NCBI RefSeq assembly: GCF_003202035.1
Contig: NZ_QJKC01000001.1
Location: 285,406-349,405 of the forward strand
Reading direction: 5' to 3'
DNA: 64,000 nt
Source: Aquitalea magnusonii
GTDB lineage: Bacteria; Pseudomonadota; Gammaproteobacteria; Burkholderiales; Chromobacteriaceae
Positions 1 through 64,000 of this stretch are shown here, one piece after another. The stretch's first letter is position 1; the number at the start of each line of letters is the position of its first letter. The notes below the pieces were generated by a model that saw only the letters and a list, made by a program, of their open reading frames with translations, was not told where the DNA came from and did not search any database. Made by a program: the position numbers and the translations under genes.

Positions 1-1342
1 CCAGGGCAATGCCGATCAGTGCGCCGGTAATCTGCCCCATGGATTTGCGCGTGGCTTCGCGCGGCGGCAAGCCCTCCTCGCTCATCACCCGTTCCACGTT
101 TTCCACCACCACGATGGCATCATCCACCAGCAGGCCGATGGCCAGCACCAGGCCGAACATGGTCAGGGTATTGATGGAAAAGCCGGTGGCTGCCATCACG
201 CCAAAAGTACCCAGCAGCACCACCGGCACGGCAATGGTGGGAATCAGCGTGGCGCGGAAGTTTTGCAGGAACACATACATCACCACAAACACCAGGGCGA
301 TGGCTTCCACCAGGGTCTTGACCACTTCTTCGATGGAGATTTTTACAAACGGCGTCGTGTCATACGGATACACCGCCTTCACCCCCTTGGGGAAGTAGGC
401 GGACAGCTCGGTTACCTTGTTGCGCACGGCCTGGGCGGTATCCAGCGCATTGGCACCGCTGGCCAGCTTGATGGCCACGCCGGTTGCCGGCTTGCCATTG
501 AACAGGGCCTTGGTGCGATAGGTTTCGGCACCCAGCTCGATGCGCGCCACGTTTTTCAGCAGCACGCGCGAACCATCGGCATTCACCTTCAGCAGGATGT
601 TGCCAAACTGCTCCGGGCTGGACAGCCGCGTCTGCGCCACGATGGTGGCGTTCAGCTGCTGGCCCGGCCTGGCCGGCAGGCCGCCCAGCTGGCCGGCCGA
701 TACCTGGGCGTTTTGCGCGGTAATGGCGGTGGTGACATCGCCGGTGGTCAGCTGGTAGCTGTTGAGCTTGTTGGGGTCCAGCCAGATGCGCATCGAATAC
801 TGCGAACCAAACAGCGACACTTCGCCCACGCCATTGACCCGGCTCAGGGTGTCCTGCAGATTGCTGGCCACATAGTCACCGAGGTCGGTGCCGTTCATAC
901 TGCCGTCTTCCGAGACAAAACCCACCACCATCAGGAAGTTACGTGCCGACTTGGTGACGGTAATGCCCTGCTGCTGCACCACGGTGGGCAAGGCCGCCAT
1001 GGCAGACTGCAGCTTGTTTTGCACCTGGACCTGGGCGGTATCCGGATTGGTGCCGGCATCGAAGGTCATGGTGATGGTGACCGCACCGGTGTCGTCACTG
1101 GTGGAGTTCATATAACGCAGGTGGTCGATGCCCTGCATCTTCTGCTCGATCACCTGGGTCACGCTGTCTTCCACGGTTTTGGCCGAAGCACCGGGATAGG
1201 TGGCGTTGATGGCAATCTGCGGCGGCGCGATGGCCGGGTACTGTGACACCGGCAGGCTGCGAATCGACAGCAAGCCGGCCAGCATGATCACGATGGCGAT
1301 CACCCAGGCGAAGATCGGCCGGTCAATAAAAAATTTCGACAT
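1..1342 (-). CDS. RND multidrug efflux permease, AcrB/MexB family (partial)
   Basis: Inner-membrane, proton-driven pump of a tripartite RND exporter (HAE1 family). Only the first 447 residues are present; the rest lies beyond the left edge. The N-terminus [13 protein letters not shown] is canonical for the family and is followed by the first membrane helix and the periplasmic porter domain. The proton-relay Asp pair in TM4 ([13 protein letters not shown]) falls at residues 407-408, the same numbering as E. coli AcrB, so there is no net indel up to that point. It starts 15 bases after the adaptor gene and must share its transcript. The drug range cannot be told from this part. Confidence 0.95.
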
Positions 1343-1357
1343 GACTCTTTTCCCGGT

Positions 1358-2527
1358 TTACTTGGCGGCAGAAGCAGTGGCAGCGAGGGGTTCCGCCTTG
1401 ACAACGGCGCCATCCTGCACCTTCATCAGGCCTTCCACCACGATGCGCTCGCCCCCTTGCAGGCCGCTGTCCACCAGCCATTTATTACCCACGGTCTGGC
1501 TGGTCTTGATGATGCGGGCGCTCACCTTGTTGTCCGGACCCACCACCATCACCACGGCCTCGCCCTTCTGGTTACGGGTAACGGCCTGCTGCGGCAGCAG
1601 CAAGGCACGCTGGCGTACACCCTGCTCCAGCCGCGCACGGACAAACATGCCCGGCAACAGCTCGCCATTCGGGTTATCAAAGGTGGCGCGCAAGGTCACC
1701 ATGCCGGTGCTGGCATCCACCGTGACATCGGAAAACTGCAGCTCACCTTCTTTGGCATATTCGCTGCCATCTTCCAGGATCAGCTTCACCTTGGCCTTGC
1801 CTGGCTGGCTGTGCAGTGCGCCCTTGGCAAAGTCACGGCGCAGGTGCAGCAGCTCGGTGCTGGACTGGGTCATGTCGACATAGGCAGTGGAGAGCTGCTG
1901 TACGGTAGCCAGCGCCGTAGTCTGGTTGGCCGTCACCAGTGCACCGGCGGTGACGCTGGACTTGCCGATACGGCCGCTGACCGGCGCGGTGATGCGGGTA
2001 TAAGCCAGATTGATGCGGGCGGTTTCCACGGCCGCCTTGGCCGTGGCCAGGTCGGCGCGCGCCTGCAGCAAGGCAGCATGCGCATCGTCATTGTCCTGGC
2101 TGCTGATGGCCTTGATTTCTGCCAGCTGCGCATAGCGCCTGGCCTTCAGCTCGGCCGAGGCCAGGGTCGCCTCGGCCTTGGCCTGGCTGGCCTGGGCGGT
2201 CTGGTAGGCCGCCTGGTAGGTTTCCGGATTGATCTGGTACAGCACCTGTCCGGCCTTGACCTCGCTGCCTTCGGTAAACAGCCGCTTCTGGATGATGCCG
2301 CCGACTTGCGGGCGGATTTCGGCCACGGTAAAGGCGGAAATCCGTGCCGGCAGCTCGCGGCTTAGTACGGTGTCCTGTGCTTGCAGGGTGATGATGCCGA
2401 CGCTGGCCGGGCCGGCAGCCGGCATGCCAGCGTTTTGCGACTTGCCGCAGCTGCTCAGTGCAGCCGACAGCAGCAAGGCGGCGACAAGCTTGAGAGCGGG
2501 TGATGCTTGCTTGATGTGCATAAACAT
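1358..2527 (-). CDS. RND efflux periplasmic adaptor (AcrA/MexA-like lipoprotein)
   Basis: Membrane-fusion protein that joins the RND pump to an outer-membrane channel. The 389 residues are usual for AcrA/MexA. A lipoprotein signal ends at LLSAALSSCGK, so Cys27 is probably lipidated and anchors the protein to the inner membrane. Then come a barrel-sandwich/lipoyl half (QVGGIIQKRLFTEGSEV), an Ala/Gln-rich alpha-hairpin (about residues 95-160), the second lipoyl half (ITAPVSGRIGKS) and a beta-barrel. An in-frame ATG at 2521 (MHIKQ) is an equally good start. It is the first gene of the operon with the downstream permease, and its promoter carries an AcrR-like operator. Confidence 0.93.
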   Translation of the reverse strand: MFMHIKQASPALKLVAALLLSAALSSCGKSQNAGMPAAGPASVGIITLQAQDTVLSRELPARISAFTVAEIRPQVGGIIQKRLFTEGSEVKAGQVLYQINPETYQAAYQTAQASQAKAEATLASAELKARRYAQLAEIKAISSQDNDDAHAALLQARADLATAKAAVETARINLAYTRITAPVSGRIGKSSVTAGALVTANQTTALATVQQLSTAYVDMTQSSTELLHLRRDFAKGALHSQPGKAKVKLILEDGSEYAKEGELQFSDVTVDASTGMVTLRATFDNPNGELLPGMFVRARLEQGVRQRALLLPQQAVTRNQKGEAVVMVVGPDNKVSARIIKTSQTVGNKWLVDSGLQGGERIVVEGLMKVQDGAVVKAEPLAATASAAK

Positions 2528-2600
2528 TCCAGGGCTTGAAGGAAGATGAAGAACTGCACTGTGCCGGGTCTGCCTGCCCAGTCATTCAGTTGGCTTATTT

Positions 2601-2630
2601 TAAATACATACGCGACTGTATGCTTGCCAA
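2601..2630 (-). promoter_or_regulatory. Promoter of the RND operon with an AcrR-like operator in its spacer
   Basis: Read on the minus strand there is a -35 TTGGCA (2625-2630) and a -10 TATTTA (2601-2606), 18 bases apart. The spacer holds the inverted repeat CATAC-6-GTATG (2607-2622). Its outer part TACATAC matches the left half of the E. coli AcrR operator. A TetR-family repressor bound here would block RNA polymerase. No TetR gene lies next to this operon within the window. Confidence 0.55.
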
Positions 2631-3008
2631 TATGCAGGTAAATTTTGGTAAAGCCGGGAGACGCATTGATTGATGGGCAGCATTGTCCTCAGAAAATAGC
2701 AGCCTTTAAATCAAATAACTTGGTAATTTTAAATTATTGAATTATTAATAATGACATAAGTGCAACACTAAGTATGTTTACTTAGGTATTTTCACGAATT
2801 TGACGCGTATTTTCTTGGACGCATCCAGGAAACAAGTAAGATAGGACTAACAGATACAGCGAGCAGGCAAAGATATGCCAGCCGTCTGAATTGCTGTGAA
2901 ACCTGCCGGGCAAGCCTTGGGGAAGGTGCCGGCAACGGTGTGCGAACACATCGGGGAAGATGCGTGCAAGCGGGAGCAGACTGCCAAGGCAGTCAACAAG
3001 CCAGAACT
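2631..3008. other. Intergenic, no gene seen
   Basis: An AT-rich stretch (about 2690-2830) between the RND promoter and the terminator of the dipeptide-binding gene. I see no convincing reading frame, RNA motif or repeat. The short frame at 2940-3143 overlaps the terminator hairpin and has no ribosome binding site. Confidence 0.5.
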
Positions 3009-3042
3009 TGGCTGGCAGCGGGGATGATCCCGCTGCCAGCCA
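3009..3042 (-). terminator. Strong hairpin after the dipeptide-binding gene
   Basis: A perfect 14-bp stem (3009-3022 with 3029-3042, starting TGGCTGGCAGC) with a 6-base loop, 8 bases after the stop codon at 3051. The bases following on the minus strand are only partly T-rich (AAGTTCTGG), so termination may be leaky, or the hairpin may mainly protect the 3' end. Confidence 0.6.
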
Positions 3043-3050
3043 GGGGTGGC

Positions 3051-4628
3051 CTATTTCACATAGACATCCTCAAAGCCGAACGAGCCGTTCGGATTCATCA
3101 CAAAGCCCTGTACTTCCTTGCGCATCGGAATATAAATGCGTGAATGCGCCATGGTGATCCACGGCCGCTCGCGTTTGAAAATTTCCTGCGCTTTCAGATA
3201 GTAGGCCGTGCGCTGCTTGCGGTCGTTGGTCTGGCGGGCTTTTAACAGCAGCTGGTCAAATTCCTGATTGCAGAAGCGCTGGCCGTTCTTGCTGACACTG
3301 CAGGAGAGCGCGGTCCACAGAAAGTCGTCCGGATCGCCGGAGTCGCTGGTCAGGCCGCTCATATAGACATCATGCTCGCCCTGCCCTGCCCGTTTCAGAT
3401 ACTCGCCCCACTCGTAACTCTGGATCGTGGCCCTGACCCCTATCCTGGCCCAGTCTTGCTGGATCATTTGCGCCATCAGCTTGCCATTGGGGTTGGTTGG
3501 CCGCTGCACCGGCAAGGCCCACAGATTGATGCTGAAACCATCCGGATAGCCTGCCCTGGCCAGCAGCTGCCGTGCGCGCGCCGGATTGTACTCATTGCGG
3601 ATCTTGCCATTCCAGCCCCACACCGCCGGCGGGAAAGGATTGACCGCCTGCGTGGCGCCTCCCCTGGGAAACAGCGCCTTGAACAGGGCGTCGCGATCAA
3701 TGGCGATGTCCAGTGCCACCCGCACATCGCGACTGGCCAGCTGCGGCCGTTTCAGATTGTAGGCCAGATAGGAAATATTCATCGCGCCGGTGCTGTCCAC
3801 CTTGATATTGCGGTCGGCCTGCAGGCTGTCCAGATCGGCCTCGCGCACTGCGGCGGCCAGCTGGCATTCATTGTTCTTCAGCTTCTGGATGCGCACTTGC
3901 GGATCGGTGACGATGGCAAAAACCAGGCTGCGGGTAAGTTGCGGCCGCCCCCAGTAGTCGGCATTGGCCTGCAGGCGCACCGCCGAGTCCTTGGCGTAGC
4001 TCTTGAACTGGTAGGGCCCGGTGCCGACAGGCAGCTGGTTGATGTCGGCGGCACGGTTCTGCCGCAACAGCTGTTCGGCATATTCGGCCGACTGCATGCC
4101 GGCAAAGCCCATGGCCAGAAAACTCAGAAAGGTGGCGTTGCGCTCTTTCAGCTGCAGCCGCACCGTGTAGGGGTCTAGCTTCTGCACGCTGGCCAGCGAC
4201 TGGGCAATGCCGTAATTGGCCGGCCCCAGCAGCTGGGTCTTGAATGCTGTGTTGAAAGGCAGTTCGGGCCTGATCCAGCGCTGCACGGTGAACACCACGT
4301 CATCGGCCGAAAAGGGGCGGGTCGGGTTGAAGTAGTCGGTGTGCTGAAACCTCACGCCCTTGCGCAAGTGAAAGGTATAGCTCAGGCCATCTGCCGATAT
4401 TTCCCACTTACTGGCCAGTGCCGGCACGATGTCCACCCCACCGCGCTTGAATGCAACCAGTCCCTGGAAAATCTGCCGGGTCACATTATAAGTAGATGCA
4501 CTATCCCATAGTACCGGATCAAAGCCTTCCGGTGCCGTTTCGGCGCAGAACACCAGGGGCTTGGCGGCCAGTGCCGGCAGGGCTGCCGTGCCCAGACCCG
4601 CCAGCAGAAACAGCGTATGCAGCTTCAT
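3051..4628 (-). CDS. ABC transporter periplasmic binding protein, DppA/DdpA family
   Basis: Periplasmic peptide-binding protein (SBP family 5, 525 residues). The signal peptide ends near ALPALA/AKPLVF, and the mature start resembles E. coli DppA (LVFCAETAPEGFDP). The family core follows (KWEISADGLSYTFHLRKGV, then RIGVRATIQSYEWGEYL). I chose the ATG at 4628 because GGGAGAGA sits 5 bases upstream; the longer upstream frame is not credible. No permease or ATPase gene is near. It diverges from a D-Ala-D-Ala dipeptidase gene, recalling the E. coli ddpXABCDF operon, so a D,D-dipeptide is a plausible ligand. That is inference, and other di- or oligopeptides fit equally well. Confidence 0.88.
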   Translation of the reverse strand: MKLHTLFLLAGLGTAALPALAAKPLVFCAETAPEGFDPVLWDSASTYNVTRQIFQGLVAFKRGGVDIVPALASKWEISADGLSYTFHLRKGVRFQHTDYFNPTRPFSADDVVFTVQRWIRPELPFNTAFKTQLLGPANYGIAQSLASVQKLDPYTVRLQLKERNATFLSFLAMGFAGMQSAEYAEQLLRQNRAADINQLPVGTGPYQFKSYAKDSAVRLQANADYWGRPQLTRSLVFAIVTDPQVRIQKLKNNECQLAAAVREADLDSLQADRNIKVDSTGAMNISYLAYNLKRPQLASRDVRVALDIAIDRDALFKALFPRGGATQAVNPFPPAVWGWNGKIRNEYNPARARQLLARAGYPDGFSINLWALPVQRPTNPNGKLMAQMIQQDWARIGVRATIQSYEWGEYLKRAGQGEHDVYMSGLTSDSGDPDDFLWTALSCSVSKNGQRFCNQEFDQLLLKARQTNDRKQRTAYYLKAQEIFKRERPWITMAHSRIYIPMRKEVQGFVMNPNGSFGFEDVYVK

Positions 4629-4845
4629 CATTCTCTCCCTCATGCCGTGCTTGCGGCATTGCCAGCCAGCAAAGCCCGCATGATAACCGAAAGCACAGCC
4701 ATGGCGCCGGCCACCGAGCCAAACAATGACGGCCCGGCCCATCCGCAACCGCGGCGCATTGCCTGGTTCTGCCCGCTGGTGGAAGATACAATCCGTCATG
4801 CCGTCAACATGCCGGCCATCTGCCCCGCTCAACCGGAATCCCCCC

Positions 4846-5460
4846 ATGCCCCTGACCACCATCCAGCTGGAAGACGTACTCAATCATCCGGAATACATCT
4901 CAATCCACCAGATGCCGGGCATCCTGCTGGATTTGCGCTATGCCAGCGCGGACAACTTCATCGGGCACAAGCTGTATGGCGATTTCGATGGCGGCCTGCT
5001 GCACCGCCAGGCCGCCAGCCAGCTGGCCCGCGCCGCGAGCATCCTGCAAGAAGAACGGCCGGGCTGGCGCTTGCGGGTGCTGGATGCATTGCGGCCCGGA
5101 CGGGTGCAGCGCCTGCTGTGGGAGCGGGTGAAGGGCACGCCGCAGCATATCTATGTAGCCGACCCGGCACGCGGCTCCATCCACAGCTTTGGCATGGCGG
5201 TGGATGTCACGCTGGAGGACGAGCATGGCCAGGAGCAGGACATGGGCACCCGCTTTGATGACTTTTCCCTGCTGGCACAACCCGCCCAGGAAAGGCAGAT
5301 GCTACAGGCCGGCCTGCTGACCCAGCCGCAGCTGCAGCGACGCCTGTTGCTGCGTGCTTGCATGCAGCAAGCCGGTTTCCACGGCATTGCCAGCGAATGG
5401 TGGCACTTCGAAGCCGCGGATAGCGGCTGGATACGCGCCAATATGCTGCTGGTGGAATAG
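4846..5460 (+). CDS. ddpX: D-alanyl-D-alanine dipeptidase (VanX/DdpX family)
   Basis: Zinc dipeptidase (M15D) that splits D-Ala-D-Ala. The 204 residues fit the family. The metal-site motif SxHxxGxAxD is complete (SIHSFGMAVD, His113 and Asp120), and the second motif ExWH is present (EWWH, Glu184 and His187). Arg83 in ALRPGR matches the family's transition-state arginine region. There is no signal peptide, so it acts in the cytosol. The start at 4846 has GGAA 7 bases upstream; an ATG at 4798 would add 16 residues. No vanA/vanH-like ligase or dehydrogenase is nearby, so recycling of wall dipeptides, not glycopeptide resistance, is the likely role. Confidence 0.88.
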   Translation: MPLTTIQLEDVLNHPEYISIHQMPGILLDLRYASADNFIGHKLYGDFDGGLLHRQAASQLARAASILQEERPGWRLRVLDALRPGRVQRLLWERVKGTPQHIYVADPARGSIHSFGMAVDVTLEDEHGQEQDMGTRFDDFSLLAQPAQERQMLQAGLLTQPQLQRRLLLRACMQQAGFHGIASEWWHFEAADSGWIRANMLLVE

Positions 5461-5579
5461 CCGCACCATTGGCAAGCCAGGGCCGGGGTTGCGCTGACTT
5501 GACGCAGACCGGCAAATCAAGTCTCATCCATCCTGCAATAATTAAAACAATTTAAACAAATATCCGAATACCCGCGGGC

Positions 5580-6431
5580 ATGGTGCAGATGAGTGAGGCA
5601 ATGAAAGACAGCGTGACCTATAGCAGTGCCGCTTCGTTTTCCCAACTGCAGCTCAAGCTGCAAGCCATCATCCGCCGCTGTCCTGATCTGGCACTGCGCC
5701 AGCTGTGCCTGGGTGCGCTGGAGCGGATCTTTGCCATCAAGTCGATGTTGTGCCTGCCCTTTGACATGGTTTATGCCAGCCAGGCTGCCCGGCTGAGTGA
5801 ACAGCTGGGGGAGCTGGCCTTTGCCGAGCTGATTCGCAGCGAGGACGGACTCAATCAGCTGGAACAGGAAATGCGCAAGGTGTTTGGCTTTATCGAAAAC
5901 CAGCATGGTGGTGCGGTGTTCCAGCGGCTTAATGCACTGGCCGCCGCACTGGCCTGGGACATCATCGAGGCATTGCTGCGCGACTTCATCGAGCAGAGCT
6001 GTAACCGTCAGCCGCTGCTGCTGCTGGATGCACTGGAGCAGCTCAAGCCCATTCATCGTGACAAGCTGTTTCGCAGCGAAGTGCTGCAACGGCACGACTT
6101 TGCCATACAGCACAAACTGGGCAGCATCCTGCTGGAAGAAAACAATATCCGCGGCGTGGAGCGGCTGCGCTTGTGGCTGAAGCTGCTTTTCCCGCAGGAA
6201 AACAGCTTGCTCGCCTATGTGGAGGACCCGCTGCTGGACACCCTGCAGGCGCGGCGCGAAAGCATTCTGCACGACCACCCCGCACAGGATGCCGCACTGG
6301 CGCTCAGCCGGGATGATGTCAATATCGCGGTGATCCGTGCCATCAAGCTCTGCCTGCTGCTTGCGATGGATGTCAGGATGACGCCCGCAGCCCCCGCCAG
6401 CCACGCCGTCCCCGGCGCGCTGACCCTGTAG
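5580..6431 (+). CDS. Hypothetical alpha-helical protein
   Basis: A 283-residue protein I do not recognise. It is leucine- and alanine-rich with no signal peptide or membrane segment, and looks mostly helical. The C-terminal 25 residues are Pro/Ala-rich and probably disordered. A second in-frame ATG at 5589 (MSEAMKD) is a possible start; neither has a clear ribosome binding site. The frame is long, its codon use resembles that of its neighbours, and no better frame competes, so it is probably real. Helical cytosolic proteins of this size can be adaptor or signalling proteins, but nothing here identifies a function. Confidence 0.7.
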   Translation: MVQMSEAMKDSVTYSSAASFSQLQLKLQAIIRRCPDLALRQLCLGALERIFAIKSMLCLPFDMVYASQAARLSEQLGELAFAELIRSEDGLNQLEQEMRKVFGFIENQHGGAVFQRLNALAAALAWDIIEALLRDFIEQSCNRQPLLLLDALEQLKPIHRDKLFRSEVLQRHDFAIQHKLGSILLEENNIRGVERLRLWLKLLFPQENSLLAYVEDPLLDTLQARRESILHDHPAQDAALALSRDDVNIAVIRAIKLCLLLAMDVRMTPAAPASHAVPGALTL

Positions 6432-6440
6432 GCGGCAGAC

Positions 6441-6466
6441 AAAAAAATCCCGGCACAGGCCGGGAT
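6441..6466 (-). terminator. Hairpin with minus-strand T run, second terminator after typA
   Basis: ATCCCGGC-ACAG-GCCGGGAT (6447-6466) followed on the minus strand by seven T (6441-6447). It would stop minus-strand transcripts that pass the first typA terminator at 6574-6601, and may also fold at the end of the plus-strand gene ending at 6431. Confidence 0.6.
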
Positions 6467-6573
6467 CAACGTTTAGCGGGGATAGATACGAGGCGGGAAC
6501 CTCGCATTTCGATTTATATCTATCAAATAACCCCTAGTCAACTAAATATTTACTTACATATAAAGTCAGTTGC

Positions 6574-6601
6574 AAAAAAAGGCAGCCATTGGCTGCCTTT
6601 T
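6574..6601. terminator. Bidirectional terminator downstream of typA
   Basis: GGCAGCC-ATT-GGCTGCC (6581-6597) flanked by a run of seven A and a run of four T, so it can act on both strands. It lies 18 bases past the typA stop codon. Confidence 0.8.
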
Positions 6602-6618
6602 GTCACTCCGCTGAAAGA

Positions 6619-8433
6619 TCAGGAAGCTTGCTTGTTCATCTTGCGACGCTCGTGCTCTTGCAGGTAGCGCTTGCGGATGCGGATGGACTTCGGCGTGATT
6701 TCCACCAGTTCGTCATCGTCGATGAATTCAACTGCCGATTCCAGCGTCATCTTCATCGGCGTGGTCAGGCGAACCGCTTCGTCAGTGCCGGAGGCGCGCA
6801 CGTTGGTCAGCTGCTTGCCCTTGACCGGGTTGACCACCAGGTCGTTGTCACGGCTGTGAATGCCGATGATCATGCCTTCATACAGCTTGTCGCCCGGGGA
6901 TACGAACATGCGGCCGCGATCTTCCAGCTTCCACAGTGCGTAAGCCACGGCTTCGCCGTTTTCCTGGGAGATCAGCACGCCATTGTGGCGACCCGGCATG
7001 TCCGGCTTCACCGGTGCGTAGTCGTCAAATACGTGGCTCATCAGGCCGGTACCACGGGTCATGGTCATGAAATCGGACTGGAAGCCGATCAGGCCGCGCG
7101 CCGGGATATGGTATTCCAGGCGGGTACGACCCATGCCATCGGATTCCATATTGGTCAGTTCGCCGCGACGACGACCGATTTCTTCCATGATGCCACCCTG
7201 GTGATCATCTTCCAGGTCGATGGTCAGGTTTTCGTACGGCTCGCACTTCTCGCCGTTGATCTCCTTGAACACCACACGCGGCTTGGCCACGGCCATTTCA
7301 AAGCCTTCACGACGCATGTTTTCCAGCAGGATGGTCAGGTGCAATTCACCACGACCGGACACGCGGAATACGTCGGAGTCTTCGGTTTCTTCAACGCGCA
7401 GCGCCACGTTGGTCAGCAGTTCCTTGTTCAGACGGTCACGGATCTGACGGCTGGTCACGAACTTGCCCTCGGTACCGGCCAGCGGCGAGGAGTTCACCAT
7501 GAAGTCCATGGTCAGGGTCGGTTCGTCCACCGACAGTACCGGCAGACCAGCCGGCTGATCCTTGTCACAGATGGTGACGCCGATACCGATGTCTTCGATA
7601 CCGGAAATGATCACGATGTCGCCGGCTTCGGCTTCAGCCACTTCCACGCGCTCCAGGCCCTTGAAGCCCAGCAGCTGGTTGATACGGCCAGCGGCAACCT
7701 GCTCTTCGTGGTTCATCACCACCACCTGCTGACCCGGCTTGATGCGGCCATTCAGGATACGACCCAGGCCCAGACGGCCGGTGTAGGTGGAGTAGTCGAG
7801 AGCGGACACCTGCAGTTGCAGCGGAGCGTCTGCGCTACCGTTCGGCAGCGGCACGTGCTTGAGCACGGTGTCGAACAGCGGACGCATATTGTCGGATTCC
7901 TGATCCAGTTCCAGCTTGGCAAAGCCGTTCAGGCCGGAAGCATAGATGATGGGGAAGTCCAGTTGTTCGTCGGTGGCGCCCAGCTTGTCGAACAGGTCGA
8001 AAGTTTGGTCTACCACCCAGTCCGGACGTGCGCCCGGACGGTCTACCTTGTTGATCACCACGATCGGACGCAGGCCCAGGGCCAGGGCTTTCTTGGTCAC
8101 GAAACGGGTTTGCGGCATCGGGCCTTCCACGGCGTCGACCAGCAGCAGCACGCCGTCCACCATGCCCAGTACACGTTCCACTTCGCCACCGAAGTCGGCG
8201 TGTCCCGGGGTGTCCACGATATTGATGTGCACGCCTTCGTAGTCGATGGCGGTGTTCTTGGCCAGAATGGTAATGCCACGCTCTTTTTCAAGATCGTTGC
8301 TGTCCATTACGCGTTCATCTACCTGCTGGTTCTCGCGGAAGGTGCCGGACTGGCGCAGCAACTGGTCAACGAGGGTGGTTTTGCCATGGTCCACGTGGGC
8401 AATAATGGCAATATTACGAATCTGTCGTGTCAT
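6619..8433 (-). CDS. typA: GTP-binding ribosome-associated protein TypA/BipA
   Basis: Translational GTPase that binds the 70S ribosome and supports 50S assembly, cold growth and stress adaptation. The 604 residues are the usual length. The P-loop AHVDHGKTT is at residues 12-20, [12 protein letters not shown] (G3) at about 75-86 and NKVD (G4) at about 130. The EF-G-like domains III and V follow, then the BipA-specific C-terminal domain ([18 protein letters not shown] onward) ending in a basic tail. It stands alone, with two terminators behind it and a 151-base gap to the divergent gene at 8585. An antisense open frame covers the whole gene and is not a gene. Confidence 0.97.
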
Positions 8434-8584
8434 GTTTCGGAATTCGGTCGGTTGAAGCGGAAAAATCGTACGATTCTATCACGTAGCACAGGCTTAACCC
8501 AAAGCATTATCGCGACAAGGCATGATGATTTGGTTACACTGCGCGCCATTTCCCCTTGCAAACCCCGATATTGAGGAGTCGACC

Positions 8585-9469
8585 ATGTATGACTGGGACG
8601 CCCTGTGGCATGAACATGAAGGCTATCGCACCGGCTTCGATGTGCAGCACAACGACGCCAACCAGCTGGCCGACGAGCTGTCGGCCAAGCTGACCAAGCC
8701 GGCGCAACACCCCACCGACGTGGCGGTATACGAAACGGCTGACCGCTTCATCCTGGCCGGCCATGCCGACGGGCTGCAGCTGCTGGAAGTGTTCAAGCAC
8801 GGCCTGTTTGACATCACCCTGCGCCTGGTGAGCGAGGACGAGGGCCAGCCACTGCCGCTGCCCTATGTGGAAATCCATGTCGACAATCTGGCCACCGAAG
8901 AACAGGCCGTCTGGCGTGGCGTGGTGCGTCGCGACGAAGAAGGCCGCATCTGGATAGATAGCCGCACGCTGGATGAGCAGGTGATGCCGGCCATGCCTTT
9001 TGACGAGCTGTCCTTCACCGACAACGCCCGCTTCCGCGATGCGCTGCACCGGGTATGGAATGAAGACCTGCCCACCCTGCGCCCACTGATCGAGGCCTGG
9101 TTTGATCACAGCGCACTGACCGGCGCAGCCGAGACACACCATTACGGCGACGAAAGCCGGGTACAGCAGATTTGCGACCGTTATGCGGAAATCGTCCGCC
9201 GAGAACAGGCCACCCTGTCGCGCCTGTTCGCCGATGCCGAGCTGCAGCTGATTGCCCATGTACTGCAAAACGTGCGCTTCGAAGAGGCGGCATCCTGCCG
9301 CGGCGTCTGGCTGGCAGTGGAAGCCTGCATGATAGACGAGGAACTGGATCAGCATTTCAAGCTGGATGGCGAGGCGCTGCTGGGCAAGATGAAGACGCTG
9401 TCTTACGCCCAGGAAGTCGCGCTGATCGAAGCGCTGTCGCCCTTGCCGGCTGCCAGCGCCGCCGAATAA
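8585..9469 (+). CDS. Hypothetical acidic cytosolic protein
   Basis: A 294-residue protein without signal peptide or membrane helices; I cannot place it in a family. It is acidic (repeated E/D clusters, LVSEDEGQ, VRRDEEGRIW) and starts MYDWDALWHEHEGYRTG. The start at 8585 is fixed by GAGGAG 6 bases upstream; the open frame runs further upstream without a second good site. A plus-strand terminator follows 26 bases after the stop, so it is a single-gene unit. The clean start, terminator and codon use make it a credible gene. Confidence 0.8.
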   Translation: MYDWDALWHEHEGYRTGFDVQHNDANQLADELSAKLTKPAQHPTDVAVYETADRFILAGHADGLQLLEVFKHGLFDITLRLVSEDEGQPLPLPYVEIHVDNLATEEQAVWRGVVRRDEEGRIWIDSRTLDEQVMPAMPFDELSFTDNARFRDALHRVWNEDLPTLRPLIEAWFDHSALTGAAETHHYGDESRVQQICDRYAEIVRREQATLSRLFADAELQLIAHVLQNVRFEEAASCRGVWLAVEACMIDEELDQHFKLDGEALLGKMKTLSYAQEVALIEALSPLPAASAAE

Positions 9470-9495
9470 GGTTACCCGCAGCAGCAGGACCCAAG

Positions 9496-9524
9496 GCCCG
9501 CCCTCGCCAGAGGCGGGCTTTTTT
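9496..9524 (+). terminator. Rho-independent terminator of the gene ending at 9469
   Basis: GCCCGCC (9496-9502) pairs with GGCGGGC (9512-9518) and is followed by six T. A textbook terminator. Confidence 0.88.
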
Positions 9525-9530
9525 GCAGAC

Positions 9531-9564
9531 AAAAAAAAGGGGAACGATAGCCGCATCGTCCCCT
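9531..9564 (-). terminator. Terminator of the quinone oxidoreductase gene
   Basis: GGGGAACGAT (9539-9548) pairs with ATCGTCCCC (9555-9563) with one bulged base. On the minus strand it is followed by eight T (9531-9538). It lies 64 bases past the stop at 9628 and stands back to back with the plus-strand terminator. Confidence 0.75.
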
Positions 9565-9627
9565 AATCCCATCCATACCAGTCAGAGGCAGAGCACCTCC
9601 CACGCCGCACAATGTACGGGCGACGGA

Positions 9628-10617
9628 TTACGCCGTCATTACAGGAAAGAAGGTCAAGACCACCTTGCCCAGATTGGCATTGGCTTCCATGTGGGCATGT
9701 GCCTCCGCCGCCTGCTGCCAGGGGTAGCTGCTGTCCAGGGTCAGTTGCAGCTGTCCGGCCTGCAGGGCTGGCAGGATTTCCCGCTCCAGCGCCTGCGCCA
9801 GCACGGCCTTGGCCGCCAGCGGCTGGGAACGCAGGGTGGAGCCGATCAGCGACAGACGCTTGACCAGCAGCAGGCCCAGATTGAGTTCGCTCTTGCTGCC
9901 ACCCATCAGGCCGATATTCACCAGCCGGCCATCCTGCTTCAGGCTGGCCATGTTTTCTGCCAGATAAGATGCGCCGACCGGGTCGAGAATCATGTCCACC
10001 CCGCCCCACTCCTTGACCTGGGCCGAGAAGGCCGGCAACTGCTTGTAATTGAAGACCTGTTCCGCCCCCAGTCGCTGACAGAAGGCCAGCTTGTCCGCAC
10101 TGCCGGCACTGGCAAAGGGATGCGCCCCCAGCCAGCGCGCCAGCTGGATGGCCGTGGCACCGACACCGCTGGCGCCGGCATGGATCAGCACCTTATCCCC
10201 GGCCTGCACCTTGCCGACCTGCACCAGGTTCAGCCAGGCAGTCATCCACACCTCGGGCAGGCTGGCCGCCTCCACCCAGGACATGGCATCCGGCTTGGCA
10301 ATGGCCAGCGCCTCGTCCAGCACCGCATATTCGGCATAGCCGCCACCGGCGATCAGGCCGAATACCGCATCGCCTTCGCGAAAGCGGCTGCCGGCATCAG
10401 CCTCGACCACCACCCCGGCCACTTCCAGCCCCAGGATATTGCTGGCGCCGGGCGGCGGCGGATAATGCCCGCTGCGCTGCACGATATCGGCCCGATTCAC
10501 CCCGGCGGCCATCACCTGCAGCAGCAGCTGGCCGGCCTGGCGCTGCGGCCTGGCGGTCTCCCCCGGATAAAGGGTGTCAGCAGCACCCGGTGCGCTTTGT
10601 AAAATCGCCTGCATCAT
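9628..10617 (-). CDS. NAD(P)H:quinone oxidoreductase, zeta-crystallin/PIG3 type
   Basis: Medium-chain dehydrogenase/reductase of 329 residues, likely a cytosolic NADPH-dependent one-electron quinone reductase of the PIG3 branch. The N-terminal GroES-like domain has the family's GVNRADIVQRSGHYPPPPG. The cofactor-binding domain has GASGVGATAIQLARWLGA near residue 150. The catalytic zinc cysteine and histidine of true alcohol dehydrogenases are absent, as expected for the quinone reductase group. Tandem ATG codons at 10617 and 10614 are both possible starts. It diverges from ccoI with about 105 bases between; no functional link is evident. Confidence 0.88.
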   Translation of the reverse strand: MMQAILQSAPGAADTLYPGETARPQRQAGQLLLQVMAAGVNRADIVQRSGHYPPPPGASNILGLEVAGVVVEADAGSRFREGDAVFGLIAGGGYAEYAVLDEALAIAKPDAMSWVEAASLPEVWMTAWLNLVQVGKVQAGDKVLIHAGASGVGATAIQLARWLGAHPFASAGSADKLAFCQRLGAEQVFNYKQLPAFSAQVKEWGGVDMILDPVGASYLAENMASLKQDGRLVNIGLMGGSKSELNLGLLLVKRLSLIGSTLRSQPLAAKAVLAQALEREILPALQAGQLQLTLDSSYPWQQAAEAHAHMEANANLGKVVLTFFPVMTA

Positions 10618-10674
10618 CTTGCTTTGCCTTTCCTTGCACTGCCTGCTCTTTAGCGAATTTCACCCGTCATGAAA

Positions 10675-10688
10675 CTGAGCCAGATCAA
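10675..10688 (+). promoter_or_regulatory. Possible FNR/Anr box upstream of ccoI
   Basis: CTGAG-CCAG-ATCAA compared with the FNR consensus TTGAT-N4-ATCAA: the right half is perfect and the left half matches 3 of 5 bases. It ends 35 bases before the ccoI start. Genes for cbb3 oxidase assembly are commonly under FNR control, which makes the site plausible but not proven. Confidence 0.35.
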
Positions 10689-10723
10689 GCAATGCGTCCG
10701 AGTATTGTTTACAATGGCGCGCC

Positions 10724-13159
10724 ATGACTGATCACTGCTTCCATTGCGGCCTGCCCGTTCCCGAGAATGTCGATTTTCCGGTGCGTTATCGCGAAAAAAC
10801 CGAAGCCACCTGTTGCGCCGGCTGCCAGGCGGTGGCGCAGACCATCATCGACTCCGGGCTGTCCGACTACTACGCTCACCGCACGCAGGGCGCGCGCCAG
10901 GGCGAGGTATTGCCGGCCGATATTTTGCAGCAGATTCAGCTGTACGACTCGGAAGAATTGCAGAAAAGCTTTGTCCATGTCACGAGCGGACAAACGCGTG
11001 AAGCGGCGCTGATGCTGGAAGGCATCACCTGCGCCGCCTGTGTCTGGCTGAACGAGCAGCACATCCGCCAGTTGCCGGGCGTGCTGGCCGTGGACATCAA
11101 CTATACCAGCCACCGCGCACGGGTCAGCTGGGACAACAGCCGCATCCGGCTGTCGCAGATCCTGCAGGCCATCACGGCCATCGGCTATCGCGCCCATCCT
11201 TATGATGCCGAACGCCAGGAAGCGCTGGCACAGAAGCAGCGCAAGCAGGCCATCAGCCGGCTATGGGCGGCCGGCCTGTCGATGATGCAGGTGATGATGT
11301 ATGCCGTGCCGGTATACCTGGCGCCGGATGGCGACATCGACCCGGACTTCCTGTGGCTGCTGCACTGGGCCAGCCTGATCCTGACGCTGCCGGTGATGCT
11401 GTACTCCGCCGTGCCCTTCTACCAGAACACCTGGCGCGACCTGAAAACCGGCCGCGTCGGCATGGATACGCCGGTCACCATCGGCATTTTCACCGCCTTT
11501 TTCGCCAGCCTGTGGGCGTTGATCAACAAGATTCCGCACGGCGTGTATTTCGACTCGGTATCGATGTTCGTCTTTTTGCTGCTGGGCGGGCGCTATCTGG
11601 AAAGCATTGCCCGGCGCAAGGCCGGCGAGGCCACCGAAAGCCTGGTACGGCTGATACCGGCCTTTGCCCACCGCGCCAATGACTGGCCGGCCAGCCGCGA
11701 CACGGTGGAAACCACGGTAGCCATGCTCAATCCCGGCGATGTGATTCTGGTGAAGCCGGGCGAAACCATTCCCGGCGATGGTCTGGTGCTGGATGGTCAT
11801 AGCGCGGCGAATGAGGCGCTGATCAGCGGCGAGAGCCGCCCGGTCAGCAAGCAAGCCGGCGACGCCGTGGTGGCCGGCAGCGTCAATACCAGCAGCCCGC
11901 TGTTTGTCCGCATCAGCCAGACTGGCCAGGAAACCCGGCTGGCCGGCATTGTGCGGCTGCTGGACAAGGCGCTGGCGGAAAAGCCGCGCCTGGCCGTGGC
12001 GGCCGACCGCTTTGCCAGCTGGTTTGTCGCCCTGCTGCTGCTGGCGGCTGCCGGCAGCTATATCGCCTGGCACTTTATCGAGCCGGCCCGTGCGCTGTGG
12101 ATCATGGTGGCGGTGCTGGTGATCTCCTGCCCGTGCGCGCTGTCACTGGCCACGCCGGCCGCGCTGACCGCCGCTACCGGCCACCTGGCCGCGCTGGGCG
12201 TGCTGACCACGCGCGGCCATGCCCTGGAAACCCTGGCCAAGGTCAGTGACGCCGTGTTTGACAAGACCGGCACCCTGACCCATGGCGACATGCGCCTGCG
12301 CGCGCAGCAGACACTGGCCGGGCTGGACGATGCCGCCACGCTGGCCATCGCCGCCGCACTGGAGCAGGCATCGGAGCACCCGGTGGCACAGGCACTGAAA
12401 CTGGCGGCAGCCGACCTGCCGCTACCGGCCACCGAACGGCTGGACAGCACGCCGGGCAAGGGCGTGGAAGGGGTCATCGCCGGCCAGAGCTGGCGGCTGG
12501 GTTCGGCCGAATTCATCAATGAGTGGCTGGCAACGCCGCTTGTGCTGGCGCAGGACTGGCATGCCGACTGCACCCTGGTGGTGCTGGCAAACCGGCAGGC
12601 CGCGCAGGCGGTATTCGCCATCGGCGACACCGTGCGCGATGATGCCGCCGCCATGGTGCAGGCCCTGCGCCAGCGTGGCATTGCCATTCACCTGCTCAGT
12701 GGCGATGGCGCGGGTGCCGTGCACAGCCTGGCCGACAGCCTGGGCATAAGCGACTGGCATGCCCGTGCCACGCCAGAAGACAAGCTGGCTTTTGTCGGCC
12801 AGTTGCAGCAGGCCGGCAAGCGGGTGCTGATGGTGGGCGATGGCATCAATGATGCGCCGGTACTGGCGCGCGCCGATGTGTCGCTGGCCATGGGTGGCGG
12901 CACCGACGTTGCCCGCGCCAGCGGCGACATGGTGCTGATGGGAGACCAGCTGGCGCTGATTCCGACAGCCCTGTCGCTGGCACGCAAGACACTGGCAGTA
13001 ATCAGGCAAAACCTGTGGTGGGCAGCCGGGTATAATCTGCTGGCGCTGCCCCTGGCCATGACCGGCCACGTCACTCCGTGGCTGGCCAGCCTGGGGATGG
13101 CCGCCAGCTCGCTCATCGTGGTGAGCAATGCCCTGCGACTCGTCAAACGGAAATCCTGA
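10724..13159 (+). CDS. ccoI: Copper-transporting P-type ATPase CcoI/FixI
   Basis: P1B-type ATPase that exports Cu+ to the periplasm for assembly of cbb3 cytochrome oxidase. The 811 residues begin with the Cys-rich domain typical of FixI/CcoI (CFHCG, then CCAGC), followed by an HMA domain with GITCAACV. The membrane CPC motif (VISCPCALSLATP), the phosphorylation site DKTGTLTHG, EHPVAQAL and the hinge VGDGINDAP are all present. The Cys-rich N-terminus and the ccoS gene that overlaps its stop (TGATG) separate it from detoxifying CopA. The oxidase genes ccoNOQP are not in this window. Confidence 0.94.
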   Translation: MTDHCFHCGLPVPENVDFPVRYREKTEATCCAGCQAVAQTIIDSGLSDYYAHRTQGARQGEVLPADILQQIQLYDSEELQKSFVHVTSGQTREAALMLEGITCAACVWLNEQHIRQLPGVLAVDINYTSHRARVSWDNSRIRLSQILQAITAIGYRAHPYDAERQEALAQKQRKQAISRLWAAGLSMMQVMMYAVPVYLAPDGDIDPDFLWLLHWASLILTLPVMLYSAVPFYQNTWRDLKTGRVGMDTPVTIGIFTAFFASLWALINKIPHGVYFDSVSMFVFLLLGGRYLESIARRKAGEATESLVRLIPAFAHRANDWPASRDTVETTVAMLNPGDVILVKPGETIPGDGLVLDGHSAANEALISGESRPVSKQAGDAVVAGSVNTSSPLFVRISQTGQETRLAGIVRLLDKALAEKPRLAVAADRFASWFVALLLLAAAGSYIAWHFIEPARALWIMVAVLVISCPCALSLATPAALTAATGHLAALGVLTTRGHALETLAKVSDAVFDKTGTLTHGDMRLRAQQTLAGLDDAATLAIAAALEQASEHPVAQALKLAAADLPLPATERLDSTPGKGVEGVIAGQSWRLGSAEFINEWLATPLVLAQDWHADCTLVVLANRQAAQAVFAIGDTVRDDAAAMVQALRQRGIAIHLLSGDGAGAVHSLADSLGISDWHARATPEDKLAFVGQLQQAGKRVLMVGDGINDAPVLARADVSLAMGGGTDVARASGDMVLMGDQLALIPTALSLARKTLAVIRQNLWWAAGYNLLALPLAMTGHVTPWLASLGMAASSLIVVSNALRLVKRKS

Positions 13160-13377
13160 TGGAAAGTCTTTACCTGCTCATCCCGCTCAGCATCGTGCTG
13201 GCTTTTGTCATCGCCGTGGTGTTCTGGTGGGCCACCCGCTCCGGTCAGTTTGACGACATGGAAGGCCCGGCCCACCGCATCCTGATGGACGACGACCGTC
13301 CGGCACAGCAAAAGGCCGAGGCTGGCACCGCCGGCACCACGGAAAAGCCGGCCGCATCCAGGGTGGAGCAAGGCTGA
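13159..13377 (+). CDS. ccoS: cbb3-type cytochrome oxidase assembly protein CcoS
   Basis: A 72-residue protein with one N-terminal membrane helix (about residues 5-26, LLIPLSIVLAFVIAVVFWW), then GQFDDMEGP, the CcoS signature, and a variable hydrophilic tail. CcoS is needed to insert haem and copper into cbb3 oxidase. The ATG overlaps the ccoI stop in TGATG, indicating translational coupling. This gives the true start; a longer upstream in-frame extension would lie inside ccoI. Confidence 0.92.
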   Translation: MESLYLLIPLSIVLAFVIAVVFWWATRSGQFDDMEGPAHRILMDDDRPAQQKAEAGTAGTTEKPAASRVEQG

Positions 13378-13432
13378 CAGGCCGTTTCGGATCAGTTAGC
13401 ATGCCTTTCCCGCCTTTTCGTGCTGACACACC

Positions 13433-14749
13433 GTGAAAACAGACTTCAGTTTCTTTGGCTCCCGCCGCTTTCTGCCCTTGTTCGGCACGCAATTCCTGGG
13501 CGCATTCAATGACAATCTGCTGAAAACCGCCATCGTGGTGCTGATCAGCTACCATGGCCTCAGCCTGAACGGCCTGTCCCCGGAACTGCTGGTGAATATG
13601 GCGGCCGGGGTGTTCATCCTGCCCTTTTTCCTGTTCTCCGCCACCGCCGGCAAGATTTCCGAACGCTTCGACAAGGCCGTCATCGCCCGCTGGATCAAGC
13701 TGGCCGAAATCGGCATCATGCTGCTGGCTGGCGCTGGCTTCTTTATGCACAGTGCCGGCCTGCTGATGTCGGCGCTGTTCCTGATGGGCTGCCATTCGGC
13801 GTTTTTTGGCCCGCTCAAGTATTCGGTACTGCCGCAATACCTGGACGAACACGAGCTGGTGGGCGGCAATGGCATGATCGAGATGGGTACTTTCCTGGCC
13901 ATCCTGATCGGCCAGATCATCGGCAGCCTGATGACCCAGGGCGGCCCGTGGCTCACCGTCGGCCTGTTGCTGGGCACCGCCGTGTGCGGCTGGCTGTTCA
14001 GCCGCCGCATGCCGGCAGCGCCGCCCGGTGCGCCGCATCTGAAACTGTCCTTCAATTTCATCGGCGACTCGGTGCGGCTGGTCGGCCAGGCCTGGCGCAT
14101 TCGCGATGTACGCAGCGCCATTCTCGGCATTTCCTGGTTCTGGCTGATGGGCGCGGTCTACACCACCCAGCTGCCCACCTTTACCCGCCTGCACCTGGGC
14201 GGCAATGCCGATGTCTACACCGTGATGCTGGCCCTGTTTTCCATCGGCATCGGCCTGGGTTCGGTGATCTGCGCCAAGCTGTCGCACGGTCAGTTGCAGC
14301 TTGGGCTGGTGTTGCTGGGCAGCGCCGGCATGACGCTGTTTGGCGGTGATCTGGCACTGGGTGCCATGTCGCATTACCACGGCACCCTGCTGACGCTGCC
14401 GGATTTCCTTGGCCAGCTCAGCAGCTGGCGCCATATGCTGGATGTGGCCATGCTGGGTTTCTTTGGTGGCTTCTTTACCGTGCCGCTATATACCTGGCTG
14501 CAGCTATCCAGCCCGGACAGCTTCCGCTCGCAGGCCATTGCCGCCAACAACATCATCAATGGCTTCTACATGGTGGCCGCTGCGCTGGCCAGCGTGCTGG
14601 TACTCAGGCAGTTCGACAATATTTCCTACCTGCTGCTGGGCACTGCCGTGCTGAACATCCTCGCCACCGCCCACTTGCTGCTGGAGGCTCCCATCATCTG
14701 GCAGCAGCGCAGCCACTGGCTGAAAACCCTGCTGGAAGATCGCCGCTAG
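13433..14749 (+). CDS. MFS transporter, lysophospholipid-transporter (LplT) type
   Basis: Inner-membrane major-facilitator protein of 438 residues with about 12 hydrophobic segments. The start FLPLFGTQFLGAFNDNLLKTAIV matches the LplT group in which N-D-N-L is conserved. LplT flips lysophospholipids inward for reacylation by Aas. No acyltransferase is fused or adjacent, so the partner would be elsewhere. The start is GTG at 13433; no ATG gives the conserved N-terminus. It follows ccoS by 55 bases without a terminator, so readthrough from ccoIS is possible. Confidence 0.82.
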   Translation: MKTDFSFFGSRRFLPLFGTQFLGAFNDNLLKTAIVVLISYHGLSLNGLSPELLVNMAAGVFILPFFLFSATAGKISERFDKAVIARWIKLAEIGIMLLAGAGFFMHSAGLLMSALFLMGCHSAFFGPLKYSVLPQYLDEHELVGGNGMIEMGTFLAILIGQIIGSLMTQGGPWLTVGLLLGTAVCGWLFSRRMPAAPPGAPHLKLSFNFIGDSVRLVGQAWRIRDVRSAILGISWFWLMGAVYTTQLPTFTRLHLGGNADVYTVMLALFSIGIGLGSVICAKLSHGQLQLGLVLLGSAGMTLFGGDLALGAMSHYHGTLLTLPDFLGQLSSWRHMLDVAMLGFFGGFFTVPLYTWLQLSSPDSFRSQAIAANNIINGFYMVAAALASVLVLRQFDNISYLLLGTAVLNILATAHLLLEAPIIWQQRSHWLKTLLEDRR

Positions 14750-14806
14750 CGGCAGATGGCCGGCACCGGCTGCTGCGCCATGCTTCCCTGACGCAAGGCA
14801 GGACGC

Positions 14807-14983
14807 AAAAAAAGACCGGCCACCACGGGGTGGGGCCGGTCACAAGAGCATTCGGTGGCGTCAAGGCCCGAAACCACCGAAAGCGGGAGGGTCGCCAACA
14901 GGCGTCAGGTGTTGATTGCCTGTTAACGGCAGGAGAGGTTCCGCAAGCAGAACCAGCCCCTGTGGTGCTGAGTGTCAGTCAGT
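14807..14983 (-). ncRNA. Candidate small RNA with its own promoter and terminator
   Basis: In this 311-base gap the minus strand has a -35 TTGGAC (15014-15019) and a -10 CACAAT (14990-14995) 18 bases apart. Three stems follow: GGTTC/GAACC (14937-14954), AACAGGC/GCCTGTT (14897-14924) and TTCGGTGG/CCACCGAA (14851-14881). The end is a strong terminator, GACCGGCC paired with GGCCGGTC (14814-14841), then seven T. A transcript of about 177 bases is predicted. It does not resemble 6S, tmRNA or RNase P RNA. The terminator could instead end readthrough from the minus-strand GGDEF/EAL gene. Confidence 0.38.
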
Positions 14984-15060
14984 GGCGCCATTGTGCCGGC
15001 CCCGGCATTATTCGTCCAATTGATTGAAGTTAGATTTTCAATATAAATTCTCTATCAAGC

Positions 15061-15471
15061 ATGCCAGACTCCCCCCTGCCGCTGCGCGGCCTGCACCATG
15101 TCGCGCTGATTACTGCCGACTATCCCCGTGCCCGCGACTTTTACCACCGCATTCTCGGCCTGCCCATCATTAGCGAGAGCTGGCGTGCCGAGCGCCAGTC
15201 GTGGAAGCTGAACCTGCAATTGCCGGATGGCAGCCAGCTGGAGTTGTTCAGTTTTCCCGCAGCGCCGCCGCGGCTCAGCCGGCCGGAAGCCTGCGGTCTG
15301 CGCCATCTGGCCTTGAGTACGGATGATGTGGAGGGTGTGCGGGCGCTGCTGCTGCGTCAGCAAGTCGCCTGCGAGGAAATCCGCCTGGATGAGCTGACCG
15401 GTCAGCGCTTTTTCTTTTGCCAGGATCCGGATCAGCTGCCGATCGAGTTTTACGAAATCGCCAGTGGCTAG
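15061..15471 (+). CDS. VOC-family metalloprotein, YaeR/GloA2-like
   Basis: Small (136 residues) glyoxalase-fold protein with two beta-alpha-beta-beta-beta units. Candidate metal ligands are present at the usual places: His in GLHHVAL, Glu in SQLELFSF, His in GLRHLALS and Glu in PIEFYE. The YaeR group is cytosolic and its substrate is unknown; true lactoylglutathione lyase activity is not assured. Its last four bases overlap the convergent GGDEF/EAL gene. There is no strong ribosome binding site before the ATG, so the exact start is less certain. Confidence 0.82.
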   Translation: MPDSPLPLRGLHHVALITADYPRARDFYHRILGLPIISESWRAERQSWKLNLQLPDGSQLELFSFPAAPPRLSRPEACGLRHLALSTDDVEGVRALLLRQQVACEEIRLDELTGQRFFFCQDPDQLPIEFYEIASG

Positions 15472-17558
15472 TCATTGCCGCCAGCGGCCACTCGGCACTG
15501 GCTGCTGCGAATGAAATCGATAAAGTCCTGGCGTGGCATGGGCCGGGCAAACAGATAGCCCTGGGCATAGTCGCAGCCCGCTTCCAGCAGCAGCTGGCGC
15601 TGCGCCTCGGTCTCCACTCCTTCGGCAATCACCCGCATGCCCAGCTTGTGGGCCATGGCGATGACGGCTTCGGCAATGGCGTGGTCAGTATTATCGCGGG
15701 CCAGGCCGGCGATAAAGCTGCGGTCTATCTTCAGATAATCGATATTGAATTTTTTCAGATAGGACATGGCCGAGTAGCCGGTGCCAAAGTCGTCGATGCT
15801 GACTTCCACCCCGGCCTGGTGAAAGCCCAGCAGGGTATTGACCACCAGCGGCCGCTCGTCCAGCAGCAAGCCTTCGGTGATTTCCACCGCCAGACAGCCC
15901 GCTGGCAGCTGCCGCGCGGCTATTTCCTGCAGCCAGTGGCGGCAGTCGCCACTGATGAACTGACGGGGTGAGATATTGATGCTGACCTGCCCTCCAGGCC
16001 AAGCCTCCAGTAGTTCCAGCGTCTGCTGGAACACCAGATTGCCGATATCGCCGATCATGCCGATTTCCTCGGCCACCGCGATGAAATCGCCAGGCAACAG
16101 CACCCCCTGCTCGGGATGGCGCCAGCGCAGCAGGGCTTCCGCCTTGACCGCCCGGCCGCTGTCCAGCGCGATGATCGGCTGGTAATACGCTTCAAAATGG
16201 TTGTCGCGCAGCGCATGGCGCAGGCTGTTGCCCACTTGCTGCCGGCGTTGTGCCTCGACCTGCAAGGATGGCGTGAAAAAGCTGAAACCATTGCGCCCGG
16301 CCGCCTTGGCGGCATACATGGCCTGATCGGCAAAGCTGACCAGGGTTTCCAGCTGCGTGCTGTCATCCGGACACAGTGCAATGCCGATGCTGGCCGAGAC
16401 ATAAACCTGATTGCTGCCCAGCAGGAAAGGCAGGCCCAGCAGGCGGATGATTTTGCCGGCCACCAGCGCGGCGGCCTGGGCGTCGCTGATGTCGGGCAGG
16501 ATGACCACGAATTCATCCCCGCCCTGGCGCGAAACCGTGTCACTACTGCGCACCACCGCACGGATGCGCTCGGCCGCCTGTTTCAGCAACTGGTCACCCA
16601 TGAGGTGACCCAGGGTGTCGTTGACTTCCTTGAAGCGGTCCAGATCGATAAACAGCAGCGCCAGATTGCTGTTCTTGCGGCGCGCCCGCTCCAGTTCTTT
16701 GGCCAGACTGTCACGCAACAGCCGCAAATTGGGCAGGCCGGTCAGGGCGTCGTAGTTGGCCTCGTGCCAGATGGCCTGCTCCATGCGCTTGCGTTCACTG
16801 ATATCCAGCATCAGGCCGACCAGCCCGCCCAGGCTGCCGTCGGCCTTGTCGAAGGTCGCCTTGTAGAACATCACCTCATGCCGGCTGCCATCGCCATACA
16901 CCACCTGGGTTTCGTATACCTGGGTGCCGCGGTCGTCAAACAGCGCCTGGTCTGCTGCCTGGTAGCGGGCGGCCAGGTCGGGCGGGGATATATCGAATAC
17001 GGTACGGCCGATCAGCTCGCTGCGCGCCTTGCCCAGATATTGCTCGAAGGCGCTGTTGCAGCCGATGTAGCGGCCGGTTTCGTCCTTGTAGAACACCGGA
17101 TTGGGAATGGTATCGATCAGACGGGTGATGAATTGCAGCTGATCCTGGACCGCGCGCTCCGCCGCCGTGCGTTCGGACACATCCAGCAGCATGCCGATGA
17201 TGGCCGGACGCGCGCCAAAGCGGGTACTGACGCCAAACACCTCCACATCCAGCTCGCTGCCGTCCTGCCGCACCCCGCGGAAAGCATAGTGGCTGCTGTG
17301 GCTGTCGCCTTCGATGCGGCGATGGATTTCCCGGCGCACCATGTCATGGTCGCGCGGGGCGGTCAGCTCACGCGGCCCCATGCCGCTGCACAGTTGCTGC
17401 TGGCTGTAGCCGAACAGCTCGGCCAGCCGGGGATTGACGAAGACGAAGCGGTCGTCCTGAATGACGTACACCCCGATCAGGGCATTGCTGCACAGCCCCA
17501 ACAGCAAAGGCCCTGCCTCGTGCAGCAGCCCGTCCAGCGCAGATACGGTCTGGTTCAT
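15468..17558 (-). CDS. PAS-PAS-GGDEF-EAL c-di-GMP enzyme
   Basis: Cytosolic bifunctional-type c-di-GMP protein of 696 residues with no membrane segments. Order: PAS (about 20-130), PAS (about 143-257), GGDEF (about 265-430), EAL (about 440-690). The diguanylate cyclase signature GGDEF is intact at 346-350 and is preceded by the product-inhibition site RSSD at 337-340. The EAL signature EALLRW is intact at 474-479, and later DDFGTGYS and KIDRSFI motifs are conserved. Both activities are therefore possible; the net direction cannot be read from sequence. It is a single gene facing the VOC gene, with stop codons overlapping by 4 bases. Confidence 0.93.
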   Translation of the reverse strand: MNQTVSALDGLLHEAGPLLLGLCSNALIGVYVIQDDRFVFVNPRLAELFGYSQQQLCSGMGPRELTAPRDHDMVRREIHRRIEGDSHSSHYAFRGVRQDGSELDVEVFGVSTRFGARPAIIGMLLDVSERTAAERAVQDQLQFITRLIDTIPNPVFYKDETGRYIGCNSAFEQYLGKARSELIGRTVFDISPPDLAARYQAADQALFDDRGTQVYETQVVYGDGSRHEVMFYKATFDKADGSLGGLVGLMLDISERKRMEQAIWHEANYDALTGLPNLRLLRDSLAKELERARRKNSNLALLFIDLDRFKEVNDTLGHLMGDQLLKQAAERIRAVVRSSDTVSRQGGDEFVVILPDISDAQAAALVAGKIIRLLGLPFLLGSNQVYVSASIGIALCPDDSTQLETLVSFADQAMYAAKAAGRNGFSFFTPSLQVEAQRRQQVGNSLRHALRDNHFEAYYQPIIALDSGRAVKAEALLRWRHPEQGVLLPGDFIAVAEEIGMIGDIGNLVFQQTLELLEAWPGGQVSINISPRQFISGDCRHWLQEIAARQLPAGCLAVEITEGLLLDERPLVVNTLLGFHQAGVEVSIDDFGTGYSAMSYLKKFNIDYLKIDRSFIAGLARDNTDHAIAEAVIAMAHKLGMRVIAEGVETEAQRQLLLEAGCDYAQGYLFARPMPRQDFIDFIRSSQCRVAAGGND

Positions 17559-17668
17559 GATGTCGGCTAGTCCCCGGCGCCGGCGGTGTTGCTCACCGCC
17601 CTGTTTTGTTTATAGCGCCCAGAATACCCTAGCCGGCAACAATCCGCCCGGCTTACGGTCAGGCCGTG

Positions 17669-19714
17669 CTACAGCTTGAAACGGCTGATGCTGGCGCGCA
17701 ATGCTTCTGCCAGCCCCACCAGGGTGGCCGCGGCCTGGGCGGCAGCGCGGGCCTTGCCATGGTTGCCATCGGCCTGCTGGGCGATTTTTTCCACATTGAG
17801 CGCGATATCGCGGCTGGCGGCATCCTGCTCACCCAGTGCATCGGAAATGCCGCTGACGGCATCCCCCACCTGTGCCGCGCCGGCCTGAATGTCCTGCAGG
17901 CTGCTGGCCGCCTGGCTGGCACTGCTGACCCCGGCATCCACCTGCTGTGCGCCGGCTTCCATATGCTCCACCGCCATGCGGGCACCGTCCTGAATCTTGC
18001 TCACGGTATCGGTAATCTGCAGTGTGGACTGGGTGGTCCGCTCGGCCAGCTTGCGCACCTCGTCGGCCACCACGGCAAAACCGCGCCCGGCCTCGCCGGC
18101 CCGCGCCGCCTCGATGGCGGCATTCAGTGCCAGCAGATTGGTCTGGTCGGCGATGTCGCGAATCACCGTCACCACTTCGGCAATGCGTTCGGACAAGCCG
18201 TCCAGCTGGCGCACGGTGCCGCCAGCCTGTTTTACCGCAAGGGCGATCTGCCCCATGGTATTGGTGGCCTGTGCCACCACCTGCGCACCGGATTGCGACT
18301 GCACGCTGGCATCGACCGCCATTTGCCGGGCCAGATCGGCATGGCGCGCCACCTGGTTGATGCTGCTGCTCATTTCTTCCACGCAGGCCGCCATGGTGCT
18401 GGCCGCGGCATTCTGCTCACCGGAGGCGGTGGAAACATCTTCGGAGATGCTGACCAGCGATCTGGCCTGTACCGACAGCGAGGCCAGGCTGCGTTCGACA
18501 TCAGCAATCATCTCGCGCAGATGGCTGCTCATGGCATCCGCGGCCAGCAGCAATTCGCCCACCTCGTCCTGGCTCGCAGCCTGGATGCGTACGGTCAGGT
18601 CGCCAGCGGCCACGCGACGGATGACCTCCACCGCCTGGGCCAGCGGCCGGGTCACCCACAGGCGGCTGGCCCAGAAGGTGGCGGCCAGCAGCAGGCCGAT
18701 CATCACGATGATGCCGACGGCCAGACGCCAGCGCATGGCTTGCAACTGGGCAGCAAACTCGTCTTCATAGCTGCTGGCGGCAACAATCCAGCCCCAGCGC
18801 TCGAAGGTGTCGAATACGGCGATCTTGGGACGCACCGGCTCGTTGCTGTCCGGCTTGGCCCAGTGGTAATGCAGCACGCCCTGCTTCTGTTCCAGCATGA
18901 TGCGGTTGAAGGCGACGCCGTCCTTGTCCTTGAAGTCCAGCAGATTCTTGCCCTGGGCCTGCGGGTGAATCATCATGCGGCCCGGTTCGTTGCGGGCGTC
19001 GAAAGCATAGATGTAGCCGGATTCGCCAAAGCGCACCGACATGATTTTCTGGCGCAGCGCAGCCAGGCTGGCGGTGAACTCCTCACCGACAAACAAGGCG
19101 CCCACCACCTGGCCGGCCTCGTTCTGCAGCGGCGAATACAAGGTCATGAAATCGCGACTAAACAGCTGTACCGGTCCGGTATAGGCATGGCCGGCATTCA
19201 GGCTGGCATAGGCTGGCGAATCGTGGCTCAGCGGGGTGCCGACGGCGCGGCTGCCGTCTTCTTTCTTGACCGAGGTGGCAACACGAATCCACTCGCTGCC
19301 ATCCTTGACGAAGATGGTGGCCAGCGAGCCGGTGGCGCGGGTGAAGCGATCCACCTCCAGCGTGCTGTTATTGATGACATGCTCGCCCATGCGCAGCACC
19401 GGCAAGGCTTTGCCGCCGGTATCCATCCGTTCGCCACTCAGTACCGGCTGTCCGGGCAGGCTGGCCCGCAAGGCGGATTCGGCCAGCGCGGCCGAGCGTT
19501 CCAGCTGCGCCGCGTAGGCATCCATCATGTCGATGACCTGGCGGTTGGCCTGGCGCATTTCCTGTTGCTGTTGCTGCTCCATGCGCTGGCCTTGCCAGTG
19601 GGTCAGCCAGATGCCGGCCAGTCCGAGTACCACCAGCAACAACAGGGATAACACCAGGTTGAGCTTGGCGGCAATGCTGAGCCTGCTGGTAAAAGCGTTG
19701 AATTGTTTTGACAT
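17669..19714 (-). CDS. Methyl-accepting chemotaxis protein with single Cache-type sensor
   Basis: Membrane chemoreceptor of 681 residues: membrane helix at about 13-36, a periplasmic sensor of about 290 residues resembling the sCache_3 group ([30 protein letters not shown]), a second helix, HAMP, and the cytoplasmic signalling hairpin with the conserved tip [20 protein letters not shown]. There is no C-terminal CheR-tether pentapeptide; it ends SRFKL. I took the ATG at 19714 (MSKQFNAF), which places the first membrane helix correctly. The longer upstream frame is unlikely. The ligand is unknown; sCache_3 receptors often sense small organic acids. Confidence 0.92.
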
Positions 19715-20079
19715 GATGATGGCCAGGGTATGTGTGTGTGTGCCTGGATGCTGGTCCGCACGACGGGCGGCAAGCGTGTTAGCACATTGGTCTAATTTTG
19801 CCGTGGCATCATAATATGAAAATGTTATTTCGATGCAGTAAATTCTTAATAAAATTGACAATTATCAATCGAAAATGATTAGCACTCGTTTTGTGCCGAT
19901 TGCAGAAAATTGTGCCGGATAGCAACAAGATTGCCAGCGTCGGCAATCGCAATGAACCATCGCGCAGTGAATGATGGAAAGGCGGTGTTTTATTGCAAAG
20001 TGCGGACCTGCCGCCTGGCGGCAAACCTGCAACAAGCGGGGCAGATCAGTGCATCAGCGCCCCAGGGACAAGTCAGCGA
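19715..20079. other. Intergenic, no gene seen
   Basis: A 365-base gap between a chemoreceptor start and the end of the LysR gene. The part next to the receptor (about 19800-19900) is AT-rich and should hold its promoter, but I cannot pick a convincing -35/-10 pair. Small open frames here lack ribosome binding sites and are not supported. Confidence 0.5.
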
Positions 20080-21003
20080 TCATTCGGCCACGCCTTGTGG
20101 CTGTCCTTGCTGAAAGGCCCGCCGCAGCTGGTCGATCAGTTGCCGCATCTGGGGGGAATTGTGGCTGCCCTTGCGCTGGATCAGCCCCAGGGTGCGTGAC
20201 AAGGCCGGCTCGCTGATTTCAATGCCGACCAGCATATGCCTTTGCGCCTGGGTCAGGCTCAGCTCGGGCACGATCACCGGCCCCATGCCGGCCAGCACCA
20301 TGCCATAGACCCCGGACAGGTGGTTTGCCTCGTAGTAGATCTGCGGCCGCTCGGCCAGCGCGGCCAGTTGATGATCCAGCAGCAGACGGTTGCTGCTGTG
20401 CGGCGAGACCGAAACCAGCTTTTCGCCCGCCAGCTCCTGCAGGCGGACACGGCTGCGGGATGCCAGGGGATGATCGCGGCGCACCACCAGCAGGTAGCGC
20501 TCGGTCAGCAAGGGCAGGAAGTCGATGCCCGGATCTTCCCCACCGACAAAGTTGATGCCGAGATCGGCCCGGCCATCCAGCACGCAGGCCAGTACCTCCT
20601 GCGCATTTTCATCCAGGACCCGCAAGCGGTGCTGCGGATGCGCACGGGCAAAAGCGGCCAGCACCTCCGGCAGCAATTGCTGGGCTACCGATGGAATGCT
20701 GGCGATGGTCAGCATGCCGCAGCGCAATTGCTGGCGCTGGCCCAGGCCGTGCATGGCGGCCTCCAGCTCTTCCACCACCGCCTGGGCGTGCTGCAGGAAA
20801 TGCACGCCCTCCCCGGTCAGCCGTACGCTGCGCGTGGTGCGCTCCAGCAGCCGTACCTGCAGGGCCTGCTCCAGCCTGTCGATGCGCCGGCTCAGGGCGG
20901 GCTGGGACAGATACAGCGCTTCGGCGGCGGCCTTGAAGCTGGACTTATCCGCCACCGCGATAAAGGCCTGCAACTCATTGAGCTCGAAATTGATGCGCGC
21001 CAT
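20080..21003 (-). CDS. LysR-family regulator, TcuR-like
   Basis: Transcription factor of 307 residues with an N-terminal winged helix-turn-helix (ELQAFIAVADKSSFKAAAEA, then LSQPALSRRIDRLE) and a LysR substrate domain (GMLTIASIPSVAQQLLPEVL onward). It is divergently transcribed from a binding-protein/MFS pair with 90 bases between, the standard layout for a LysR regulator and its target. The partner MFS protein resembles citrate/tricarballylate carriers, so a TcuR-like response to a tricarboxylate is plausible but inferred. Confidence 0.88.
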   Translation of the reverse strand: MARINFELNELQAFIAVADKSSFKAAAEALYLSQPALSRRIDRLEQALQVRLLERTTRSVRLTGEGVHFLQHAQAVVEELEAAMHGLGQRQQLRCGMLTIASIPSVAQQLLPEVLAAFARAHPQHRLRVLDENAQEVLACVLDGRADLGINFVGGEDPGIDFLPLLTERYLLVVRRDHPLASRSRVRLQELAGEKLVSVSPHSSNRLLLDHQLAALAERPQIYYEANHLSGVYGMVLAGMGPVIVPELSLTQAQRHMLVGIEISEPALSRTLGLIQRKGSHNSPQMRQLIDQLRRAFQQGQPQGVAE

Positions 21004-21093
21004 TTATTAATCCATGAATTAATTGCAATTAACTATTTAATGCGTCCCGTGCATTATTCGTCAAACGATAAAACACAACAACAGGAGAGACGA
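21004..21093. promoter_or_regulatory. Divergent promoter region with LysR-type dyads
   Basis: The 90-base gap is AT-rich on the LysR side and holds two overlapping dyads, ATTAATCCATGAATTAAT (about 21006-21023) and the perfect TTAATTGCAATTAA (about 21018-21031). Both contain the T-N11-A spacing favoured by LysR proteins. A strong Shine-Dalgarno AGGAGAGA precedes the gene at 21094. Confidence 0.5.
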
Positions 21094-21897
21094 ATGCATG
21101 CACCGACAACGGGATGGCGCCGCTGCGCCATCAGCCTGCTGCTGCTGGGCGGCCTGTGTGGCACGGCAGCTGCGGATGAGCTGCGCGTGGTCAGTTCCGG
21201 TGGCTTTGCCGCCGCGCTGAAAACACTGGCCCCCCGCTTCGAACAGCAAACCGGTCACCATCTGCTGCTGGACTGGGGCCCCTCCATGGGCGACACCCCG
21301 CAGGCCATTCCCCAGCGCCTGGCACGCGGCGAGCCGGTCGATGTGGTGGTGATGGTGGGCAACTCGCTGCGAAAACTGCTTGCCAGCGGCCAGCTGGCAG
21401 CGGACAGCGCCACCCTGCTGGCCAGCTCGCGCATTGCGCTGGCGGTCACGGCCGGCAGCCCGCATCCCGATATCAGCAGCTTGCCGGCACTGCGGCAAAC
21501 CCTGCTCGACAGCAAGTCGCTGGCCTATTCCGACAGCGCCAGCGGTGTATTCCTGTCGACCGTGCTGTTCCAGCGTCTGGGTGTGGCCGAGGCCATCAAG
21601 ACGCGCAGCCGCATGATTCCCGCCGAACCGGTGGGAATGGTGGTGGCGCGCGGCGAGGCCCAGCTGGGTTTTCAGCAACTGAGCGAGCTGATTCCGGTGC
21701 GCGGCATCGACATTGTCGGCTTGCTGCCTGAACAGGCGCAGCTGGTCACCGACTACTCCGCCGCCGCCGTGCAAGACAGCCGCCACGCCAGCCTGGCCCG
21801 CCAGTTCATCCGCTTTCTGGCATCGCCGCAGGCGGCCGAAAGCATACGCCAGACCGGGCTGAGCCCGACCGCCACCACCGCACAACAAGGAGGCTGA
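21094..21897 (+). CDS. ModA-like periplasmic substrate-binding protein
   Basis: Exported 267-residue protein; signal peptide about residues 1-27 ([17 protein letters not shown]). The mature part has the ModA/extracellular-binding-protein fold pattern ([39 protein letters not shown]). It differs from the true molybdate-binding modA at 27411, and no ABC permease follows. Instead an MFS carrier starts 2 bases downstream. A binding protein feeding an MFS carrier would be unusual, and an accessory or sensing role is possible. The start at 21094 is fixed by AGGAGAGA 3 bases upstream; the long upstream frame is antisense to lysR and not coding. Confidence 0.85.
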
Positions 21898-21899
21898 TC

Positions 21900-23195
21900 A
21901 TGCAGCACACCCGCCAACAATCCAGCCTGTCCATGGTGCTGCGCGTCACCAGCGGCAACTTTCTGGAAATGTTCGATTTCTTTCTGTACGGCTTTTACGC
22001 CACCTACATTGCCAAGACCTTTTTCCCGTCAGGCAATCTGTATGCCTCGCTGATTCTGGCATTTGCCACCTTTGGTGCGGGCTTCCTGGCCCGTCCGGTC
22101 GGTGCCATCATCCTCGGCAGCTATATCGACCGCATTGGCCGGCGCAAGGGCCTGATCCTGACCCTGGCCATCATGGCCTGCGGCACGGCACTGATCGCCT
22201 TTGTCCCCGGCTATGCCACCATCGGCCTGCTGGCCCCGGTGCTGGTGCTGATCGGCCGCTTGCTGCAGGGTTTTTCCGCCGGCGTGGAGCTGGGCGGGGT
22301 GTCGGTCTATCTGGCAGAGATGGCCACGCCGGGACGCAAGGGCTTTTTTGTCAGCTGGCAATCGGCCAGCCAGCAAGTGGCCATCATGTTTGCTGCGGTG
22401 CTGGGCTATGGCTTGCACAAGCTGCTGCCAGCCCAGCAAATCGACCAATGGGGATGGCGCATTCCGTTTTTCATCGGCTGCCTGATCATTCCCTTCCTGT
22501 TCATGATTCGCCGCTCGCTGCAGGAAACCGAGGCCTTTCTGGCACACAAACAGCATCCCAGCTTTGCCCAGATATTGCGCTCGATTGCCGACAACTGGCG
22601 GCTGATTGCAGCCGGCATGCTGCTGGTGGTGATGACCACGGTGTCCTTCTATCTGATTACCGTGTACACCCCCACCTTTGGCAAAAGCGTGCTGAAGCTG
22701 ACTGAAAACGAAAGCCTGCTGGTGACCTTCTTTGTCGGGCTGTCCAATTTCATCTGGCTGCCCATCATGGCGAGCCTGTCCGACCGCATCGGCCGCTGGC
22801 CGCTGATGCTGGGCTTCAGCGCACTGACCATGCTCAGCGCCTACCCTGCCCTGAGCTGGCTGGTGGCCAGCCCCAGCTTCGCCCGCATGCTGACCGTGGA
22901 ACTGTGGTTGTCCTTCCTGTATGCCAGCTATAACGGCGCCACCGTGGTGGCCCTTACCGAAATCATGCCGGCACATGTGCGTACCGTGGGCTTTTCACTG
23001 GCCTACAGCCTGGCCACCGCGATTTTTGGCGGCTTCACTCCGCTGATCAGCACGGCATTGATCGATGCCAGCGGCGACAAGGCGGCACCGGCTTACTGGA
23101 TGATGCTGGCCGCAGCCTGCGGTCTGCTGGCGACACTGGCCCTGTACCGGCAGGAGGTACGCCACTGCTGGCGCAGCCGTACCCAGGCCGCCTGA
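21900..23195 (+). CDS. MFS proton symporter of the citrate/tricarballylate type
   Basis: Metabolite:H+ symporter of 431 residues with 12 predicted helices. [24 protein letters not shown] at the start and the loop DRIGRRKGL match CitA/TcuC-like carriers, so citrate or a related tricarboxylate is the likely substrate. It is translated from AAGGAGG just before ATG 21900, overlapping the end of the binding-protein gene, so the two are made together. A strong terminator follows at 23240-23267. The catabolic genes tcuAB are not adjacent, so the substrate is not settled. Confidence 0.88.
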
Positions 23196-23239
23196 AGTTT
23201 TACCCTCCGTTTGCGCAGCCACCCAGTTCTGGCCTGCAC

Positions 23240-23267
23240 CAGCCTCCTCCCAGGAGGCTGTTTTTTT
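23240..23267 (+). terminator. Rho-independent terminator of the LysR-target operon
   Basis: CAGCCTCC (23240-23247) pairs with GGAGGCTG (23253-23260), followed by seven T. It lies 44 bases past the MFS stop codon. Confidence 0.9.
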
Positions 23268-23520
23268 GGTAGCGGGCCGCCAACGCTGCAACTGGCGATG
23301 GCAGACCATGTGCGCAGTGATCGTGACGGTAATGGAGAACAGGAAGCACGGCACAGGCATGAATGGCGGGCGGCAATACCAGCGCGGATGGCCTTGCCTC
23401 AGGGCAAGCGTGCAGGAACAGACTCGGTGATTTGCCAGAGACAGCCGGACTGGCTGGAACGGGGGGAATGACGCGGCAGGATACGCCTGCAGCAAGCAGG
23501 CGCAGTATGGTCACGCTGCT
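23268..23520. other. Intergenic, no gene seen
   Basis: Between the terminator and a small unknown gene. Short open frames run through it on both strands but none has a ribosome binding site or recognisable product. Together with the terminator this makes a 325-base gap. Confidence 0.45.
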
Positions 23521-23709
23521 TCAGAAATCATCCAGCGTGCAGGGTTGGGTATCTTCTTCTTCGATATCTTTCAACAGCAATATCTTGAGGGGTATGACCA
23601 TTTCGCGGATGTCCTGCTTGGCACGAAAGACATCTGCCTCCAACTGGCACAGCACCAATTGAAATGCCAGTTCCAGCATTGCCTCGATATTGGGTATTTT
23701 GGCGTCCAA
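23521..23709 (-). CDS. Small hypothetical acidic protein
   Basis: A 62-residue frame starting at TTG (23709) with AGGA about 8 bases upstream. The sequence looks like a folded helical protein: hydrophobic residues are regularly spaced (LELAFQLVLCQLEADVF, IPLKILLLKDI) and the tail is acidic (EEEDTQP, ending LDDF). I know no family for it. The unusual start codon and the isolated position leave real doubt, and it could be a chance frame. Confidence 0.4.
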   Translation of the reverse strand: MDAKIPNIEAMLELAFQLVLCQLEADVFRAKQDIREMVIPLKILLLKDIEEEDTQPCTLDDF

Positions 23710-24073
23710 CTATTTTTCCTGCTTGGTTCTACGATCATTCGGTGAATACTGCCGCCTACTGCGCCAGGCAGAGGCTCATGCACCCCTCCAGTATCATGCC
23801 ATCCGGGTGTTTTCGTCCAGAAAATAAGCAATAAATCAGCGGCAAATAAAGAAAGTCATGGCTTAAAACAGAAAAAATGTTTAATGAATAAGCGCATGAA
23901 TTGATTATCGCTTTATCATATCCGGTCAATCCGGCCAGACAGCTGCTGTCACGACACCCAGGCCGCATGAGCAGCACAAGCCGCTCGCCATCCAGTCACG
24001 CCCTCGCCACCGCCGGCTTGGCCGTAGCACCGCTATACTGGCGGCATTCCCTGAAACACCCCCGGAGAGCCGC
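23710..24073. other. Intergenic, AT-rich, no gene seen
   Basis: A 364-base gap, AT-rich at about 23820-23930, lying between two small genes. Nothing beyond likely promoter sequence for the lipoprotein gene at 24074 is visible. Confidence 0.45.
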
Positions 24074-24340
24074 ATGTCCGCCATCCCGCGCCTGCACACC
24101 CCTGCTTTCGCCTTGCTCGGCCTGTTGCTGGCCGCCTGTGCCCGGCCACCGACCACGCCGCCGCCAGCCATGGCGGGCATGGCCAATCCGGCCGCGCTGT
24201 ATTGCATCAAACAGGGTGGCCGCTTGCTGCCGCAAAAAGACAATGCCGGCAATGAATATTCCCTGTGCCAGCTGACAGATGGCCGGGTAGTCGAGGAATG
24301 GACGCTGTTCCGTCAACAGGACAAAGCGGCGCAGCCCTGA
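24074..24340 (+). CDS. Small DUF333-type lipoprotein
   Basis: An 88-residue lipoprotein: signal peptide with lipobox LLAAC (Cys22), a Pro-rich linker, then the DUF333 domain (NPAALYCIKQGGRL, SLCQLTDGRVVEEWTLFR). The two cysteines of the domain (in LYCIKQ and SLCQL) are conserved and probably pair. Family members such as YoaF-like proteins are periplasmic or outer-membrane attached and have no proven function. The ATG follows GGAGAGCCGC. It faces alaC across a terminator. Confidence 0.85.
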   Translation: MSAIPRLHTPAFALLGLLLAACARPPTTPPPAMAGMANPAALYCIKQGGRLLPQKDNAGNEYSLCQLTDGRVVEEWTLFRQQDKAAQP

Positions 24341-24388
24341 GTGGCCGCGATGTTGACCAGAGGACTGTTGCGGCTTGGAATATCGCGC

Positions 24389-24421
24389 AAAAAAAAGCTG
24401 GCCGGCAGTGCCGGCCAGCTT
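24389..24421 (-). terminator. Terminator of alaC
   Basis: AAGCTGGCCGGC (24395-24406) pairs with GCCGGCCAGCTT (24410-24421) around a 3-base loop, with eight A upstream that read as eight T on the minus strand. It lies 16 bases after the alaC stop. Confidence 0.88.
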
Positions 24422-24437
24422 GGTCCTTGCTGGATGT

Positions 24438-25643
24438 TCAGGCGCCGGCCTGTGCATCCTTGAACATGGCCTTGATGCCACGCAGGGCCTGCCGGATACG
24501 CGCTTCGTTCTCGATCAGCGCAAAGCGCACGTACTCATCACCCTGGTCACCAAAACCAATACCCGGTGACACGCACACCTTGGCCTTTTCCAGCATCAGC
24601 CGGGCGAACTCCAGCGAGCCCAGCTGCCGCCATTGTTCCGGAATGCGCGCCCAGATATACATGGAGGCCTTGGGGCATTCCACTTCCCAGCCGATTTCAT
24701 TCAGCCCCTTCACCAGCACGTCGCGCCGCTGCTGGTATTTTTCGGCAATCTCACGCACGCATTGCTGGTCGCCTTCCAGCGCGGCAATGGCGGCCACTTG
24801 CAGCGGCGTGAAAGTGCCGTAGTCGTGGTAACTCTTCATGCGCGCCAGCGCCGCCACCAGGTCCGGGTTGCCCACCATGAAACCGATGCGCCAGCCGGCC
24901 ATGTTATAGCTCTTGCTCAGGGTAAAGAATTCGACGGCGATATCCTTGGCCCCCGGCACCTGCATGATGGACGGTGCTTTCCAGCCATCGAACACAATGT
25001 CGGCATAGGCCAGGTCGTGCACCACGAAAATGTCGTGCTTTTTGGCCAGGGCGATCACTTTTTCGAAGAAATCCAGCTCCACGCACTGCGCAGTGGGATT
25101 CGACGGAAAACCCAGCACCATCATCTTGGGCTTGGGGTAGCTGCCGCGGATGGCTTTTTCCAGCTCGGCAAAAAAGTCGATGCCCGGCACCAGCGGCACC
25201 GAACGGATTTGCGCCCCGGCAATTACCGCGCCGTAGATGTGAATCGGATAACTCGGGTCCGGCACCAGCACGGTATCGCCGCCATCCAGCGTGGCCAGCA
25301 TCAGGTGGGCCAGCCCCTCCTTGGAACCGATGGTGACAATCGCCTCGCTATTGGGATCGATGTCGACTTGGTAGCGGTCCTTGTACCAGCGCGAAATGGC
25401 GCGACGCAGACGCGGAATGCCCTTGGAGGCGGAATAACCGTGGGTATCCGGGCGTTGCGACACTTCGTTGAGCTTGGCCACGATATGCGGCGGGGTGGCA
25501 CCATCGGGGTTGCCCATGCTCAGGTCGATGATGTCCTCGCCGCGCTGTCTGGCAGCCAGTTTCAGTTCGGCGGTGATATTGAATACGTAGGGAGGGAGAC
25601 GATCGATGCGCGCAAAGCGGCGCTTGCCTGCAGAGGAAGCCAT
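24438..25643 (-). CDS. alaC: Alanine-synthesising aminotransferase AlaC
   Basis: PLP-dependent class I/II aminotransferase of 401 residues, cytosolic, converting pyruvate plus glutamate to alanine plus 2-oxoglutarate. The N-terminus [16 protein letters not shown] and the core [13 protein letters not shown] are typical of AlaC (YfdZ). The PLP lysine lies in [19 protein letters not shown] precedes the ATG at 25643. It diverges from an Lrp/AsnC regulator with 186 bases between, which suggests control by that regulator in response to an amino acid. Confidence 0.9.
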
Positions 25644-25829
25644 GTGAGCCTTTCACGTAAGCGCCCGGAACCGTCCGAGCGACGTTGCCCATGAGGGGCA
25701 GAGACGATCCTATCCCCGCCTGCTGCGATGCACAAGGAATTTTTGCCGTCGGCATTATTCTTGACAAGCCGACACTGGCAGCGCTGCAATGCGCTCTTGT
25801 ATCACCGCCCCCTGAAGCCTGGCTTAACC

Positions 25830-26300
25830 ATGACAGACAAGAACGGCCTGGATCGTATCGATCTGCAAATCCTCAACATCCTGCAACGCGATGGCCGCCT
25901 GCCCTTCCAGCGCCTGTCCGAGCAGGTAAACCTGACCCCGCGTCCTTGTCTGGAGCGGGTGCGCCGTCTGGAGAAGGCCGGCATCATCAAGGGCTACAGC
26001 GCCATTGTCGACCTGCCGCGCAGCACACCGCCACTGGTGATTCTGGCGCAGGTGACGCTGGCCGACCATCTGGTATCCCAGCAAGCCTTCATTGCCGAAA
26101 TCCAGCGCACCCCGCAAGTGCAGGATGGCTGGATGGTAAGCGGCACGGTGGATTTTTTGCTGCGCATTGCCTGTCAGCATATTGACGAATACCGCCAGCT
26201 GGCCGACGCCTGGCTGGCCAGCACGGCGTTTCGTATCGAGAAAATCCTGACCACTACCGAGCTGCAAACCATCAAGCGCGATGGTCGCAGCGCGGACTAG
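25830..26300 (+). CDS. Lrp/AsnC-family regulator
   Basis: A 156-residue feast/famine regulator: N-terminal helix-turn-helix (LDRIDLQILNILQRDGRLPF, then LTPRPCLERVRRLEKAGII) and a C-terminal RAM ligand domain (VILAQVTLADHL, GTVDFLLRIAC). The start at 25830 gives the usual MTDKNGLDRIDLQ; upstream frame residues do not fit. It diverges from alaC and converges with a DDAH-like gene only 8 bases away. Its ligand and targets are not known; alaC is the obvious candidate. Confidence 0.9.
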   Translation: MTDKNGLDRIDLQILNILQRDGRLPFQRLSEQVNLTPRPCLERVRRLEKAGIIKGYSAIVDLPRSTPPLVILAQVTLADHLVSQQAFIAEIQRTPQVQDGWMVSGTVDFLLRIACQHIDEYRQLADAWLASTAFRIEKILTTTELQTIKRDGRSAD

Positions 26301-26308
26301 CTTCACCG

Positions 26309-27070
26309 TCAGAAGCGCAAGGACAGGCAGGTGAGCCCGCCGTCCATCTTGCGGATTTCACTGGTATCAGTCTGGATGATGGGCAGGTCCAGCTGCTGTA
26401 GCTGGCGCAAGGTATGCGGATAGCCGCTGGGAGTAATCAGGGTGTTGTTGATCCACAGGGTATTGCCGGCGTATTCCTCGGCCGGGTCCAGCACGATATG
26501 GCGAAAATCACGGAAGGCCGGCTCATCGGCCGCGCTGGCCGACAGCAGCACGGTATTGCGCCCGACATAATTCACCACCGATTTCAGATGCAGGCCGGAG
26601 GCCACCGGCACTGCCTGCACGCTATAGCCGAATTTTTCCACCTCGCGGGCAAAGCGGCTGATACCGGCTTCATTGGTGCGGCTGGACAGGCCGATAAAGA
26701 AACGCTTGTCCACCATCAGCACATCGCCGCCATCCATGTGCTCGCCCTCACCCAGCCATAGCGCATGGCGAAAACGTGACACCAATGGCGCAATGCTGTG
26801 CACCTCGCCTCGTCGCGCCGCCGCACCCGGATGGGTGATGATGGCCAGCTCCGGCATCATCACCGCCACGTCCTCGACAAAATGCGCATCGGGGAAATCC
26901 GGCAAGGCCGGCAGCGTGGTGACGGTCAGGCCAAGTTGCAGCAGGATGTCGATGTATTCACGAAACTGCTGGCGGGTGAGCGCGGCATCCGGCGCACCAA
27001 GGCTGGCGGTGGTCAGTCCGGCGGCAACGGTGTCGGCAGGCAGGCGGGTGATGGCATGGGTAAAGTACAT
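26309..27070 (-). CDS. Dimethylarginine dimethylaminohydrolase-like enzyme (DDAH)
   Basis: Guanidine-modifying hydrolase of 253 residues. Catalytic residues sit where DDAH has them: the Cys nucleophile is Cys248 near the C-terminus (GGLTCLSLRF), the general-base His is His161 (SGLHLKSVVNYVG), and acidic substrate-guanidine ligands are in FVEDVAV (Glu66, Asp67) and EHMDGGDVL. Bacterial DDAH turns methylated arginine into citrulline and methylamines; arginine or agmatine-like substrates cannot be excluded. It is cytosolic, monocistronic, and ends 8 bases from the convergent Lrp gene. Confidence 0.85.
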   Translation of the reverse strand: MYFTHAITRLPADTVAAGLTTASLGAPDAALTRQQFREYIDILLQLGLTVTTLPALPDFPDAHFVEDVAVMMPELAIITHPGAAARRGEVHSIAPLVSRFRHALWLGEGEHMDGGDVLMVDKRFFIGLSSRTNEAGISRFAREVEKFGYSVQAVPVASGLHLKSVVNYVGRNTVLLSASAADEPAFRDFRHIVLDPAEEYAGNTLWINNTLITPSGYPHTLRQLQQLDLPIIQTDTSEIRKMDGGLTCLSLRF

Positions 27071-27360
27071 GGCGATTGCTCCGGTAATGGGCTGACACGA
27101 CAGGTGTTGTCTGTCTTGCTGCCCACCATTCTAGGCAGCCCGCTGCTGCGCTAGTGGTCGTTGTGTATCGCTGGCACAGCCGGTTTGCGCTGTGGCAGGG
27201 CGCACCCGCAGCGCAATGCAGCGCCACCCCCTGATACAGTCGCCGCCAGCGTCTCGGAGCATTACGCCACTTGTTTCGCCGCTGTCGATCGCCCGCCCGG
27301 CAATCCGCCATGCAGTCAAATCCAGCCGCTTGCCCATTCCCCATCAGGATTATTCCTTAG

Positions 27361-27384
27361 CGTTATATATCCGGGTATATTACG
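27361..27384 (+). promoter_or_regulatory. ModE operator in the modA promoter
   Basis: CGTTATATA-6-TATATTACG, an almost exact match to the ModE consensus (two TATATA half-sites flanked by CG). It ends 26 bases before the modA start, where bound Mo-ModE would repress. The rest of the 340-base gap from 27071 shows no gene; frames there are short and lack ribosome binding sites. Confidence 0.85.
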
Positions 27385-27410
27385 CATTCATTCGCAAACC
27401 GGAGCCCGTA

Positions 27411-28160
27411 ATGAAAGCAAGGCTGATTGCCCTTTCCCTGTGCAGCATGCTGCTGGCAGGCCATACCCTGGCTGGTGAAATCACCGTCTCCGCCGCCGCC
27501 AGCCTGACCAATGCCTTCAAGGAGATTGCCCAGGGCTTTGAAGCGAAAAACCCGGGCAGCAAGGTCAACTTCAATTTTGCCGCTTCCGGCGCACTGCTGC
27601 AGCAAATGGCCAAGGGCGCCCCGGTGGATGTGTTTGCCTCGGCCGACCAGGAAACCATGGACAGCGCGGTCAAGCAAAAGCTGGTGAATAGTGGGGACCG
27701 CAAGGACTTTGCCCGCAATGCACTGGTGGTGATTGTGCCGGCGGACAGCCAGTTGAAGCTGCAACAGCTGGCCGATTTGCAGCAAGCCGGGATCAAGCAT
27801 GTGGCACTGGGCGTGCCGGCCAGCGTACCGGTGGGCCGTTACGCCAAACGCGCACTGGAAAACGCCCATCTGTGGCCTGCGGTAGCAGCCAAGGCCATCA
27901 ATACCCAGAACGTGCGCCAGTCACTGGACTACGTGGCCCGTGGCGAGGTGGAAGCCGGTTTTGTCTATCAGACCGACGCCGCCATCATGCCGGACAAGGT
28001 GAAAGTGGCTTTCAGCGTGCCGCTGGATGAAACCATCAGCTACCCGGTGGCCCGTACCGCCACGGCAGCCAATGCCACCGAGGCACAACGCTTTGTCAAT
28101 TATCTGCTGTCGCCGGCGGCACAAGCCGTGCTGAGCCGCTACGGTTTCCACAAGCCCTGA
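27411..28160 (+). CDS. modA: Molybdate-binding periplasmic protein
   Basis: High-affinity molybdate/tungstate-binding protein of 249 residues. Signal peptide about 1-22 (SLCSMLLAGHTLA). The mature part begins EITVSAAASLTNAFKEIA with the ligand-binding serine in AAASL, followed by NFNFAASGALLQQMAKGAPVD and ASADQETM. GGAG lies 6 bases before ATG 27411. First gene of the modABC-nifQ-modE operon, directly behind a ModE box, so Mo represses it. Confidence 0.95.
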   Translation: MKARLIALSLCSMLLAGHTLAGEITVSAAASLTNAFKEIAQGFEAKNPGSKVNFNFAASGALLQQMAKGAPVDVFASADQETMDSAVKQKLVNSGDRKDFARNALVVIVPADSQLKLQQLADLQQAGIKHVALGVPASVPVGRYAKRALENAHLWPAVAAKAINTQNVRQSLDYVARGEVEAGFVYQTDAAIMPDKVKVAFSVPLDETISYPVARTATAANATEAQRFVNYLLSPAAQAVLSRYGFHKP

Positions 28161-28162
28161 CC

Positions 28163-28849
28163 ATGGCTGACTGGATGACTGACCCGGCCTGGACCGCACT
28201 GGGCCTGTCGCTACGGGTAGCCGGCTGCGCCACCCTGCTTAATCTGCTGTTGGGGGTGGGCGTGGGCCTGCTGCTGGCACGCGGGCGCTTTCCTGGCCGC
28301 AATCTGCTGGACACCGTGCTGACCCTGCCCATGGTGATGCCGCCCACCGTGCTGGGCTATTACCTGCTGACCTTGTTGGGCCGGCGCGGCCCCTTGGGCG
28401 GCTGGCTGCAGGCGCAGTTTGGCATCAACCTGATCTTTACCTGGCAAGGCGCGGTGATTGCCGCCGCGCTGGTGGCTTTTCCCCTGGTATACAAACCAGC
28501 CCGCGCGGCATTTGAAGCGGTGGACGGCCAGCTGGAGCAGGCCGGCCGCGTGCTAGGCATTTCTGAAATCGGCATCTTCTTTCGCATCACCCTGCCCTTG
28601 GCGTGGCGCGGCATTCTGGCCGGCCTGCTGCTGGCCTTTGCCCGCGCGCTGGGCGAATTCGGTGCCACGCTGATGGTGGCGGGCAGCATTCCCGGCAAGA
28701 CACAAACCCTGTCGGTGGCCATTTACGAAGCGGTGCAGGCCGGACAGGACGACAGTGCCAACCGGCTGGTGCTGGTCACCTCGCTGGTCTGCGTTCTGGT
28801 GCTGTTGCTGGCCGGCAAGCTGGCGCCGGGCCGGGTGGCGGAGCGCTGA
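28163..28849 (+). CDS. modB: Molybdate ABC transporter permease
   Basis: Inner-membrane permease of 228 residues with about five to six helices. The cytoplasmic EAA loop that contacts ModC is present (EQAGRVLGISEIGIFFRI), as is the ModB-typical MVMPPTVLGYYLL. The start lies 2 bases after the modA stop codon, so the genes are translationally coupled. Confidence 0.95.
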   Translation: MADWMTDPAWTALGLSLRVAGCATLLNLLLGVGVGLLLARGRFPGRNLLDTVLTLPMVMPPTVLGYYLLTLLGRRGPLGGWLQAQFGINLIFTWQGAVIAAALVAFPLVYKPARAAFEAVDGQLEQAGRVLGISEIGIFFRITLPLAWRGILAGLLLAFARALGEFGATLMVAGSIPGKTQTLSVAIYEAVQAGQDDSANRLVLVTSLVCVLVLLLAGKLAPGRVAER

Positions 28850-28850
28850 C

Positions 28851-29558
28851 ATGACAACACCCCGCTTCGATCTGGCCATCCGCCACACCCTGCACAGTGG
28901 TCAGCACAGCTTCTCGCTGGACATCGCATTGCAAAGCAGTTGCCAGCAGCTGGTGGTTTACGGGCCGTCCGGTGCCGGCAAAAGCCTGCTGCTCAAGGCC
29001 ATTGCCGGCCTGCACCGGCCGGATGCCGGCCATATCCGGCTGGATGGCCGCTGCCTGTACGAGAGCACGCAAGGCATCTGTCTGAGCCCGCAACAAAGAC
29101 AGCTGGGCTATCTGTTTCAGGATTACGCGCTGTTTCCGCACCTGAGCGTGCGCCAGAACATTGGTTTTGGTTTGCAACGCGGCTGGCTCAATCCCGGACG
29201 CCGTCGCCAGCTGGCCGCGGTCGATTACTGGCTGGAGGCTTTCGGCCTGCAAGCGCTGGCCGATCAACTGCCGGCCACGCTGTCTGGCGGCCAGCGTCAG
29301 CGCACCGCGCTGGCGCGCGCACTGGTGGCCGAGCCACGCGCCCTGCTGCTGGACGAGCCGTTCTCGGCACTGGACCCGGCCCTGCGCCAGCAATTGCGTG
29401 GCGAGCTGGCCGACCTGCTGCAACGCCTGTCCATTCCCATGCTGCTGATCACCCACGATGCCGCCGACGTGCGCGCCTTTGGCCAGCAAACCCTTTATCT
29501 GCAGGATGGCCGGCTGGTGGAGCCGCCCGCCGGCCTGACGGAGATTGTCCATGAATGA
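28851..29558 (+). CDS. modC: Molybdate ABC transporter ATPase (short form)
   Basis: ATPase of the molybdate importer, 235 residues. Walker A is GPSGAGKS, the signature is LSGGQRQR, Walker B is LLLDEPFSALD, and the switch His is in LLITHD. Classical ModC has about 350 residues with a C-terminal TOBE/Mop domain; here that domain is missing and the protein ends soon after the switch. Mo sensing in this operon would then rest on ModE, which has two Mop domains. It starts 1 base after modB and its end overlaps the next gene by 8 bases. Confidence 0.93.
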   Translation: MTTPRFDLAIRHTLHSGQHSFSLDIALQSSCQQLVVYGPSGAGKSLLLKAIAGLHRPDAGHIRLDGRCLYESTQGICLSPQQRQLGYLFQDYALFPHLSVRQNIGFGLQRGWLNPGRRRQLAAVDYWLEAFGLQALADQLPATLSGGQRQRTALARALVAEPRALLLDEPFSALDPALRQQLRGELADLLQRLSIPMLLITHDAADVRAFGQQTLYLQDGRLVEPPAGLTEIVHE

Positions 29559-30111
29559 CTTCCAGCAGCAGCAAGCCTTCCGCCTGCTGTCTCGTGCCGT
29601 GCTCGGCGTGCTGCGCAATGCGCAGGATGGCGAACTGCCGCTTTATGCCTGGACGCTGGGCCTGTCACAGCCAGCCTTGCTGGAGGTGCTGGCCGCCTGC
29701 GCGCCAGAACTGGGCCAGCTGGAAGCGCTGAGCGACGCGCAATACCAGCAACTGCTGTCGCGGCAGCCAGCATTGCACAGCGCACTGCTGGACATGCTGC
29801 TGGCCAACCGTTCGGCAGCGGAGAACCCGCTGCATGGCAGCTGGCTGGCCCATGTGGTGGCCGTGGCCAGCCTGGGCAGCCGTCACCTGTGGCAGGACAT
29901 GGGCTTGTCCGGCCGGCATGAGGTAAGCCAGCTGCTGCAGTACTACCTGTATCCGCTGTATGCGCGCAACCAGGCTGACATCAAGTGGAAGCGGTTTTTG
30001 TATGCCGAACTGGGAGAGCTTCTGGGCCAGGCCGGGCTCAAGCCACCGGAGTGCGGGCGCTGCCACGAACACGCAGCCTGCCTGCCCGCCCTGCCGGAGC
30101 AGCAGACATGA
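29551..30111 (+). CDS. nifQ: NifQ-family molybdenum-handling protein
   Basis: A 186-residue protein matching NifQ in its conserved C-terminal half: SRHLWQDMGLSGRHEVS, then NQADIKWKRFLYAELGE and the Cys motif ECGRCHEHAAC. NifQ carries a Mo-Fe-S cluster and gives Mo to FeMo-cofactor synthesis. The standard motif is Cx4CxxCx5C; here the first Cys position is Leu, leaving CxxCx5C. No nif genes are in the window. The ATG at 29551 overlaps modC by 8 bases, and its stop overlaps the modE ATG, so it is made as part of the Mo operon. Whether it serves nitrogenase or another Mo enzyme is open. Confidence 0.85.
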   Translation: MNDFQQQQAFRLLSRAVLGVLRNAQDGELPLYAWTLGLSQPALLEVLAACAPELGQLEALSDAQYQQLLSRQPALHSALLDMLLANRSAAENPLHGSWLAHVVAVASLGSRHLWQDMGLSGRHEVSQLLQYYLYPLYARNQADIKWKRFLYAELGELLGQAGLKPPECGRCHEHAACLPALPEQQT

Positions 30112-30914
30112 AGCCACAGGACATCACCCTGCAAGGCGCACTGTGGCTGAGCATGGCCGGCGAGAAGTTTGGCAGCCCGCAACATCTGGCCCTACTGGCG
30201 CAAATTGATGTCTGCGGCTCCATCAGCCAGGCCGCCCGCACCACCGGCATCAGTTACAAGGCGGCCTGGGATGCCATCGACCACATGAACAATCTGGCCG
30301 GCGAACCGCTGGTGGAGCGCCTGTCCGGTGGCAAGGGCGGCGGCGGCACCCGGCTGACGGCGCGTGGCCGGCAACTGGTAGCCAATTACCAGATCATCGC
30401 GCAGGAACATCAGCAGTTTCTGCGTAATCTGCAGCGTCAGGCCGGCAACATGGCCGACGATCTGCTGCTATTGAAAGGCATGAGCATGAAAACCAGTGCA
30501 CGCAACCAGTTTCTGGGCAAGGTGGTGGCCATCCGTACCGGCGCGGTCAATGACGAAGTCGAGCTGGAAGTGGCCGACGGGTTACGGCTGGTGGCCGTGG
30601 TCACCCATGACAGTAGCGAGAACCTGGGGCTGGCTCCGGGCACCACCGCCTTTGCCCTGATCAAGGCTTCGTCGGTCATCGTCGGCAGCGGCCAGGATGG
30701 CATGCGGCTGTCGGCACGCAACCAGCTGCACGGCACGGTCAGCCGGCTGCAGCCTGGCGCGGTGAATACCGAGGTGGTGATCGAACTGGCCCCCGGCAGC
30801 AGCATCGCCGCCATCATCACCAATGGCAGCGCCAGCCAGCTGGGGCTACAAGTGGGCAGCCCGGCTTGCGCCATCTTCAAGGCGTCCAGCGTGATCCTGG
30901 GGGTGCCGGGCTAA
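30108..30914 (+). CDS. modE: Molybdate-responsive regulator ModE
   Basis: A 268-residue repressor: N-terminal winged helix-turn-helix of LysR type (LALLAQIDVCGSISQAARTTGISYKAAWDAID), then two tandem Mop/TOBE domains (SARNQFLGKVVAIRTGAVNDEV and SARNQLHGTVSRLQPGAVNTEV), the full E. coli-like architecture. Mo-loaded ModE represses the mod operon through the box at 27361-27384, so it is autoregulated here, unlike E. coli where modE is in a separate unit. ATGA overlap with nifQ. Confidence 0.95.
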   Translation: MKPQDITLQGALWLSMAGEKFGSPQHLALLAQIDVCGSISQAARTTGISYKAAWDAIDHMNNLAGEPLVERLSGGKGGGGTRLTARGRQLVANYQIIAQEHQQFLRNLQRQAGNMADDLLLLKGMSMKTSARNQFLGKVVAIRTGAVNDEVELEVADGLRLVAVVTHDSSENLGLAPGTTAFALIKASSVIVGSGQDGMRLSARNQLHGTVSRLQPGAVNTEVVIELAPGSSIAAIITNGSASQLGLQVGSPACAIFKASSVILGVPG

Positions 30915-30947
30915 GCCGGCTGCAGATCAGGAATCTGCCGTGAGTAC

Positions 30948-30984
30948 ATGAAAAACGCCATCCGGACTGGATGGCGTTTTTCAT
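30948..30984. terminator. Bidirectional terminator between modE and hflX
   Basis: A perfect 16-bp inverted repeat, ATGAAAAACGCCATCC (30948-30963) and its complement (30969-30984), with a 5-base loop. The runs of A and T at the stem base let it act for both converging genes. Confidence 0.92.
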
Positions 30985-31002
30985 GCAACGACGGGCCGGG
31001 GG

Positions 31003-32391
31003 TCAGACTTCCCAGTATTCCTTTTCCCGGCCTTGCGAGCCGGGATTCAGCTGCTCGTGCAGCCGGCGCAACTGCGCTGGCTCACCCCGTATGCGGAACC
31101 AGCTGCCCTCTTCCTCTGCGCGCTCTTCCAGTACCTGGCACTGGCTGAACAGCTCGCCACGCAATTGCTGGGCCGACCACGGCAGCAGCACTTCATCTTC
31201 CACCAGATCCTGCTGGAAGAAGGACACGATGCGCTCACGCAAGGCCGCCACGTCGGCCGGCCGGCGCGCACTCATCACCACGCAACCGGGATAGCGCTGT
31301 TGCAGCTCGGCGGTCCAGGCGGCTGCGGCCGCTTCGTCACCGACATGGTCGATCTTGTTGAACACGCGGATACGCGGCACTTCATCGGCACCGATTTCCT
31401 GCAATACCATGTCGGTCACTTCCAGCTGGCGCTCAAAGCCCGGATCGCTGGCGTCGATCACATGCAGCAACAGCGCCGCATCCAGCGCCTCTTCCAGCGT
31501 GGACTTGAACGAGGCCACCAGGCCGTGTGGCAGGTTCTTGATAAAACCGACGGTGTCGCTTACCAGCACCCGCGGCACGCTTTCCGGGTAAATGGCGCGC
31601 ACCGTGGTGTCCAGCGTGGCAAACAGCTTGTTGGCCACCAGCACCTCGCTGCCGGTCAGCGCCCGCATCAGCGTGGATTTGCCGGCATTGGTATAACCCA
31701 CCAGCGACACCCCGGCCAGGCCCTGGCCCTGCCGTTCCAGCCGGCGCGCGCGCTGGGTCTTGCGTTCCAGCTCCATGGCGAGGATTTCGCGTTGCAGCTC
31801 GGCAATGCGGTCGCGTACCTTGCGCCGGTCCAGCTCGGTATGCGATTCGCCGGCACCGCGTCCGCCCATGCCGCTACGCTGACGGCCTTGCGGCCCGGCC
31901 AGCTTGGCCGCTTCGCGCAGACGTGGCGCCATATAACCCAGCCGGGCGATTTCCACCTGCGCCTTGGCCGCACGCGAGCGGGCATTGCGGTGGAAAATCT
32001 CCAGGATGACCATGGTGCGGTCCATCACCTCGCAGCCTACGGCCAGTTCCAGATTGCGTGCCTGCGAGGGGGAAATTTCATGATCCACCAGCAAGACGTC
32101 GATCTCGATGGCGGAAGGGTCCAGCTGTGGCGGTGCCTGTTCCAGTTCGTCAGCGCGCAGGCCGCGATTGACATACATGTGGATTTCTTCCAGCTTGCCA
32201 ACGCCCAGGTAGGCGGTGCGGTCGAAGCTGTTACGCTTTTGAACAAAGGTATGCACCACCTGGAAACCCAGGGTCTTGGCCAGCTCGCTCAGTTCGGTGA
32301 GCGAGGCCTCGAATTCGACATCGCTGACATCCGGCAGCTGGACTGACGCCACAATGGCGTATCTGGGCTTCTCTTTGACTTCTGTTTGCAT
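31003..32391 (-). CDS. hflX: Ribosome-splitting GTPase HflX
   Basis: GTPase of 462 residues that binds and splits stalled 70S ribosomes. N-terminal HflX domain (TAYLGVGKLEEIHMYV, DHEISPSQARNLE), a coiled linker, then the G domain: G1 GYTNAGKST, G3 DTVGFIKNLPH, G4 NKID. The C-terminal tail is of usual length. It is a single gene ending on the shared terminator with modE. No hfq gene is adjacent, unlike many proteobacteria. Confidence 0.95.
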   Translation of the reverse strand: MQTEVKEKPRYAIVASVQLPDVSDVEFEASLTELSELAKTLGFQVVHTFVQKRNSFDRTAYLGVGKLEEIHMYVNRGLRADELEQAPPQLDPSAIEIDVLLVDHEISPSQARNLELAVGCEVMDRTMVILEIFHRNARSRAAKAQVEIARLGYMAPRLREAAKLAGPQGRQRSGMGGRGAGESHTELDRRKVRDRIAELQREILAMELERKTQRARRLERQGQGLAGVSLVGYTNAGKSTLMRALTGSEVLVANKLFATLDTTVRAIYPESVPRVLVSDTVGFIKNLPHGLVASFKSTLEEALDAALLLHVIDASDPGFERQLEVTDMVLQEIGADEVPRIRVFNKIDHVGDEAAAAAWTAELQQRYPGCVVMSARRPADVAALRERIVSFFQQDLVEDEVLLPWSAQQLRGELFSQCQVLEERAEEEGSWFRIRGEPAQLRRLHEQLNPGSQGREKEYWEV

Positions 32392-32552
32392 GTGCAGATT
32401 GCTTTACTTGGTGGCAAGCCCCGATCTTACTCGCAATTGCCCCGCCCCGCCGCAGCGATCGACAGCAGCCTTGACCCTGCCGTCCGCCGGGACGATACTG
32501 CTGCGCCTCTGGCGGCGGTGCCGCCCAACCCTCTGCCGGGCTTCATCGACAC

Positions 32553-33809
32553 ATGCCATTCACCTCCCTGGGCCTGCAGCCCGCCCTCGCCGCCTCTGCC
32601 AGCGCACAAGGCTATGCCGCGCCTACCGCCATCCAGCAAGCGGCCATTCCGGCCATTCTGCAAGGCCACGACCTGCTGGCCACCGCCCAGACCGGCTCTG
32701 GCAAAACCGCTGCCTATTGCCTGCCCATGCTGCAGCAATGGCTGGCCGGCCAGCATGGTTCACCGCGCCAGACGCAAAGCCTGATCCTGCTGCCCACGCG
32801 TGAACTGGCGGTACAGGTGGGCGCCACCTTGCGCGCACTGGCTGCCAAGCTGCCGCAGGCCATCAAGGTGGCCGTGGTGTATGGCGGGGTGTCGATCAAT
32901 CCGCAGATGATGGCCTTGCGCGGCGGGGCCGACATTGTGGTGGCCACGCCGGGACGGCTGCTGGATTTGCTGCAGCACAATGCGCTGCGCCTGTCTGCCG
33001 TGCAAACCCTGGTGCTGGATGAGGCCGACCGCCTGCTCGACCTGGGCTTTGCTGAGGAAATCAAGCAGTTGCTGGCGGTGCTGCCACCGTACCGGCAAAA
33101 CCTGCTGTTCTCCGCCACCTTCCCGCCGGTCGTACGCCAGCTGGCCGAAGCCTTGCTCAAACAGCCGCAGCGCATAGACATCCCCTTCAGCCAAACCAGC
33201 GCACCCGACATCCGGCAACGCGCCATCGAGGTGGATGCCGAGCGGCGCACCATGCTGCTGCGTCATTTGCTGCAAAGTGAAAACTGGGAACGGGTACTGG
33301 TGTTTGTGGCCAGCCGCCACAGTGCCGAGCGCGTGGCCGGCAAATTGCAGCGCGCCGGCATCAAGGCCGCGGCCTTGCATGGCGAGTGCAGCCAGAGCCA
33401 GCGCGGGCAGGTACTGGCCGACCTCAAGAACGGCCAGCTGCAAGTGCTGATTGCCACCGACCTGGCCGCCCGCGGCATCGACATTGCCGGCTTGCCGGTG
33501 GTGGTGAATTACGATCTGCCGCGCTCGGCAGTCGACTACACCCACCGCATCGGTCGCACCGGCCGTGCCGGCGCCAGCGGTGTTGCCATCAGCTTTGTTT
33601 CTGCGGACAACGCTGCTCATTTCCGCCTGATCGAAAAGCGTCAGCAGCAACAGCTGCCACGCGAGCCGATTGAGGGCTTTGCACCAAGCCTGCCCCTGGA
33701 CAACAGCCCCGCCGCCCGGCACGACCCCGACAGCAATGGCGGCATCAAGGGCAAGCGCATGAGCAAGAAAGACAAGCTGCGTGCCGCCGCAGCCGCAACC
33801 AAAGAATAA
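32553..33809 (+). CDS. rhlE: DEAD-box RNA helicase, RhlE type
   Basis: ATP-dependent RNA helicase of 418 residues acting in ribosome assembly or RNA decay. Q motif in the first 35 residues (FTSLGLQPAL), motif I AQTGSGKT, Ia PTRELAVQV, II DEAD, III SAT, then helicase domain 2 with TDLAARGID and HRIGRTGRAG. The C-terminal tail is basic (GKRMSKKDKL) as in RhlE. ATG at 32553 gives the usual MPFTSLGL start. It diverges from hflX by 161 bases. Confidence 0.92.
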   Translation: MPFTSLGLQPALAASASAQGYAAPTAIQQAAIPAILQGHDLLATAQTGSGKTAAYCLPMLQQWLAGQHGSPRQTQSLILLPTRELAVQVGATLRALAAKLPQAIKVAVVYGGVSINPQMMALRGGADIVVATPGRLLDLLQHNALRLSAVQTLVLDEADRLLDLGFAEEIKQLLAVLPPYRQNLLFSATFPPVVRQLAEALLKQPQRIDIPFSQTSAPDIRQRAIEVDAERRTMLLRHLLQSENWERVLVFVASRHSAERVAGKLQRAGIKAAALHGECSQSQRGQVLADLKNGQLQVLIATDLAARGIDIAGLPVVVNYDLPRSAVDYTHRIGRTGRAGASGVAISFVSADNAAHFRLIEKRQQQQLPREPIEGFAPSLPLDNSPAARHDPDSNGGIKGKRMSKKDKLRAAAAATKE

Positions 33810-33836
33810 ACATCGCGGCCATGGCCGCCCGGCCGG

Positions 33837-33926
33837 CTACTCCAGCGCCTGAGCCAGTGCCAGGGCGGCGATGAACAGGCTGGACAGCAGGACGCCACCC
33901 AGCCAGTGATAGAGTCTGGCCCTCAC
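33837..33926 (-). CDS. Tiny membrane protein, 29 residues
   Basis: A frame too short for routine calling: MRARLYHWLGG followed by one strongly hydrophobic helix (VLLSSLFIAALALAQAL). It starts at GTG (33926) overlapping the stop of the 48-residue gene in GTGA, with GGAGG 9 bases upstream. The overlap and ribosome binding site support translation. Basic residues lead and the helix follows, so it should sit in the inner membrane with the N-terminus inside. Function unknown. Confidence 0.45.
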   Translation of the reverse strand: MRARLYHWLGGVLLSSLFIAALALAQALE

Positions 33927-34069
33927 TTGATGCGCCTCCCGCTAATGCCGGCCACCCGCCCCAGCATTTCCAGCACATTAAGACAGGCCTCGCCGCAACT
34001 GCCAGCCAGCGCACACAGCGTATAACGACGACCATCCCGCTCCACCACAGTCAGCAAATAGGCTTTCAT
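33923..34069 (-). CDS. Small hypothetical protein, 48 residues
   Basis: Starts MKAYLLTVVERDGRRYTL with a strong Shine-Dalgarno (GGAGGTGTCGCG then ATG at 34069). It holds two cysteines (TLCALAGS and GEACLNV) and a basic end (GRRIK). The pattern of a short beta hairpin followed by a helix resembles small phage-like or plasmid-like proteins, but I cannot assign a family. It overlaps the next tiny gene by 3 bases, making a two-gene unit. No minus-strand terminator is visible after the second gene. Confidence 0.6.
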   Translation of the reverse strand: MKAYLLTVVERDGRRYTLCALAGSCGEACLNVLEMLGRVAGISGRRIK

Positions 34070-34312
34070 CGCGACACCTCCAGACAGATTGTCAGACAGC
34101 TTCAGCACACCCTGACAGCTATCTTGGCCATTCCCTCCTGCGGCGGACAGCTGACACTTCCTTGTCGCAAGCTGAAAGTTCCGAGCAAAACACTGTACTT
34201 TTCGTCAGTCACTGCGCTGGTGCGGCGGCCCGCTCCCGCAGCTGGCGAGCGGGTATCAAGGGTGACCAGCAAAAGGACATGACTACCGAGTCATGCCAGG
34301 CAGGCCGGCAAG

Positions 34313-34340
34313 CAAAACCCCCGCCGTGGCGGGGGTTTTG
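34313..34340. terminator. Terminator of the dCache chemoreceptor gene
   Basis: CAAAACCCCCGCC (34313-34325) pairs with GGCGGGGGTTTTG (34328-34340), 13-bp perfect arms with A and T runs at the base, 29 bases past the stop. Symmetrical, so it can act on both strands. The 240 bases to its left hold no gene I can support; they contain a small dyad CTTGTCGCAAG near 34163-34173. Confidence 0.88.
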
Positions 34341-34368
34341 TTCAACAGCAAACCACACTGTCCATCGC

Positions 34369-36240
34369 TTACAGCTTGAACTGCGACACCAGCGCACGCA
34401 GGTCGCCGCCACGGCGGGACAGATCCTGGATGATGCTGAGAATGCGCTGCACGTTTTCATCGCTTTCCAGCGCCTTGGCATTGATGCGTTCGGCACTTTG
34501 CGCCATGACGGTGGTAGCCGTGCTCTGCTCCTTGGTCGAGCTGGTGATTTCCGACATGCGCCCCGCGATATCGTGGGTGCTGGCCTTGATCTTGCCCACC
34601 TTGTCTGCCGCTTCACGCGACAGCGCCACCCCGGTGGCCACCCGCTCGTTGGTCTTGCTGGTATGGCCGATGGCCACTTCGGTCTGACTCATCACGCTAT
34701 TGATCATCTGCGCGATTTCCACCGTGGCCGAAGCCGTACGCTCGGCCAGCTTGCGTACCTCATCCGCCACCACGGCAAAGCCGCGACCCTGTTCACCGGC
34801 CCGTGCCGCCTCGATGGCTGCATTCAGCGCCAGCAGGTTGGTCTGGTCGGCAATGTCACGGATCACCGCCACGATGCCGCGAATCTGCTCGGAGTGCGAA
34901 GACAGGTCGCCCATGGCGTTTTGCAAGGCATCCACGGTCTGCACGATGGACTGCACCTCGCTGGCCACTTTCTCCATGGCCTGGTAGGACTCTTCCGAGT
35001 TCTCGCGGGTGCTGGCCACCAGCACTTCGGTCTCACCGGCATTGTCGGCAATATGATTGATGCTGACCGTAATCTGCTCGATGGTGGCCGCCGTGGCGGA
35101 CAGCTCGTTGGACTGCACACGCGAATCGGAGGCAATGCTCTCGGCCGCCTGATGCAGGGCTGCCGTGTCGCGTGCCAGGGCTTCGGCGTCGTTGCGAACC
35201 GACACGAACATGCCGTGCAGCTTGTGCACGAAGGCGTTGAAAGCCTCGGCAATCTGGCCCACTTCATCCTGCGAGTGCACCGGCAGATGCAGGGTGAGGT
35301 CGCCATCGCCGCTGGCAACATTGCGCATGGCATCGCGCAGCTCGGTCAGGCCGGACAACATGCGGGACACGCCGACAGTGGCCAGCAGTGCCACCACCAC
35401 CACACCGGCCAGCAACAGGCCGATCATCAGCTCGATCAGATGGGTGACCGATACCGTGGCTGCAGCCACCGGCACCACCACACCCAGCAGCCAGCCGGTC
35501 TTGCCCACCGGGTAGAGCGCAGTCATGCTGGCTTCGCCGTTGATGTTCACCGTTTGCAGGGTACCGTCCTTGCTGATGCCGTTCATATCAAAACCGGGCA
35601 TCACTTCGCCGATTTTCTTCATGCCGGAATCCTTGACTGGATGGGCAATCACCGAACCGTCTGCGGTAATCAGGAAGGCAAAGCCGTCACCCGGCAGCTT
35701 GGACGACACCACTTCCTCGGCCACGCGCTGCAGCGATACATCGCCACCGGCCACCGCCACCAGCTGGCCGTTATTACGCAGCGCCTTGGCAAAGGTGATG
35801 ATGGGTTTCTTGGTGGCAGCATCGATGTACGGTGCCGTGGCAATGGCATCCTGCGAGTTGCTGGCTGCCAGATACCACGGACGGCCGGTCGGGTCGTAGC
35901 CCGGCGGTACCGGAGTGGACCCGGTGAACTGGGTCATTTTCTTGCTGGGCTCACCCACATACATGTCATCCAGCTTGCCGGCCACTTGCGACTGGTCGAG
36001 GATGGGCTTCATGTCCCCTTCAGTGAAGTGCAGCAGTGCCGAGCTGACAATGTTCTGGCGGGTGGATACCCATTCGGTGATAAAGCTGACTTTATTGTTG
36101 GCGGTCTGACTGATTTGATCGCTGATGGAAGACAGCAAGGCCTCCTTCATCTTCCAGTAAGCCACGCCGCAAAACAGCAGCGAGATGGCCACCAGCATCA
36201 TCAATACAAACACCAGCATTCTGGAACGTAGAGTACGCAT
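34369..36240 (-). CDS. Methyl-accepting chemotaxis protein with double Cache sensor
   Basis: Chemoreceptor of 623 residues: membrane helix near residues 8-30, a periplasmic dCache_1 domain of about 240 residues with the family marker [13 protein letters not shown], a second helix (about 280-300), HAMP, and the signalling hairpin with [20 protein letters not shown]. dCache receptors with this marker often bind amino acids or other small amines directly; the ligand is not readable here. Ends VSQFKL without a CheR-tether. Single gene with its own terminator. Confidence 0.94.
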
Positions 36241-36560
36241 GGAGGATCCTATTTTTATAATTGCTTAAAACCGCACACTGCCGCCTGTTGCGCTTTTGCA
36301 GACATTAAACAATCAACAGGCAGGCCGCCATATTCCGACCTTCACCCAAGCTCGTCAATACCATTACAAATTCATTGGGCATTTTAAAATAAAACCTCAA
36401 GAATACTGTCATCAACGGGCATTAACTGGCAGGCAAGCCGCCAAACTCATCCCAGGGATTGCAAAACTGCCAGTCGTTGACAAGTTTGCCTTACAGCTCT
36501 TTATTTATTGGACAGATTTCCGGCACAGTCCAGTCATTGGCAAACTTATTCTGAAGGCAT
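36241..36560. other. Intergenic, no gene seen
   Basis: AT-rich upstream region of the chemoreceptor (36241-36420) followed by sequence leading to the HU terminator. Two 9-base arms, AAGTTTGCC (36481-36489) and GGCAAACTT (about 36539-36547), are inverted about 50 bases apart, too far for a tight hairpin. The plus-strand frame 36296-36562 is not credible. Confidence 0.45.
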
Positions 36561-36583
36561 AAAAAAAGGACGCCGCAGCGTCC
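36561..36583 (-). terminator. Terminator of the HU gene
   Basis: GGACGC-CGCA-GCGTCC (36568-36583) followed on the minus strand by seven T (36561-36567); 41 bases past the HU stop codon. Confidence 0.85.
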
Positions 36584-36624
36584 CTGGATAATCCATCCCG
36601 CAGTTGCGGGAAAATCGGGCAGTG

Positions 36625-36900
36625 TCAGTTGGCCACTGCGTCCTTCAATGCCTTGATCGGGGTAAAGACCACCTTGCGCTTGGCCGGAATCAGCACGGTC
36701 TCGCCGGTCTTGGGGTTGCGGCCATTGCGCGCCGCAGTATCTTTCACCTTGAACTTGCCGGTGCTGGCCAGGGTCAGTTCGCCGCCATTCACCAGTTCTT
36801 CGCGGATGGTCTGTTCCAGCGCGTCCATGAAACGCAGTACATCGACTTTGCTGCTGCCGGTTTTTTCGGAAAGGATGGCAATGAGTTGTTGTTTGGTCAT
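36625..36900 (-). CDS. HU-family DNA-binding protein
   Basis: A 91-residue histone-like protein that bends DNA as a dimer. Start MTKQQLIAILSEKTGSSK, the dimer core, and the DNA-binding arm RNGRNPKTGETVLIPAKRKVVF with the intercalating proline (RNPKTG) are all present. AGGAG precedes ATG 36900. HU subtype (HupA or HupB) or a specialised paralogue cannot be decided. It has its own terminator and diverges from an S24-like gene with 176 bases between, including a strong dyad. Confidence 0.93.
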   Translation of the reverse strand: MTKQQLIAILSEKTGSSKVDVLRFMDALEQTIREELVNGGELTLASTGKFKVKDTAARNGRNPKTGETVLIPAKRKVVFTPIKALKDAVAN

Positions 36901-37046
36901 GCATGGCTCCTGCGCCGGGAATGTTGGCTGGTGACTACAAAACCTGAGGGTAACCAGCCAGAGCCTGCCGTATCAAGGAAAATTTGCAACAACACGCCAA
37001 ATACCCAGGCCGGCCGCCTTGTCTGTCCGGCTGGCCATCTGCTATA

Positions 37047-37068
37047 TTTGATTTTGTACAATTTCAAA
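37047..37068. promoter_or_regulatory. Operator-like dyad between HU and the S24-like gene
   Basis: Outer arms TTTGA (37047-37051) and TCAAA (37064-37068) surround a perfect central TTGTACAA (about 37054-37061). Only the two base pairs between arm and centre are unmatched. It ends 8 bases before the ATG at 37077 and overlaps the sequence where a -10 (TACAAT) could lie, so a bound dimer would block the gene. Confidence 0.5.
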
Positions 37069-37076
37069 ATACTGCC

Positions 37077-37436
37077 ATGACCACCATGCTCCCCCACCCG
37101 GCCACCCATCATGCCCTGCCCTCGTCAGTGTCATCTGCCGCTGCCTGCGGCGAGCTGTTTTGCCTGCCCATGCCAGACCAGGCACTGGCGGGTGCCGGCA
37201 TCGCGGCGGGCTGTTTGCTGGCGGTGGATGGCCAGGGCAGCCCGGTGCAGGGTTGCCTGGTGGTGGCCGCTGTCGATGGCGAGCTGCTGGTGCGGCGACT
37301 GCAGCGCAGTGGCAGCCGGCTGCAGTTGCTGGCGGCCCACCCGGACTACCCGCTGATCGAACCCAGCTATGAGCAGGACTTCGCCATCTGGGGCGTGGTG
37401 GCCGAAGCCGGCGTGCCGGCGGCAAGACAAGCCTGA
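37077..37436 (+). CDS. S24/UmuD-like protein lacking catalytic residues
   Basis: A 119-residue protein aligning with the C-terminal domain of UmuD/LexA: AGIAAGCLLAVD, then VVAAVDGELLVRRLQ, LLAAHPDYPLIEPS and FAIWGVV. There is no DNA-binding domain and no umuC beside it. The autoprotease Ser (in G-D-S-M of UmuD) aligns with Ala in DQALAG, and the Lys (FTVKKL) aligns with Arg in LLVRRL. It is thus probably not a protease. Start ATG 37077 has no clear Shine-Dalgarno; a TTG at 36984 behind AAGGA would add 31 residues. Confidence 0.72.
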   Translation: MTTMLPHPATHHALPSSVSSAAACGELFCLPMPDQALAGAGIAAGCLLAVDGQGSPVQGCLVVAAVDGELLVRRLQRSGSRLQLLAAHPDYPLIEPSYEQDFAIWGVVAEAGVPAARQA

Positions 37437-37520
37437 GCGCCAGCGCAGTAGCGGGCGCCGGTGCCAGGCCAGCTAACGGCGCTGTTACCGCAGCATCATC
37501 ACCGTGCAGCCGGCCCGGCA

Positions 37521-38054
37521 TTACGGTTTCTTATGTTGTGCCTTGTCCAGCACCGCCGGCAGATAGCCCTCTACCTGGCGCAGCATGTCCTGGTATGCGG
37601 CCAGCGGCTTGCCCCAGGCATCGGCCACATCATCCATATTGCCGCTGGCGTATTCGGACAGGGTGAAGGTCTTGCCCCTGGCTTCGGGGAATAGCTCCAG
37701 CACCTTGGCCTTGTGCTTGGCGGTCATGGTGAGAATCAGGTCGGAATGGCGGACATCATTGGCATTGAGCTGTGCGGCACGATGGGCCGACACGTCGATG
37801 CCGCGCTGCAACAGCAGGCTGGCAGCATTGGCCTCGGGGCGGTTATCGTAGGGGTCCATGTCGACTGCCCGCGAAATCACCGCGATGGGCAGTTGCTGCT
37901 GCTCGATGCGTTGTCTGGCCAGCGCTTCGGCCGTCACGCTGCGCCCGGTATTGCCGGTATCGACAAAAGCCAGCTTGAAGGGCTCGGCCGCCAGGGCCAG
38001 CCCGCAGGCGGCCAGCAAGCAGACACCCGCCAGTAGTGCAATGAATTTCCTCAT
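37521..38054 (-). CDS. Exported low-molecular-weight phosphatase-like protein with altered active site
   Basis: A 177-residue protein with a signal peptide (about residues 1-23, FIALLAGVCLLAACGLALA) and an LMW-phosphatase/arsenate-reductase fold. The P-loop, normally V-C-x-G-N-x-C-R-S, reads VDTGNTGRSVTAEAL: catalytic Cys is Asp32 and the second Cys is Gly37, while Arg38 remains. The codons GAT and GGG show this is not a misread. The Asp loop DVADAWGKP is kept. A classical Cys-phosphatase reaction is therefore impossible; binding or an unknown reaction is left. GGGAG precedes ATG 38054. Confidence 0.82.
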   Translation of the reverse strand: MRKFIALLAGVCLLAACGLALAAEPFKLAFVDTGNTGRSVTAEALARQRIEQQQLPIAVISRAVDMDPYDNRPEANAASLLLQRGIDVSAHRAAQLNANDVRHSDLILTMTAKHKAKVLELFPEARGKTFTLSEYASGNMDDVADAWGKPLAAYQDMLRQVEGYLPAVLDKAQHKKP

Positions 38055-38380
38055 CGTTGACTCCCTGTCATCCAGCCTGTTCATCATGCTTGTGCGCCGG
38101 CGGGGGCGGCCATATGGCACGGCCCGCAGCAGCAGGCCAGCCACTGCATATTGCCCACGATTTGCGTATGCCAGTCAAATTAAACTTGCCTTGTTCTTAC
38201 GCTGGGCTAGTATACAAGATAAATAAATTGCATAAATTACAGTTTAAATAACTAACATCAAGTCGGGCCATGCAATGCATCAATCACCCCATCAGGTGAC
38301 CGGGAAGCATCGGCATGCCTGCCCGCCTTGGCCGGCATCCATCCTTGCTCTGCCCGCACCTGCCCTGCAAGGAAATGATC
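38055..38380. other. Promoter region of fapF, no gene seen
   Basis: A 326-base gap, AT-rich at 38200-38270. A sigma-70-like pair TTGCCT (38186-38191) and TAGTAT (38208-38213), 16 bases apart, faces the fapF-regulator genes. No convincing sigma-54 -24/-12 element with correct spacing was found by eye. Confidence 0.4.
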
Positions 38381-39643
38381 ATGAATCTGCCGCGTAGTAT
38401 TTGCCCAGGTGCCAAACCGCTATTGCTGAGCGCCGCCCTTGCCGTTGCCTTTCCGCTGCAGGCACAGGCTGAAATCAGCCTGGAGGGCCTGCAACAGCAA
38501 ATCAGCGCCCTGGCCCAGACCAATCAGCAGCAGGAGAGCCGTATCCGCCAGCTGGAAAGACAGCTGGCCAGCCTGCAACACGGCAATACCGCCGCCAGTG
38601 CCGCCAATAATCCGCCGAGCAACGAGACCCCGGCCAGCCAGGGAACGGTGGCAGCCGGCAGTGGACCGGCCCTGCCGGTAGTCAGCGAAGTCCCCAAGAG
38701 CGTGGAAGACATCTACCAGGAAGCCAGCGGCTTTGCCGCCGGGAAGTTTTCCATCGAACCCAGCTTCACCTACACCCACTATGACACCCGCGAACTGGTG
38801 CTGAATGGCTTTCTGGCGCTGGATTCGATTTTTCTGGGCAATATCAATCTGGACAAGGTGGTCAGTGACAGCGTCACCCTGGGCCTGACCACCCGCTATT
38901 CGCCCAGCCCACGCTGGCAGCTGGATGTGGACATCCCCTTTGTCGCCCGTGATGCCACTTATTTTTCCGGCGGTGCTGGCGGTGCGGCCAACAGCGTGTC
39001 GCAGGGTTCGGTACAGCAAGGCCCGACGCTGGGCGATGTCAGCTTTGGCGTGGGTTACAAGCTGGTGGAAGAAAATGCCGACTGGCCGGACATTGTGTGG
39101 AGTGTGCGCGCCAAGGCGCCGACCGGGCGCAATCCCTACGGCATCAAGCTGGTGCAGTCAGCTGACAACAACAATCTGTCCATCCCCAATCGCCTGCCCA
39201 CCGGCAATGGTGTCTGGGGCCTGAGTACCAGCCTGTCCTTCGTCAAGACCGTCGATCCGGCCGTGCTGTTTGCCAGCCTCAGCTACACCCACTATCTGGA
39301 CGGCCATTTCAGCGACATCAGCCCCACCGCCGGCGTGACCCAGCCGGGAGACGTGCGGCTGGGCGACAGCTGGAGCTGGGGAGCCGGCATCGCCTTTGCC
39401 CTCAACGACAAGCTCAGCCTGGGCCTGTCCTATTCGCAACAAATGGTGCAACAGGCACGCATGCGGCAACAGGGCAGCAACTGGACCGACGTAACCGGCA
39501 GCAGCGCCAATGCCGCCAATCTGAACCTGGGCCTGACCTACGCCTTCAGCAAGCACCTGTCCATCATTCCCAATCTGTCGCTGGGCATGACCCCGGACAG
39601 CCCCAATTATGCGTTTTCGGTGAAATTCCCCTACCGTTTCTAA
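38381..39643 (+). CDS. fapF: FapF-like outer-membrane amyloid-secretion pore
   Basis: Exported 420-residue protein: signal peptide (about 1-30, LLLSAALAVAFPLQAQA), a coiled coil (LEGLQQQISALAQTNQQQE and onward, about 32-66), a Ser/Asn/Pro-rich linker, then a beta-barrel of alternating hydrophobic strands ending in an aromatic residue (FPYRF), the mark of an outer-membrane protein. FapF exports Fap amyloid subunits and is gated by an N-terminal helical plug; this architecture agrees. AAGGAA lies 6 bases before ATG 38381. In Pseudomonas it closes the fap operon; here it is on the opposite strand, with the regulator gene behind it. Confidence 0.8.
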   Translation: MNLPRSICPGAKPLLLSAALAVAFPLQAQAEISLEGLQQQISALAQTNQQQESRIRQLERQLASLQHGNTAASAANNPPSNETPASQGTVAAGSGPALPVVSEVPKSVEDIYQEASGFAAGKFSIEPSFTYTHYDTRELVLNGFLALDSIFLGNINLDKVVSDSVTLGLTTRYSPSPRWQLDVDIPFVARDATYFSGGAGGAANSVSQGSVQQGPTLGDVSFGVGYKLVEENADWPDIVWSVRAKAPTGRNPYGIKLVQSADNNNLSIPNRLPTGNGVWGLSTSLSFVKTVDPAVLFASLSYTHYLDGHFSDISPTAGVTQPGDVRLGDSWSWGAGIAFALNDKLSLGLSYSQQMVQQARMRQQGSNWTDVTGSSANAANLNLGLTYAFSKHLSIIPNLSLGMTPDSPNYAFSVKFPYRF

Positions 39644-39654
39644 CGGAGTTGGTC

Positions 39655-40989
<1,335 letters not shown>

Positions 40990-41016
40990 GACCGGACGGC
41001 AGGCCAGGCGGGCGCC

Positions 41017-41694
41017 TCAGCGCACGCCGCTGCCGGACAGCATCAAGCGGCTGGGAATGCTGAAGCTGAAGCCGCTGCTTTGGGGCTGCAATACCAACTG
41101 GATGCGCAGGCTATTGTCGGTACTGATGCCGCTGCCACTGATGCTGGCAAACTGCAGCAACTGGCCCTGGCCCAGCAGCTGGCCCATGCGTCCGGCATTG
41201 CCCAGATCCATGCTGACGGACAGCTGGCCGCTGCCAAGCGTCGTACCACTGCCACTACTCTGCCAGCCGGCCGGCATCTGCAGGCTGGCTGTGCCATCGC
41301 GGCGGATGTCTATGCTGGTGCTGTTGCTGGAGCTGTTGCCATTGCCAGCCTGCTGATTGAGCTGCACCACCCCCTGCACCGAAGCCAGCCCGCTAGTCGG
41401 GGCTGCCGCCACTGCAGCCGTCGTGCCATCACCATTCAGGGTGTAGCGGCTGATGACCGGCACCGCCCCGGCCTGGGCTGTCAGCTGCAATCCGGCTCCT
41501 TGCACCACGCCAGCCTGGTTCTGCCAGGTGGTGAGCATCTGCACGCCGAAGCGCACAATCTGCCCGGCATCGATATAACGACCGCGCAAGCTGTCCAGCA
41601 CGCTGTCGTCGACATAAGCCAGCATGGCGGCTTGCGCCGGCACACTGGCACTCAGTGCCAGCAGTAGCGGCACTGCCCTGGATAAGATACGCAT
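41017..41694 (-). CDS. fapE: FapE-like minor amyloid component
   Basis: Exported 225-residue protein, signal peptide about 1-23 (LLLALSASVPAQA). It begins AMLAYVDDSVLDSLRGRY, as in FapE-type proteins, and has one amyloid-like motif GVVQLNQQAGNGNSSSNS near residue 108, close to the repeats in its neighbours. Ser/Gly/Gln-rich. Last gene of the fap operon on the minus strand; it starts 47 bases after fapD. FapE is a minor fibre constituent in Pseudomonas; here the role is by analogy. Confidence 0.78.
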   Translation of the reverse strand: MRILSRAVPLLLALSASVPAQAAMLAYVDDSVLDSLRGRYIDAGQIVRFGVQMLTTWQNQAGVVQGAGLQLTAQAGAVPVISRYTLNGDGTTAAVAAAPTSGLASVQGVVQLNQQAGNGNSSSNSTSIDIRRDGTASLQMPAGWQSSGSGTTLGSGQLSVSMDLGNAGRMGQLLGQGQLLQFASISGSGISTDNSLRIQLVLQPQSSGFSFSIPSRLMLSGSGVR

Positions 41695-41741
41695 GCCATG
41701 CTCCCGGTCGTCGCCGGCGGGCCAGCGCCCACAGGCCGCAA

Positions 41742-42446
41742 CTATAAGAAATCACTGTAGAGAAAGCCGTATTCCACCAGATCGGCCTGCTGCACCGGCT
41801 GCATGCCGTTCATCAGCTGTCGCGCCGACAACAGGCTGGGCAGCTGGCGCAACGGCCCTTGCGGCTGATAGCCGGGGCCGGCTACCGCCAGCAGCACGCC
41901 ATTCCACTGCCGGGCAAAGTCCCTCATGGCGAGCGCCCGGTTGCCCAGCGCCGGGTCGGCCACATACACCGTGTCGCGGGTGGCCAGCTTCAGAATCACA
42001 AAGTGCTTGTAACCATTGATATCGAGCATGATCAGTGCCGGAATGCGCAGCGCAGGCAAACGCTCCGGTCCGCTGACAAAACCGCTGGCGCGCAGGCCCA
42101 GCGTATTCACATAGTGCTTCATGTCCAGCATGGAAAAACCCTGCTGGCGCACCACATCGGCATTGGCTCCGGCCAGCATGCCGGCGATGACTTGCTGCTC
42201 GTCGAGGTCGCGGCCAAAGCCGTAACGCAGCAAGGTGGCCAGCGCGGCCGCACCGCAGCTGAAATCGGTATGTTGCTCCACCACATGGGCAAAGCGCATT
42301 TCACGCAGGCTATGCACCCGCTTGTAGAGATTGCCCTCGCCGGTATAGGCGGGAACCGCCAGCTCGGCCGCCTGGGCGAACTGCTCACCACCGGGACAGG
42401 ACAGCCCTAGCAGCAGAGACAGCAGCAAGCGCATGGTGAGTTTCAT
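41742..42446 (-). CDS. fapD: FapD-like C39 cysteine protease
   Basis: Exported C39-type peptidase of 234 residues. The catalytic set is complete: Gln58 in VEQHTDFSCG, Cys64, His148 in GYKHFVIL and Asp164 in VYVADPALG. FapD is the processing protease of the Fap system. It has a signal peptide (about 5-27) but no ATPase domain, unlike bacteriocin exporters. An upstream in-frame ATG at 42464 and one at 42434 are alternative starts. It follows the amyloid subunit gene by 51 bases. Confidence 0.85.
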   Translation of the reverse strand: MKLTMRLLLSLLLGLSCPGGEQFAQAAELAVPAYTGEGNLYKRVHSLREMRFAHVVEQHTDFSCGAAALATLLRYGFGRDLDEQQVIAGMLAGANADVVRQQGFSMLDMKHYVNTLGLRASGFVSGPERLPALRIPALIMLDINGYKHFVILKLATRDTVYVADPALGNRALAMRDFARQWNGVLLAVAGPGYQPQGPLRQLPSLLSARQLMNGMQPVQQADLVEYGFLYSDFL

Positions 42447-42497
42447 GGCAAAAGCCGGCAGCACGGCCCAAGGACTGCGCTGCCGGCGTCTCCTGAC

Positions 42498-43316
42498 TTA
42501 GTGGGTGGCGGCAACCGACAGGCTGTTGACCTGCTGGTTGGACAAGCCGGCCGCATTATTCAGGCCGACATTGCCGCTGATGCCATTGACAGAGCCGGTG
42601 ATGCTGGCTGTGCCGTTAAGCGGGAAGAAAGTCGTGACCGAAGTGCCCTGGTTCACCTGCATGCCACCAGCCGAAGCGGTAGCCAGCACGGCCGAGCTGG
42701 CCGAGGCCAGTGCCACGTCATTCTTCTGCTGGTTGCCGGCGCCTGCCGCATTGTTCACCCCGGCATTACCCTGGATGCTGTTCAGCGAGTTGCTGATGCT
42801 GGCGCTCATGTCATTGGAAGTGCCACGCATCGGCTCGGCGAAGGTGTAGCTGTTGCCGTCGTTCATCTGCTCGAAGGAGGTAGAAGCCACCGCACCGCTA
42901 TTCTTGCCGGAGGCCGAGCCGATGGCCACGTTATTGGCCTGCTGGTTGAAGAAGCCGGAGGCATTGTTCACGCCGGCATTACCCTGGATATTGCTTACAC
43001 TGCCGCTTACGCTGGAGCTGGTGGGGTCGGTGACATTCAGCTTGTTGCCCAGGTTTTTCTGTACATCATTCACCTGCGCACTGGCCATGGCATCAGCCTT
43101 GGGGTCAAACACCTCGTACACGGCAATGCCTTCCAGATAGGCGGTGCCAGTCAGGCTGACATTGGTATTGCTATAGGTGTTGGACAGGTTATTGCTGATC
43201 TTGTTGCTGGTAGTGGCCGGCGGATTCGGCTGAGTCGGCGGTTCCATGGCATGAGCGGCACCGAACATACCAACAAGAGCGACGAAAAGCACTTTTTTCT
43301 GCAGCATTGCGGTCAT
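42498..43316 (-). CDS. FapC/FapB-like amyloid subunit with three repeats
   Basis: Exported 272-residue protein (signal peptide about 5-23), Asn/Ser/Ala-rich with no Cys at all. Three repeats of the Fap amyloid type share the core GNAGVNNAAG-x2-NQQ: at about residues 105-135, 172-206 and 239-271, about 66-70 residues apart, separated by linkers of differing sequence. Pseudomonas FapB and FapC have a C-terminal CxxC, missing here. AGGAGAACAATC precedes ATG 43316; the upstream frame extension is false. It is the probable main fibre subunit, since it has the most regular repeats. Confidence 0.85.
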   Translation of the reverse strand: MTAMLQKKVLFVALVGMFGAAHAMEPPTQPNPPATTSNKISNNLSNTYSNTNVSLTGTAYLEGIAVYEVFDPKADAMASAQVNDVQKNLGNKLNVTDPTSSSVSGSVSNIQGNAGVNNASGFFNQQANNVAIGSASGKNSGAVASTSFEQMNDGNSYTFAEPMRGTSNDMSASISNSLNSIQGNAGVNNAAGAGNQQKNDVALASASSAVLATASAGGMQVNQGTSVTTFFPLNGTASITGSVNGISGNVGLNNAAGLSNQQVNSLSVAATH

Positions 43317-43380
43317 GATTGTTCTCCTAGCGATTTGCTTGAATACCGGCCCCGCCACCACTGGCAAAAGCCGGCACGGC

Positions 43381-43977
43381 TCACGGGTTGGCCCATTGCA
43401 CGGCCACGACATTGACAGCCAGGTTATGGCTGCCAGCAATCTGGTTAAGCTGCACCAGCCCCCGGCTTCCCTGGAAAGCTGCTGCGGATAATTCGGTTGT
43501 CTGCCCGGCGCTGCCGCTGGCAGGGGCCCCGGCTGGGGTCGCCGCCGTAGCGCCCGCCAGCACGGCATCCTGCACCGCTGCCGGCATGTCACGGACGCTG
43601 GCCTGCGCTTTGGCGGCCTGCGCCAGGCTAAAGGCATTGAGTGACTGGTTGGCGTAGCCGGCACTCTGGTTCACCGCCAGCACACCCTGGCTGCCGGCAA
43701 ACGCGGCACCGCCAATGCTGGCCCGCAGGTTTTGCTGGGCCGTGTCGTCCTGTACCCTGCCCTGCTGCTGCGACAGGCCGACGCTGGCTACTGCCAGCCC
43801 GCCGGCTACTGCCAAAGCCTGCAGATTGCCTTGCTGATTGGCATTGCCTGCCGCCTGGTTCACCGCCAGCACGCCCTGTGCCGACTGGCCACTGTTCTCG
43901 ATCAGGGCCAGTTGGTCGGCATGGGCCAGTACTGCACTCAGGCCGCCGCCCAACCACAACATTTGCAAGATGCGCAT
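43381..43977 (-). CDS. Second Fap repeat protein (FapA/FapB-like)
   Basis: Exported 198-residue protein; signal peptide about 1-20 (MLWLGGGLSAVLAHA). Three imperfect repeats: GVLAVNQAAGNANQQGN (35-51), GVLAVNQSAGYANQSLN (98-114) and GLVQLNQIAGSHNLAVN (173-189). Gln- and Ala-rich, no Cys. AAGGAGACAAGTC precedes ATG 43977. By position before the main subunit it could be FapA (proposed chaperone) or FapB (proposed nucleator); the sequence does not decide. The 64-base gap to the next gene has no terminator. Confidence 0.8.
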   Translation of the reverse strand: MRILQMLWLGGGLSAVLAHADQLALIENSGQSAQGVLAVNQAAGNANQQGNLQALAVAGGLAVASVGLSQQQGRVQDDTAQQNLRASIGGAAFAGSQGVLAVNQSAGYANQSLNAFSLAQAAKAQASVRDMPAAVQDAVLAGATAATPAGAPASGSAGQTTELSAAAFQGSRGLVQLNQIAGSHNLAVNVVAVQWANP

Positions 43978-44003
43978 GACTTGTCTCCTTGTCGCCAGGC
44001 CGT

Positions 44004-44411
44004 TCAGGGATGCAGGGCCGATTGCAGCAGATGCCCTACCCCGATCGCAGACACAGCCGCGCCGGCCATGCCACCTGCCTGCTTGCCATTGGCGCCGCCT
44101 GCAGCCAGGCCGGACCAGCCAGACTGGCCGTCCAGCACCAGCGCCGGCCCCTGCAGGGCCGGACCAGCCATCACCGCATGGGTGGCAGCCAGTACCGGAT
44201 CGGCCAGCTGTTGTGCAAGCACCGGCATGGCAGCGGATGGAGAAGTGGCAACCTGGCTGACTTGCGGACTGGGATCGCCGTGGCGGATGGCCGAGCGCGC
44301 CGGCACATCGCGACCGATCACCATCTCGCCCTCGCCCTGTGCCGCAGCCGATGCCAGCAGGCTGCCGGCCAGCAAAGCCGGGAAGATGAGGCGGAATAAG
44401 GAGCTGTTCAT
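44004..44411 (-). CDS. Unknown exported protein heading the fap operon
   Basis: A 135-residue protein with a signal peptide (about 1-25, LIFPALLAGSLLASAAA). The mature part begins EGEMVIGRDVPARSAIRHGD, then is Ala/Gly/Gln-rich with a glycine-rich hydrophobic C-terminus (GGMAGAAVSAIGVGHLLQ). It has no NQxAG repeat and I know no homologue. Its end lies 26 bases before the second Fap gene, so it heads the operon. I chose ATG 44411, which gives the signal peptide; an in-frame ATG at 44459 is the alternative. Confidence 0.7.
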   Translation of the reverse strand: MNSSLFRLIFPALLAGSLLASAAAQGEGEMVIGRDVPARSAIRHGDPSPQVSQVATSPSAAMPVLAQQLADPVLAATHAVMAGPALQGPALVLDGQSGWSGLAAGGANGKQAGGMAGAAVSAIGVGHLLQSALHP

Positions 44412-44676
44412 GCTGGCCACCACAGGGCTGGGTAATGCCCCCTTCAATGCAGAAAGCATGCCAGCGGCGTCCTATCCCCATGCCATAAGGGTTGGCGCAC
44501 AAAGGCCGGGCCGGCGGCGCGCGCAACTGTCTCGCACCTGCGACAGAAACATGCCGCCAAGCCGGACAAGGGCCATCCATGACCATCGCCATGTCACACG
44601 TCGGGAGCAGGTTGTCGATGTTTGCAGGCCCGCCATGCTGGCGGGATACCGGCAAAGCGTCTCAGCCTTGCGACAA

Positions 44677-44714
44677 GCGCATCTTGGCCGGCGCCAGCAC
44701 CGGCCAAGATGCGC
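44677..44714. repeat. Perfect 15-bp inverted repeat in the divergent fap/chemoreceptor region
   Basis: GCGCATCTTGGCCGG (44677-44691) and its complement (44700-44714) with an 8-base loop, no T run on either side. A smaller hairpin CCCGCCA-TGC-TGGCGGG lies at 44629-44645, and a dyad CTTGCGACAAG at 44667-44677. The 404-base gap 44412-44815 holds no gene; these elements look regulatory or structural. Confidence 0.6.
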
Positions 44715-44733
44715 CGGTCATATGAAACAAGGC

Positions 44734-44761
44734 TTGGCACAATCCATCTGCCAGCTATAAC
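44734..44761 (+). promoter_or_regulatory. Likely sigma-70 promoter of the chemoreceptor gene
   Basis: TTGGCA (44734-44739) and TATAAC (44756-44761) with a 16-base spacer, 54 bases before ATG 44816. Confidence 0.5.
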
Positions 44762-44815
44762 GAAACAGGCAAAGTAGCAAGCCAGTTACTAATAACCAGT
44801 GGAGAAGGGGAAACC

Positions 44816-46435
44816 ATGAATATTTCACAACGTCTGGCGCTCACGCTGGGCATCGCCCTGCTTGCCCTGCTCGGCATAGGCAGCTTCGGCCTGTATGAGC
44901 AAAACCTGGCCAATGAGCGCTTCAACTATCTGAAAGCCAACACCTTTCCCAGCATTTCCACCCTGGACGAGGCGCAGGACGCGCTGACCCAGTCGCGCAC
45001 CGGCACCTACCGCCATGTCATCGACCACGACCCCGCGCAAAAGGAAAAGGACCTGCAGGCCATCAATAGCAATGATCAGCGTCTGGATGACGCGCTGGCC
45101 CGCTACGAGAAAGAACTGATTTCCAACGAGGATGACCGCAAGCTGCTGGAGCAGGACCGCAAGCTGCTGCAGGAATACCGCAGCAGCCGCAATGCGCTGC
45201 TGCAACTCTCCAAGGACAACAAAACCCAGGAAGCAGAGCAGGCCATTATCGGCGGCACCATGCGCGCAGCCACGGCAGCCCTCAACAAACAGCTGACCGA
45301 ACATGTGAAATTCAACTATCAGCTTGCTGACAAGCTGTCGTCGGAAAATGCCGTGGCCTATGATCGTGCCATCACGCTGTCCGTGGCCATTGTCGGTGTG
45401 TGCCTGCTGCTGTGCGGCATCTTGGGTGGCAAACTGTTCCTGCATATCCGCAGCAGCCTGCAAAGCATTCGCGGCGTGATGCTGACCGTGCGCGAATCAC
45501 TGGATTTCCGCGTACGGGCGCAGGTCAAGCGCAAGGACGAGGTAGGCGATACCGCCGAGGCCTTCAATGCCCTGCTGCAGCAATTGCAAGGCAGCTTCCA
45601 GGATATCCGCAAGAGTGTGGAATCGGTTGACCAGGCCATCGAAGGCATGGCGGCCAATACCTCGCAGATTGCCCGCAGTTCGGAAGTGCAGAGCGAGGCC
45701 GCCTCCGCCATGGCGGCCGCGGTTGAAGAAATGACCGTCAGCATCAATCACGTGTCAGACCGCGCCCAGGAAGCCAGCAGCCAGACCAGTGCCGCCGGCA
45801 GCACCGCCACCCAGGGTGGCAAGGTGATCCTGGCCACGGTGGAGGGCATCACCCAGGTATCGACCTCCATCCGCAACGCCGCCAGCCAGATCAACCAGCT
45901 GAAAGAAGACAGCCAGACCATTGCCACCGTCATGGGCATCATCAAGGACATTGCCGAGCAAACCAATCTGCTGGCGCTGAATGCCGCCATCGAGGCCGCC
46001 CGTGCCGGCGAAATGGGCCGCGGCTTTGCCGTGGTGGCGGACGAGGTGCGCAAGCTGGCTGAACGCACGGCCAAATCCACCACCGAAATTTCCTCGGTCA
46101 TCAGCAAGATGCAGCAGGGCACGCAGGATGCGGTCAGCAGCATGGAGACAGTGGTGGAACGGGCCAATCGTGAAGCGGATGGTGCCCGCGAGGCCAATAC
46201 GGCGATTGGCCAGATCCAGAGCAATACCCATCAGGCCATGGGACTGGTGCACGATATTTCCAACAGCATTTCGGAACAGACCAGCACCAGCACCACCATT
46301 GCCCAACGGGTGGAACAGATTGCCCAGATGGCCGAGGAGAACTCCTCGGCGGCCAGCAGCTCGGCCGATGCCGCACGCCAGCTGCATCATCAGGCCAGAA
46401 GCATTCTGCAAACCGTGGCGCAGTATCAGGTATGA
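44816..46435 (+). CDS. Methyl-accepting chemotaxis protein with four-helix-bundle sensor
   Basis: Chemoreceptor of 539 residues: membrane helix about 8-28, a periplasmic four-helix bundle (about 30-185, [20 protein letters not shown] typical of MCP_4HB_1), a second helix about 188-210, HAMP, and the signalling hairpin with [20 protein letters not shown]. No CheR-tether at the end (AQYQV). Shine-Dalgarno GGAGAAGGGG precedes ATG 44816. It is divergent from the fap operon. Ligands of this sensor type vary widely. Confidence 0.94.
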
Positions 46436-46463
46436 GACAGCCAGGTTCCGGCCGGCCCGCCAC

Positions 46464-46892
46464 TCAGCCCAGATGGGTGTGGCGTTCCGGCCGGGCGCTG
46501 GTTTCCATTTCCGCCAGACCCTGCAAGATGCCGCATTCGTCCACCCCCTGCTGTTGCTGACAGCGCTGGCGCAGCGCATCCAGCTGTTGCTTGAGTTGCA
46601 GCAGCTCGGCAATGCGCTGGTCCACATGCTCGATATGCGCATCCAGCAATTCGTTCACCCCGCGGCAATCGCCGCCGGCCGTTTCCATCTGCAGCAACTG
46701 GTGGATTTCCTCGTGGGTCATGTCCAGGGCGCGGCAATTGCGTACAAAACGCAGCCGCTCCAGATGGCGCGGGCCATAGCTGCGGTAATTGTTGGCGGCA
46801 CGGTCAGCCGCCGGCAGCAGCCCTTCCTTTTCATAAAAACGCACCGTTTCCGTGGTGCAGCCGGCGTGACGCGCCAGATCGCCGATTTTCAT
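46464..46892 (-). CDS. cadR: MerR-family Cd/Pb-responsive regulator (CadR/PbrR type)
   Basis: A 142-residue MerR regulator: helix-turn-helix (MKIGDLARHAGCTTETVRFYEKEGLLP), coiled-coil dimer helix and a metal site. Metal cysteines fit the CadR/PbrR pattern with three Cys: one in GGDCRGVN at about 77 and two further on in QRCQQQQGVDECG (about 111 and 120). ZntR would have a CC pair, which is absent. GGAGGGTGGA precedes ATG 46892. It diverges from the ATPase gene it should control. Confidence 0.88.
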   Translation of the reverse strand: MKIGDLARHAGCTTETVRFYEKEGLLPAADRAANNYRSYGPRHLERLRFVRNCRALDMTHEEIHQLLQMETAGGDCRGVNELLDAHIEHVDQRIAELLQLKQQLDALRQRCQQQQGVDECGILQGLAEMETSARPERHTHLG

Positions 46893-46912
46893 TCCACCCT
46901 CCCAGCCAAGGC

Positions 46913-46943
46913 TTGACCTTGTAGTTGCTACAAGGTGTTTACT
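46913..46943 (+). promoter_or_regulatory. MerR-type operator-promoter of the Cd/Pb ATPase gene
   Basis: -35 TTGACC (46913-46918) and -10 TTTACT (46938-46943) are 19 bases apart, the over-long spacer of MerR promoters. A perfect 9-bp dyad ACCTTGTAG-TTG-CTACAAGGT (46916-46936) fills the spacer. The metal-bound regulator would untwist it and switch on the ATPase. Confidence 0.9.
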
Positions 46944-46971
46944 GTAAGCCAATGTCGCAGTGGAGACCAGC

Positions 46972-49176
46972 ATGAAACACCAACACCCCCCGCACCAGCA
47001 TGCCGGACAGCATGCCCAGCAGCACAGCTGCGGCTGCAACGGTGCAGCGGCCAGCACCCTGGCGGCGCTGCCTGCAGCACAAGGCATGGGCGAACTGCTG
47101 CGCACCCCCATCCGCATCCTGCAAATGGACTGCCCCACCGAAGAAGCACTGATCCGCAACAAGCTGGGGGGAATGCCCGGCGTGCAGGACATGGAATTCA
47201 ACCTGATGCAACGGGTATTGACGGTCAGCCATCAGCCCGCGGTATTGCCGGGCATTCTGGCAGCCCTGCGCAGCCTCGGATTTGAACCGCAAACCGGCGC
47301 CACCCCGGCCGGGCAGGCAACACAGTCCGCCGCATGGTGGCCGCTGGCCCTGGCCGGCGTGGCCGCCGCCGCCGCGGAAATCTGCAGCTGGCTCAAGCTG
47401 CCCGGCTGGCTGGCGGCCGTGCTGGCGCTGGCCGCCATTCTCAGCTGTGGCCTGGGCACCTATCAAAAGGGCTGGATTGCCCTGCGCAACCGCACCCTCA
47501 ACATCAATGCACTGATGAGTATCGCCGTCAGCGGTGCGCTGTTGCTGGGTCAATGGCCGGAAGCCGCCATGGTGATGGTGCTGTTCACCCTGGCCGAGCG
47601 CATCGAGGCACGCTCGCTGGAACGCGCACGCAATGCCATCGGCGGCCTGATGCAGCTGACGCCACCCCAGTCCATGGTGCAGCAGGCGGACGGCAGCTGG
47701 CAGAGCATGGCCGTGGCCGACATCGCCATCGGCAGCATCGTGCGGGTCGCCCCCGGCGAGCGCATCGCACTGGATGGCGTGCTGCTGGCCGGCAGCTCCA
47801 GTGTTAATCAGTCGGCCATGACCGGTGAAAGCCTGCCGGTGGAAAAAAGCGTGGGCGACAGCGTATACGCCGGCACCCTGAATGCCAGCGGCTCGTTTGA
47901 ATATCGGGTCACGGCCGCCGCCAACGACACCATGCTGGCGCGCATCATCCATGCCGTGGAACAGGCACAGGGCGCACGCGCGCCCACCCAGCGCTTTGTC
48001 GACAACTTTGCCCGCTACTACACCCCGGCCGTGTTCCTGCTGGCGCTGGCTGTTGCGCTGCTGCCGCCGTTGCTGGCTGGCGGCAACTGGCATGACTGGC
48101 TGTACAAGGCGCTGGTGCTGCTGGTCATCGCCTGCCCGTGCGCCCTGGTCATTTCCACGCCGGTCACCATCGTCAGCGGCCTGGCTGCCGCCGCCCGGCG
48201 CGGCATCCTGATCAAGGGCGGGGTCTGGCTGGAACAGGGCCGGCATTTGCGCTGGCTGGCGCTGGACAAGACCGGCACCATCACCCACGGCAAACCGGAA
48301 CAGACCGACTTTGTCGCACTGGGCGCAGCCACGCCCAGCGATTACCAGCAACTGGCGGCCAGCCTGGCCGACCGTTCCGATCACCCGGTCTCGCAAGCAC
48401 TGAGCCGCGCCGCCAGGCAGCAGGCGCTGCCGCTGTTGCCGGTGAGCCAATTCCGCGCCCTGCCCGGGCGTGGTATCCAGGGCCATATCGCCGGCCGCGA
48501 CTATCTGCTGGGCAACCAGCGGCTGCTGCAGGAAAGCGGCCACTGCCCGCCGGCACTGGCCACACGGCTGGCGGCACTGGAGGCGCAGGGCAAGAGTGTG
48601 GTGGTCTTGCTGGATGACAGCGGCGCGCTGGCCCTGTTTGCGGTGGCCGACACCATCAAGCCCGGCAGTGCGGCAGCCATGGCCGAACTGCACCAGCTGG
48701 GCGTGAAAACCCTCATGCTGAGCGGCGACAACCAGGCCAGTGCCAGCACCATCGCCAGCCTGGCCGGCATCGATGAGGCCCGCGGCAATCAGCTGCCACA
48801 GGACAAGGCCGATGCGATAGACGCCTTGTCCGGCCAGGGTCTGGTCGGCATGGTGGGCGATGGCATCAACGATGCCCCGGCCCTGGCCCGTGCCGATATC
48901 GGCTTCGCCATGGGAGCCATGGGTTCGGACACTGCCATCGAAACCGCCGACGTGGCCCTGATGGACGATGATCTGGCCAAGATCCCGGCTTTTGTGCGCC
49001 TGTCACGCGCCACCCACGCCATTCTGGTGCAAAACATCGCCCTGGCACTGGGCATCAAGGCAGTTTTCCTGCTGCTGACCCTGTTTGGCATGGGCAGCAT
49101 GTGGATGGCGGTGTTCGCCGATGTGGGTGCCAGCCTGCTGGTAGTGGGCAACGGCCTGCGTTTGCTGCGCAAATAA
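46972..49176 (+). CDS. cadA: Cd2+/Pb2+/Zn2+-exporting P-type ATPase (CadA/ZntA family)
   Basis: P1B-type ATPase of 734 residues that pumps divalent soft metals out of the cytosol. The N-terminus is His-rich (KHQHPPHQHAGQHAQQHS), followed by the divalent-metal motif MDCPTEE that marks Zn/Cd/Pb pumps. Membrane CPC (VIACPCALVISTP), DKTGTITHG, SDHPVSQAL and VGDGINDAPALA are all present. ATG 46972 has GGAG 8 bases upstream. Divergent from its MerR-type regulator and 29 bases from the operator. Confidence 0.93.
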   Translation: MKHQHPPHQHAGQHAQQHSCGCNGAAASTLAALPAAQGMGELLRTPIRILQMDCPTEEALIRNKLGGMPGVQDMEFNLMQRVLTVSHQPAVLPGILAALRSLGFEPQTGATPAGQATQSAAWWPLALAGVAAAAAEICSWLKLPGWLAAVLALAAILSCGLGTYQKGWIALRNRTLNINALMSIAVSGALLLGQWPEAAMVMVLFTLAERIEARSLERARNAIGGLMQLTPPQSMVQQADGSWQSMAVADIAIGSIVRVAPGERIALDGVLLAGSSSVNQSAMTGESLPVEKSVGDSVYAGTLNASGSFEYRVTAAANDTMLARIIHAVEQAQGARAPTQRFVDNFARYYTPAVFLLALAVALLPPLLAGGNWHDWLYKALVLLVIACPCALVISTPVTIVSGLAAAARRGILIKGGVWLEQGRHLRWLALDKTGTITHGKPEQTDFVALGAATPSDYQQLAASLADRSDHPVSQALSRAARQQALPLLPVSQFRALPGRGIQGHIAGRDYLLGNQRLLQESGHCPPALATRLAALEAQGKSVVVLLDDSGALALFAVADTIKPGSAAAMAELHQLGVKTLMLSGDNQASASTIASLAGIDEARGNQLPQDKADAIDALSGQGLVGMVGDGINDAPALARADIGFAMGAMGSDTAIETADVALMDDDLAKIPAFVRLSRATHAILVQNIALALGIKAVFLLLTLFGMGSMWMAVFADVGASLLVVGNGLRLLRK

Positions 49177-49309
49177 GGCGGACGACGGGCGGCTGCATCA
49201 GGCCAGGCATATTGTTTGCTTTGACCGTGACAGAAACGCTTCCACCACCCCGGAAGCGTGCCGTCCGCTCCCACCCCGATGCGGTACGGCTTGCCCGCAG
49301 GAGCCAGAC

Positions 49310-49867
49310 ATGACATCCGACATCCCGCTTACCTTGCTGATTACCCGTCGCATCGACCCGACCCGCCATGCCGAATTTCACCAGTGGATCCGCCACGGCG
49401 AAGCCCTTGCCAGCCAGGCGCCAGGCTATCTGGGCTCGGGCCTGCTGTCGCCCCCGCCGGGCGACGACTGCTGGCAGATCCTGTTCCGCTTCGCCAGCCA
49501 GTCCAGCCTGGATGCCTGGGCGGCCAGCGCCGCACGCCGGCACTGGCTGCAAGAGGGCGCCGGGCTGATCCGGCACAGCCAGGTGCATTGCGCCCGCGGG
49601 CTGGACAGCTGGTTCGGCCTGCAGCCGCCACCGCGCTGGAAGCAGGCGGTGATGATCTGGCTGGCCTTCTTTCCGGTTTCACTCAGCTTCAACCTGCTGC
49701 TGGGCGAACAGCTGGCCGCCCTGCCGCTGGTGCTGCGCGTGCTGTGCAGCACCCTGCTGCTGACGCCGGCCATGGTGTTCTGCTTCATCCCGCTGTGCAG
49801 CCGCCTGCTGCGCAACTGGCTGCAGGGCAAGAGCCAGCGCGCGCCGGCACTGGCCGGGGAACACTGA
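49310..49867 (+). CDS. ABM-domain protein with membrane tail
   Basis: A 185-residue protein: an N-terminal antibiotic-biosynthesis-monooxygenase (ABM)-like ferredoxin fold (LLITRRIDPTRHAEFHQW, GYLGSGLLSP, FRFASQSSLDAWAAS), then two hydrophobic helices (VMIWLAFFPVSLSFNLLLG and VLRVLCSTLLLTPAMVFCFI). Such two-part proteins are common and uncharacterised; a membrane-bound oxygenase or sensor is possible. AGGAG precedes ATG 49310. It stands alone between the metal ATPase and the FIST operon. Confidence 0.82.
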   Translation: MTSDIPLTLLITRRIDPTRHAEFHQWIRHGEALASQAPGYLGSGLLSPPPGDDCWQILFRFASQSSLDAWAASAARRHWLQEGAGLIRHSQVHCARGLDSWFGLQPPPRWKQAVMIWLAFFPVSLSFNLLLGEQLAALPLVLRVLCSTLLLTPAMVFCFIPLCSRLLRNWLQGKSQRAPALAGEH

Positions 49868-50001
49868 ACCACCGCGGCAGGGGATTGCGCCGGCCGGTTT
49901 TTCTCAGCATTTATTGTGCAAAACGGTCGGAAACAGCGATGACCTCGTTTATGATAAGGCTATCGCTCGCAAGAGCAGCTTACTGATCGAAAGCCCCACC
50001 G

Positions 50002-51156
50002 ATGAACGCCCCCTGGCACAGCCCGCTGGATAGCGGACAGCTGGAAATGCAATTACGTCAATGGCAATCCAGCCATCCCGGCCAGCAATTGCTGGCGCTG
50101 GTAGCAGAGTCCGATCAACAGCAGCTGCCCCTGCTGCAAACCTGCTGCCTGCATCTGGGCATCGGTCTGGCCGGTGGCATTTTTCCGCGCCTGCTGGACG
50201 GTCAGGGCTTTCTGCCCGGCGGGGCCTGGCTGCTGCCCCATGCCTCACCGGCCGATGCCGCCCTGCTTGGCATCCACCCTGACCGTGGAGCGGCCACGGC
50301 CGCCCGCCAGATGGCCGACCAGGTGCTGCACATGCTGCAACAATGGCCGGCAGCACAGGGCAAGCCTACGCTGTTCATGCTGTTCGACGCCATGCTGCCG
50401 GACATTGCCTCCATCCTGGACGAGCTCTACCTGCTGCTGGCCGATCAGGTGTACTACGGCGGCGTGAATGCCGGCAGCGAGAGCTTCCAGCCCATGCCCT
50501 GCCTGTTCGATCAGCATCACACCATCGGCCATGGCGTGCTGTGCCTGCTGCTGCCCTCCTCCGCCAATCCGGTGATTGCCCACGGCTATGCCGCACCACA
50601 GCAAACCACCTGCGCCACCGCCACCGCCGGCAACCGCATCTTCCAGATCGACTGGCGGCCGGCCTTCGACAGTTACCGGCAGATGGTGCAAGAACAGTTT
50701 GGCGCCGAGCTGACCCGGGAAAACTTCTACTCCTTTGGCGTGCACTTTCCGCTGGGGGTGGTGCTGGCCAACCAGCAGGTACTGATCCGCGTGCCGGTGG
50801 CACTGGAAGACGACGGTTCGGTGTTCTGCGTGGGCGAGGTACCGGAAAATGCCCTGCTGATCATGCTGCAGGCCCCGTCAGAACCAGGGACTGAGTGCGT
50901 GGACAGCATTGTGGACGGCTTGCGCCAGCGCCATGGCGAGATCAGCCAGCAGCCATTGCTGGGCTTTTACTGTGCCGGTCGCAGCATGCACTTCGGGCCG
51001 GCGGCGCTGGAGGAAATCAGCCATTTGCAGGCCAGCAGCGCGGCAGCGCCGCTGGTGGGTGCGCTGACGCTGGGTGAAATCGCCAGCCTGCAGGAATGGG
51101 GTTATCCGCTGTTTCACAATGCCAGCATCCTGTGCAGCCTGTGGCGGTCGGCATGA
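50002..51156 (+). CDS. FIST-domain sensor protein
   Basis: A 384-residue cytosolic protein with FIST_N (about 35-210; GGIFPRLLDG, LFDAMLPDIASILDEL, VYYGGVNAGS) and FIST_C (about 225-370; RENFYSFGVHFPLG, LLGFYCAGRSMHFG). FIST domains are predicted ligand sensors found beside kinases and c-di-GMP enzymes. The next gene starts within its stop codon (ATGA), so it is translated together with an HD-GYP protein and probably informs it. No membrane segment. Confidence 0.88.
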   Translation: MNAPWHSPLDSGQLEMQLRQWQSSHPGQQLLALVAESDQQQLPLLQTCCLHLGIGLAGGIFPRLLDGQGFLPGGAWLLPHASPADAALLGIHPDRGAATAARQMADQVLHMLQQWPAAQGKPTLFMLFDAMLPDIASILDELYLLLADQVYYGGVNAGSESFQPMPCLFDQHHTIGHGVLCLLLPSSANPVIAHGYAAPQQTTCATATAGNRIFQIDWRPAFDSYRQMVQEQFGAELTRENFYSFGVHFPLGVVLANQQVLIRVPVALEDDGSVFCVGEVPENALLIMLQAPSEPGTECVDSIVDGLRQRHGEISQQPLLGFYCAGRSMHFGPAALEEISHLQASSAAAPLVGALTLGEIASLQEWGYPLFHNASILCSLWRSA

Positions 51157-52640
51157 ACAAGGACCAGTTGCTGGCCGTACTGTACGACCTGTCGCTCACC
51201 ATCGGGCGCGAGGTGACGGTGGATGCCCTGCTCACCAAGGTGGTACAACGCCTGCTCTACCATACCGGCTGCCCCACCGGGCTGGTGCTCGGCCATCCGC
51301 TAGGGCTGGATGCCGGCCATGGCCGCGTGCTGAAGGTGATCGGCGACCACCTGCTGCAACAGCAGCAAGGAGAAGACATCGCCCTGCCGCCGGGCCTGCT
51401 GGGCCGCACCATCCGTTCCGATCTTCCCCAGGCACTGCTGCAAGACTTCACCGGCCAGCCGCGCTACCAGTGCGGCCTGCGCCTGCCGCTGGACCCGCAG
51501 CACACCATCCTGCTGCTGGCCCCGACACCGCTGCTGCAGCAACTGCCGCTGGAGCATGTTTTTCCACCCGTGCTGGCCAATCTGTCACGCGCCATCAAGC
51601 TGTGCCAGGACAGCGAACAACTGGCCGAAACCATGCAGCGCGAACGCAATCAGGCCAAGGCCGCGCTCAACCGTGCGCTACGCTTCAACCAGGCCCTGCT
51701 CAAGGCCATTCCCATCGCCGTGTTCTACAAGGATGCGCAGGGGCGCTACCTCGGTTGCAATCCGGCCTTCAGCCGCACCGTGGGCATGCAGGCCGAGGAC
51801 ATCATCGGCAAACTGCCGGCAGAAGTCTGGCCGGCCGAGCTGGCCGCCATGTTCGCCCAGAAAGACAGCGAGCTGATCACCACCCGCCAGCCACAACTGT
51901 TCGAATACATGATAAGCAGCCAGCAAGGCAAGCTGATGGATGTGGTCTACGCCAAGGACCTGTTCTACGACGATGACAACCAGATTGGCGGCATCATCGG
52001 CGCCTTCATCGACATCAGCGCGCGCAAGCAGGCGGAAGAGTCGCTGCGCCAGTCGCTGATCCAGGCCATCAGCGCCCTGTCCTCGGCCATGGTGCACCGC
52101 GACCTGAGCACGGCCGGCCACGAAGTGCGGGTCAGCGACCTGGCCGTGGCCATCGGCCGCCAGCTGCAGCTGGGTGCCGAACAGCTGGAAGGGCTGGGGC
52201 TGGCGGCCATGGTGCACGATATCGGCCAGATCCAGATTCCCTCGGAAATCCTCACCCGGCCGCGCCGCCTCAATCATGAAGAATTCGAGCTGGTGAAAAT
52301 GCATGCCGAAGCCGGGCATGAAATCCTCAAGGACATCCACTTCCCCTGGCCCATTGCCGACATCGCCTGGCAGCACCATGAAAACATGGACGGCAGCGGC
52401 TACCCGCGCGGCCTCGCCGGCAGCGACATCCTGCTGGAGGCACGCATCATCCATGTCGCCGACAGCATGGAGGCCATGCTGTCGCATCGCCCCTTCCGCC
52501 GCCAGCTGGGCCTGGAGCAGGCGATAGCGCAATTGCAACAACACCGTGGCAGCATCTACGACCCGGATGTGGTCGATGCCTGCCTCAGCCTGTTTCTCGA
52601 GCAGGGCTACCAGCTACCGGACAGCAAAAGAAAAAACTGA
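51153..52640 (+). CDS. PAS and HD-GYP protein, c-di-GMP phosphodiesterase-like
   Basis: A 495-residue protein: a GAF-like N-terminus (about 1-150), a coiled segment, PAS (about 175-295) and HD-GYP (about 300-490). The HD pair is His355-Asp356, the HHE motif is 408-410 and GYP is 416-418. The usual HDxGK reads HDIGQ, so the conserved Lys is Gln359, and activity is uncertain. Starts within the FIST stop codon (ATGA) and ends 2 bases before a second HD-GYP gene. Confidence 0.92.
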   Translation: MNKDQLLAVLYDLSLTIGREVTVDALLTKVVQRLLYHTGCPTGLVLGHPLGLDAGHGRVLKVIGDHLLQQQQGEDIALPPGLLGRTIRSDLPQALLQDFTGQPRYQCGLRLPLDPQHTILLLAPTPLLQQLPLEHVFPPVLANLSRAIKLCQDSEQLAETMQRERNQAKAALNRALRFNQALLKAIPIAVFYKDAQGRYLGCNPAFSRTVGMQAEDIIGKLPAEVWPAELAAMFAQKDSELITTRQPQLFEYMISSQQGKLMDVVYAKDLFYDDDNQIGGIIGAFIDISARKQAEESLRQSLIQAISALSSAMVHRDLSTAGHEVRVSDLAVAIGRQLQLGAEQLEGLGLAAMVHDIGQIQIPSEILTRPRRLNHEEFELVKMHAEAGHEILKDIHFPWPIADIAWQHHENMDGSGYPRGLAGSDILLEARIIHVADSMEAMLSHRPFRRQLGLEQAIAQLQQHRGSIYDPDVVDACLSLFLEQGYQLPDSKRKN

Positions 52641-52642
52641 TC

Positions 52643-54211
52643 ATGTCCCTCCCCACCGCCCACTCGCCGCTAGGCGCCTGCACGCTGCAGGCGCTGATCC
52701 GCCAATTGCCCGACCGCGTCGTGGTCAAGGACCGCAACTCGACCTTCATCGCCTGCAACCAGCGCTTTGCCGATGATCTGGGCCTGAGCGTCGACGCCAT
52801 CAGCGGCAAAAGCGATTTCGACTTCTTCCCACCGCAACTGGCTGCGCGCTACCAGGCCGATGATCACCAGGTCATCAGCACGGGCCAGGGCATCACCCTG
52901 CAGGAGCCAGGCATGTTCGCCGGCAGCCCCGGCTGGCTGGAAACCAGCAAATCACCGATTTTCGATGCGACTGGCCAGTGCATCGGGCTGACGGTGATCA
53001 TCCGCGACATCAGCCAGCAGTTGCGCGACATCGACGAAATGCGCCGCCAGTCGTGGGCGGTGCAGGCCAATAGCCGCACCAATCAGGCGCTGGTGCAGGC
53101 GCAGGATGAAGGCGAGCTGCTGCAGGCGGTATGCGAGGCCATCGTGGCCGACCAGCGCTATCAGCTGGCACTGATCTGCGGCATCAGCAATGTGCAGCAA
53201 AAGCAGCTGCAAGTGCTGGCCTGCGCCGGCAGCGCCCGTGGCTATGCCGAACAGCTGCAGGTCAGCTGGGACGAAAACCAGCCCAGCGGCCGCGGGCCTA
53301 TCGGCCACTGCATCCGCCTGGGCAGCACGGTCAGCCTGGGCGAACTGCAGCAACAGCCGCAGTTCCAGCCCTGGCAAGCGGCGGTGCGCCAGTTCGGCCT
53401 GCAAGCCATCGTCGCCATCCCGCTGGTGGCCGGCCCGGACCTGATCGGCGCGCTGGCGGTATACGCCGGCGAGGCACAATCGTTTGGTCCGGTGGAAGTG
53501 CAGGTATTCGAAGAACTCACCCGCAATGTGCAGTTTGGCATCCAGTCGCGGCGTACCCAGGTGGCCTACCAGCAGTCATTGCAGGAGCAGGCCAGCCAGG
53601 CGCAGGTGCTGGAAAAGGCACTGGAAAACGCACTGGCGGCCATTGCCTCGGTGCTGGAGCAACGCGACCCCTATACCGCCGGCCACCAGAAGCATGTCGC
53701 CGAGCTGGCCGTGCTGATCGGACAGGAAATGGGTTTGCCAGCCGAGCAGCTGCGCGGGCTGTACCTGAGCGGCGTGGTGCACGACCTGGGCAAGATCGAG
53801 GTGCCGGCGGAAATCCTCAGCAAGCCCAGCCGGCTGCATCCGGTGGAGTTTGCCCTGGTCAAGCGCCATCCGGATGTGGCCTACAACATCCTGAAAAACA
53901 TCGACTTTCCCTGGCCCATCGCCGACATCATCCGCCAGCATCACGAATTCATGGACGGCTCGGGCTATCCGCTGGGTTTGTGTGGCGACGCCATCCTGCC
54001 GGCAGCGCGCATTCTCACCGTGGCCGACATAGTCGAATCCATGTCGTCCGACCGCCCCTACCGCGCGGCCCTGGGCATCGAACAGGCCATTGCCCAGATC
54101 CGGCTGATGCGCGGGGTGCAACTGGACCCGCTAGTGGTCGATGCCTGCATCCGCGTACTGGAACGGGGCGCCTTCACCCCGCATCTGCTGTCGCTGGAAG
54201 ACAATATCTGA
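52643..54211 (+). CDS. PAS-GAF-HD-GYP c-di-GMP phosphodiesterase
   Basis: A 522-residue cytosolic protein: PAS (about 12-130), GAF (about 155-305), a short coiled coil, HD-GYP (about 325-515). The full signature is present: HDLGK at 380-384, HHEFMDGSGYP at 433-443. It is likely active, unlike the HD-GYP partner just upstream with its Lys-to-Gln change. Third gene of the FIST operon; no hairpin terminator is evident in the 80 bases after it. Confidence 0.93.
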   Translation: MSLPTAHSPLGACTLQALIRQLPDRVVVKDRNSTFIACNQRFADDLGLSVDAISGKSDFDFFPPQLAARYQADDHQVISTGQGITLQEPGMFAGSPGWLETSKSPIFDATGQCIGLTVIIRDISQQLRDIDEMRRQSWAVQANSRTNQALVQAQDEGELLQAVCEAIVADQRYQLALICGISNVQQKQLQVLACAGSARGYAEQLQVSWDENQPSGRGPIGHCIRLGSTVSLGELQQQPQFQPWQAAVRQFGLQAIVAIPLVAGPDLIGALAVYAGEAQSFGPVEVQVFEELTRNVQFGIQSRRTQVAYQQSLQEQASQAQVLEKALENALAAIASVLEQRDPYTAGHQKHVAELAVLIGQEMGLPAEQLRGLYLSGVVHDLGKIEVPAEILSKPSRLHPVEFALVKRHPDVAYNILKNIDFPWPIADIIRQHHEFMDGSGYPLGLCGDAILPAARILTVADIVESMSSDRPYRAALGIEQAIAQIRLMRGVQLDPLVVDACIRVLERGAFTPHLLSLEDNI

Positions 54212-54291
54212 GCCGCCAGCCGCCGCGGCACACCCGCCAGGACGGCAAGCAGCCTGCCGCCAGCCCGGACCTGCGACGGCAGCGAGCACGC

Positions 54292-55389
54292 TTACTGGTA
54301 GGACCTGGCCGGCTGCAGATGCTGACGCACATTGCCAGTCCAGCCCTTGCTGCCATACAAATTCAGCCGCTGGATCACCTTGGTCTGCTTGAGCCGGCCA
54401 AAATCAAGCTGCGGCAAATCCAGCCATACCGGGCTGATGGATGAGGCCGACAGAAAGCTGTAGCGCAGGTTCTTCATGTCAGCCGTGGTGTTGAAATAGG
54501 TTCCCGGACCACGGTTTTCTGCCGGATAGCGCGAATACGGCTCGTAGGCTTTCTCTACCGACACATCGAGTGGATCCGCCATCAGCCCAATCGGCATGGC
54601 GACACTGTGCATGATGGATGACAGAAAACCGCGCGCTTCCTCGACATTATCAGGACGCGGCAATGATTTGAGCAGCCAGTTGGCACGCACCAGCCGCGCA
54701 TCGGCCTGCCAGCCGGTGGGGATGGTCTCTGCATTGGCGGCAGCATATTTCTTTTCCAGCTTGAGCATGCTGTCGTAATCAGGCGGATTGGTCAGCACGG
54801 TAAACTTGCGGCCATGATGGATGACGGTTTCGCCATTGACGATTTCGATAATGGCCGAGTCGCCGCTGGCGTCTTCAATGGCTATGTGCTTGGTATCGGA
54901 TGCATAGTCGATGGGCAGCCGCTTCGGTTCCAGCCGTACCGCGCGGATGGCAGCAACCGCCTCGGCCACGGTGGCGTGATTGTCCAGGATGAAACTGACC
55001 CAGTGGCTGCTTTCCAGCACCGGCTTGGCCGGCTTGCCCGGCTGCTGCTTTTCCTCCCCGCCGGTAAAGTACAAGGTATGTGCCACCAGGCCTTTTTCGT
55101 TCATGCCGTCCATGGGAAAGACATTGTCGGCATAGACGGCCACGCTGCCATAGCGGGCGGTCCAGCGCGCGGCATGGGGGGCATTGTCACCGGTCGCACC
55201 GACACGGGCGATACCGCGCGGACTCACCACCAGCGTAGGGCTCACCGGCCCGAAAAAATCCAGATTGCGCGAACTGAGCATATAGCCCGGCTGGGTATTC
55301 CACAGTACGCGGGTACAGGCATCTGCCGTGCTAAACAGGGTAAGGGTCAGTGAGCTGGCCAGAACGGCCTTGGCAAAAGCAAATGACAT
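54292..55389 (-). CDS. Exported Ntn-hydrolase, choloylglycine/penicillin V acylase family
   Basis: Linear-amide C-N hydrolase of 365 residues. The signal peptide ends ...FSTADA just before CTRVLWN, so signal-peptidase cleavage would expose the catalytic N-terminal Cys. The active-site Arg and Asp are in LSSRNLDFF, and NEKGLVAHTLYF follows. Family members cut bile salts, penicillin V or acyl-homoserine lactones; which applies here is not known. GGGAG precedes ATG 55389. A hairpin lies in its leader. Confidence 0.9.
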   Translation of the reverse strand: MSFAFAKAVLASSLTLTLFSTADACTRVLWNTQPGYMLSSRNLDFFGPVSPTLVVSPRGIARVGATGDNAPHAARWTARYGSVAVYADNVFPMDGMNEKGLVAHTLYFTGGEEKQQPGKPAKPVLESSHWVSFILDNHATVAEAVAAIRAVRLEPKRLPIDYASDTKHIAIEDASGDSAIIEIVNGETVIHHGRKFTVLTNPPDYDSMLKLEKKYAAANAETIPTGWQADARLVRANWLLKSLPRPDNVEEARGFLSSIMHSVAMPIGLMADPLDVSVEKAYEPYSRYPAENRGPGTYFNTTADMKNLRYSFLSASSISPVWLDLPQLDFGRLKQTKVIQRLNLYGSKGWTGNVRQHLQPARSYQ

Positions 55390-55410
55390 GAAAACTCCCG
55401 GATTGAGTAG

Positions 55411-55441
55411 GTATCGCGCACAAATCGTGCGCTTGCGATAC
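55411..55441. repeat. Hairpin in the leader of the Ntn-hydrolase gene
   Basis: GTATCGC (55411-55417) pairs with GCGATAC (55435-55441), with inner GCAC/GTGC and a small bulge. It lies 22 bases upstream of the start codon, and no T run follows. It may be an operator or an mRNA structure. The surrounding 193-base gap has no gene. Confidence 0.45.
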
Positions 55442-55582
55442 GGGTGATCAGTCTAGGGAGGGCCCTTCAGGGCGGGCAATGTCATGCAATCCGGTTTGTT
55501 CACTGGAAAATTCGCATTCCCGGCAGCCACATGCAGCGCAGCGGAAAAACCGCGACCGGGCAGGGACGCATGCCCTGCCCGC

Positions 55583-56188
55583 TCAGGCTTGCTGCAAGAA
55601 ACTGCCGACCTTGCTGGCGGTTACCTTTTGCAGTTGGCAAAGCTGTTGATGGCTCAAGCCCGCGGCACCATGCTGCCGCCTTGCCGTATCCAGCAGGTAT
55701 TGCAGCAGATGCGCCGCCATGCGGGCATCGGCCAGCGCGCGGTGGGCGCGACCGGTATCGGGCAAGCCGGCCCAGCGGTTGAGCGTGCCCAGCTTGTGAT
55801 CCGGTGCCTGCGGCAGCAGCCGCCGCGCCAGTAGCAGGGTACAGGCAAAGTCCTGCCGCCGCTGGCGGCCGAGCAAGCCCAGCTCGTGATCCCAGAACTT
55901 GCGGTCGAAGGCGGCATTATGTGCCACCAGCGGGATGTCACCGACAAAGTCGGCCACCTCGGCCATCACCCGCGCCGCTGGCGGTGCCGTGCGCAGCATG
56001 GCATTGCTGATGCCGGTCAGGCGCTCGATGTCGGGTGGTACGCGCACCCCGGCATTCATCAGGCTCTGGTAGCTGTCCAGCTCGCGGCCATCCTGCCACA
56101 ACACCACGGCCACCTCGGTGGCGCGGCTGCCCATGGCGGGCGACAGGCCGCTGGTTTCAAAGTCGATTACGGCGAAACAGGCTGACAT
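55583..56188 (-). CDS. DnaQ-like 3'-5' exonuclease
   Basis: A 201-residue DEDDh exonuclease. Exo I VIDFETSG (Asp9, Glu11), Exo II AHNAAFDRKF and Exo III HRALADARM hold all catalytic residues. It resembles stand-alone proofreading-type nucleases (PolC/epsilon-like) with an extra C-terminal helix. It follows the 67-residue gene by 11 bases in the same direction, so they form an operon. The polymerase partner, if any, is not in the window. Confidence 0.9.
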   Translation of the reverse strand: MSACFAVIDFETSGLSPAMGSRATEVAVVLWQDGRELDSYQSLMNAGVRVPPDIERLTGISNAMLRTAPPAARVMAEVADFVGDIPLVAHNAAFDRKFWDHELGLLGRQRRQDFACTLLLARRLLPQAPDHKLGTLNRWAGLPDTGRAHRALADARMAAHLLQYLLDTARRQHGAAGLSHQQLCQLQKVTASKVGSFLQQA

Positions 56189-56199
56189 GGGCTGGGTTC

Positions 56200-56403
56200 T
56201 TAGTTCAAGGCGGCCTTGGCGGCCTCTTCCGGGCTCAGGCCATCAAAGAACATGTCGGTAAACCACTCGGCATTTTCCTCGATCTGTTGCTGTGCTTCGT
56301 CCGGCTTGGCGCCGGCCGCCACGAACAGGGCTTCCACTTCGGCACACCATTGCAGCAGGGCTGCGGTTTCCGGATCCAGCTCGTCGTCTTTGCGTTTGGA
56401 CAT
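56200..56403 (-). CDS. Small acidic hypothetical protein
   Basis: A 67-residue protein starting MSKRKDDELDPETAALLQW, strongly acidic (pattern EENAEWFTDMFFDGLSPEEAAK). It looks helical and soluble; no family assigned. The start at 56403 is the first ATG with a fitting upstream AAAGA; the longer upstream frame is unsupported. It leads the exonuclease gene by 11 bases, hinting at joint function. Confidence 0.75.
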   Translation of the reverse strand: MSKRKDDELDPETAALLQWCAEVEALFVAAGAKPDEAQQQIEENAEWFTDMFFDGLSPEEAAKAALN

Positions 56404-56524
56404 GGTTGATCTTTCAATGAAAAGTAAAAACTGAGGCGGCATTGTACACGCCATCGGCAAGGTTCTGGCTGAGGTCTGCGGGATATTGCTAGAATCCGCC
56501 ATCTCCATCTTGCGGAAAATCCTC

Positions 56525-57106
56525 ATGAGCACCCTTGTTGATGTCGATCTGGCCAAATGCTATCGCCTGCTGAACCACGGCCCCACCGTGCTGGTATCCA
56601 GCGCCCATGGCAGTCAGCGCAATGTGATGGCCGCCGCCTGGGCCATGCCGCTGGATTTCTCCCCACCCAAGGTATTGGTGGTGGTCGACAAGGCCACCCA
56701 TACCCGTGAATTGATGGAAGCCTCCGGCGAATTCGTGCTGAACGTCCCCTGCCGGGCACAGGCCGGGCAAGTGCTCAAGGCGGGCAGCATCAGTGGCAAG
56801 GAGGTGGACAAGTTTGCGGCCTGCGGCCTGGAGCCGGTGGCTGGCAAGCAGGTGGCTGCGCCGCATGTGGCGGGCTGCATTGCCTATCTGGAATGCCGCA
56901 TCATCAGCGAGCCGCATAATCAGCAGCAATATGATCTGTTTATCGGCGAAGTTGTATTCGCCAGAGCCGACCCGGCGGTGTGGCACGATGGCCATTGGCA
57001 GTTTGACGGCCACGATGACAAGCGCAGCCTGCACTATATTGCCGGCGGCAGCTTTTTCAGTATCGGCGAGCAGTTCAGCGTCACCGCCGACCCGGCGGCG
57101 GATTGA
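56525..57106 (+). CDS. Flavin reductase-like protein (FMN-binding split barrel)
   Basis: A 193-residue protein of the flavin reductase-like family (LLNHGPTVLVSSAHGSQRNVMAAAW, then EFVLNVPCRAQAGQVLKAG, GEVVFARAD). Members bind FMN and reduce flavins or related substrates, sometimes serving a monooxygenase. ATG 56525 has GGAA 8 bases upstream. It diverges from the small acidic gene and is monocistronic. A GC-rich hairpin at 57110-57130 follows without a T run. Confidence 0.85.
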   Translation: MSTLVDVDLAKCYRLLNHGPTVLVSSAHGSQRNVMAAAWAMPLDFSPPKVLVVVDKATHTRELMEASGEFVLNVPCRAQAGQVLKAGSISGKEVDKFAACGLEPVAGKQVAAPHVAGCIAYLECRIISEPHNQQQYDLFIGEVVFARADPAVWHDGHWQFDGHDDKRSLHYIAGGSFFSIGEQFSVTADPAAD

Positions 57107-57194
57107 AACAGGCCGCCGTAACGGCGGCCTGGGATGACCTGACGCCGCCGCGGCAAGGCGGCGCCAGGCTACGGCAGCGTTTGGGTCGGCGGTA

Positions 57195-58553
57195 TCAGCG
57201 CACCTGCTGCACAAAGCTGTCGAAAGCCTCCACCAGCCTTTCGACATCGGCCGACGTGGTCTGCGGGCACACCAGCAACATATTGTGGAAAGGGGTGATC
57301 AGCAGACCGCGGTTAAGCAGGTAGAGATGGATGATGTGCTCCATATCGCTATCCAGAATGGCATCGGCCTCGCTGCCATTGCGCGGCGGGGTGGCGGTGA
57401 ACTGGAACTCGGTACGCGCCCCCACCTGGGTGACACACCACGGCAGCTGATGGCGGGCAATGACGGCACGCAGCCCCTCGGCCAGCTGGCCGGCCAGGGC
57501 GAACATATGGGCATACGCCTGTTCGGTCATCACCTCGGCCAGATTGGCACGCATCGCGGCCATGGCCAGCATGTTGGCGGTCAGCGTGGTGCCGATGCCG
57601 CTATGCCCCGGTACCGCCTCGCGCTTGGCCTGCTGCGCCCGCTCGGCCATTTCCGCAGAAAAACCGTATACCGCGCACGGTACCCCGCCGCCCATGGGCT
57701 TGCCCAGCACCATCATGTCCGGCGTCAGGCCATGGGCGCGGCTATAGCCACCCATGCCGGTGCTGATGGTGTGGGTTTCATCCATGATCAGCAGCGTGCC
57801 GTAACGGCGGCACAGCGCTTGTGCCGCTTCCCAGTAGCCGGGATCGGGCAGCACCATGCCGATATTGGTCATGGCCGGTTCGGCCAGCAGGCAGGCCACC
57901 TGCCCGTCCTGTAGCGCCGCTTCCAGCGCGGCCAGATCATTGAATTCCACCACGCGGGTGTATTGCGTCAGGTCGTAGACCTGCCCCAGCAGGCTGGCGC
58001 GCTGCACCGGCTTGCCATCCACCAGGTCGACAAACACATCGTCAATGGTGCCGTGGTAGCAGCCATTGAATACCAGCAATTGCTGGCGGCCGGTGGCGGC
58101 CCGCGCCCAGCGCAAGGCAAAGCGGTTGGCGTCGGTGGCGGTCATGGCAAACTGCCAGTACGGCAAGCCAAAGCGGCGCGCCAGCTCGCTGGCCACCCAG
58201 ACCGCATCTTCCGACGGCAGCATGGTGGTGATGCCGCGCGCGGCCTGCGCCGCCACCGCCTTGGCCACCGGCGCCGGGCCGTGACCAAACATGGCGCCGG
58301 TATCGCCCAGACAGAAATCGACATACTGATTGCCGTCCACATCCTCAAAGCTGGCACCCTGCGCCTGCTTCACATACAGGGTGAAGGGGGTGGACCAGTC
58401 GTCCATCCAGTGTAGCGGCACACCAAACAGCAGATGCTGCCCGGCCTGCTCCGACAGCTGGCGCGATTGCGGCCGCGCCGCGATAAAGCGCTCCCGCTCC
58501 TGCGCATGCAGTTGCAGGGCCTTGTCCCAGTTGATGCCGTGTCGTGTAGTCAT
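57195..58553 (-). CDS. Class III aminotransferase (HemL/omega-transaminase-like)
   Basis: PLP enzyme of 452 residues. The family frame is clear: GASFEDVDGNQYVDFCLGDTG, then VFNGCYHGTID, LIMDETHT and the PLP lysine in LGKPMGGGVP. The HemL-like GTTLTAN is present. It follows the gamma-glutamylputrescine synthetase-like gene by 48 bases, so a polyamine or amino-acid-amide pathway is likely; glutamate-1-semialdehyde mutase activity is not needed here. AAGGAGAGATGG precedes ATG 58553. Confidence 0.88.
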   Translation of the reverse strand: MTTRHGINWDKALQLHAQERERFIAARPQSRQLSEQAGQHLLFGVPLHWMDDWSTPFTLYVKQAQGASFEDVDGNQYVDFCLGDTGAMFGHGPAPVAKAVAAQAARGITTMLPSEDAVWVASELARRFGLPYWQFAMTATDANRFALRWARAATGRQQLLVFNGCYHGTIDDVFVDLVDGKPVQRASLLGQVYDLTQYTRVVEFNDLAALEAALQDGQVACLLAEPAMTNIGMVLPDPGYWEAAQALCRRYGTLLIMDETHTISTGMGGYSRAHGLTPDMMVLGKPMGGGVPCAVYGFSAEMAERAQQAKREAVPGHSGIGTTLTANMLAMAAMRANLAEVMTEQAYAHMFALAGQLAEGLRAVIARHQLPWCVTQVGARTEFQFTATPPRNGSEADAILDSDMEHIIHLYLLNRGLLITPFHNMLLVCPQTTSADVERLVEAFDSFVQQVR

Positions 58554-58601
58554 CCATCTCTCCTTGATCTTGCTCTGTGCGGGCAGCCGCCCGCCATCAT
58601 G

Positions 58602-59939
58602 TCATACGTGCAGCTGCAGGTGTTCGCGTTCCCAGGCGGTAATGCCGCGATTGAAGGTTTCGAATTCCTTTTCCTTCACCGCGCAGAAAGCCTGCACAAA
58701 CTGCTCGCCCAGAATTTCCGACAATTCGGGACAGTCCTGCATCAGCGCCACGGCATCTTCCAGGCTGCGTGGCAGCTCGAAATCCAGATCATAGGCACTG
58801 TCGCTCATCGGCTCGCTGGCTTGCAGTTGCTGCACCATGCCCAGATAGCCACAGGCCAGGGTGGCAGCCATCGCCAGATAGGGGTTCACATCCACCCCCG
58901 GCACGCGGTTTTCCAGCCTGCGCGCACTGGGGCCGGACGGCGGAATGCGGATGCCGCAGGTACGGTTGTCATAGCCCCAGCGCACATTGATGGGGGCGGC
59001 CGCATGGCGGCTGAGCCGGCGATAGGAATTCACATACGGTGCCAGCATGGGCATCACCAGCGGCAGGTATTTCTGCATGCCGGCAATGTGCTGGAAAAAC
59101 AGCGGGGTGGCCGTGCCATCGGCTGCCGAAAAGATGTTTTCGCCGCTAGTGCTGTCGACAATGCTCTGGTGGATATGCATGGCACTGCCCGGCTCACCCT
59201 CCATCGGCTTGGCCATGAAGGTGGCGAAGATATTGTGCCGATAGGCGGTTTCGCGCACGGCACGCTTGAACAGAAACACCTGATCGGCCAGTTCCATGGC
59301 ATCACCATGGGCAAAGTTGATCTCCATCTGGCAGGCACCTACCTCATGGATCAGCGTTTCCACATTCAGCTTGGCCTGCTGACAGAAGGTGGACAGCTCC
59401 TGGAAGAAGGGATCGAAGTCGTTGACGGCATCGATGGAGAAGGACTGCCGCCCTACTTCGGAACGCCCGGCACGGCCGGTGGGCGGACGCAGGGGTTCGT
59501 GCGGATTGCTGTTCTGGCGGATCAGGTAGAACTCCATCTCCGGCGCCACCACCGGCCGCCAGCCACGCTCGGCATACAGCTTGAGCACGCGCCGCAGCAC
59601 TGCGCGCGGCGAAATGCCAATCGGCTGGCCATCGAAATCCTCGCAATCGTGGATCACCACCGCCACCGGCTCGATGGCCCAGGGCACCAAGCGGATGGAC
59701 GACGGGTCCGGCACGCACACCATGTCCGGATCGTTGGCTCCGACAAAGCGTTCGAATTCGGCAAATTCACCATTGACGGTGATGGTCAGCACCGCCCGCG
59801 ACATCTTCATGCTGGCCTCTGCCAGAAACAGATCGCGCGGCACAATCTTGCCGCGCGCCACGCCGGTCATGTCGGGAATGACGCATTCCACCTCATGGAT
59901 ATTGTGTTCACGAATGAAGCTGTGCAAATGTTCATGCAT
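58602..59939 (-). CDS. Gamma-glutamylputrescine synthetase-like enzyme (PuuA/GlnA3 family)
   Basis: Glutamine-synthetase-fold ligase of 445 residues. ATP/metal motifs are present: VAPEMEFYLI, EVGACQMEINFAHGDAM, KPMEGEPGSAMHIHQS and NRTCGIRIPP. The shorter, GlnA3-like form and the neighbouring aminotransferase and GntR regulator point to glutamylation of a polyamine or other amine, not nitrogen assimilation. AAGGAGAAATC precedes ATG 59939. A perfect palindrome TTTATGATCATAAA overlaps its leader, and a GntR gene diverges. Confidence 0.88.
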   Translation of the reverse strand: MHEHLHSFIREHNIHEVECVIPDMTGVARGKIVPRDLFLAEASMKMSRAVLTITVNGEFAEFERFVGANDPDMVCVPDPSSIRLVPWAIEPVAVVIHDCEDFDGQPIGISPRAVLRRVLKLYAERGWRPVVAPEMEFYLIRQNSNPHEPLRPPTGRAGRSEVGRQSFSIDAVNDFDPFFQELSTFCQQAKLNVETLIHEVGACQMEINFAHGDAMELADQVFLFKRAVRETAYRHNIFATFMAKPMEGEPGSAMHIHQSIVDSTSGENIFSAADGTATPLFFQHIAGMQKYLPLVMPMLAPYVNSYRRLSRHAAAPINVRWGYDNRTCGIRIPPSGPSARRLENRVPGVDVNPYLAMAATLACGYLGMVQQLQASEPMSDSAYDLDFELPRSLEDAVALMQDCPELSEILGEQFVQAFCAVKEKEFETFNRGITAWEREHLQLHV

Positions 59940-59948
59940 GATTTCTCC

Positions 59949-59962
59949 TTTATGATCATAAA
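59949..59962. promoter_or_regulatory. Palindrome TTTATGATCATAAA in the leader of the PuuA-like gene
   Basis: A perfect 14-bp palindrome just upstream of the Shine-Dalgarno. Its TGATCA core recurs in TTTGATCAAA at 60073-60082. The pair, about 120 bases apart centre to centre, suggests an operator set for the divergent GntR protein. Confidence 0.5.
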
Positions 59963-60072
59963 TGCAAAAATAGCCTACATTCCAATACCGCACCAACCCG
60001 AATGAAATTAAATGTAAATACCGGAATCAAAGCTGAAACGAATCATAGTAAGACAGAGATTCAATGTCAATA

Positions 60073-60082
60073 TTTGATCAAA
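60073..60082. promoter_or_regulatory. Palindrome TTTGATCAAA in the GntR/PuuA divergent region
   Basis: A perfect 10-bp palindrome in the AT-rich 228-base region between the PuuA-like gene (minus) and the GntR gene (plus). Probable partner of the site at 59949-59962. Confidence 0.45.
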
Positions 60083-60167
60083 TAAACAAAACAAAGCCAA
60101 GCATCACAGCACCGCCACTGCTATGGTATCCTTGTGGCAAACTCCAATACTCACCGACCCGCCAACG

Positions 60168-60815
60168 ATGAAGACTTCAGCCTCCTCCACTCTGCAGGAC
60201 GAAACCTACACCACGCTGCGCCAATGGCTGTCACTCGGCCGCTGGCTACCCGGCGAACGACTCAAGATCAAACAACTGGCACAGGACATGCAGGTCGGTG
60301 AAATGCCGGTGCGCACGGCCCTGCAACGCCTGGTGGCGGAAAAGGCCCTGGCCAACATTCCCAATTGTGGCGTGACCGTCCCGCAGCTGAGCCGCACCCA
60401 GTTTGATGACATCCTGCAAACCCGCATGCTGCTGGAGGGCGAAGCGGCCGAAAAAGGCGCACGTAATCTGAGCAGCGCCGACTTCAAGTTGCTGGAACAA
60501 CTGACCGCCACCATGGAACAGGCCATCAAGGAGCACGACGTCAAAGGCTATCTGACGGCCAACGAAGAGTTTCACATCACCCTGTACCGCGCCTCCGGCT
60601 CGGCCATGCTGCTGGCCCTGATTGAAAGCGTGTGGCTGCACGTCGGCCCCATCTCCAACCAGCTGCACCAGGACCCGCATGTGTGGAGCATCATGAACGA
60701 CTGTCATGAAGACATGATGCGCGCCCTGCAACGGCAGGACCCGTCGGCGGTGCGCCGCGCCATCGAGCGCGACCTCTTCAATGCCGGTCAGTACCTGAAA
60801 ACCCTGTGCAACTGA
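60168..60815 (+). CDS. GntR-family regulator (FadR/FCD type)
   Basis: A 215-residue regulator: winged helix-turn-helix (QDETYTTLRQWLSLGRWLPGERL, then VGEMPVRTALQRLVAEKAL) and an FCD ligand domain of six to seven helices (ILQTRMLLEGEAAEKGA, EEFHITLYRASGS, HEDMMRALQRQD) with likely metal-binding His residues. It diverges from the PuuA-like gene, so it should control amine use. The ATG at 60168 fits the family; one at 60123 would add 15 residues; neither has a strong Shine-Dalgarno. Confidence 0.88.
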   Translation: MKTSASSTLQDETYTTLRQWLSLGRWLPGERLKIKQLAQDMQVGEMPVRTALQRLVAEKALANIPNCGVTVPQLSRTQFDDILQTRMLLEGEAAEKGARNLSSADFKLLEQLTATMEQAIKEHDVKGYLTANEEFHITLYRASGSAMLLALIESVWLHVGPISNQLHQDPHVWSIMNDCHEDMMRALQRQDPSAVRRAIERDLFNAGQYLKTLCN

Positions 60816-60871
60816 ACAGCATGCTGGCAGCATGAGAAACCGCGCACCGGCCTTTATGCTGCGCACTTAAT

Positions 60872-60912
60872 AAAAAAGCACCGTACTCATTCCTGAGTAA
60901 CGGTGCTTTTTT
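60872..60912. terminator. Bidirectional terminator between gntR and the secreted hypothetical gene
   Basis: AAAAAAGCACCG (60872-60883) pairs with CGGTGCTTTTTT (60901-60912), with an inner stem ACTCA/TGAGT. A and T runs at the base let it serve both converging genes. Confidence 0.9.
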
Positions 60913-60987
60913 GATTTCTGCAGCCAGACCAGGCTACGCGCACTGATCGTGCCAACGACAAACTACGAACCAGCCCAGTCCATCAGC

Positions 60988-61542
60988 TTACTGGCCTGCA
61001 TCACAGCCCTGGCTAAGCTTGCCGCTGTCGATATCCTGCGTGGTGCATGAGGTCTCTTGGTATTTTCCAGCCTTGAAGGAAAGCTTCACCAAGTAGCACT
61101 TGCCACCATGGCATTGCGCCTCCTGGATGTCCTTCAGGCCATTGCTACGACTGTCCAGCAGCTGGAAAGCATCCGAATTGCCGTCGTAGAGAATGTTGTT
61201 TCTATCATCGACAATCCAGTGGCAGAAGGTATGTGCGCCATAGAAAGTCCGGAAATACGGGGAAGATTTGGGCCGAACGAAAAGAAAAGTCCTGCCATCC
61301 GCAGCCAGGGGAAGCTTGCGGCTGACGAAGAACTGCCGATAGTCGCCGGGCTTGAGGTTTTTCTCTGCCATTTCCTCGTCGGCCTGCAACTGCAAGTCCG
61401 CATCAGAACGGACGATCAAACCGGCCACTGCCGGAGACACGGCCGCCCAACCGATGGTTTGCTCTTCCGTGTAGTTTGCAAAAACGGGACCAGCCAGCGC
61501 CGCGCCTGAACACAGCATGAGCAACAAGCCAACAATCTTCAT
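60988..61542 (-). CDS. Secreted hypothetical protein
   Basis: A 184-residue protein with a signal peptide (about 1-18, VGLLLMLCSGAALA). The mature part has a domain of mixed strands (KPGDYRQFFVSRKLPLAADG, AHTFCHWIVDDRNNILYDGN) and five Cys, four of them in the last half (CHGGKC and two near the end), suggesting periplasmic disulfides. I know no family. Three ATG codons in a row (61548, 61545, 61542) follow AAGGA; the last has the best spacing. Confidence 0.75.
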   Translation of the reverse strand: MKIVGLLLMLCSGAALAGPVFANYTEEQTIGWAAVSPAVAGLIVRSDADLQLQADEEMAEKNLKPGDYRQFFVSRKLPLAADGRTFLFVRPKSSPYFRTFYGAHTFCHWIVDDRNNILYDGNSDAFQLLDSRSNGLKDIQEAQCHGGKCYLVKLSFKAGKYQETSCTTQDIDSGKLSQGCDAGQ

Positions 61543-61630
61543 CATCATTCCTTGCCTGCAGTGCTTCACACATGGGCAGCAAGCAGTGCGCGGCATCCAG
61601 TCTTGGATTACCTGGCCATACCACAAGCCA

Positions 61631-62230
61631 CTACACGCCGTACCAGGCCATGAATACCTGCACACCCCGCGTCACCCGCTCTTGCAGCAGGCTCAGCTCA
61701 TCCTCGCTCACCACACCTATCATGAAAGTCTGCTGATACTCAGCCTGTACCAGGGACAGCAAATGCATGGCAGCCACCCAGCCATCCGCCTGGCGCAGCC
61801 GCCCGGCGGTCATTTCCGCCTCCAGATAGGCCGCCACCTTGTTCCAACCCTGGCGCGGGCCGGCATCATAAAACTGCTGCGCCGCGCCGGCACGCACCAG
61901 CTCGCCGACAATGATGCCGCGCATGGCCATCAAATCCGGCCCCAGGATGACCTGCAGGTAGTTTTCGGCAAAAGCCTGCAAGGAGGCAACAATATCCCCG
62001 CCCGGCACCAGTCGCGCATAGGCCTGCGACATGCGCTCCTCGGCCAGCATCTTCATCACGCTTAAAAACAGCTCTTCTTTTGATTTGAAATAGCCATACA
62101 GCGTGGCCTTGGAGCCACCCACCCGGCTACAGATTTCCGCCATCGACGTAGCCTCGTAGCCACGCTGCAAGAACACTTCCGCCGCCGTCGCCACCATGTG
62201 CTGACGGCGTTCTTCGCTTTTTGTACGCAT
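61631..62230 (-). CDS. TetR/AcrR-family repressor of the adjacent efflux operon
   Basis: A 199-residue repressor: N-terminal helix-turn-helix (ATAAEVFLQRGYEATSMAEIC, then VGGSKATLYGYFKSKEELF) and a helical ligand domain of the C-terminal AefR-like type (MAMRGIIVGELVRAGAAQQF). It diverges from the nodT-emrA-like operon with 103 bases between that hold two dyad repeats, so local control of that efflux pump is the likely job. Confidence 0.9.
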   Translation of the reverse strand: MRTKSEERRQHMVATAAEVFLQRGYEATSMAEICSRVGGSKATLYGYFKSKEELFLSVMKMLAEERMSQAYARLVPGGDIVASLQAFAENYLQVILGPDLMAMRGIIVGELVRAGAAQQFYDAGPRQGWNKVAAYLEAEMTAGRLRQADGWVAAMHLLSLVQAEYQQTFMIGVVSEDELSLLQERVTRGVQVFMAWYGV

Positions 62231-62243
62231 TCACACTCCGAAA

Positions 62244-62316
62244 CAGTACCAAACTGTACAGTTTTTCTTGACGATAAGATTTGCCTGCATTATAACAGTA
62301 CCGTACCGTACAGTTA
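62244..62316. promoter_or_regulatory. Two GTAC-type dyads between tetR and nodT
   Basis: AAACTGTACAGTTT (62251-62264) is a perfect 14-bp palindrome. A second element, AACAGTACC-GTACC-GTACAGTT (62294-62315), repeats the ACAGTAC arms with an added GTACC. Both lie between the divergent starts and are probable binding sites for the TetR-type protein. Confidence 0.65.
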
Positions 62317-62333
62317 AAGACCTTGGCAATATT

Positions 62334-63773
62334 ATGGACACCACATCAAGCATGCGCCGCCGGCACTCCTTGCTGCAACTTTCGCTGCTGGGCAGCCTGT
62401 TGCTGACCGGCTGCGCCAGCGTACCAGAACTGGGCCCGGCCGCCCGCAGCAAAACCACTGCCGAACTGGCCAGTCAGCAAAGCCTGCCCGCCAGCACCGC
62501 CCAATGGGCCAACAGCAACTGGTGGCAGGAGTATAACGACAGTCAGCTCAATGCCATCATGCAGGAGGCGCTGAGCAACGCCCCCGACCTTGCCGCCGCC
62601 CAGGCGCGGCTGGCCAAAGCAGCAGGCCAGGCCGAACAGGCCGGAGCCAGCCGGCTGCCCAGCGCCAGCCTGGACAGCTCGGTCACCAAGCTCAAGCAAA
62701 GCTATAACAACGGCATGCCGGTCGCCTATGTGCCACATGGCTATAACAACTCTGCCAGCGTAGAGCTGAACTTCAGCTACGAGTTCGATTTCTGGGGCAA
62801 GAACCGCGCCGCAGTAGCCGCCGCCAGCTCGGAACTGGCCGCGGCCGAGGCGGAAGCCGCACAAAGCCGGCTGACCCTGACCAGCGCGATTGCCGCAGCC
62901 TATGCCGAACTGGCGCGCCTGTTTGCCGAACAGGATGCGGCCGAGCAAGCACTGGCGGTCCGCCGTCACAGCGTCGAACTGCTGCAACAGCGCTACGACA
63001 ACGGCCTGGAAACCCTGGGCAGCCTGCGCCAGGCCGAATCGCGCGCCGCCGGGGCCAGTGCCGACCTCAGCGCCGCACGCCAGGCCATTGCCCAGCAGCG
63101 CTACAGCCTCGCCGCCCTGATGGGTGCCGGGCCGGATCGCGGGCTGGCCATTGCCCGCCCGCAAGCCAGCCTGCTGCACGCCCAGGGCCTGCCCGCCACC
63201 TTGCAGGCCGACCTGCTGGGCCGCCGGCCCGACCTGGCGGCCGCCCGCCTGCGCGCCGAAGCCGCCGCCCGCCGCATCGATGTGGCACACGCGGCGTTCT
63301 ACCCCAATGTCAATCTGTCGGCCTATCTGGGCGTGCAGTCGCTGGGCCTGAGCCTGCTGGGCAAGAGCGGCTCGGATGTGGGCGGCGTCGGCCCGGCCAT
63401 TTCGCTGCCCATCTTCCGTGGCGGCGCACTGCAAGGCAATTACCGCGTGGCCCGCGCCGAATACGACGAAGCCGTGGCCAGCTACAACCAGACCCTGACC
63501 CAGGCCCTGCATGATGTCGCCGACGTGATGGCGCAGCAACAGGAACTGGCGCCACAGCTGGAACAGCGCCGCCTGGCACTGCAAACCGCCGAGCAGGCCT
63601 ACCAGGTCATGCAGAACCGCTACCAGGGCGGCCTGGCCAGTTATCTGGACGTGCTGAATGCCGAAGACAGCGTCATCAGCTGCCGCCGCAACGCCGCCAG
63701 CCTGGAAACCCGCCAGCTATTGCTCGACGTCAACCTGATCAAGGCACTGGGCGGCGGCTATCAGCAAGCCTGA
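62334..63773 (+). CDS. NodT-type outer-membrane efflux lipoprotein
   Basis: Outer-membrane factor of 479 residues, TolC/OprM class. Lipobox LLLTGC (Cys27), then the paired OEP repeats (NNSASVELNFSYEFDFWGKNR; LLGRRPDLAAARLRAEAAARR). It completes a tripartite exporter with the EmrA-like adaptor that follows by 49 bases. ATG 62334 gives the full signal peptide; ATG 62352 (MRRRHSLLQ) is also possible. No terminator is evident before the adaptor. Confidence 0.92.
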   Translation: MDTTSSMRRRHSLLQLSLLGSLLLTGCASVPELGPAARSKTTAELASQQSLPASTAQWANSNWWQEYNDSQLNAIMQEALSNAPDLAAAQARLAKAAGQAEQAGASRLPSASLDSSVTKLKQSYNNGMPVAYVPHGYNNSASVELNFSYEFDFWGKNRAAVAAASSELAAAEAEAAQSRLTLTSAIAAAYAELARLFAEQDAAEQALAVRRHSVELLQQRYDNGLETLGSLRQAESRAAGASADLSAARQAIAQQRYSLAALMGAGPDRGLAIARPQASLLHAQGLPATLQADLLGRRPDLAAARLRAEAAARRIDVAHAAFYPNVNLSAYLGVQSLGLSLLGKSGSDVGGVGPAISLPIFRGGALQGNYRVARAEYDEAVASYNQTLTQALHDVADVMAQQQELAPQLEQRRLALQTAEQAYQVMQNRYQGGLASYLDVLNAEDSVISCRRNAASLETRQLLLDVNLIKALGGGYQQA

Positions 63774-63822
63774 GCCCACCCCCCGGCCCACACACAGACA
63801 AACCGCATACTAGAGAACCATC

Positions 63823-64000
63823 ATGAGTGAAATCAGCCAAACCCTTCCCGCCAGTGCTGCCCCGCAAGCCAGCGACCAGCTGCGCCTGGCCAAACGCAAG
63901 AAACTGTTTATCCTGCTCGGCAGCGCCGTCGCCCTTGGCGCCGTGGCAGCCGGCAGCTACTGGACGCTGGTGGCCTCGCACCATGTCAGCACCGACAATG
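63823..64000 (+). CDS. emrA: EmrA/HlyD-type adaptor (partial, 5' end)
   Basis: The first 59 residues only: a hydrophilic N-terminus (MSEISQTLPASAAPQ), basic residues (RLAKRKK) and one membrane helix (LFILLGSAVALGAVAAGSYW), then the start of a periplasmic domain (ASHHVSTDN). This is the EmrA pattern, where V-S-T-D-N opens the beta-barrel. GAGAACC precedes ATG 63823. It runs past the right edge; an EmrB-type pump should follow. Confidence 0.85.
   Translation, partial: MSEISQTLPASAAPQASDQLRLAKRKKLFILLGSAVALGAVAAGSYWTLVASHHVSTDN

Follow-up and report, generated by a model that had tools for sequence, protein, structure and literature searches.

The window, a 64,000-nucleotide stretch of Aquitalea magnusonii DNA, encodes a member of a conserved, rare clade of LMW phosphatase homologues in which the catalytic cysteine is an aspartate. 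The nucleophilic Cys is the defining residue of the LMW phosphatase class; the clade has replaced it and kept the rest of the site. Its members are LMW phosphatase homologues by descent and fold, yet fall outside the enzyme class that depends on Cys, since a test for this residue found none. Most likely, the protein is secreted and periplasmic, a descendant of YwlE-type LMW phosphatases whose cysteines have been replaced. A periplasmic phosphatase that is active and works through an aspartyl-phosphate intermediate is favoured over a pseudophosphatase that binds a phospho-ligand, with about an even chance of being right. The main features are the following.

37521..38054, minus strand: gene for the exported LMW-phosphatase-fold protein, 177 aa plus stop (ORF and Pfam)
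37989..38054, minus strand: predicted signal peptide, residues 1-22, ALA/AEP (sequence, model helix, hydropathy rule, alignment position)
37938..37964, minus strand: P-loop VDTGNTGRS, residues 31-39 (sequence and alignments)
37959..37961, minus strand: Asp32 codon, at the place of the catalytic Cys, YwlE Cys7 (structural alignment, conservation)
37941..37943, minus strand: Arg38 codon, phosphate-binding P-loop Arg (28/28 rows)
37620..37622, minus strand: Asp145 codon, at the general-acid place, DP[YF] motif, here DAW (28/28 rows)

The reading frame opens with an ATG at 38054, its stop ends at 37521, and the protein begins MRKFIALLAGVCLLAACGLALAAEPFKLAFVDTGNTGRSVTAEALA. A GTG at 38144 is a possible alternative start for a longer frame; the ATG start yields the signal peptide. 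The earlier note had described an exported protein of phosphatase fold, and the fold is borne out by a match of residues 29-165 to Pfam LMWPc (PF01451; E 1.2e-23, 84.4 bits against a cut-off of 23.2) and by an AlphaFold model built from 21 sequences (pLDDT 94.9, pTM 0.86). The protein scores far under the cut-off of every NCBIfam equivalog, the best being 46 of 247 bits. Thioredoxin-type ArsC enzymes have three redox cysteines; an arsenate reductase of this type was rejected, since the mature protein is cysteine-free and reaches 22.9 of 174.3 bits with the ArsC model.

The N-terminus has a hydrophobic helix at residues 2-18 in the predicted model and an ALA-A-E cleavage-type site. A simple hydropathy rule finds signal-peptide-like starts in 50 of 51 Asp-form rows, in all four exported Cys-form rows and in 2 of 24 cytosolic rows. 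Export is thus the probable fate of the Asp-form proteins, as had been claimed, and the cytosolic location that would have spoken against the claim is not what these N-termini suggest. The signal peptide of the window protein (37989-38054) also contains a lipobox-like LAAC, so that the protein could be a lipoprotein in this one species only; the motif is absent from relatives, and lipid attachment as a clade-wide trait was rejected for this reason. Twin-arginine-like starts (NRR, DRR, SRR) are present in the Caulobacteraceae members L034-L037, L040, L056 and L057, which may use Tat instead of Sec.

The top hit is a YwlE entry in Foldseek as well as in VIA-align (4etn and 4kk4). The 4kk4 structure superposes on the model with a Z-score of 26.8 and 1.2 Å rmsd over 150 residues at 31% identity, and another solved structure of the YwlE / PtpB group, 4pic, matches at 3.7e-21. 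With residues 26-177 of the model set on residues 1-150 of YwlE (offset 25), Asp32, Thr36, Gly37 and Arg38 correspond to Cys7, Thr11, Cys12 and Arg13 of YwlE. The earlier reading of the P-loop, with Asp for the catalytic Cys and Gly for the second Cys, is confirmed by this alignment. In place of the Cys-X5-Arg-Ser/Thr signature of Cys-dependent LMW phosphatases, the clade has Asp-X5-Arg-Ser; the general-acid Asp of these enzymes is present as Asp145, within an Asp loop that reads ADAWGKP. As for the residues typical of YwlE, the Thr at the Thr11 place is kept as Thr36, and Cys7 and Cys12 are replaced by Asp32 and Gly37.

Asp is found at the nucleophile place in all 51 clade rows, of which 28 remain at less than 90% identity, and which come from alpha-, beta- and gammaproteobacteria. 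Ten loci known as copies were removed before counting, L015 is not in the set and L091, whose frame is unread, is in no count; the 51 rows include some genes reached by two routes, such as L037 and L051, which encode identical proteins. The 51 Asp rows are free of cysteine over the whole stretch that starts seven residues ahead of the P-loop Asp and runs to the C-terminus; in the 25 Cys-form rows, between one and six cysteines are found there. All of the 28 Asp rows share Asp32, Asn35, Thr36, Gly37, Arg38, Ser61 and Asp145, so the Arg and the Asp loop are indeed retained, as the earlier note had it. Ser39 and His91 are each present in 27 of the 28 rows, the exceptions being L036, which lacks the P-loop Ser, and L057, which lacks the His; in L058, Ile replaces Thr33. 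The catalytic and hydrogen-bond roles of the invariant positions are those that we take over from bovine BPTP. Full invariance is seen at 5 of 7 catalytic positions versus 25 of 153 columns (hypergeometric P 0.0013, or 0.007 without Asp32). Cys7, Thr11, Arg13 and the Asp are the catalytic positions of PtpB/YwlE according to PMC8001253.

The ratio dN/dS (Nei-Gojobori) stays within 0.03-0.32 for each of the 13 gene pairs compared, with dS saturated in one of them, which points to purifying selection. Since Asp is found in every row, dN/dS stays in this range in every pair and the Asp rows have one origin (100/91 in the tree described below), the pattern is more than chance. Local mutation at Asp32, which homologues mostly keeping Cys would have indicated, is contradicted by the homologue search.

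A pattern scan of genome contigs yielded 22 loci from alpha-, beta- and gammaproteobacteria, including Aquitalea, Pseudomonas, Burkholderia, Polaromonas, Curvibacter, Phenylobacterium and Xanthobacter, all with Asp; one of its two patterns contains Asp, so the scan leans to this form. The named Aquitalea relatives of the window locus are L021 and L022. Profile searches that did not require Asp gave strong matches that all have it; they scored only a subset of the candidates in each genome, so the counts are lower bounds. At more than 200 bits, the only match in the phylum sample (1/398) and in the class sample (1/321) is the window's own gene. Samples centred on P. fluorescens HK44 (1/249) and Xanthobacter agilis (1/289) each gave the centre genome, while the sample centred on Phenylobacterium kunshanense (Caulobacteraceae) gave 8 of 199 genomes and the Burkholderia-centred (Burkholderiaceae) sample 20 of 299, at 276-286 bits. 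The Asp family is rare and patchy, being more frequent in the Burkholderia-centred sample. Relatives of the window protein were not found in the viral contigs searched. The patchiness, which includes presence in 5 of 10 Aquitalea genomes as well as the low Caulobacteraceae count, is what a decaying, functionless gene might leave behind, but the low dN/dS of every pair, frames that are open throughout and the Burkholderiaceae-centred count make decay very improbable.

An acidic loop is also largely kept, with Asp65 in 25, Asp67 in 27 and Asp70 in 23 of the 28 rows. Together with Asp32 and Asp145 it might form a metal site, making the protein a metal-dependent hydrolase or a metal binder. This is an improbable reading, because one row has Asn instead of Asp67, 5 of 28 do not keep Asp70 and the adjacent P-loop Arg would disfavour a cation.

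Four exported relatives, L044 and L087-L089, keep the nucleophilic Cys, whereas their second Cys has already given way to Gly. They resemble the Asp form in the signal-peptide-like N-terminus, the GNTGRS segment and the SRG loop, and differ from it in the Cys. The earlier note needs a correction on this point: export does not depend on the Asp, since these four are exported with Cys. L044 is on the Klebsiella plasmid pmk1, where it is annotated as 'low molecular weight protein arginine phosphatase'; it has the P-loop VCTGNTGRS and 44-49% identity to the Asp form, and a search of E. coli genomes with it gave no match. On pmk1 (L044:7935-9623), the gene adjoins histidine phosphatase family and peptide deformylase genes. 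L087-L089 come from three small gammaproteobacterial genomes (137-144 bits, P-loop VC[TG]GNTGRS) and retain further cysteines, so export alone does not purge cysteines. In L094, an exported Cys-form gene comes after ORFs that by eye resemble tsf, pyrH, frr and ferredoxin genes.

A tree was built from 59 rows, of which 33 are Asp rows, 4 exported Cys rows and 22 cytosolic Cys rows. In it, the exported rows of both forms are on one side of a branch (100/97), and the closest cytosolic rows are the YwlE-like L080-L082. The tree left out 20 rows, near-copies and the long-branched L047 (19 near-copies in another tree), and kept the P-loop columns, so that part of the support may stem from the trait. 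Support is weaker for which of them, L044 or L087-L089, is the closer relative of the Asp clade (96/77). Since the Asp clade nests in an exported clade with members that have Cys and Gly, the simplest history would be that export and the Cys12-to-Gly change came first, followed by a single Cys7-to-Asp change. The intermediates, which are exported and have the nucleophilic Cys but not the second, provide a series for testing a change of nucleophile in an oxidising compartment.

In the favoured mechanism, Asp32 would attack the substrate phosphate, which Arg38 and the P-loop amides would hold, and Asp145 would protonate the leaving group and then activate water. The aspartyl-phosphate would be hydrolysed in the style of the haloacid dehalogenases, on another fold and with no known metal. 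With Asp and Gly standing in for the two cysteines, neither oxidation nor disulfide formation could harm the site outside the cytoplasm. The periplasm is an oxidising compartment, and it would fit an adaptation to it that every exported row lacks the second Cys and every Asp row has lost its cysteines altogether, although we infer this from sequences. In PMC8001253, the catalytic Cys of PtpB, a YwlE relative, is described as oxidation-sensitive. By its title, 4kk4 is the YwlE C7S mutant with phosphate on the serine of the active site, so an oxygen at the YwlE nucleophile place can accept phosphate. A Cys-to-Asp replacement takes two base changes in the codon; drift alone should therefore more often yield Ser, Gly, Tyr or Arg. 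Of the two alternatives in the earlier note, binding of a phospho-ligand or an unknown use of Asp, the anionic replacement, the invariant general acid and the P-loop network would fit catalysis better than binding. Thr36 and the Asp145/aromatic-147 pair match YwlE residues tied to phosphoarginine, which makes phosphoramidates, or at low pH acid-labile phosphomonoesters, first guesses for the substrate. The fuller proposal, that one Cys-to-Asp event in an exported lineage lacking the second Cys gave a cysteine-free aspartyl-phosphate phosphatase for the oxidising periplasm, an independent invention on the LMW-PTP fold, is put forward with slightly less than even confidence.

The main competing explanation is a pseudophosphatase, a periplasmic sensor, carrier or decoy whose P-loop would bind a phosphorylated ligand and leave it uncleaved; phosphate, a phospho-sugar, a phosphoprotein and a phospholipid head group are candidate ligands. 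It deserves serious attention but is appreciably less probable than catalysis. A binder would account for the retained Arg and P-loop, and the exported clade's differences at W147 and in the SRAVDMDP loop could suit a different ligand. The D2 domain of the receptor phosphatase PTP99A, which is of another fold class than LMW-PTP, also has Asp at the nucleophile place. This domain is inactive and restoring the Cys alone gave no activity, as stated in PMC3172300, but it is an intracellular domain with critical mutations in other motifs, while the Asp clade keeps the rest of the site. In the related enzyme Stp1 of S. pombe, removal of the anionic nucleophile (C11G) tightens phosphate binding about 1,800-fold, from 18 mM to 10 uM (PMC3699461); loss of the charge is therefore what one would expect of a protein that only binds phosphate, and Asp keeps it. 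The general-acid Asp145, invariant in the 28 rows, would be of little use to a binder. If the protein is a binder after all, it would be a bacterial exported pseudophosphatase of LMW-PTP fold, of which searches of open-access text showed no example; searches of open-licence literature likewise showed no paper on exported or Asp-form bacterial LMW phosphatases. The PTP1B C215D mutant, which reportedly (Romsicki, 2003) keeps a low, slow activity with an acid optimum, carries no weight in this choice, as two accounts of it differ. The other account, in PMC3172300, cites the mutant as binding without catalysis.

Comparison with known systems places the clade nearest to the YwlE / PtpB arginine phosphatases, with which it shares the LMW-PTP fold, Thr11, Arg13 and the general-acid Asp. 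It differs from them in the changes of Cys7 to Asp and Cys12 to Gly, in export, in the cysteine-free mature part, in the SAG loop, which is SRAV[DN]xDP, and in the loss of the Pro after RS. Classical LMW-PTPs (Wzb, Etp, MptpA and bovine BPTP) have the same fold, Arg, general-acid Asp and Asn/Ser/Ser/His network, but the clade is without Cys-X5-Arg, is exported and stays at or below the NCBIfam score given above. The haloacid-dehalogenase Asp phosphatases use the aspartyl-phosphate chemistry that is proposed for the clade, with another fold and a Mg-dependent DxD motif; Pfam gave the window protein no HAD match.

Divergently from the gene, the window has fapF (38390-39643) and then a VpsR-domain sigma-54-type regulator (39658-40989), after which come fapE, fapD and fapC, on the strand opposite to the Asp gene. 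Positions 38390-43325 hold a fap functional-amyloid set (fapF, VpsR-domain regulator, fapE, fapD, fapC/B-like); its fapF, fapE, fapD and fapC score under the curated NCBIfam cut-offs, so the set is divergent. The fap genes of P. fluorescens are reported to be driven by the c-di-GMP-responsive regulator BrfA (PMC13101488). Divergent fapF neighbours are also found in L021, L022 and L101. A link with Fap was rejected, because among ten Aquitalea genomes four have both genes, three have fapF without the Asp gene and one has the Asp gene without fapF; two have neither, one of them 61% complete. Remnants of the Asp gene were not found in the flank examined at the fapF loci of the three fapF-only genomes, and the window fap proteins have no match in L023-L042.

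Clustering of ORFs from the 22 loci and the window gave no conserved neighbour, only common families in varying order, which by eye include GGDEF proteins, oxidoreductases and regulators. The gene stands alone. No pho box of at least 11/14 is present upstream of the 51 Asp genes, and at 10/14 the excess (12 of 51 versus 5.65 in shuffles) is too weak to claim, so membership of the Pho regulon was rejected. A promoter and terminator scan at the gene gave nothing. The other side of the gene is adjoined by a plus-strand reading frame (36984-37436) for a Peptidase_S24 domain protein, with a UmuD/LexA-like C-terminal domain.
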